Source of the DNA: Hydrogenophilus sp.
GTDB taxonomy: Bacteria > Pseudomonadota > Gammaproteobacteria > Burkholderiales > Thiobacillaceae
Assembly: GCA_020692235.1 (NCBI GenBank)
Contig: JAIMKU010000010.1
Coordinates: forward strand, 11,872 to 48,467
Reading direction: 5' to 3'
Length of the DNA: 36,596 nucleotides
This document shows positions 1 to 36,596 of the stretch, piece after piece. Numbering within the stretch: the first letter of the stretch is position 1; each line of letters opens with the position of its first letter. Below the pieces are notes generated by a model, which saw only the letters and a list, made by a program, of their open reading frames with translations, was not told where the DNA came from and did not search any database. A program made the translations under genes and the position numbers.

Positions 1-1247
1 GGGTCGGACCAGGGCGTCTGGGCGGCGTACTTGTCGTCCTTGGGCCGGGGCAGACCGGTGAGAGAGAACGTGTTGAGATCGGTGTAGCCGCCGTCGCGCA
101 GGAAATATTCCAGAACCAGGCCGGTGCGCTCGAAGGGGTGTACCTCGGTCCATACCCGGATCACCTTGGTTGGGAAATAGCGGTTGGCAAAGACCAACAC
201 GAAACGGCCGCCCGATTTTAGCGTCCGGCGCACCTCGGCAAAGATCGTCAGCGGGTGGATGAGATATTCCACCGAGACGGTGCAGACCACGGCGTCAAAT
301 GTGTCGTCGGCGAAGGGCAGGCGTGGATCGGTATTGAGGTCATGCACCACCCGCTCGCTGAGGACCGGATTCGCCGCCAGTTCATCGGCATTCATGCCCA
401 GACCGGCGACCGAGGCGGGTTGGGCGTCACCGAGATGAGGCTTCCAACTGGCCATCAGGTCCAGCACCTTGGCGCCTGGCGGCAGCAGCCGGCCATAGAG
501 CTTTTCCATTTGCCTGGTGGCGACGCGGTCGAGGTGGTCTACCATGCGCGGTGCCTGGTAGAAGCGGCTGTCGGGCTCGGTGCTGGCTCGTTCGAAGGCG
601 TCGGCGGTGAAGAAATCGGTTGGCTGATCCCGCCAACGTACCTGCATTCCCTGGCCTTTGCCTGCGATCAACTCCGGGATGTCCTGGGCCGCGCCACCAC
701 GCTGGCTGCCAGCCTGCCAGACATTGAGTATGCGAGCGCCGACGGTGAGCGAGCGGTTGGCCAGCGGATGGCTCAGGTCGGCCACGATACGCCCGTTCGC
801 TATCTCGCCAACACGGAAAGGCGTGATGTCTTCGGCGGTGGTGCCGCACACACTGGCGATCAGCCCCTTGGGGTAGAAACGCCCGGCATTGGCCAGCAAT
901 GGCTGACCGTTGCTCGACCAACGCTCGACGTGTTTGCTGTCGAAGGTCAAGCATTGGGCCGGCTCATGGCCAGGCAGCAACCGGCCGTGTGCGAATTCGA
1001 CAGTCGCAGTGGCACCGACCGGCTGGTCGACTACGGCGGTTTCCAATTCGGGGGGGAAGTAGTCCCGCCATAGATTCAAGCGGTTGGCGACGTAGAGGTC
1101 GGTATGTCGGGCGTGTTCGGAGCGCCAGCTCAACTTGAACTCGATGGCGGCGAAATCACGCGCCGTGGTGCGCTCCAGTGGCGTGTGGCCGACGGCGTCG
1201 CCAGTCGTGGCCTCCTCGCTGGCATAGAACCCTTCGGCGAAGTCCAC
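1..1247 (-). CDS. Class I SAM-dependent methyltransferase with an N-terminal FKBP/SlyD-like domain (3' end runs off the window)
   Basis: Manual reverse-strand translation from a GTG at 1247, 2 nt after the metG stop; I found no stop in the stretches translated. SlyD-like FYPKGLIASVCGT..DITPFRV...ADLSHPLANRSL followed by methyltransferase-like KVLDLMASW...LPFADDTFDAVVCTVSVEYLIHPL..FAEVRRTLKSGGRFVLVFANRYFPTK. Absent from the ORF track because of the GTG start and missing stop. Confidence 0.75.
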   Translation of the reverse strand, partial: MDFAEGFYASEEATTGDAVGHTPLERTTARDFAAIEFKLSWRSEHARHTDLYVANRLNLWRDYFPPELETAVVDQPVGATATVEFAHGRLLPGHEPAQCLTFDSKHVERWSSNGQPLLANAGRFYPKGLIASVCGTTAEDITPFRVGEIANGRIVADLSHPLANRSLTVGARILNVWQAGSQRGGAAQDIPELIAGKGQGMQVRWRDQPTDFFTADAFERASTEPDSRFYQAPRMVDHLDRVATRQMEKLYGRLLPPGAKVLDLMASWKPHLGDAQPASVAGLGMNADELAANPVLSERVVHDLNTDPRLPFADDTFDAVVCTVSVEYLIHPLTIFAEVRRTLKSGGRFVLVFANRYFPTKVIRVWTEVHPFERTGLVLEYFLRDGGYTDLNTFSLTGLPRPKDDKYAAQTPWSD

Positions 1248-1249
1248 GA

Positions 1250-3328
1250 TTATTTCACCTTCATACCCGGCTGGGCGCCCGCGTCCGGCGACAGTATGAA
1301 CAGGCCGGGCGCATCGCCCGAGGCGGCCAGCACCATGCCCTCGCTCAGGCCGAACTTCATCTTGCGCGGTGCCAGGTTAGTGACCATCACGGTCATCCGG
1401 CCGACCAGCGTTGCCGGGTCATAGGCCGACTTGATGCCGGCAAAGACCTGGCGCGGCTTGGCCTCGCCAATGTCCAGTTCCAGTCGCAGCAGCTTGTCGG
1501 CGCCTTCGACATGGTTGGCCGAGATGATGCGGGCGATGCGCAGGTCGACCTTGGCGAAGTCGTCGATGGTGATGTAGTCAGGCGTGGCCGTTTTTACCTC
1601 GTCCGTCGTGGCTTCGTGCTGCTGGTGCTCGGCGTGCCGGGTCGGGGCCGGCGTCGGTGTCGGTTCAAGGCTCTGCCTGTTTTCCTCGACCATGGCATCG
1701 ACCTGTTTTGGCTCGATGCGGGTCATCAGGTGCTGGTATTCGTTGATGGCGTGACCGGCAGCTAGCGGCGACCAGTCGTCGGTCCAGGCCAGGGCTGGAA
1801 TATTAAGGAAGGCTTCGACCTGCTCGGCCAGTTTGGGTAGTACCGGTTTGAGATACAACGTCAGGTCGCGGAACAGGGTCAGTGCCGTGGAGCAGACTGT
1901 GTGCAGATCGGTCTCGCGGCCTTCCTGTTTGGCCATCTCCCAGGGTTTGTTGGCGGCGATGTACAGGTTGGCGACATCCGCGAGGCGCATGATCTCGCGC
2001 AGCGCCCGGCCATAGTCGCGATTCTCGAAGCTCAGAGCGATTTCGCCGGCCTTATATGTGGTTTCAAACTCGGCCGTGGCGGTGGCATCGACCGAGCCTA
2101 ATTTTCCGGCGAAGCGCTTGCCGATGAACCCGGCGCAGCGGCTGGCGATGTTGACGTACTTGCCGATCAGGTCGGAGTTTACCTTGGCGATGAAGTCGTC
2201 CAGGCTGAGGTCGATGTCCTCCATGCTGCCGTTCAGCTTGGCGGCGTAGTAGTAGCGCAGCCATTCCGGGTTGAGGCGTTTAAGGTAGCTCGCGGCGGTG
2301 ATGAAGGTGCCGCGCGACTTGGACATCTTGGCGCCGTTGACGGTCAGAAAGCCGTGGGCGAACAGTTTGGTCGGCGTGCGATAGCCGGCGTGGCGCAGCA
2401 TCGCCGGCCAGAACAGGGCGTGGAAATACAAAATATCTTTGCCGATGAAGTGGTACAGCTCGGCGTCTGAATCGGGCCCCCAATAGTCGTCGAAGGCGAT
2501 GCCTTGTTTCGCGCAGAGTTGCTTGAAACTGCCCATGTAGCCGACCGGCGCATCGAGCCAAACGTAAAAGTACTTGCCCGGCGCATCGGGGATTTCAAAG
2601 CCGAAGTAGGGCGCGTCGCGCGAGATGTCCCAGTCGGTCAGCTTGCTCTCGCCCTCCGCACCCAGCCATTCCTGCATCTTGTTGGCGGCCTCGGGTTGCA
2701 GGGAACCGCTCTTGGTCCATTGCCGCAAGAATGCCTGGCAGCGCTGGTCCGAGAGCTTGAAGAAGTAATGGTCGGAGCTGCGTAATTCCGGTTTGGCCCC
2801 GGATACGGCGGAGTAGGGGGCGATGAGTTCGGTTGGGGCATAGGCGGCGCCGCACACCTCGCAGTTGTCGCCGTACTGGTCCTTGGCGTGGCACTTCGGA
2901 CACTCGCCCTTGATGAAGCGGTCCGGCAGGAACAGGTTCTTTACCGGGTCGTAGAACTGCTCGATGGAACGTACCTCGATCAGGTCCTCGGCCTTCAAAG
3001 TGCGGTAGATACCCTGGGCGAATTCCTTGGTTTCGTTCGAGTTGGTCGAGCCGTAGTTATCGAAGGCGACGTGGAACGCGGCGAAGTCGTCGTGATGTTC
3101 CTGCCAGACGCGGGCGATCAGTTGCTCCGGCGTGATGCCTTCCTTCTCGGCGCGCAACATGATCGGCGTGCCGTGGGTGTCGTCAGCGCAGACATAGTGG
3201 CAGGTATTGCCGCGCATCTTCTGGAAGCGGACCCATATATCGGTCTGGATGTACTCGACCAGGTGGCCGAGGTGGATGGCACCGTTGGCGTAGGGCAGGG
3301 CCGAGGTGACTAAAATCTTGCGTGTCAT
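1250..3328 (-). CDS. metG: Methionyl-tRNA synthetase
   Basis: 692 aa; [43 protein letters not shown] signature, C-terminal tRNA-binding domain ([12 protein letters not shown]...). Confidence 0.98.
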
Positions 3329-3382
3329 GAGTGCGGCTTTCTTGCTAAATTGGCCGCTATTTTACGCTGGGGGAATGAGGGA

Positions 3383-4257
3383 ATGGCAGCAAAGCGGGCC
3401 GCCACGCTGAATCCAGGGGTCAGACCGATCGAGGCCTGGGCCTGGTCGATGTTTGATTTCGCAAACTCCGGTTACACCATGGTGGTCATCACCGCCGTGT
3501 TCAACGCCTATTTTGTCGCGCGTATCGCCGGCAACGCCAACTGGGCCAGCCTGGCCTGGACCTTGGCCCTGGCGCTGTCCTATGCCTTGATTATGGTCAG
3601 CGCGCCGGCCGTCGGGGCCTACGCCGACCGGCATCTGGCCAAGAAACGCCTGCTGGCGCTGACTACCCTCGGTTGCGTAGTGGCTACGGCGGGACTGGGC
3701 CTGGCCGGACCGGGCGACATCTGGCTGGCGGCGGGCCTGGTGGTGGTGAGTAATTTCTTTTCGGCAGCGGCGAGAACCTCATCGCCGCCTTCCTGCCCGA
3801 ACTGGCGCGCGGCCGCGGCCTGGGCCGTCTATCCGGTTGGGGCTGGGGCCTGGGCTATGTCGGTGGCCTGTTAACCCTGGGCCTGTGTCTGGCCTGGGTC
3901 AATCATGCCCAGGGGCAGGGCGGGAGCGCCGATGCCTTCGTGCCGGTGACCCTGTGGATTACCGCCGGCATGTTTTTGCTGGCCAGCCTGCCGACCTTCT
4001 TGTTTCTGCGCGAGCGAGGTCCGGGGCAAAAGGTACCGGCTCACCCAGACCAGGGCACTTACCTGCAGTTACTCGATACGCTGGCCACATTGCGGGGCTT
4101 CCCGGATACCGCCCGCTTCCTGATCTGTATCGTGTTCTATCAGGCCGGCGTGCAGGCGGTCATTATCGGCTTACTGGTCCTGGCCAGGGTGGATGTGCGG
4201 CGGGGACGGCGGCGGGCGTTGAGAAAGTTGCCCGGCTTAGCCGTCCTGCCGGATTGA
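3383..4257 (+). pseudogene. UMF1-like MFS transporter, frameshifted and C-terminally truncated
   Basis: WSMFDFANSGYTMVVITAVFNAYFVA in ORF 3350-3874; continues in another frame as FGSGENLIAAFLPELARGRGLGRLSGWGWGLGYVGGLL...FLICIVFYQAGVQAVI. Homology-like sequence ends near 4165. Confidence 0.75.
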
Positions 4258-4271
4258 AATCCGCCGTCCAT

Positions 4272-4589
4272 CTACTCGCCTGACACTAGCCCGCCGCTCA
4301 ACCATTGCGGCACAAAGACTCCCCAGCAGGTATTGCCTTCCAGCAGGCGCGGGCCCGAGGCGGTCAAGACAAAATCCCAGGCGATGGCATGGATGGTCGA
4401 ACCGCGATGCTCGGTAATGACGCGCAGGGTAATGGCCCGATCGACGGTCGCCAGATCGGCCAGGGCAGGTTGGTCCTCCAGACATTCCTGGATGAGGTAG
4501 GTGTTGCGTTTGCCGCACCGGGCCAGAAACGCGCCGGCTGCCTCCGGGGCGATGGCCGCGCCGGCGAATTCCTGAATCAAGCTGGCCAT
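4272..4589 (-). CDS. Small remnant resembling a sugar-transfer-associated ATP-grasp protein (shortened)
   Basis: 105 aa; YLIQECLEDQPALADL..DRAITLRVITE and AIAWDFVLTASGPRLLEGNTCWG resemble ATP-grasp C-terminal motifs but are far too close together. Overlaps the srkA 3' end. Confidence 0.5.
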   Translation of the reverse strand: MASLIQEFAGAAIAPEAAGAFLARCGKRNTYLIQECLEDQPALADLATVDRAITLRVITEHRGSTIHAIAWDFVLTASGPRLLEGNTCWGVFVPQWLSGGLVSGE

Positions 4590-5554
4590 AAAGGCTCCTC
4601 GTCCATCAATGCGATCTGCTCGCGCAGTTCAAGAATACGTTCTTCCCAATAGCGCGGCTCGTTGAACCAAGGAAAGGCGGCAGGGAAGGCCGGGTCGTCC
4701 CAGCGTCGAGCGATCCACGCCGAGTAGTGGATCAGGCGCAAGGTGCGCAGGGCCTCGACCAGGTGCAATTCGCGCGGATCGAACGCCACGAAGTCTTCAT
4801 AACCGGCCAGTACGTCGGACAACTGCCGGGTCATATCGCCCCGGCTGCCGGACAGCAGCATCCACAGGTCCTGCACCGCCGGCCCCATGCGGCTGTCGTC
4901 GAAATCGACGAAATGTGGCCCATCGTCGGTCCATAGTACGTTGCCCATGTGACAGTCGCCGTGCAGGCGGATGTGGCTGACATCGCCGGCGCGGTCGAAG
5001 GCGCGCCGCACCCCTGCCAATGCCTGGGCCGAGACGCCGCTCCAGACCTCGCGTAATTCTTTTGGCAGCCAGTCGTGGGCCAGCAGGAAGCCGCGCGGTT
5101 CGACGCCAAAACTCTCGATGTCTAGGGTGGGGCGATGCCGGTAGATATTCAGCGCGCCCACCGCGTGGATGCGGCCGATGAAGCGGCCGAGCCATTCCAG
5201 CGTCGCCGGGTCGGACAACTCCGGCACCCGGCCACCCCGACGCGGGTAGACGGCGAAGCGGAAGCCGGCGTGTTCGAACAGGGTCCGGCCGGCGATCACC
5301 ATGGGCGGCACGACCGGAATTTCCCGTTCCGCCAGATCGAGGGTAAAGGCGTGATCTTCCAGGATTTCGGCATTGGACCAGCGGCCCGGGCGATAAAACT
5401 TGGCGACCACGGCAGGCGCATCTTCCAGCCAGATTTGATAGACCCGATTTTCATAGCTGTTCAGAGCGATCAGTCGGCCATCGGCGTGCAGTCCGATACT
5501 TTCGAGTGCATCGAGCACGCAATCGGGCATCAGCGTGGCGTAAGGGTGGGTCAT
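4577..5554 (-). CDS. srkA: Stress response serine/threonine kinase SrkA (YihE/RdoA family)
   Basis: 325 aa; LNSYENRVYQIWLEDAPAVVAKFYRPGRWS, HIRLHGDCHMGNVLW, FVDFDDSRMGPAVQDLWMLLSG. Confidence 0.93.
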   Translation of the reverse strand: MTHPYATLMPDCVLDALESIGLHADGRLIALNSYENRVYQIWLEDAPAVVAKFYRPGRWSNAEILEDHAFTLDLAEREIPVVPPMVIAGRTLFEHAGFRFAVYPRRGGRVPELSDPATLEWLGRFIGRIHAVGALNIYRHRPTLDIESFGVEPRGFLLAHDWLPKELREVWSGVSAQALAGVRRAFDRAGDVSHIRLHGDCHMGNVLWTDDGPHFVDFDDSRMGPAVQDLWMLLSGSRGDMTRQLSDVLAGYEDFVAFDPRELHLVEALRTLRLIHYSAWIARRWDDPAFPAAFPWFNEPRYWEERILELREQIALMDEEPLWPA

Positions 5555-5601
5555 GGCAAATTGCGATAAACTAAAACCACTGCATCATAACCGAGCGCCT
5601 T

Positions 5602-6243
5602 ATGTCCGATTGTTGCGATCACGATTGCCAGTCGCCTTACCAACCCGGCCACCTGGGCATCCCCCAGGTGGCCAAGTTCGATCCTGGCGCCTTCGAACAG
5701 GCGGTGACCGATCTGCTCAAGGCCTGTGGTGTGGCACCGGACAGCGAGCATACCGGTCGTACCGCGCACCGGGTGCGCGAGTTATGGCAACGGCGTTTGC
5801 TGGGTGGCTATGACATGGACCCGGGTGAGGTTCTGGGCGACGGCTTCGAGGATAGCCGCGACGACATGGTGGTGGTGCATGGTATTGCCATCCACGGCGT
5901 CTGCCCGCATCACCTGGTGCCCTTCCGTGGCGTCGCTCACGTGGCCTATATCCCCGGCGGTCGCCTGCACGGTTTCGGCCGCATCGCCCGGATGGTCGAT
6001 GCCATCGGTCACCGCTTCACCTACCAGGAATGGATGACCCGCGACATCGCCGAGGCGCTGATCGGCCATGGCCACGCCCAGGGTGCCGCCTGCGTGATCG
6101 AGGCGGAACAGCTCTGCTTACTGCTGGGTGAAGATCGTCGTGGCGATGAGCGGGTAGTGACCCAGGCCTTTTCCGGGACCTTTCGCGATAGTCCACAACT
6201 GCGCAACGAGTTTCTGCGCGCTATCGGCGGGCGTTTGCCCTAG
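5602..6243 (+). CDS. folE: GTP cyclohydrolase I
   Basis: 213 aa; GICPHH-type motif GVCPHHLVPFRGVAHVAYIP, GRLHGFGRIARMVD, EAEQLCLLLGEDRRG. Confidence 0.85.
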   Translation: MSDCCDHDCQSPYQPGHLGIPQVAKFDPGAFEQAVTDLLKACGVAPDSEHTGRTAHRVRELWQRRLLGGYDMDPGEVLGDGFEDSRDDMVVVHGIAIHGVCPHHLVPFRGVAHVAYIPGGRLHGFGRIARMVDAIGHRFTYQEWMTRDIAEALIGHGHAQGAACVIEAEQLCLLLGEDRRGDERVVTQAFSGTFRDSPQLRNEFLRAIGGRLP

Positions 6244-6258
6244 CGTTTCATTACACAG

Positions 6259-6549
6259 GTGACGACGATGACCAAGATCATTTCTCAAACCGAGCCGGAC
6301 TACGACGAGACGCGCATCGTCGAACGTCCGGACGGGTTTTACTGGACGTTTGCCGAGACCGGCGAATTATTTGGCCCATATCCGACCTTGATCGAGGCGG
6401 TGCAGGATATGAATTACAAGGCCGATGCCAACCTGGAGCCGGCCGAGACGCTGGAAGAAGTGGAAGACGAGCTCGGTCTGACCGGCTGGGTGGACCCCGA
6501 TACCGGCGAGCTGGCGGAAGACACCCTAACTCACCTGGAAGATCATTGA
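6259..6549 (+). CDS. Small acidic conserved hypothetical protein
   Basis: 96-aa ORF 16 nt after folE, same strand; compositionally plausible. Confidence 0.7.
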   Translation: MTTMTKIISQTEPDYDETRIVERPDGFYWTFAETGELFGPYPTLIEAVQDMNYKADANLEPAETLEEVEDELGLTGWVDPDTGELAEDTLTHLEDH

Positions 6550-6668
6550 ACTCCCTATGTGCCGGCCCTGGGTGCATGACGCCTGCCCCGGCCATGGCGC
6601 ATGTGTCAAATAAATACCCCGGTCGGCGCATTTGCGTGCCGTCCAGCCTTACGCGTTGTGCGCCAAGC

Positions 6669-7394
6669 TCATGGTGCGGGCGAACGCGGCGGCTCGGTTT
6701 GGTCTTTTCGGCTCAACTGCTTGATCTCGTGCTGGCCAAGACAGCGCCAGGGCCGGGGGACCAGCCCCGGAACCCGCGCCCGATAACGGCGATAGGCGTC
6801 GCCGAAGACCTCCACCAGCTTCTGTTCCTCCAGCCGGCTGCCGATGGCTAGATAGATCGTGATGGTTATGGCCGCCGCCAGCCAGCCGGGGTTCAGGTCG
6901 CGGGTCCAGAGGTAGAGCAGACCCAGGCTGTACCAGGGGTGGCGAACGCAGCGGTGCAGGGGCGACAGGATCAGGGTCTCGCGGTAGTCGCCGGGGGTGT
7001 CATATTGGCGTAACTGGCGCAGGCCGAGGAAGTCCATGCCGTCGTACCAGCGCATGGTCCAGAGAAAGCCGGCCAGGGCGATCAGAAAGGTGGTCCATGC
7101 GATCCATGCGGGCCAGTGCCAGAGCGGTTCGCCGGGGTAGGACCAGGTCAGGGCCAGGGGCGGCAGTGCCAGGATTGCAGCCTGGAGGTTGTAGAGCAGG
7201 CGGTAACGGGTCTTCAGGGCGGGCCAGCGCTGGATCAAAAGGCGCTTGGTACGGCTTCCGGCCAGCCAGGAATGGCATAGGCCATACAGGCCCCAAGCCA
7301 GGCAGATGGCCGTGAGATAGGTGCTATCGTTCACCCATTTACCCCCGCTGTTCAAGTCGATAGCCGGCACCGGCGTCCTGGCCCAGCAGATCAA
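6669..7394 (-). CDS. Integral membrane protein, NnrU/isoprenylcysteine methyltransferase-like
   Basis: 241-aa ORF; LSPLHRCVRHPWYSLGLLYLW and EEQKLVEVFGDAYRRYRARVPGLVPRPW are typical of this membrane family. The true start is probably internal (e.g. near 7334). Confidence 0.7.
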   Translation of the reverse strand: MICWARTPVPAIDLNSGGKWVNDSTYLTAICLAWGLYGLCHSWLAGSRTKRLLIQRWPALKTRYRLLYNLQAAILALPPLALTWSYPGEPLWHWPAWIAWTTFLIALAGFLWTMRWYDGMDFLGLRQLRQYDTPGDYRETLILSPLHRCVRHPWYSLGLLYLWTRDLNPGWLAAAITITIYLAIGSRLEEQKLVEVFGDAYRRYRARVPGLVPRPWRCLGQHEIKQLSRKDQTEPPRSPAP

Positions 7395-8181
7395 CCAGGT
7401 AGGGCATGAGCGTGGTCAGTTGCGCTGCCAGTTGCCAGGGCGGGTTGATGATGAACAGGCCGCTGCCATGCATCCCAAGACCGTCCGGACTCGGTCCCCG
7501 GATAGTCAGGGCGACATCGAGCCAGGCATCGACCGGCAAGTGTTTCAGACGATCCGGAAACTGGCGCGCCTCGTCGCGTTGCAACTGGGGATACCAGATG
7601 ACATAGGTACCGGTGGCAAAGCGGCCCAGTGCGTCTTTCATGGCCTTCGGCACCCGTCGGTAATCCTCTTTGAGTTCATAGGACGGGTCGATCAGCACAA
7701 TTCCTCTGCGCGGCTGGGGCGGTAGTACCGCCTTCAGTCCGTCGAGGCCGTCCAGCGCCGCAACCTTGATGCGATGGCTGTACTCGGCGAAGGTGTGACG
7801 GAGCATCTCGGCGTCGGTGGAATGCAGTTCGAACAACCTCAGTTGATCGTCTCGCCGCATCAGTTGGCGGGCTAGCCAGGGCGAACCCGGATAGAGGCGC
7901 AAATTGCCGTTGGCATTCAACTTGCGTACCTGATCGAGGTAATCGGCCAATAGCTCGGGCAGGTCGTTGCGTTGCCAGAGCCGGCCGATGCCGGTCTCGA
8001 ATTCGCCGAGCTTGCGGGCGTATTCGGAGTGCAGGTCGTAGATGCCGGCACCGGCATGGCTGTCCACATACCACCATGGTTTGGCCTTCTTGTTCATATG
8101 GCGCAGGATGGCCACCAGCAGGCAATGCTTGAGGACGTCGGCATGGTTGCCGGCATGAAAGGCGTGTCGATAGCTGAGCAT
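7339..8181 (-). CDS. rlmJ: 23S rRNA (adenine(2030)-N(6))-methyltransferase RlmJ
   Basis: 280 aa; MLSYRHAFHAGNHADVLKHCLLVAIL, WWYVDSHAGAGIYDL, GIVLIDPSYELKEDY. Confidence 0.95.
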   Translation of the reverse strand: MLSYRHAFHAGNHADVLKHCLLVAILRHMNKKAKPWWYVDSHAGAGIYDLHSEYARKLGEFETGIGRLWQRNDLPELLADYLDQVRKLNANGNLRLYPGSPWLARQLMRRDDQLRLFELHSTDAEMLRHTFAEYSHRIKVAALDGLDGLKAVLPPQPRRGIVLIDPSYELKEDYRRVPKAMKDALGRFATGTYVIWYPQLQRDEARQFPDRLKHLPVDAWLDVALTIRGPSPDGLGMHGSGLFIINPPWQLAAQLTTLMPYLVDLLGQDAGAGYRLEQRG

Positions 8182-8295
8182 AGGGCTCGTTCGTAAGTAT
8201 CAGGGCGTAATTCTAGGCAGTTTCCAGGTTTTGAAATCGGGTAGTCTGAAATCTGGTAGACTTGACGACGACTTCATATCGGGGACAGGTGTGCC

Positions 8296-8751
8296 ATGGG
8301 CAAGATCATTCTACGGTGGTTCGTTATCATATTGGTGGCCTTGCTGGCGCTGACCGCAGGCTGGGTGTGGCTCACCCTGAGCTGGACCTACTCGGAAGGC
8401 GAGCGGGCCGGTTATATCCAGAAGTTCTCCAGTAAAGGCTGGCTATGCAAGACTTGGGAGGGCGAGATTGCCATGGTCACCATGCCGGGCGCCATCCCGG
8501 ATAAATTCGTTTTCAGTGTGCGCGACGATGCGGTGGCTGCGCGCATCAATACCCTGGCCGGCAGACGGCTGGTGTTGCACTATCAACAGCATAAATTCGT
8601 GCCCTCCAGTTGTTTCGCGGAGACCGAATACTTCATCACCGACGCCCAACCGGTGGAGGACAACCTGGTAGCCCCGGCATCGTCACGGCCGATCCCGGTC
8701 AGCCCGGCTCCATCTCTGCCCGTGTCTCCGGCACCATTGCCCGGCAACTGA
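8296..8751 (+). CDS. Conserved hypothetical membrane-anchored protein
   Basis: 151 aa; N-terminal hydrophobic segment, then YSEGERAGYIQKFSSKGWLCKTWEGE. Confidence 0.7.
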   Translation: MGKIILRWFVIILVALLALTAGWVWLTLSWTYSEGERAGYIQKFSSKGWLCKTWEGEIAMVTMPGAIPDKFVFSVRDDAVAARINTLAGRRLVLHYQQHKFVPSSCFAETEYFITDAQPVEDNLVAPASSRPIPVSPAPSLPVSPAPLPGN

Positions 8752-8791
8752 ACTATGCTTGATTTGGCCACGTTGAAATCAGGAGGGAAGG

Positions 8792-9173
8792 ATGGCCAAC
8801 AAGCAAATTGCACTTATGGCGTGTCTGCTGGCGTTCGGCCTCGGTTCGGCCTATGCCGAGCCTACCATCACCGGGATGAAGGCAAGCCCGGCAAGGGCGC
8901 AGACCAAGGCTGCGGTCAAGGTCGTGATCCGCGGCAAGGGTTTGGAGGATGCGATCTGCGCACTGTGGATCAATTTTGGCGATGGTAGCGCAACTGTTCG
9001 CGAGATGGATTGGAGCAAGAAGGTACGCTTTCCCATAGCCGTAAAGAAAAGCTATGCGAGGCCTGGAAAATACCGTGTTTCTTTCAGTCATGGGAACCAA
9101 TTCGGGCATGTATCTGAAGTGTCTGGGCAGCGCCGCAACCACGGTGACGGTCGTAGCCCCGCCACCGAAATAG
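8792..9173 (+). pseudogene. Small secreted IPT/PKD-like protein, apparent frameshift near the 3' end
   Basis: Signal peptide MANKQIALMACLLAFGLGSAYA; body up to KSYARPGKYRVS; the alternative frame gives MGTNSGMYLKCLGSAATTVTVVAPPPK* ending at 9173. Confidence 0.6.
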
Positions 9174-9177
9174 ATAT

Positions 9178-9594
9178 TTAGCCGGCCTCGACGAACCGTA
9201 GAGACAGGGCGTTGAGGCAGTAGCGCCGGCCAGTGGGCGGCGGACCATCGTCGAAGACATGGCCCAGATGACCATCGCAGCGAGCGCAGCGAATCTCGGT
9301 TCGGACCATGCCATGGCGGCTGTCGCGTATCTGGCGGATGTGGGCTGGATCGTAGGGCGCGAAGAAACTTGGCCAGCCAGTGCCCGAGTCGAACTTGGCG
9401 CTGGATTGAAACAGGGGTAGGGCGCACAGTCGGCAGACGAACATGCCGGCGCGCTTCTATTGCAGCAGGCCGGCGCAAAAAGGCGGTTTGGTGCCTTGGT
9501 GCAGTATCACTCGACGTTCTTCCTCGCTCAGGTCGGTGGCCAGTCTGGCCCGTTCCTCGGGACCGAGCGGCGTCAGGTCGTAGGGCTTATCCAT
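9178..9594 (-). pseudogene. msrB: Peptide-methionine (R)-S-oxide reductase MsrB interrupted by an in-frame TAG
   Basis: From ATG at 9594: [81 protein letters not shown]...[41 protein letters not shown]. Same frame throughout; TAG codon at 9459-9457. Confidence 0.9.
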
Positions 9595-9607
9595 GCGCCT
9601 TGGCCGC

Positions 9608-11116
<1,509 letters not shown>

Positions 11117-11226
11117 GGGGCTTCAACCGAATCAAGAAGGTTTGCGAGGGCGGAATTTTACCCGTCCTCGCGCCTGCCAGGACTAGCTTTTTTAATCCGG
11201 ACGTAATATCATTCGCGCACTTGTAT

Positions 11227-11302
11227 GGGTTGTTAGCTCAGCTGGTAGAGCAGCGGACTCTTAATCCGTCGGTCGACAGTTCGAATCTGTCACAACCCAC
11301 CA
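11227..11302 (+). tRNA. tRNA-Lys (anticodon CTT)
   Basis: 76 nt GGGTTGTTAGCTCAGCTGGTAGAGCAGCGGACTCTTAATCCGTCGGTCGACAGTTCGAATCTGTCACAACCCACCA; 7-bp acceptor stem, anticodon loop CTCTTAA, encoded CCA. Confidence 0.96.
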
Positions 11303-11316
11303 GTTGAATTTTGCAC

Positions 11317-11349
11317 AAGGCCGCTCTTCAGCGTGGCCTTTTGCATTTT
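11317..11349 (+). terminator. Putative rho-independent terminator downstream of tRNA-Lys
   Basis: AAGGCCGCT-CTTC-AGCGTGGCCTTTTGCATTTT hairpin with a 2-nt bulge and T-rich tail. Confidence 0.55.
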
Positions 11350-11400
11350 CCAATCGGTATGGACCGATGCCGATCATGGCTATTAAAAACATAGGTCAGG

Positions 11401-11568
11401 CTAGGAGCCTGTCGGACTTGAAGAATCGAAGCGAAAAATTGTCCGAACGAGGACAGATTTCGACGATTTCGCTGGGTAATAGCCGTTCTATTACCCAAGA
11501 AAGCGGCGGAATATGGACCGTTCCGACGGTTTTGCAGCCGATTTCCTTTAAGTCCGACAGACTCCTAG
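11401..11568. mobile_element. MITE-like element with 19-bp imperfect terminal inverted repeats
   Basis: IRL CTAGGAGCCTGTCGGACTT (11401-11419) and IRR AAGTCCGACAGACTCCTAG (11550-11568) pair with one mismatch; no transposase ORF between them. Confidence 0.65.
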
Positions 11569-11597
11569 GATTTCACCGCCATTTTGAAGGAATCGAC

Positions 11598-11873
11598 ATG
11601 CACACGGACCAAGTTCTAAACCAGTTGAAAGAGCATGGACAGCTTCTTGACGCGGAGATCGCGTCGGCAACGGGGATTACGTTGGCGCAAGTGCGCAAGT
11701 CGCTAAATGAACTATCGTTGCGCGGCGAAATATCCCAATGCAGCATCACCCGCTTCAATGGCAACAAGCGCATCGACGGTTTCCAATGCCGGATTTCCGG
11801 CTATGTCCCGCCTGCCGCGCCCGGTCGGAAGGCCTCATCGGGCAAGAAAGGTTCGGCAAACACCTCGGGCTAA
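11598..11873 (+). CDS. Small putative winged-helix/HTH DNA-binding protein
   Basis: 91 aa; MHTDQVLNQLKEHGQLLDAEIASATGITLAQVRKSLNELSLRGEISQCSITRFNGNKRIDGFQCRISGY; HTH-like pattern and basic tail. Confidence 0.6.
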   Translation: MHTDQVLNQLKEHGQLLDAEIASATGITLAQVRKSLNELSLRGEISQCSITRFNGNKRIDGFQCRISGYVPPAAPGRKASSGKKGSANTSG

Positions 11874-11933
11874 CCGCACTATCGCTGGCGCCTTCTATCA
11901 ACCGCGCCACATCGGCCGGGCCGGGTTACGGTT

Positions 11934-12377
11934 TCATACAGTCGTTCGGCCAGCGCATTTTTTCCCCAGACAGGTAAGGTAGGCCGCGCCATCCGGCGGC
12001 GTGCCGTTACGCTGGCTATTCCAGATCATCTCGGCCAGACAGTCCATCACCTCATGCTCGGCCCGGTGTTCGTCGCTCAAGCGCAGAACGAGTGTCCGAT
12101 AGCGGGCCAGAATGCCGGGCGGCTGATCGATGGCTAACTGCTCCGAGATGGCCAGGTGCATCATCAGGTGCAGGAAGGGGTTGGTCTCGCCGTTCTCAGG
12201 CAGCCAGTCCCGATTGAGATTGGCATCGGGGCTGGCCAGCAGGGCGTGGTATTCCGGGTGATGCAGTATATGGTCGGCGGCCAACGCTTCGAGGTCGCTG
12301 AGGATGGACTTGTCCCGATATTTGCGCCACGCCTCGAACAGGAACCGGCGGGCCTCGTCACGGTCGGGATTAAACAT
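11934..12377 (-). CDS. DUF1841 family protein
   Basis: Start at MFNPDRDEARRFLFEAWRKYRD (12377); HPEYHALL, NPFLHLMMHLAISEQLAIDQPPGI, HEVMDCLAEMIWNSQRNG. Confidence 0.85.
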   Translation of the reverse strand: MFNPDRDEARRFLFEAWRKYRDKSILSDLEALAADHILHHPEYHALLASPDANLNRDWLPENGETNPFLHLMMHLAISEQLAIDQPPGILARYRTLVLRLSDEHRAEHEVMDCLAEMIWNSQRNGTPPDGAAYLTCLGKKCAGRTTV

Positions 12378-13452
12378 CGTAGTGCAGTGCCAGAACCGTG
12401 CTGTAGTGCAGCAATCGGTTTTTGCCGTCCAGATGGGCGAACTCGCCATTGCCATAAAAGCCGATCAGCGGCATTCCGGGGAAGCGGCGCTTGATGGCCT
12501 CCAGGTCGTGGTCCTTGCCGCCGTAGAAATAGGCGCCCCGGCTCATGCTTGGAAAACAGAGGCCGAAGGCCGGGTCAAGCATTTTGTCGCCAGTCAGTCG
12601 CTCCAGCATCTGGTTCATGTCTCGTTCGGCGGCCAGCGGCTGGCGGATCGCCCAGAATAGGCGGTCGCGCGGCCGTACCCGGACGGACAGGGTGACCGAT
12701 CGGTCCGCCATATTGGTGGCGATGATCGGCACCAGCGTGTAGCGACCTTCCAACAGGGCGTTTTCCGGATTGCCGTGAACGATCCCGGCCATGACCATGT
12801 GTAACGGGAATTGCCGGGAGTTGCCGGCATCTAGGGGCAGGCCACGGGCCAGGCTATCCAGTGCCGGGCGACCGTCCAGCGATTGGACGTCATGGCCGCT
12901 GACACGGTCGATCTCGAATGGCTCGGATAAAGCGTGGATGCCGCGGGATATGTCCACCTGACAGCGGCTGCCGGCTATCGCCAACTCGCAGCGTCTGCCC
13001 GGCGTCAGCCGGCTGCCTTGCCAGACAGTGTAGGGGCCTTGGCCGCTGGCGTCGCCGGAGACCGCGCCGTAGCGGCGGCCGGGTTGATCGAGCCAGGCGG
13101 TATTGATCGTATTGGGCGCGGCCATGGCCAGGCGCCAATCGTCGTTGCTATCGGCAGCTCGCAGCTCCAGCCCCTCGCCGAATACCATGGCGACGGCGGC
13201 CGGCGCGTCGAGCAGCCAGTCCTCCTCTGTGAATAGCCCGACTGCCGTTGAACCGGCCACTTGCAGACAGTTGGCGGTGCGCGCGGCGGCGGCGATGGCC
13301 GCCTGTGGACTGCTGGCGAAATCAGAGCTGAGAAACAGCAGCACGCCGTGAGCGATCTCGATAGCCGCCCGTGCCATCGCCGCATGCACCGCCTCGGCCG
13401 CTAGGTCCGGGGTGGCGACGATGCCGTGGGCAAGTCCGGTGGCGACTTTCAT
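12370..13452 (-). CDS. FIST N/C domain signal-transduction protein
   Basis: 360 aa; VAGSTAVGLFTEEDWLLDAPAAVAMVFG, FCFPSMSRGAYFYGGKDHDLEAIKRRFPGMPLIGFYGNGEFAH-like C-terminal region. Confidence 0.85.
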   Translation of the reverse strand: MKVATGLAHGIVATPDLAAEAVHAAMARAAIEIAHGVLLFLSSDFASSPQAAIAAAARTANCLQVAGSTAVGLFTEEDWLLDAPAAVAMVFGEGLELRAADSNDDWRLAMAAPNTINTAWLDQPGRRYGAVSGDASGQGPYTVWQGSRLTPGRRCELAIAGSRCQVDISRGIHALSEPFEIDRVSGHDVQSLDGRPALDSLARGLPLDAGNSRQFPLHMVMAGIVHGNPENALLEGRYTLVPIIATNMADRSVTLSVRVRPRDRLFWAIRQPLAAERDMNQMLERLTGDKMLDPAFGLCFPSMSRGAYFYGGKDHDLEAIKRRFPGMPLIGFYGNGEFAHLDGKNRLLHYSTVLALHYDV

Positions 13453-14084
13453 CGGCTACCTTTCTCCGGCCACTCGCACAGGTCAAAGATCAAGCAGCGC
13501 CGGCACTCCGGTTGGCGCGCCTTGCACACATAGCGGCCATGCAGGATCAGCCAGTGATGGGCGTTTGGGCGGAATTCCGCCGGGGTATGGTGGAGCAGCT
13601 TTTTTTCGACTTCGAGCACGGTCTTGCCGGGGGCCAGCCCGGTTCGGTTGGCGACCCGGAAGATATGGGTATCGACCGCGATGACCGGCTGACCGAAGGC
13701 CGTGTTGAGCACCACGTTGGCAGTCTTACGGCCGACGCCGGGCAAGTCTTCCAACGCCTCGCGCCTGGCCGGGACCGCACCGTCATGGCGCTCGATTAGC
13801 AAGCGGCAGGCGGCGATGATGTTTTTCGCCTTGGCTTGATAAAGGCCGATGTGGCGGATGTATTCCTTCAGACCTGTCTCGCCCAGAGCCAGCATCTTTT
13901 GCGGGGTGTCGGCCACGGGGAACAGGGTTGTGGTGGCCAGGTTGACGCTCTTGTCGGTCGCCTGGGCCGAGAGAATCACCGCGACCAGCAGCTCGAACGG
14001 CGTGCGGTAGACCAGTTCGGTGGTCGGCTGCGGGTTGGCATCGCGCAGTCGGGCGTAAATCTGACTGCGCTTGGCGGCGTCCAT
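13449..14084 (-). CDS. nth: Endonuclease III
   Basis: 211 aa; LVAVILSAQATDKSVN, LPGVGRKTANVVLNTAFG, Fe-S cysteines CKARQPECRRCLIFDLC. Confidence 0.97.
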   Translation of the reverse strand: MDAAKRSQIYARLRDANPQPTTELVYRTPFELLVAVILSAQATDKSVNLATTTLFPVADTPQKMLALGETGLKEYIRHIGLYQAKAKNIIAACRLLIERHDGAVPARREALEDLPGVGRKTANVVLNTAFGQPVIAVDTHIFRVANRTGLAPGKTVLEVEKKLLHHTPAEFRPNAHHWLILHGRYVCKARQPECRRCLIFDLCEWPEKGSR

Positions 14085-14090
14085 CGGCGT

Positions 14091-14771
14091 TCAGTCTGCC
14101 TGCTGCGGCTGCAAGCTCACCGCGCGGGGCTCCAGCGCCCGGATTTCCTCGATCCGGTTGCGGGCGGCGATCAACAGGCCCAGACCGATGAAGGCGCCGG
14201 GTGGCAGGATGGCCAGTAGCAAACCCTGATAGTTGGGCAGGACATGGATGACATAGGCATTGGCCGCCGGTCCGAAGGCCAGGTCCAGGCCGGACAACAG
14301 CAAGCCCTTGCCGAAGATTTCCCGCAAGCCACCCAGCGCGGCCAGCACCAGGCTCAGCCCCAGGCCCATCATCAAGCCATCGAGGAATGAATAAAACGCG
14401 CCGTGCTTGGAGGCATAGGCCTCAACCCGCGCCAGCACGATGCAGTTGACCACGATCAGCGGGATGTAGATACCCAACACCAGATAAAGCTGGAGCAGGT
14501 AGGCGTGCATCAATAGATCGACCATGGTGACCAGGGTGGCGATGATCAGGATGTAGACCGGAATGCGCACGGCCGGCGGCACCAGGCGGCTGACCAGGGC
14601 GGCGGCGGTGTTGGCCAAGGCCATTACCATGGTGGTCGCCAGCCCCAGCGACAGGCCATTTACCAGACTGCTGCTCACCGCGAGGGTCGGGCACATGCCC
14701 AATATCTGGACGATGCCGGGGTTCTGTTTCCAGAGTCCATTGACGATGATGTCGCGGGTTTCACTGGCCAT
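14091..14771 (-). CDS. rsxE: Electron transport complex subunit RsxE/RnfE
   Basis: 226 aa; NGLWKQNPGIVQILGMCPTLAVSSSLVNGLSLGLATT. Confidence 0.96.
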   Translation of the reverse strand: MASETRDIIVNGLWKQNPGIVQILGMCPTLAVSSSLVNGLSLGLATTMVMALANTAAALVSRLVPPAVRIPVYILIIATLVTMVDLLMHAYLLQLYLVLGIYIPLIVVNCIVLARVEAYASKHGAFYSFLDGLMMGLGLSLVLAALGGLREIFGKGLLLSGLDLAFGPAANAYVIHVLPNYQGLLLAILPPGAFIGLGLLIAARNRIEEIRALEPRAVSLQPQQAD

Positions 14772-15399
14772 CTCTCACCTTCTGAGTCAGCAACTCGGCC
14801 CGGTGCCGGGCAAAATAGTCCAGCGCCAGTTTCACTGCCTTGACCACGGCGCGGGGCGAAATCGTCGCGCCGGCCATGGCGTCGAATTTACCGCCATCCT
14901 TCTTGACCCGCCAGTCATCGGCCTTGGGGGCGTCGAGCGATTTGCCGGCGAATTGCCGGATCCATGGGCTCTTGGCGACATCGATGTAATCGCCCAGGCC
15001 CGGCGTCTCGCTGTGGGCGGTGACTCGAACCCCGGTCAAGCGGCCGTCCGGCAGGATGCCGACCAAGAGCTTGATCTCGCCGGCATAGCCATCCGGGGCA
15101 ACGGCCTCCAGCACCACTGCCGTCGGTTTGCCGGCCAGCTTGGCCGGGTAGTATGCGCCGGGTTTCTTCAGACCGAGCAGCGGGTTGGCCGGCAACGGCC
15201 GGGTGGACTTGACCAGGTCGTTGTCGTAACTACCGGCCGGCAGGACCTGGGCGATGAGCTTTATTTTGGCCTCGCGTTCACTCTTTTCGATGGGCGCACG
15301 GGTCAGGTCAAAGGTGCCGGCCAGCAACACGGCACCAACGATGGAAAAGCCAAGCAGGGCCAGTGCGGTCAATTTGATATTGCGGGAGATTTCGCTCAT
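14761..15399 (-). CDS. rsxG: Electron transport complex subunit RsxG/RnfG
   Basis: 212 aa; GILPDGRLTGVRVTAHSETPGLGDYID, DAMAGATISPRAVVKAVK (flavinylation-type SGAT-like motif). Confidence 0.95.
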   Translation of the reverse strand: MSEISRNIKLTALALLGFSIVGAVLLAGTFDLTRAPIEKSEREAKIKLIAQVLPAGSYDNDLVKSTRPLPANPLLGLKKPGAYYPAKLAGKPTAVVLEAVAPDGYAGEIKLLVGILPDGRLTGVRVTAHSETPGLGDYIDVAKSPWIRQFAGKSLDAPKADDWRVKKDGGKFDAMAGATISPRAVVKAVKLALDYFARHRAELLTQKVRDGQ

Positions 15400-16427
15400 C
15401 GGCCGGCCCTCCCACCCTTGGCGTGGCCGAAGACGCGGGGCTGGCTGAAGGCGTCGATGAGCGGCGCGGCGGAGTTCAGTATCAGGACCGAGAAGGCGAC
15501 ACCGTCGGGATAGCCGCCGTAGGTTCGGATGATTACGGTGAGGAAGCCGGCCAAGCCGCCAAAGATCAGTTTGCCGCGCGGCGTGGTGCAGGCGGTCACC
15601 GGGTCAGTGGCGATGAAGAAGGCGCCCAGCATGGCGCCACCGGCCAAGAGGTGAAACAGCGGGTCGGCATGATGCGCCGGATCGATCTGCCAGAGTACGC
15701 CGGCGGTCAGGGCGATGGCCGCCAGGAAGGCGGCCGGGATATGCCAGGTAATCAGCCGGTTGGCGATCAGGAACAAGCCGCCGAACAGGTACATCATGGC
15801 GACCAGCTCCATGCCCTTGCCGGCGATCAATCCGTGGATCGGTTGGGAGAAGGCATCCATGACCGTATGGCCGCCGCGGGTGGCGGTTTTCAGGCTGTCC
15901 AGGACCGTGGCCGAGGTATAGGCGTCGGGCGTGATGTTGCCGCCGATGAACATCAGATCGAAGGCATCGCTGAGATTGGGCAGGTAATTAGCCAGGGGCG
16001 CGGGCGCCGCCCATTGGGTCATGTAGACCGGGAAACTGATAATCAGGGCGCCATAGCCGACCATGGCCGGATTGAACAGGTTCTGGCCCAGTCCGCCGTA
16101 TAGATGCTTGGCCACCACGACTGCGAAGAACATACCGGTCATATACAGCCACCAAGGCGCTAGGGTGGGCACGGACAAGGCCAGCAGCCAGGCGGTGAGT
16201 AGCACCGAACCGTCGGTCAGGGCGGCTTGCAGCGGCCGGCCGCGAACCACCAGTATCATGGCCTCGAAGCCGATCCCTAAAAGGCCGCACCAGATCAGGC
16301 TGAGCCAGATGCCGGGGCCGAAAAACCAGGCGTGGGCAAGGGTGCCGGGGATCAGTGCGGCCATCACCTTAATCATGGTGAAGCGCACCGAATTGTGTTC
16401 CTTGAGGACGAATGGCGAACCGATCAT
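15396..16427 (-). CDS. rsxD: Electron transport complex subunit RsxD/RnfD
   Basis: 343 aa; GGLGQNLFNPAMVGYGALIISFPVYMTQW, DGVAFSVLILNSAAPLID. Confidence 0.95.
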   Translation of the reverse strand: MIGSPFVLKEHNSVRFTMIKVMAALIPGTLAHAWFFGPGIWLSLIWCGLLGIGFEAMILVVRGRPLQAALTDGSVLLTAWLLALSVPTLAPWWLYMTGMFFAVVVAKHLYGGLGQNLFNPAMVGYGALIISFPVYMTQWAAPAPLANYLPNLSDAFDLMFIGGNITPDAYTSATVLDSLKTATRGGHTVMDAFSQPIHGLIAGKGMELVAMMYLFGGLFLIANRLITWHIPAAFLAAIALTAGVLWQIDPAHHADPLFHLLAGGAMLGAFFIATDPVTACTTPRGKLIFGGLAGFLTVIIRTYGGYPDGVAFSVLILNSAAPLIDAFSQPRVFGHAKGGRAGR

Positions 16428-18061
16428 GCCTCATGCTCCGTGGCGGGTGAGGCGGCCTGACGGCGTGCCTCGATGGCGTCGATCTGGCGCTGTTGTTCCG
16501 GGGTCAGGGTCTCGGTGTTTTTGGCTTGCACGGTTTCCTTCGCTTGTTTGGCGCGTGCGATGGCGGCGTCCAGGATGGCCTTCTTGCGCGCGGCCTCCGG
16601 GTCGTCCGCCGCCACGGCGCCGGCCTCTAGCCGCTCGCTGGCCTTCTTGCCCAGTCGCGCGGCCTTTTCCTGCTTCTCCCGTTCCTGGCGGAGAAGCTGA
16701 AATTCGTGGCGTTGACGGGCACCCTCGGCGGCCTGCTTGGCCCGGTCGGCGGCGACGATCTCGCTCTTGGCGAAGCGGTAATAATCGACCAGCGGGATAT
16801 GGCTGGGGCAGACGTGGCTGCAACAGCCGCATTCGATGCAATCGAACAGCTTGTAGGCGCGAGCCTTGTCGAGGTTCTTCGCCTTGGCGTGCCAGTACAG
16901 CTCGAACGGTTGCAGGCTGGCCGGGCAAGCCAGGGCGCACTGGCCGCAGCGGGTGCAGGGCATGGCCGGCGGATGACGCGGGAACAGCGCGGGATTCCTG
17001 GCGATGACGCAGTTGACCGACTTGACCAGTGGGGCGGCGGTGTCGTCCAGGTCGAAGCCCATCATCGGACCACCGATGATGTGGCCAGTGACCCCGGCCA
17101 GGTCGCCGCCAGCCAGTCGGATCAGGTCCACGATGGGGGTGCCCAGACGGGCCTCGATGTTGTGCGGCTCGGCCACATGGCCGGTGACGCTGACCACCCG
17201 GCTCAACATCGGCTCGCCCAGTTCAACTGCGCGGTACAGGGCGTAAGCGGTGGCGACGTTGAAGACCTGAATGCCGATGTCGGTAGAAATCTTGCCGCTC
17301 GGCGTTTCCAGCCCGGTCAGCAACTGGGTGAGCTGCTTGGCCCCGCCGCTGGGGTAGCGGGTCGGCACGACGGTCACCCGGGCGGCGAGTTTCAATTGTG
17401 CGCAAGCGCCCCGCATGGCCTCGGCCGCCTGAGGCTTGTTGTCCTCGATGCCGACCAGGATGCGCTTGGCGCCCAGGGTGTGACGCATGATCTCGGCGCC
17501 CTGCATGATTGCCGTGGCCCGTTCGCGCATCAGCCGGTCATCGCAGGTAATCCACGGCTCGCATTCCGCACCGTTGAGGATCAGGGTCTCGATGGCGGTG
17601 CCGCCCGGCGCCAGTTTCACATGACTGGGAAATACCGCGCCGCCCTGGCCGGCCAGGCCCATGGCGGCCAAGGGCTTGGCCAACTCGCCGGGCGCCAGAT
17701 TGCGCCAGTCGATGGGGTGCATCTCGACGGCAGTATCGGCGCCGTCCGCCTCGATCACCACGCATAGGTCGGGCAAGCCGGAGGGATGGGCCACCGGCCG
17801 AGGCTCCACGGCCAGCACCCGGCCAGAAGTGGGGGCATGGACGGCGGCGGAGATGTGGCCATCCGGGGTGCCGATTATTTGACCTTTCAACACCGTGTCG
17901 CCGGCCTGGACCAGGACCCGTGCGGCCTGGCCGAGGTGTTGGCGCAAGGGAACGATGTAGCGCTCGGCCAACGGTGCGACCAGGATGGTCCGGGCGTTGG
18001 ACTCGGCCTTGTGTTCGGCCGGATGCAGCCCGCCCGGAATGGGGTAGACCTTGCCGTTCAT
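16424..18061 (-). CDS. rsxC: Electron transport complex subunit RsxC/RnfC
   Basis: Start at [21 protein letters not shown]; two 4Fe-4S motifs [12 protein letters not shown] and [12 protein letters not shown]; charged C-terminal tail. Confidence 0.96.
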
Positions 18062-18615
18062 GGCGCCGCCCTCTCCGGGTGAATCGGGACGACCGGGTAG
18101 CGCCATTTCCAGTTGTTCACGGTTTCATGGACCACTTCCATGTGGATGCAGTCAACCGGGCAGGGCGTGACGCACAACTCGCAGCCGGTGCACAGGTCGG
18201 CGACCACGACGTGCAGTTGCTTGGAGGCGCCGACGATGGCATCGACCGGGCAGGCCTGGATGCAGAGGGTGCAGCCGATGCAGGTATTCTCGTCGATGAT
18301 GGCCACCGACTTGGGCTTGGGCGCGACGCCGGCGCCAAACGGTTTGACCTCCACGCCGAGCAGGTCGGCCAGCCTCTGTATGCCGGCCTCGCCGCCGGGA
18401 GGACAGCGGTTGATGTCGGCCTCGCCCTTGGCCATGGCCTCGGCATAGGGTCGGCAGCCGGGAAAGCCGCATTGGCCGCATTGAGTCTGGGGCAGGATGT
18501 CGTTGATCTTGTCGGCCAGCGGGTTGCCGGTCACCTTGAACTTGAGTTCCGCCCAGCCCAGTACCATACCCAGAACCAGCCCGATGGCGGCCATGACGAT
18601 GATCGCTGAAATCAT
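18058..18615 (-). CDS. rsxB: Electron transport complex subunit RsxB/RnfB
   Basis: 185 aa; [47 protein letters not shown]. Confidence 0.96.
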
Positions 18616-19187
18616 CGGATCAGGCCCGAGAACCCCATGAAGGCCAGACTCATCAAGCCGGCCGTAATCATCGCGATGCTGACGCCCTGGAAGGGTTTGG
18701 GCACATCGGCGCCGTCCAGCCGTTCGCGCATGGCGGCGAACAGGGCCAGCACCAGGGAAAAGCCGATGGCGCCACCGAGACCGAACAGCAGGGAATCGAC
18801 GAAGTTATGCTGCTGCTGGACATTGAGCAGGGGAATGCCCAACACGGCGCAGTTGGTGGTAATCAGCGGCAGGTAGATGCCCAGCACCCGGAACAAGGTC
18901 GGGCTGGCCTTCTTGATGTATAGCTCGGTGAAACCGACGATGGCGGCGATCACCACGATGAACGACAGTGTGCGCAGGTAGGCCAGGTCGGGGCCGAGCA
19001 CATAAGTGTCGATCAAATAACTGGTTCCGGAGCAGAGGGTCAGCACGAAGGTGGTGGCGGCGGCCATGCCGATTGACGTCTCCAGTTTTTTGGACACGCC
19101 GAAGAACGGGCACAGGCCCAGTAACTTCGCCATGATGATGTTGTTGACGAAGACCGTGCCGATGAGGATGAGTAGGTAGTGTTCCAT
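18612..19187 (-). CDS. rsxA: Electron transport complex subunit RsxA/RnfA
   Basis: 191 aa; [33 protein letters not shown]. Confidence 0.96.
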
Positions 19188-19308
19188 TGCGCAAACCGGA
19201 GGGTGGCCGGATTATCCGTCACCCCACAAGGCTAAACAACCCTGATCTGAGCGTCCTTATTGACGGCGCGACGGGTCGCCAGCGACTCGTGTCTAGGGCT
19301 CACTAAAT

Positions 19309-21998
19309 TCAACCGCCAAACCTGGCCGCCAGCCCATCGAGCGTGATGTTCTCGGCGATCTCGTCATGCGGAATCAGCACATAGCGCCACGGCTTGCCGC
19401 CATGACTCGCCGCATGGTCCGAGGCATTCGCGCACCACCTGACGGCGGCCTCTTTCTTGGCGATGACAATTGGGTCTTCCATCTCGGTGCGCTGCTTCGG
19501 TTCCAGCATATAGATCGTGTCGTCGGTCTCGGCCACGAAGTCCGGCTGATATTCTAGTTGCTCCGCTCCGTCCGGATAGTAAATCTGGAACTGGCCCTTG
19601 GCGGGCTTAAACCATTTGCTGGCTTCGCGCTCCAGAATCACCGCCAGCTTGCGTTCCGAATCGGAGTCAAATTTCTGCACCGGATACAGGCATTTCTGGA
19701 AGCCGCCAAACAGGTACTTCGCCATGTTGCTCTTGTCGGCCGGCTCCACCCGGTAGTTGGCGGGCGGCTCCTGTGCCGAATAGGTGTAGGCGCTCTGCTT
19801 CAGCTCGGTAAAGCCCTTACTGACCTTCACCTCGTAGCCGGCCACGTCCACCCAGTAATGCGCCTGCATCTGGGCATGGATGAAGCGGGCGATGTCACGC
19901 TGGTAGCAACGCAGCACCTTGCGGCTGTCCGCCTCGGATAGATAACCCTTGAAATGCCGCACGGTCTGGGCGGCCAGGTCATAGAGCAGATCGGCGTGAT
20001 CGTCGTAGGAAACGTCGTCGAAGTCCACCAGGCCACTGACCACGTAGTCTTCCAGCCGCACTTCGTCGATACCGCCACGGCCCACCGACACCACTTCAAG
20101 CTGGTTCGTGCGCAAGTGCTGTATCCAAAGCTCGTCGGAGACCGCCGGGTATTTCAGCGCGGCCAGGTCGAGCGTGAACGGCTTGAAGCCCGCTTTCACC
20201 TCGCCCTTTGGCACCACCAGGATGCGCGGGATGGCTATGGTCTGCTGGGTCACCAGCTCGACCGTCTTTGCCACCACGGCGGCAAAGTCCGGCTTCTCCG
20301 CCACCCCGTCCAGTTCCAGTTGGGTCGGCTGGTGCTGCGCCTCGACCGCCTTGACGATGGCGGCCTGGATTTCCGGCTTCTTCAGATATTCGATGGTGGG
20401 CAAGGTCTGTGCGGCTGGTTTTCCAGCGTGCGGATGACCTCGTAGGTAATCTGCGCGACCTTCTGCTCCTCCGGCTTGGTAAATACCGGCGCCTGATCCT
20501 GCCCGGCCAGCGTCGTGCTGCCGGTCGCGTGGGCAGGCGTCAAGCCCAGCCGGGTCGCCAGTTGCGATTGCGACACGACCGTGGTCGTCTTCTGCCCCAG
20601 CGCATCGGCATCCAGCACCAGGGTCTGCAAATGGATTGCCGACTCCGGCTGGTTGGCCTCGGCGATGATCTCCTGGAACTTGTCGTGGGCGACGATGTTC
20701 AGCCGATCCACCGCCGTCACGCCGGTACGTTTGCCATAGGGCAGGCGCAGGCCGCGGCCGATGGATTGCTCGATCAGCACCCGGGCATTGGCCGCCCGCA
20801 GCGGCACGATGGTGTAGAGGTTGGTCACGTCCCAGCCTTCTTTCAGCATGTTGACGTGAATCACGATCTCGGTCGGTTCGGAGGTCGCCTCCACCTTGAG
20901 CAGGCGGGCGATCATTTTCTCTTCTTCCGCGCCGGTCTTGCTCGAATCCACCTGGATGACCTTGTCCCGGTAGCGCCCCGCGAAAAAGTTGTCGGATTGG
21001 ATCAACGCCAATAGCTGGCTGGCGTGGCTCGTGTCGCGCGCAATCACCAACACGAAAGGTTTGACGATGGCATTGCCGGTTTCGCGGGCGTAGGTCTCCA
21101 GTTCCATCTTTACGCTCTCGTGCAGGCGCACGCCGTCTTCCAGCTTCAGGCGCTCGATCTCCTCCGCCGACATGCCGGCCGGGTTGAAGTCCTTGCGCGT
21201 CACCACGGCCGGTTCCTTGACGAAGCCATCGGCCATCGCCTGGCCGAGCGGATAATCGACGATCACGTTCTTGAACGGCACCGCGCCGCGCGCCGTCTCG
21301 ACAAATGGTGTGGCGGTCAGCTCCAGGCCAAGGATCGGCCTCAGCTCGTTGATGGCGCGAATGCCCGCGCTGGCCCGGTAGCGGTGCGATTCATCCATCA
21401 GCATCACCAGGTCCGGCAGGCCGGCCAGGTAGTCGAAGTAACTCTCGCCGATGTATTCCGACAGCCGCTTGATACGTGGTGACTTGCCGCCGCGCACCTC
21501 GGAATTGATCTTGGAAATGTTGAAGATGTTGATCCGCACGCCGCCGAAGAGCGTGCCGCTGCGCGGGTCATGCTGATCGTAGTTGTCCCCGGTGATGATC
21601 GACGGCGCGTCGATGGCGAATTCGGCGATGCCCCGGAACACATACTTGGGATGCGTGCGGTCGCTGAAATCGGCGATCAGTTTGTTGTAGATGGTCAGGT
21701 TCGGCGCCAGCACGAAAAAGTTGTCGATGCCGTGCGCCAGGTGCAGATAGCTGATGAAAGCGCCCATCAGCCGCGTCTTGCCGACGCCAGTGGCGAGCGC
21801 GAAGCACAGCGAGGGAAAGTCGCGCTCGAAATCCGTCACCGAGGGGAACTCGCCGCGGATCGCCGCCAGCATGGCCGCGACATCGGCGTTCTTGCCAGGC
21901 GGCGCAATCTCGGTGATGCGGTCAAGGATTTCCAGCGAGCGGCGCTGCGGCGGGCGCAGGCTCAGGCGGTCGGCGATGGCGTTGACGTGGCGGTTCAT
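19309..21998 (-). pseudogene. res: Type III restriction enzyme Res subunit, split by a single frameshift
   Basis: ORF 20382-21998 has helicase motifs ATGVGKT, MDESHRY, LTATP, EQSIGRGLRLP; ORF 19309-20403 has the nuclease-like YQPDFVAETDDTIYMLEPKQR. The two overlap out of frame near 20,415. Confidence 0.88.
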
Positions 21999-22041
21999 CT
22001 TTCAGTATCCCAGCCTTTCAAGAGCTATATATACTTCGTCC

Positions 22042-22227
22042 ATGGGCTCAAAACTGACCTCAGCTAACCCTTATCTGCGCGACCCGAAAGTGCGAGAACG
22101 TACCGTCGTCGCGTCTATCTCCACTTCGTCGGCCATCGAGGTCATACGCGCGCCCTTCAAACAGGCATTGAGCGCCAGCGGCAGCCTGCGCGCTCCCAAA
22201 GCCCGCGCCGCCACGAAGAAGTCCTAG
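22042..22227 (+). CDS. Small conserved-looking hypothetical protein, antiparallel between res and the zeta partner
   Basis: 61 aa MGSKLTSANPYLRDPKVRERTVVASISTSSAIEVIRAPFKQALSASGSLRAPKARAATKKS; protein-like composition, lies in an otherwise noncoding gap. Confidence 0.5.
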   Translation: MGSKLTSANPYLRDPKVRERTVVASISTSSAIEVIRAPFKQALSASGSLRAPKARAATKKS

Positions 22228-22274
22228 CCAGCGAGCGCAGGGTCCGCGCGATCACGGCGCACAAAGCACCAAAT

Positions 22275-22460
22275 TCAACGAACCCCCTCGTTGCGCAGTT
22301 CCTCGGCGGTAATGCGCACCCATTGTTGATTCCTCGCAACGATGATGGCGGTCCCGGTACGAACCGCCTGTGTTCTCGCCTTTTGCGCCGCGCGCCTTAT
22401 CGCCGCGAGCGACCCTTTGAGGTCTTCATCCTTTGCCTTGCCAAGCTCCTGCTGCGTCAT
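22275..22460 (-). CDS. Small putative antitoxin/partner of the zeta-type toxin
   Basis: 61 aa MTQQELGKAKDEDLKGSLAAIRRAAQKARTQAVRTGTAIIVARNQQWVRITAEELRNEGVR; 4-nt overlap with the zeta-type gene. Confidence 0.65.
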   Translation of the reverse strand: MTQQELGKAKDEDLKGSLAAIRRAAQKARTQAVRTGTAIIVARNQQWVRITAEELRNEGVR

Positions 22461-22969
22461 GACCTTTCTCCCCATTCAAGCAAAATCGGTTCACTGCCGG
22501 AATTGTCGTACAACGCCCAGGCATCAACCGCATCACGATACCGATCGTCAAAGTTTCGACGGCCCGATATGAAACGCCGACGGATTATCGCTTCCGGAAC
22601 ATCATGCCCGCCCTGACGTACCCGTTCAGCGACTCGCGCGATGGCCATGTCCGCCGTGGGCAAGCTCAAAAAGAACAGGCTGACGTGGTAACCCAGCGCG
22701 CGCCATTCGCCGATATGGCGCAGATAGTTCAAGCCAGACAGCGTAGTCTCGAACGCGAATGACTCGCGGTGCGCCACGCAAGCCAGAATCTCGCCGATCA
22801 TCAACCGGCCCGCCTTGATGGCCGCTGCTTCGGGTGCGAACGGCGACAAGCCCGCGGCAATCAGATCGGCATTCACGAAGCGCGGACAACCCGCCTCCTT
22901 CGGCAGAAATTCCCCGGCAAAGGTCGTTTTCCCCGCGCCATTCGGGCCGGCGATGATGATCGCTTTCAT
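22457..22969 (-). CDS. Zeta toxin family P-loop kinase-like protein
   Basis: 170 aa; Walker A AGPNGAGKTTFAGEFLP, NADLIAAGLSPF, ESFAFETTLSG. Confidence 0.88.
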   Translation of the reverse strand: MKAIIIAGPNGAGKTTFAGEFLPKEAGCPRFVNADLIAAGLSPFAPEAAAIKAGRLMIGEILACVAHRESFAFETTLSGLNYLRHIGEWRALGYHVSLFFLSLPTADMAIARVAERVRQGGHDVPEAIIRRRFISGRRNFDDRYRDAVDAWALYDNSGSEPILLEWGERS

Positions 22970-24639
22970 TGCGCGTCCCCCTCGCCGAACAGCCCCTGCT
23001 GGCCGGGCATCGTTCTTCTCTCGCCCCTTTGCGGGAGAGTGGCCGGGGGAGAGGGCGGCTCCTTGGGCAGGTTTTCCACCTGCAAGGAATAATCGTCATG
23101 CCCCCACTCGCAGCGACTGAGGACTTGTTTGGGAATCTTCTTTACCGTCAGATTGGGGTAGGCATCGGCCTTGGCACGGAAGGCGGTGCACAGCACCAGC
23201 AGCGACCGCTCCGGCCCCACCTCGTCGGCGAGTTGCTGCAACTGTTCGTGGGTCAGGCTGGCGGTGGTCACATAGACGAAATCGCGCTCGGTGGAATGGC
23301 CGTGCTGCCAATACACCGCGTCGGACGGCGCATAGCTGAAGCCCTCCAACTTGCACAGCGCCTCGGCCAGCATCGCGGCGTTGTAGTCGTGATGGATGAC
23401 CCAGTTGCCCCACTTGTCCTTTTCCAGCAGCGAGGGCGCCAGACGGTAGTAACGGAAGCCGCCGCCGCCGCGCCAGTTCACCGCCTTGCTAATGCCGCCT
23501 GGGTCCGCGCCGTCGATGACCTTTTGCAGGCGCGGGATGATGTGGGTATGGCAATGCTCGCCCAGCTCGACCATGATCCAGCGCCGGCCCATTTTGTGGG
23601 CGACCGCACCTGTGGTGCCGGAGCCGGCGAAGGAATCAAGGACTAGGTCGCCGGGGTTGGTGGCTAGTTCAAGGATGCGTTGCAAAAGCTTTTCGGGTTT
23701 TGGCGTATCAAAAGATTTTTCACCATCAAACACCCCTTTGAGCTCAGCGCTCGCATTTCTCGTACTGCCCGCGAAATCATAAGGCCACCATGTTTGATTC
23801 ACGACCCCTTCCTTAACCTCCGACAGATACTTTTTTTCCATTGGGAATTCAGAATCGCCATCCTTTCCCCAATAGATTCTGCCCTCAGACTCAAGCTGCT
23901 TCAGCTTGTCCGGTGGCCTCCGCCAGCTACTTCCTTTTGGAGGCAATACTTCTCGCCCTGCCTTGTTTCGCAGCGGGTAGTAGTCACGATCACGATGCTC
24001 TGCACGAGTCAGAGGAGTGCCAAGCCAAGGTCCGTTTGGATCGTTATCAGGGTTCTTGTAGGTGGCAATCTGTTTTTTGCTTCGCCTCAACAAATTTGGA
24101 CAAAAAACCTCTGATTTTCGGTATGCCAATATGTGATTGTGTGTCTGTGCGAGACCGGTACTGTTATTCCCCGGCGTGTCCTTGGACTGCCACACAAGAT
24201 TCGCCAAGAATTCGCGTCGCCCAAACACCTCATCGCACAACACCTTGAGGTAATGCGCCTCGTTGTCGTCGATGGTGATCCATAACGAACCATCCTCCGA
24301 AAGCAGCCGGGGGATGATCTCCAGCCGGTCGCGCATCAGCGACAGCCAGATGGAATGCTCCACCCCGTCGTCGTAATGGGTGAAGGCGCTGCCGGTGTTG
24401 TACGGCGGGTCGATGAACACGCATTTCACCTTGCCGGAAAACTCCCCCTCCAGCGCCTTCAGCGCCAGCAGGTTGTCGCCGAAGATAAGCCGGTTGTCGA
24501 ACAAGTCGGCGCTGGCGACACGGCACTTGGCGTGATAACTCCGCGCCGGGTCTTCCAGCAAAATGCGCGGCTCCAGCCGCGGCCGGTTCTCCTTGCCGAT
24601 CCAGGTGAGTTCGAGTTTTTGTTCGCGTCCCACGCTCAT
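22966..24639 (-). CDS. mod: Type III (beta-class) DNA adenine methyltransferase Mod
   Basis: Start at MSVGREQKLELTWIGKENRPRLEPRIL; DPPYNTGSAFTHYDDGVEHSIWLSLMRDRL, then DSFAGSGTTGAVAHKM; motif order is beta-class. Confidence 0.92.
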   Translation of the reverse strand: MSVGREQKLELTWIGKENRPRLEPRILLEDPARSYHAKCRVASADLFDNRLIFGDNLLALKALEGEFSGKVKCVFIDPPYNTGSAFTHYDDGVEHSIWLSLMRDRLEIIPRLLSEDGSLWITIDDNEAHYLKVLCDEVFGRREFLANLVWQSKDTPGNNSTGLAQTHNHILAYRKSEVFCPNLLRRSKKQIATYKNPDNDPNGPWLGTPLTRAEHRDRDYYPLRNKAGREVLPPKGSSWRRPPDKLKQLESEGRIYWGKDGDSEFPMEKKYLSEVKEGVVNQTWWPYDFAGSTRNASAELKGVFDGEKSFDTPKPEKLLQRILELATNPGDLVLDSFAGSGTTGAVAHKMGRRWIMVELGEHCHTHIIPRLQKVIDGADPGGISKAVNWRGGGGFRYYRLAPSLLEKDKWGNWVIHHDYNAAMLAEALCKLEGFSYAPSDAVYWQHGHSTERDFVYVTTASLTHEQLQQLADEVGPERSLLVLCTAFRAKADAYPNLTVKKIPKQVLSRCEWGHDDYSLQVENLPKEPPSPPATLPQRGERRTMPGQQGLFGEGDAQ

Positions 24640-24691
24640 TGGCGCGCCTTTTCCAAAGCGATCTTCGATATTTTCATTTGATTGCCTCAGC

Positions 24692-25972
24692 TCACTCGGT
24701 GCTTCGAGCTTCCAGAGCGGGAAATTCCAGCCCCTCAATCTCCTGCAACGACTTCCCCGCAATTCCCTGCAAGTCGCCGTACATCCCCACGGTCGCGCCC
24801 ATCACGCGCTCGATCTGCTCCTCGCGCTTGGCCCATTGTTTCATGATCGCCTTGCGCTCCTTGTCGAGGTCTTCCTGCATGGACGAGAACGCCTCGACGA
24901 TGGCTTCGACGCGCTGGCGGAAGCGCGGGCCGGTGAGGTATTGGTAGACCATTTCGGTCTTGGTCTGCTGACCTTCGGAGACCTGCCGCGCCATGCTCAC
25001 CTGAATCAGCATGTGGCGCAGGATGGTGGCGACCGGCAGGGCGGCACGCGGGTGGGTCACCCATACGCCATCGACGACCTCGAAGGTCTCGACACCCTTG
25101 GGCAAGGCCTGGCTGACCAGGATGGAAACCTCGGCCTTGGCGCTGCGCTGGTCGTCGCGCAGCTTGGCGAGCCAGGCGTCGCTCCAGTTCTTGGTGCGCT
25201 TGAATTCCCACAGCATCGTGCCGGCGGGCTGGCCGCCCTGGCTGACCACCCGGTGCAGCACGTCGCCGCCGAATTCGCCCTTGGGCACGGGCTCGATGGT
25301 GTCGAAAGGGAACTTGGCGCGCAGCAGGGCTTCCAGTTCCAGTTCCTGCACCTCGCCCTGCAATTGCTGCGAGCCCTGCTCGGCCCGGCGCTTGAGGTCT
25401 TCAATCTGCTTCTGCATCGCGGCGATGGTCTGCTCCTTCTCCATCACCTTGAGCTTCTGTTCGTCCTCGGCCTCACGCTTGGCCTGGCTGCGGATTTCGC
25501 TGAGGCCGTCCTGCACCCGCTTTTCGACGGTGAGTTCGAGTTCGCGTCTGGCGTCGTCGAGTTCGCGCTGCTTTCTGATGAGCTCGGCCTGCGCCTTCTG
25601 CGCCTCGGCCAGCTTTTCGTCGCGGGCCTTGAGCACTTCCTGGAGTTCGGCGAGTTCGCGCGCCTTGTCTTCGAGTTCGGTCGCGGCGGCCTGCCTGGCC
25701 TTCTTCGCCTCCTCGGCGACGACGCGGGCGCGCTCGGCCTTCAGTTGCGTCGCCACTTGTTCGGTGACTTGTTCATCCAGCGTGCGCTTGGCCTCGGCGA
25801 TCTGCTTTTCCTTGTCGCGGAGGCCCTGCTCGCGTTTGGCAATGTCCTCGTCCTTCTGCGCGAGCTGGCGCTCGAACTGCTGGCGGGTCGCCGCGATCAG
25901 CGGCGCGGCAAGGGATTCAGTCAGCCGGATTTCGCTCTTGCAATTGGGGCAGGTGATCGTCGGTTCGGTCAT
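24692..25972 (-). CDS. DUF2130 domain-containing coiled-coil protein
   Basis: 426 aa; N-terminal zinc-ribbon-like ITCPNCKSEIRLTESL, long coiled coil, then GGDVLHRVVSQGGQPAGTMLWEFKRTKNWSDAWLAKLRDDQRSAKAEVSILVSQALP. Confidence 0.88.
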   Translation of the reverse strand: MTEPTITCPNCKSEIRLTESLAAPLIAATRQQFERQLAQKDEDIAKREQGLRDKEKQIAEAKRTLDEQVTEQVATQLKAERARVVAEEAKKARQAAATELEDKARELAELQEVLKARDEKLAEAQKAQAELIRKQRELDDARRELELTVEKRVQDGLSEIRSQAKREAEDEQKLKVMEKEQTIAAMQKQIEDLKRRAEQGSQQLQGEVQELELEALLRAKFPFDTIEPVPKGEFGGDVLHRVVSQGGQPAGTMLWEFKRTKNWSDAWLAKLRDDQRSAKAEVSILVSQALPKGVETFEVVDGVWVTHPRAALPVATILRHMLIQVSMARQVSEGQQTKTEMVYQYLTGPRFRQRVEAIVEAFSSMQEDLDKERKAIMKQWAKREEQIERVMGATVGMYGDLQGIAGKSLQEIEGLEFPALEARSTE

Positions 25973-26322
25973 ATCGACCGATCCCTGAGTTCTTGCAGTT
26001 GGGGCAACAGGGCGGGAATGTCGCTTTGGACAATGCTCCACAGGGTGTCGTTGTCGATCCCCAGGTAGCCGTGGATCAGCCGGTTGCGCGTGGCGATGAT
26101 GAGCCGCCATTGCAGTTTGGGATTGGCGGTACGCACGGCGTCCGGGATGCGCGTTGCGGCCTCGCCAATCAGCTCGAGGTTGCGCACGGTGGCGTCGTAA
26201 TTCAAGTCGCTGGCGACAAATGCGGCCTGGTCGAGTCCGTCGGTATAGGCGATGACCTTTTCGGCAAAACCGATCATGTCTTCGAGATAGAAGCGCCATT
26301 TGCGAGCCGCGTTGTTAGACAT
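25969..26322 (-). CDS. HepT-like (DUF86) ribonuclease toxin
   Basis: MSNNAARKWRFYLEDMIGFAEKVIAYT...NLELIGEAATRIP...RNRLIHGYLGIDNDTLW; RX4H-type motif. Confidence 0.9.
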   Translation of the reverse strand: MSNNAARKWRFYLEDMIGFAEKVIAYTDGLDQAAFVASDLNYDATVRNLELIGEAATRIPDAVRTANPKLQWRLIIATRNRLIHGYLGIDNDTLWSIVQSDIPALLPQLQELRDRSI

Positions 26323-26617
26323 GAACGGCCTCCCTTTCCACAAATGGACGAAGCTCGGGACGCAAGGCTTTCTCAGTCACGAGATCAATCGGCTGGCCGA
26401 ACAGGTCTTCAAGGTAGAACTGAACGCCGAAGTAGCGCGCGGATGTCGCAGGGCCATCAAAAGCGACCAGAACATCGACGTCGCTATCGCTTCGCGCCGT
26501 GTCGCGTGCTGTCGATCCGAACAAGGCAATAGACGTTACCCCGTAACGCGTCGACAGTTCCGGTTTGCTGCGGGCGAGCAGTTCGATGGCGCGTGAGCGG
26601 TTCATTCTTGTCTCCAT
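26315..26617 (-). CDS. MntA-like nucleotidyltransferase antitoxin
   Basis: GVTSIALFGSTARDTARSDSDVDVLVAF (GSxxR...SDxDV); overlaps the HepT-like start by 8 nt. Confidence 0.9.
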   Translation of the reverse strand: METRMNRSRAIELLARSKPELSTRYGVTSIALFGSTARDTARSDSDVDVLVAFDGPATSARYFGVQFYLEDLFGQPIDLVTEKALRPELRPFVEREAVHV

Positions 26618-26863
26618 GCAAATATTTGGGTGGACGGCCTGTCATCAGCACTTTGTAATTATGGCGAATTTGCCCCGATTAAAATCGGGGCTATCGAAAA
26701 AGTCGGCGCTGGCGACACGGCGATTTGCAAATGACGTTACAAGTGTAGCCGGAGGAAGTCTGACCAAGCGAGCCAATCAGGCAAGAAACCAACGCAGCAC
26801 AATAATAAGCGGTTGCATGGCAGTGGTCTGGTTCGGTTTGCCAATGGCCGGATCGGCGGAGTG

Positions 26864-27979
26864 TTATCCGCTGATGACTTCGCGCCAGTCGGCGGCGCTC
26901 AGGCCCATATCTTGCGCCAGACCATTGTGGCAGACCTGGCCGGCGGCCAGGTTAAGTCCGGCGGCGAAGCCTGGATCGGTCTCGAAGGCCGCGCCTGGAC
27001 CGCACTCCGCCAGCTTCAGAAGATAGGGCAGGGTGGCCGCTTCGAGTGCCAGGGTGCTGGTGCGGGCGACCGCGCCGGGCATGTTCGGCACGCCGTAGTG
27101 AACGACCCCTTCCTGGATGGCGAAAGGGGCCGCGTGGCTGGTCACGGTCGAGGTTTCGGCGATGCCGCCCTGGTCGATGGCGACATCGACGATGGCGGCG
27201 CCTGGTGGCATCCTGCGCACCATGGCGCGGTCGATCAGCTTGGGCGCCCGGCGACCATGGACATAGACGGCGCCGATGACCAGATCGGCCTGGGTGACCC
27301 AGGCCTCGATGGCAGCCGGGTCGGAGACGACGGTGCGGATACGACCGGGATAGCGTTGGTCGAAGGCGCGCAGCCGGCCCGAATTGCGGTCCAGCAAGGT
27401 TACTTCGGCGCCGATGCCAACGGCGATATGGGCAGCGTTGGCGCCCACCTCGCCGCCCCCGACGATCACCACTCGACCGGGCGGCACGCCCTCCACGCCG
27501 GCCAGCAATATGCCGCGACCGCCGTTTTTCATCTCCAGCGCCTGCATCCCGACCTGTAGCGCCAGGCGGCCGGCGACCCGTGACATGGGGGCGAGCAGCG
27601 GGGTGCGGCCATCGCGATCCTCCACGGTTTCAAAGGCGATGGCGGTCACGCCGCTAGCCTGCAGGGTTTGGGTCAGCTTCGGGGCGGCGGCCAGATGCAG
27701 GTAGCAGAACAGGATTTGCCCGGCACCCAGGTAAGGCGTTTCGCTGCTCTGGGGCTCCTTGACCTTGAATACCAGGTCGGTTTTGTAGACCGCCGCCGCG
27801 TCCGCCGCCAGCGTCGCGCCGGCTGACCGGTAGTCCGAGTCGGCGTAGCCGATGGCGCTGCCGGCGCCGGCTTCGACCAGGACATGATGTCCGGCATGGA
27901 CCAAAGTCGCAACCCCGGCCGGTGTCGCCGCGACCCTGTGTTCCTGGGGTTTGATTTCCTTGGGGATGCCGATGCGCAT
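26864..27979 (-). CDS. ald: Alanine dehydrogenase
   Basis: 371 aa; MRIGIPKEIKPQEHRVAATPAGV, VVIVGGGEVGANAAHIAVGIGAEVTLLDRN. Confidence 0.97.
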   Translation of the reverse strand: MRIGIPKEIKPQEHRVAATPAGVATLVHAGHHVLVEAGAGSAIGYADSDYRSAGATLAADAAAVYKTDLVFKVKEPQSSETPYLGAGQILFCYLHLAAAPKLTQTLQASGVTAIAFETVEDRDGRTPLLAPMSRVAGRLALQVGMQALEMKNGGRGILLAGVEGVPPGRVVIVGGGEVGANAAHIAVGIGAEVTLLDRNSGRLRAFDQRYPGRIRTVVSDPAAIEAWVTQADLVIGAVYVHGRRAPKLIDRAMVRRMPPGAAIVDVAIDQGGIAETSTVTSHAAPFAIQEGVVHYGVPNMPGAVARTSTLALEAATLPYLLKLAECGPGAAFETDPGFAAGLNLAAGQVCHNGLAQDMGLSAADWREVISG

Positions 27980-28005
27980 GGCGATGTCCGATTTAAGCGA
28001 TGGAC

Positions 28006-30171
<2,166 letters not shown>

Positions 30172-30228
30172 GGCTAAGTGACCGAATGGGCGTCGATCGG
30201 CTCAGGATAGCCCGATCGCCTCGGTCCG

Positions 30229-30600
30229 TCAGGCGGGTCGGGAAACACGCCCCCGCGCCTTGGCCTTCCAGTCGCCCAGCCATGGGCGCAATTGGTCGAG
30301 CGGAAGTGGTTTGGAGATCAGATAACCCTGGCTGATGTCGCAGCCCTCGGCGCCCAGGAATTGCATCTGCTCGTCGGTTTCCACGCCTTCGGCTATGACT
30401 TTCAGGTCCAGTGTGTGACTCATGGTGACGATGGCCTGGACGATGGTGCAGTCTTCCTTGTCATCGGGCGTATCGCGCACGAAACTGCGGTCTATCTTGA
30501 TGAAGTTGACTGGCAGTTGCTTCAGGTAGGACAGCGAAGAATAGCCGGTACCGAAGTCGTCGACAGTGAATCCCTGCCAGAGCGCCGCCGGCACCGACAA
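30229..30600 (-). pseudogene. C-terminal fragment of an EAL (c-di-GMP phosphodiesterase) domain
   Basis: VDDFGTGYSSLSYLKQLPVNFIKIDRSFVRD...VIAEGVETDEQMQFLGAEGCDISQGYLISKPLP; the N-terminal EAL half is absent. Confidence 0.85.
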
Positions 30601-30943
30601 GTCAGCGTCGCGTAATGGCCCCAGGCTAAAAAAACATAATGCCGATGGCCGCGCTCCAGGCGATAACGGCGGCCCCGGATATAGCGGCGCAGCAACAGGC
30701 GGTCATCGGCCTTGCGCGGCGCGAGTGGGCCATGCTCGACGGTTTTTTGTATCGAGGAAGGTAGGGTGGTCAATTGCACTGCTTTGGACATGCCAGACCC
30801 AACGGCCTTTTTGAACGCTATGCGTCGATTAACGGGTCCGTTCGGATTTTCTTTAGTTTTTTTTTGCCAACCACGGCGATCTGGCACCGCCGCCATGCGC
30901 CATTGTCCATGCGGCAAGGACAGTGGCGCGGTTTGGTCGTGGC

Positions 30944-31549
30944 TCAACCCGCCGCCAGGCGCGCCAGCAGGACAGCCCCGAATACAGCCACGCCGCCGCC
31001 CAGCAGCCGGGCTGGCCAAGGCGTGCGCGATTTGAGCGTTAGACCGACGCCGATCCCCGATAGATGCAGCAGTATGGTGCCGGCCAGAACCCCGGCCAGG
31101 GCCGCGGCGAACACCGTCGCGGCAGCCAGTTCGGCACCATGGGCGATGCCATGAAACAGCGCGAATGCGCCAATAAGCAGGGCACCGGCCGGACCGGTTA
31201 GATGAACGCGAGCCGCAACCAGCAGGCCGATAATCAGTAACGAGGCGGCAATGGCCGGCTCCACGCCCGGCAGGACCAGGCCGGCGGCGCCAAGCAGGGC
31301 GCCGCCGGCCAACATGGCGGCGAATGCGGCCGGCGCCAGCCAGACGCGCCGCGCCGTCATGGCGCTCCAGACGCCGACCGCAACCATGGCGCAGAGGTGA
31401 TCGAGGCCGCTGAACGGGTGCTGGATGCCGGCCAGAAAACCGCTGCCATGGTGCAAACCGGCATCGTTGCCGATATGGGCCAGGGCAACGCCCGGTGCGG
31501 CGGCGCAAGCGACGGTGGCAATAATCTTGAGCAAGGAACGCGGGGTCAT
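30944..31549 (-). CDS. HupE/UreJ family membrane protein
   Basis: Start at MTPRSLLKIIATVACAAAPGVALAHIG; HPFSGLDHLCAMVAVGVWSA, FALFHGIAHGAEL. Confidence 0.92.
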   Translation of the reverse strand: MTPRSLLKIIATVACAAAPGVALAHIGNDAGLHHGSGFLAGIQHPFSGLDHLCAMVAVGVWSAMTARRVWLAPAAFAAMLAGGALLGAAGLVLPGVEPAIAASLLIIGLLVAARVHLTGPAGALLIGAFALFHGIAHGAELAAATVFAAALAGVLAGTILLHLSGIGVGLTLKSRTPWPARLLGGGVAVFGAVLLARLAAG

Positions 31550-31706
31550 GAGCTGGTCTCCGATTATGTATCGCCAAGGAGGCGCCGACTTACTCGTTTT
31601 TTCGCTCCCGCCCCGACTACCACCTTTGCGGCTATGACGAATAAATCGGCTATTGCCTAACGTTCTTAAGCTAGCACAGACTATCGCCGCTTGCCAACGG
31701 CCGTTA

Positions 31707-33071
31707 TCAGCGGTGGCGGCCACCTGAATGATGACTGCCGGCCGGCCGTCCGCCGGCCACCTCGCCGCCCGGCCGTGCCTTGGGCTTGGCCTGGGCAGGA
31801 CGGGCCGCGGCCGGACTACCGGCCGGCCGTGCCGCGCTGTTGGCGGACCTGGGCTGGCCGCGGCCGCGCTGTCCGCCCGGATGATGGCCTGGGCTGCGCA
31901 ACTGGATGGGTTGCGCCCTGGCATTGGGGTCCGGCTCGAATCCCGTGACGGCCTCTCTAGGCAAGCTGCGCTTAATCAAGCGCTCGATGCCCTTCAGATA
32001 ATCCAGCTCGTCCACGCAGACCAGCGAGATGGCCTCGCCCTCCGCTCCGGCGCGGCCGGTACGGCCGATGCGGTGGATATAGTCTTCGGCAATGTTGGGC
32101 AACTCGTAATTGACCACGTGCGGCAATTCGCTGATGTCGATACCGCGGGAGGCGATGTCGGTCGCGACCAGCACTTGCAGCTTGCCGGTCTTGAATTCCG
32201 ACAGGGCGCGGGTGCGCGCGCTCTGACTCTTGTTGCTATGGATGGCCAGGGCGGCGATGCCGTCCTTGCCGAGTTGTTCCACCAGACGGTTGGCGCCATG
32301 TTTGGTGCGGGTGAATACCAGCACCTGGTACCACTGGCGGGTCTTTATCAGGTGGCTGAGAACCTGATACTTTTGCTCCCGGTTCACTTCATAAACCTTT
32401 TGCGAGATGTTGTCGGCGGTGGCGTTGCGGCGCGCCACCTCGATCAACGCCGGTTTGTTCAGAAGGCCATCGGCCAGGGTCTTGATCTCGTCGGAGAAAG
32501 TGGCCGAGAACAGCAGGCTTTGCCGTTGCCTGGGCAGCAGCGCCAGTATCTTCTTGATGTCCTTGATGAAGCCCATGTCGAGCATCCGGTCGGCCTCATC
32601 GAGGACCAGAATCTGGACCTGGGACAGGTCGAGGGTCTTTTGCTGCACATGATCGAGTAGCCGGCCCGGCGTCGCCACCAGGATATCCACTCGACTCTTC
32701 AGCCGCTGGATTTGCGGGTTGATGCTGACGCCGCCGAATATGGCCATGGAATTTAGTTTGGTGTGCTTGCCATAGGTGCGTACCGATTCTTCGACCTGGG
32801 CCGCCAGTTCGCGGGTCGGGGTCAGGATCAGGGTGCGGATGGGCGCCCGGCCGGCGCTGGGGCCTTTGGCGTCCTTGTCGGTCAGTTGTTGCAGAATGGG
32901 CAGGACAAAACCGGCGGTCTTGCCGGTGCCGGTTTGCGCGCTGGCCATCAGGTCGCCGCCCGAGAGTACGGCGGGGATGGCCTGGGCCTGGATGGGGGTG
33001 GGGGTGATATAGCCGTATTCGGTAACGGCGCGAACGATTTCTTCGGCCAGGCCGAGATCGGAAAACTTCAT
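31707..33071 (-). CDS. rhlE: DEAD-box ATP-dependent RNA helicase, RhlE-like
   Basis: Start at [64 protein letters not shown]; low-complexity basic tail. Confidence 0.93.
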
Positions 33072-33205
33072 GGAAACTCCGGAAGGGGTATCGGCCAGTC
33101 GCCGCGAACGGGCGCCAGTCATAGGCAGATGCAAAGGGATATTAAAGCCAACACGGCGCGACTGGGAGACTGGAACAGGTCGCGGGCGCATCATAACAGA
33201 GATGG

Positions 33206-33237
33206 AAACAAAAAGGCCGCGCGAATCGCGCGGCCCT
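33206..33237 (-). terminator. Rho-independent terminator of the cold-shock gene
   Basis: Minus strand GGCCGCGCG-ATT-CGCGCGGCC followed by TTTTTGTTT; 9-bp stem. Confidence 0.85.
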
Positions 33238-33256
33238 TGCCGAACGCTATGCAGCC

Positions 33257-33460
33257 TTATTGGGGCTGGATATTGGCGGCTTGCTTGCCCTTGGGGCCAT
33301 CCTTGATGTCGAAGGTGACGCGCTGGGCTTCTTTCAGGGTTTTGAAACCCTTGCCTTGAATCTCGGAGAAGTGGGCGAACAGATCATCGCCGCCTTCGTC
33401 GGGGGTGATGAAGCCGAAACCTTTGGAGTCGTTGAACCACTTGACGGTACCAGAAGCCAT
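33257..33460 (-). CDS. CspA-family cold-shock protein
   Basis: 67 aa [67 protein letters not shown]. Confidence 0.98.
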
Positions 33461-33692
33461 TTATACATTCCTTTTGCGAAAAATTAAAAACCTGGGCACA
33501 TACCCAGTAGGGGCGGGCGACCAAGAATGTAGGAAAGATACCGAAGCGGCCAAAACCACCTTGCCGTTACTGAGAAACTTGAAACTACACTACCTGTATC
33601 GACTGCCCGCGCACGATACGACATCCTGCCCGGCTGTGCAAACACTTGTTGTTGCCTCCGATGCGTGTCGTTGCGACTGATGCGGATTAGCC

Positions 33693-34490
33693 TCATCGCC
33701 GATTCGCCGCCTGGTACAAGGGCATGACCTTGGGCATCAGGGCGGCGAGTTCCTGCTTGCGATTTTTTGGCGCTGGATGGGTGGACAGGAATTGCGGTAT
33801 ACCGGCGCCGCCCTGGGCCGACATCTTGTCCCATAGGCCAAGCGCCGCCTGGGGGTCGTAGCCGGCGCGGGCGGCCAGTTCCAGGCCGAAGACATCGGCC
33901 TCGGATTCCATCTTGCGCGAGAACGGCAGCTCCAGGGCCAGTTGCTGGGCCAGCCCGGCTATCTGCATCGTGGTCTTGCCGGCGCCGAGCGCGGCCCCGC
34001 CCAGCGACACCACCGCACCGGCGAGTTGTTGCTCGGAGATTTTTTCACGGGTGTGTTCGCGCAGTGCATGGGCCATCTCGTGGCCCATCACCACGGCGAT
34101 CTCATCGTCGTTCAATTTGAGTTGCCGGATCAGACCGGTGTAAACAGTGACCTTGCCGCCCGCCATGACATGGGCATTGACCTCGGGCGCGTCGATCAGA
34201 ACCAACTCCCATGGCCAATCAATGGCGTCCTTGCGCAATGCCGCGCTATGCGGAACCAGCCGGCGCATGATGGCCTCGACCCTGACGAACTCCGGCCCGC
34301 TGGTGACCAGCCGATGTTTCGAGCGGGCGTCGTCGTTCTGCTTGGCGAAGTAGTCCAGCGACATCCGGTTGACCTCGGCGACCGGCACGATGAGCAACTG
34401 TGAGCGATTCTTGCCGGCGATGTTGGCGGTGGTGGTCGTGGCGCAGCCGCCGATCAGCAGCAGGCTCAGCAATAAAAATCCGATCTTCAT
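33693..34490 (-). CDS. M48 family metallopeptidase, predicted lipoprotein
   Basis: 265 aa; lipobox LLLIGGC, VVMGHEMAHALREH (HExxH), ESEADVFGLELAARAGYDP. Confidence 0.94.
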   Translation of the reverse strand: MKIGFLLLSLLLIGGCATTTTANIAGKNRSQLLIVPVAEVNRMSLDYFAKQNDDARSKHRLVTSGPEFVRVEAIMRRLVPHSAALRKDAIDWPWELVLIDAPEVNAHVMAGGKVTVYTGLIRQLKLNDDEIAVVMGHEMAHALREHTREKISEQQLAGAVVSLGGAALGAGKTTMQIAGLAQQLALELPFSRKMESEADVFGLELAARAGYDPQAALGLWDKMSAQGGAGIPQFLSTHPAPKNRKQELAALMPKVMPLYQAANRR

Positions 34491-34630
34491 GGCGTACTCC
34501 GAAACCGTTCGACGATGGCGAATACTAATCTCGGCGCCGACGTTTGACCCTGGTAAATCCGATCCGGATTGGGCCGCGATATGCCATCGACGCGACTGTC
34601 AACGCGTGGTCAATGGACGATAATCCGGGC

Positions 34631-35167
34631 ATGAATGTCTTTATTCTAAACACCGGCCGCTGCGGTTCGACCACCTTCATCGAGGCCTGCCGGCATATCG
34701 TCAACTTCAGCGCGGGGCACGAGACCCGCATCCGGCTGATCGGCCCGCAGCGGCTCGCCTATCCCGACCGCCATATCGAGGCCGATAACCGGCTCTCCTG
34801 GCTACTCGGCCGGCTCGACCGGAGCTATGGCGACGCGGCCTACTACGTACACCTGCGCCGCGAACGGGAGACCGCCGCCGCCAGCTTCGCTCGGCGCGCA
34901 CAGTTCGGCATCATGAAGGCCTATCGGCAGGGGATACTGCTCGAAGGCGAGGCCGGCCAGACGGCCCATGACATCGCCTACGACTACCTCGATAGCGTCG
35001 AGGCCAATATCGCCCTGTTCCTGAAAGACAAGCACAACCAGATGGCCTTCAGCCTCGAAAATGCCAAGGACGATTTTCGATCTTTCTGGCGCTGGATCGG
35101 CGCCCAGGGTGATCTGGATGCCGCCCTGGCGGCGTGGGATAGTCGCTATAACGCCTCGGCGGAGTGA
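34631..35167 (+). CDS. Sulfotransferase-like protein
   Basis: MNVFILNTGRCGSTTFIEACRHI (PAPS-binding-like 5' loop); the upstream in-frame ATG at 34544 is less likely. Confidence 0.65.
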   Translation: MNVFILNTGRCGSTTFIEACRHIVNFSAGHETRIRLIGPQRLAYPDRHIEADNRLSWLLGRLDRSYGDAAYYVHLRRERETAAASFARRAQFGIMKAYRQGILLEGEAGQTAHDIAYDYLDSVEANIALFLKDKHNQMAFSLENAKDDFRSFWRWIGAQGDLDAALAAWDSRYNASAE

Positions 35168-35173
35168 ACGCCA

Positions 35174-35854
35174 CTACGGTTGTTTGCGCCGGGGCCACAC
35201 TATCGAACAACCCCGCTCAGCGGCGACGTACTCGTGTTTGATGCCTAGAAATTCGGCCTGCCATAGCGCGACGATCTCCCGCTCGTCCGGCCGGGCCGCG
35301 TCGTCCATAAACACGACACAGTCGTCGGCCAGCCGGTCGAACAGCAGCGGCAGCGCCGGATAGCGCGAATGGCGCTGGATAAAACCGGGCGGCCCGTCGA
35401 TGACCAGCATGTCGATGCTCCGGACGGGTAGGTCAGCCATCGCATACCATCGATACGCCTGGCCAGCGATCAGGTATTCGGTCAGCGGCGCATCGATGAC
35501 GGTGGCATGGCCCCGAAGCCCATAACGTTCGATTTCGCCGCGTGTTTTTGCCGCAAATTCAGCGCCGTTTTCCAGGCTGAACATCTCGCCTCGTTCATTC
35601 ATCGCGCAACAGCGGGCCAGCATCAACGTTGTCAAGCCGCTGCCGCACTCGACGATAGTGGTTGGCTTGGCCGCCAGGGCATATTCGACGATCGGCTTGA
35701 GAAAGTCGGGCGCGGCCGACCAGTCGCGATCATAGGCCAGCCCCTGGCGCAGTCCCAGCCGCTCGCCCAAGGCGATGATGGCCGCCTCTCGTTCCCCGTC
35801 GCCAGGCGACCGCAGACTGCTGGCCAAATAGTTGACACTCATAGACCTTCCCAT
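35174..35854 (-). CDS. Class I SAM-dependent methyltransferase
   Basis: 226 aa; TTIVECGSGLTTLMLARCC...MFSLENGAEFAAKTRGEIERYGL...DMLVIDGPPGF. Confidence 0.8.
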   Translation of the reverse strand: MGRSMSVNYLASSLRSPGDGEREAAIIALGERLGLRQGLAYDRDWSAAPDFLKPIVEYALAAKPTTIVECGSGLTTLMLARCCAMNERGEMFSLENGAEFAAKTRGEIERYGLRGHATVIDAPLTEYLIAGQAYRWYAMADLPVRSIDMLVIDGPPGFIQRHSRYPALPLLFDRLADDCVVFMDDAARPDEREIVALWQAEFLGIKHEYVAAERGCSIVWPRRKQP

Positions 35855-35945
35855 TCAACCGACAAACCCCGGATCAAGCTATCGCCATGCGGGTCCATTA
35901 CGCTACCACCGTAGCCGACCCGCCAGGCGCAATATTATCGCCTGG

Positions 35946-36596
35946 TATTACTCCAATCCCCGGCCGTGAGGCCGGGCGATGCTTTTCGGAGTGTCGGAGA
36001 GATACACAGCCATGGAAGTTTCAATCCGCGCCCGGCCGTGAGGCCGGGCGATGCTCCTTGCTCACGGCTAGTGCGCCCAGCTCAATGAGTTTCAATCCGC
36101 GCCCGGCCGTGAGGCCGGGCGATGCCTCTGGCCTGCTGAAATGAGAAAGCCGCACCTGCTGGTTTCAATCCGCGCCCGGCCGTGAGGCCGGGCGATGCAC
36201 GACGAGCGCCAGCACACCATCACCACTACTGTTGTTTCAATCCGCGCCCGGCCGTGAGGCCGGGCGATGCGTATTGGCCATAAGATAAATGTACGGCTGA
36301 TTGTTGTTTCAATCCGCGCCCGGCCGTGAGGCCGGGCGATGCTCCAGAAACTTTCTGGATACCATCTTTGATGGCATAGTTTCAATCCGCGCCCGGCCGT
36401 GAGGCCGGGCGATGCCCAGCGAGCAAACGCATGTCGTCGCGTCCAGCAAGTTTCAATCCGCGCCCGGCCGTGAGGCCGGGCGATGCCCAGCGAGCAAACG
36501 CATGTCGTCGCGTCCAGCAAGTTTCAATCCGCGCCCGGCCGTGAGGCCGGGCGATGCCCAGCGAGCAAACGCATGTCGTCGCGTCCAGCAAGTTTC
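35946..36596 (-). CRISPR. CRISPR array: 37-nt repeat, 8 full-length copies, 1 degenerate terminal copy, 5 nt of the next copy; 9 spacers of 34-36 nt
   Basis: Consensus (+) GTTTCAATCCGCGCCCGGCCGTGAGGCCGGGCGATGC starting at 36018, 36089, 36162, 36234, 36306, 36379, 36450, 36521, with a partial copy at 36592; degenerate copy ends at 35982. Reverse complement ends GGATTGAAAC, implying minus-strand transcription. Confidence 0.98.

Follow-up and report, generated by a model that had tools for sequence, protein, structure and literature searches.

A type III mod-res locus of Hydrogenophilus with two cargo slots occupied by putative toxin-antitoxin cassettes

Genes at the locus

The window, a 36,596-nt stretch of DNA from Hydrogenophilus sp., carries between ald and rnfA a type III restriction-modification (R-M) locus whose features are collected in Table 1. 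An earlier note, made from the letters alone, had read seven genes here: mntA, hepT, DUF2130, mod, zeta, a small zeta partner and res. Its family calls were confirmed by Pfam (NTP_transf_2, HepT-like, DUF2130, N6_N4_Mtase, Zeta_toxin and ResIII) and by the PADLOC search that it had recommended, which matched MTase_III, REase_III and PDC-S09 in the window. Rereading the sequence also returned the same junctions: mntA (stop at 26315) and hepT (ATG at 26322) overlap by 8 nt, overlaps of 4 nt join hepT to DUF2130 (ATGA at 25972), mod to zeta (at 22969) and zeta to its partner (at 22460), and 52 nt separate DUF2130 from mod (24692 to 24639). Other details had to be amended. The mntA stop at 26315 stands, but its start is probably 26605 rather than 26617, given a GGAG 8 nt upstream and the use of this start in the related loci L195 and L196. 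The distance of 276 nt from the partner stop to the res ATG is right, but this gap holds a 61-aa ORF on the plus strand. Lastly, res had been taken for a single gene and is instead two ORFs in different frames that match consecutive parts of REase_III. A scan of the locus for promoters and terminators gave matches no more numerous than in shuffled sequence. A palindromic element in the 3′ end of mod (22995-23050) occurs as a single copy in this genome.

Table 1. Features of the mod-res locus, in positions of the window.
Feature	Position	Strand	Basis
mntA, minimal nucleotidyltransferase antitoxin (putative)	26315..26605	-	ORF open to 26617; NTP_transf_2, PDC-S09, GSX10DXD
hepT, HEPN RNase toxin (predicted)	25969..26322	-	Pfam HepT-like, RX4HXY motif
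DUF2130 protein, predicted PD-(D/E)XK nuclease domain	24692..25972	-	Pfam DUF2130, invariant D237/E256/K258, AF2 model
52-nt DUF2130-mod spacer, presumed deletion scar	24640..24691	-	ABC-type ATPase or TA genes at this spot in relatives
mod, type III beta-class adenine methyltransferase	22966..24639	-	MTase_III PDLC03636, DPPY, FxGxG
zeta-type P-loop kinase toxin (predicted), 170 aa, slot B cargo	22457..22969	-	Pfam Zeta_toxin, Walker A
Small zeta partner, 61 aa, putative antitoxin	22275..22460	-	Downstream of zeta in 8 slot-B loci and pSYSG
Orphan Fic-antitoxin-like gene, 61 aa	22042..22227	+	Homologues opposite Fic in L036, L059, L104
ResN, res 5′ part, helicase/ATPase half, 538 aa	20382..21998	-	ResIII, REase_III PDLC03648, GVGKT, DESH
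2-nt (CA) insertion breaking the res frame	20404..20420 (approximate; near 20410)	-	Alignment to 11 relatives
ResC, res 3′ part, endonuclease half, 364 aa	19309..20403	-	REase_III positions 522-863, PD...EPK motif
mod 5′-end fossil, codons about 39-51	26689..26728	-	85% identical to 24492-24531

Mod matches MTase_III at 6.6e-213 (PADLOC), and its motif IV (residue 77) precedes motif I (FAGSG, residue 337), which is the order of a beta-class N6-adenine methyltransferase. The gene is a mosaic: the target-recognition stretch at 23800-24100 best matches loci L033, L031 and L032, and both flanks match L036, L037 and L065. On these matches, the target-recognition region is derived from another lineage than the rest of Mod. 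MntA (Pfam 4.7e-17, dN/dS about 0.09-0.11) and HepT (Pfam 3.3e-25, motif RNRLIHGY) carry GSX10DXD and RX4HXY, respectively, in adjacent, overlapping genes. Their scores of 45.6 and 32.1 bits do not reach the NCBIfam equivalog cut-off of 60, and therefore the pair is a divergent member of its family.

The DUF2130 protein (Pfam 3.1e-81) begins with a zinc-ribbon-like CPNC motif followed by a long coiled coil. Its AlphaFold model (pTM 0.38) shows a helix of ~200 residues and then an alpha/beta domain, in which D237, E256 and K258, invariant in 20 sequences, place the D...(D/E)XK pattern on the expected beta strands (E238-243 and E249-258, followed by a helix). The top Foldseek matches are mostly PD-(D/E)XK enzymes, none with an E-value below 1e-3, and include the SPARDA nuclease, Bax1, MspJI, McrBC, DdmD, Ecl18kI and EcoRV. 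From the model, we infer that DUF2130 is likely a PD-(D/E)XK nuclease; we found no account of its function in the open literature that mentions the family. Among mod loci the usual gene after DUF2130 is an ABC-type ATPase (AAA_13, TrlF-like, OLD-like or AAA_15/21), and the spot between DUF2130 and mod is occupied by an ATPase of about 750 aa in L036, L042 and others and by toxin-antitoxin (TA) genes in L199. In the window this ATPase is missing and DUF2130 abuts mod, the short spacer being presumably a deletion scar. The earlier note had made DUF2130 a component of the system. We find it on its own, without mod-res, beside housekeeping genes in chromosomes and on rhizobial plasmids, and it is therefore cargo rather than a core component.

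The zeta gene product matches Zeta_toxin at 7.1e-7 (29.3 bits against a cut-off of 22.3), contains the Walker A sequence GPNGAGKT and is a putative toxin. It is 61-75% identical to zeta in six other R-M loci. Across 229 genomes of the class, the nine closest zeta sequences, that of the window among them, divide into five beside a type III mod (in one case a mod relic), two within type I R-M operons and two elsewhere. Type I R-M operons carry the same zeta-partner pair, which on the Synechocystis plasmid pSYSG lies downstream of hsdS and an MNT gene. No Pfam family matched the 61-aa partner, whose AF2 model consists of a long helix and a beta hairpin. It is conserved and plausibly the zeta antitoxin, but a strict pairing is less certain since the partner also follows GxxExxY (L031, L065) and DUF1016 (L195) cargo. 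The plus-strand ORF beyond it is about 90% identical to a small gene opposite Fic in L036 and reads SSAIEV where the relatives opposite Fic (L036, L059, L104) read SSAIEG; it appears to be an antitoxin gene left behind by a former Fic cassette. Neither DUF2130 nor the zeta-partner pair has a PADLOC model of its own.

Cargo slots in related mod-res loci

We surveyed 89 related loci, window included, gathered by Mod similarity (80 from a collection of genome contigs, plus whole-genome loci), with neighbours named by Pfam and PADLOC after clustering. Because the loci were picked by similarity and many come from metagenome bins, the counts below are not an unbiased census. The constant core of these loci is mod-res, and the usual order is a DrmD-like SNF2 helicase, slot A, mod, slot B and res. 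The helicase is upstream in 52/89 loci (PDLC02619, 679 bits in L047). It is absent from the genome that the window comes from, and no drmA, drmB or drmC was recognised among the named neighbours; the locus was therefore not assigned to DISARM, of which the relatives have only the DrmD-like helicase.

Slot A, upstream of mod, holds AIPR/AbiU, GmrSD, AAA_13, TrlF-like and OLD-like ATPases, DUF5131 with TcmP, subtilase with AAA, AlbA_2, MntA-HepT or DUF2130, the last with or without its ABC-type ATPase; HepT is in slot A of four loci. Slot B, between mod and res, was scored in 84 loci. It is empty in 27, where mod and res often overlap by 4 nt, and elsewhere contains DUF1016 (18), RhuM (9), both (2), zeta with its partner (8), Fic (5), MntA-HepT (4), GxxExxY (3), AlbA_2 (3) or other genes (5). 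A convergent small antitoxin gene was recognised in three of the five loci with Fic, and L067 and L086 show an intact mod-zeta-partner-res arrangement. Several cargo families match PADLOC candidates, namely PDC-S02 (DUF1016), S05 (RhuM), S06 (AAA_13) and S09 (MntA-like). In the window, the cargo genes are under purifying selection (dN/dS) and the TA motifs are intact.

This cargo turns over around the constant core. On a Res tree of 76 rows the state of slot B requires at least 42 changes, against a mean of 47 and a minimum of 41 in 100 label shuffles, so Res ancestry says almost nothing about what slot B contains. When two loci have Res proteins of 85% identity or more, their slot B differs in 49/63 pairs, and the nearest Res relatives of the window have Fic, DUF1016 or GxxExxY in place of zeta. 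The complete gene set of the window was found in none of the other 88 loci. The survey of gene neighbourhoods that the earlier note had proposed thus gave a divided answer: zeta and HepT pairs do recur beside mod-res, but neighbours change between close relatives, and what it had named as counting against it, homologous mod genes rarely keeping these neighbours, was in part what we observed.

These results bear on the proposal of an undescribed seven-component system, in which Mod and Res would sense phage and both toxins and DUF2130 would be dedicated effectors. Its genes lie on one strand with four overlaps of 4-8 nt. In addition, L164 has a collinear MntA-HepT-DUF2130, and L048 and L165 retain relics of that adjacency. 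However, the absence of the set from every other surveyed locus, the different mod-res neighbours of close relatives, the occurrence of DUF2130 and zeta without mod-res, the missing partner ATPase of DUF2130 and the frameshift in res make such an integrated system highly improbable. Since the cargo changes around a constant mod-res, the seven genes are a snapshot of a modular platform and not one conserved system.

Probable traces of cargo exchange and the state of this copy

In four other congeners ald and rnfA are directly adjacent, 115 to 500 nt apart. A further congener, G004, has an island at the same site, split over two contigs. On the ald side ald is followed by a BRO/DinD-like gene, DUF2130 (90%), a Gp49-like/HTH pair, an M78 peptidase/DUF4411 pair and the N-terminus of Mod at the contig end, and the second contig carries the C-terminus of RhuM, Res and rnfA. 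The backbone at ald-rnfA is common to the window and this congener, and the TA cargo is different. Fourteen bases, CCGTCAATAAGGAC, are common to the left and right ends of the island.

Fragments of older genes accompany the cargo. The mod fossil about 70-110 nt upstream of mntA is in the same frame as mod and has a local alignment score of 51, compared with a shuffle maximum of 28. Among the relatives listed with an extra piece of mod, 9/10 have a mod 5′ fragment upstream of the cargo, and in L196 one such fragment ends right at the mntA start. Short 3′ remnants of DUF2130 lie upstream of ATPases in L034 and L037 and downstream of HepT in L048. A single precise breakpoint for the mod fossils was considered and rejected, as their ends spread from about codon 30 to 109. 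Such footprints suggest that incoming cargo may bring a mod 5′ end with it, with homologous recombination on that side and illegitimate joining on the other.

The broken res was examined further. The upstream frame (21998-20382) covers positions 2-401 of the REase_III profile and retains the SF2 helicase motifs (Pfam ResIII 2.6e-19), whilst the downstream frame (20403-19309) covers 522-863, contains the PD-ExK nuclease motif PDFVAETDDTIYMLEPK and begins at a TTG that has no clear ribosome-binding site. Res is hence not encoded as one intact polypeptide in the window. The CA insertion is absent from all 11 relatives shown in the alignment of this stretch (one represented by two overlapping loci), including the congener L223, and the congener G004 has an intact Res of 895 aa at the same genomic site. 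No repeat tract was seen at the break, which argues against phase variation. A genuine two-subunit form was also rejected: res is broken in L042, L052 and L059 as well, either elsewhere in the gene or where the sequence is a run of N, so there is no shared split design. With dN/dS at about 0.10 on either side, the break is recent or an assembly error, and it could be the latter.

Together with the missing DrmD helicase and DUF2130 partner ATPase, the frameshift makes this copy look rearranged and its restriction activity possibly lost. It is conceivable, if doubtful, that what we see is an R-M system in decay, in which Mod persists as an orphan methylase whilst the remainder is being lost; such decay would be compatible with the origin that our favoured explanation gives the locus. 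The 2-nt insertion in res, a genome without DrmD, the deleted ATPase and the mutated motif of the Fic antitoxin all fit such decay. Against this, dN/dS is about 0.1-0.2 in the res halves, DUF2130, zeta and MntA-HepT, with no other stops in any of them, so any decay must be recent, and the insertion may itself be an assembly error.

Interpretation and comparison with known systems

We favour the explanation, with a probability of roughly 0.62, that the locus is a type III mod-res platform with two exchangeable cargo slots whose TA cassettes most likely act as second-line abortive effectors. In the window, slot A holds MntA-HepT and DUF2130, whose customary ABC-type ATPase is gone, whilst slot B carries a zeta kinase and its small putative antitoxin next to what is left of an older Fic cassette. 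The ATGA overlaps among the cassettes and to mod suggest translational coupling of the cassettes to each other and to mod. By analogy with characterised loci, the cassettes may form secondary layers of growth arrest that act once restriction fails or expression is disturbed, and the toxins are probably interchangeable back-up weapons; the toxicity of the cargo and its neutralisation within each pair are predicted from sequence. The cassettes may additionally stabilise the locus as addiction modules. The earlier suggestion that toxins guard the R-M core thus keeps its footing in the recurrence of TA pairs in related mod-res loci and in the precedents of PrrC/EcoPrrI and DarTG2, the guarding role itself being argued from those precedents.

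A competing account is passive accumulation, in which mobile TA cassettes settle in an R-M locus that the cell can spare and are kept there by addiction, with no cooperation with the enzyme. Relics of old cassettes, the frameshifted res and lost helicase, and the occurrence of MntA-HepT and DUF2130 elsewhere all agree with it, as does the near-random turnover of cargo, which is also compatible with mobile TA genes clustering non-adaptively at a site that tolerates them. However, the cargo is biased towards a few families, sits at the mod-res junction and is joined by frame-coupled overlaps. Moreover, of the nine closest zeta genes sampled from the class, counting that of the window, seven are found in two types of R-M locus or next to a mod relic, more than random landing would give. 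We therefore regard accumulation without cooperation as unlikely.

A bolder version of the platform, which we offer only tentatively, is that the mod-res junction of this type III family is a dedicated slot whose complete TA pairs are wired to the R-M complex as exchangeable abortive effectors, that the zeta-partner pair is an R-M-sensing module common to types I and III, and that exchange is one-sided, via the mod 5′ end, leaving fossils. If this is true, a generalisation made by Makarova et al. in 2012 (PMC3506569), namely that typical antitoxins are not encoded in immunity loci, does not hold for this family. Whether toxins in R-M operons cooperate or just accumulate was posed as an open question in the same paper, and the mod-res family offers a natural test set, with one backbone, a slot that is empty in a third of loci and about ten cargoes. 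Close relatives (Res 85-92% identical) with different cargo are suited to distinguishing the two. Current defence libraries lack two candidates that the family supplies, one being the zeta-partner pair and the other DUF2130, a likely nuclease usually followed by an ABC-type ATPase.

The general idea of R-M-embedded toxins is already known. Makarova et al. 2012 (PMC3506569) proposed the coupling of R-M to suicide genes and remarked on the displacement of toxins in loci of types I and III. PrrC in EcoPrrI is a tested back-up once restriction is inhibited (PMC3506569, PMC12707154). In one type I locus a complete TA pair, DarTG2, is located between hsdS and hsdR, a junction suggested to be a recombination hotspot (PMC12255303), and 'guilt by embedding' (Payne et al. 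preprint, as cited in PMC12255303) concerns variable genes embedded in defence loci. Four points appear to be new, since we found no description of them in the open literature: the slot between a type III mod and res that takes TA pairs in complete form, the zeta-partner module common to this family and type I R-M, the likely assignment of DUF2130 to the PD-(D/E)XK nucleases, and gene fossils as probable footprints of cargo exchange.

Compared with these systems, EcoPrrI likewise has a toxin gene, an anticodon nuclease, embedded in its R-M operon, but that operon is type IC, and it has no separate antitoxin, the R-M complex keeping the lone toxin latent, whereas the window has complete TA pairs. 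DarTG2 shares with the window a complete TA pair at the junction ahead of the restriction gene; there the R-M system is type I with a dedicated repressor, RptR, whereas here it is type III, the pairs are of the zeta and HEPN/MNT kinds, and no regulator was found. The candidates PDC-S02, S05, S06 and S09, as far as 'guilt by embedding' is represented in the citing paper, are the identical cargo families matched here, in contrast to zeta with its partner and DUF2130. Class I HepT/MntA (type VII; PMC7641770) has the same two motifs in adjacent genes, but the window pair falls under the equivalog cut-offs and sits inside an R-M locus. Lastly, the window zeta shares with the epsilon/zeta and PezT family a P-loop kinase with Walker A and the Pfam Zeta_toxin match, and differs in being only 170 aa long with a weak Pfam score and in having a partner of no matched Pfam family that is encoded downstream of the toxin.

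Mod and res reading frames

The C-terminus of Mod is the translation of a REP-like palindrome, CTCTCCCCCGGCCACTCTCCCGCAAAGGGGCGAG, at the 3′ end of mod, which a copy search found to be single copy in this genome. An insertion resembling it lies in the mod fossil, a leftover piece of the gene, at the related locus L053. As in the window, Res is broken in three relatives (L042, L059 and L052), with break positions that differ; that in L052 coincides with a run of N.

Repeat features of the window
Feature	Position	Strand	Copies	Location
REP-like palindrome CTCTCCCCCGGCCACTCTCCCGCAAAGGGGCGAG	about 22995-23050		1	mod 3′ end
CRISPR-DR9 direct repeats (Rfam RF01322)	36018-36557	-	8	close to the window's end

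Borders of the ald-rnfA island

In the congener G004, the island between ald and rnfA is flanked by a 14-base direct repeat, CCGTCAATAAGGAC, found at its left (L199) and right (L223) ends. Its presence at both borders suggests a target-site duplication or an att-like site.

Stacked toxin-antitoxin-like genes elsewhere

At L196 a single mod is flanked both upstream and downstream by MntA-HepT, the upstream copy being preceded by a mod 5′ fragment. On Synechocystis pSYSG (L251) the type I specificity gene hsdS is trailed by a stack of several toxin-antitoxin-like pairs: an MNT gene comes first, then zeta and a small partner, then DUF4433 and finally a macro-domain gene.
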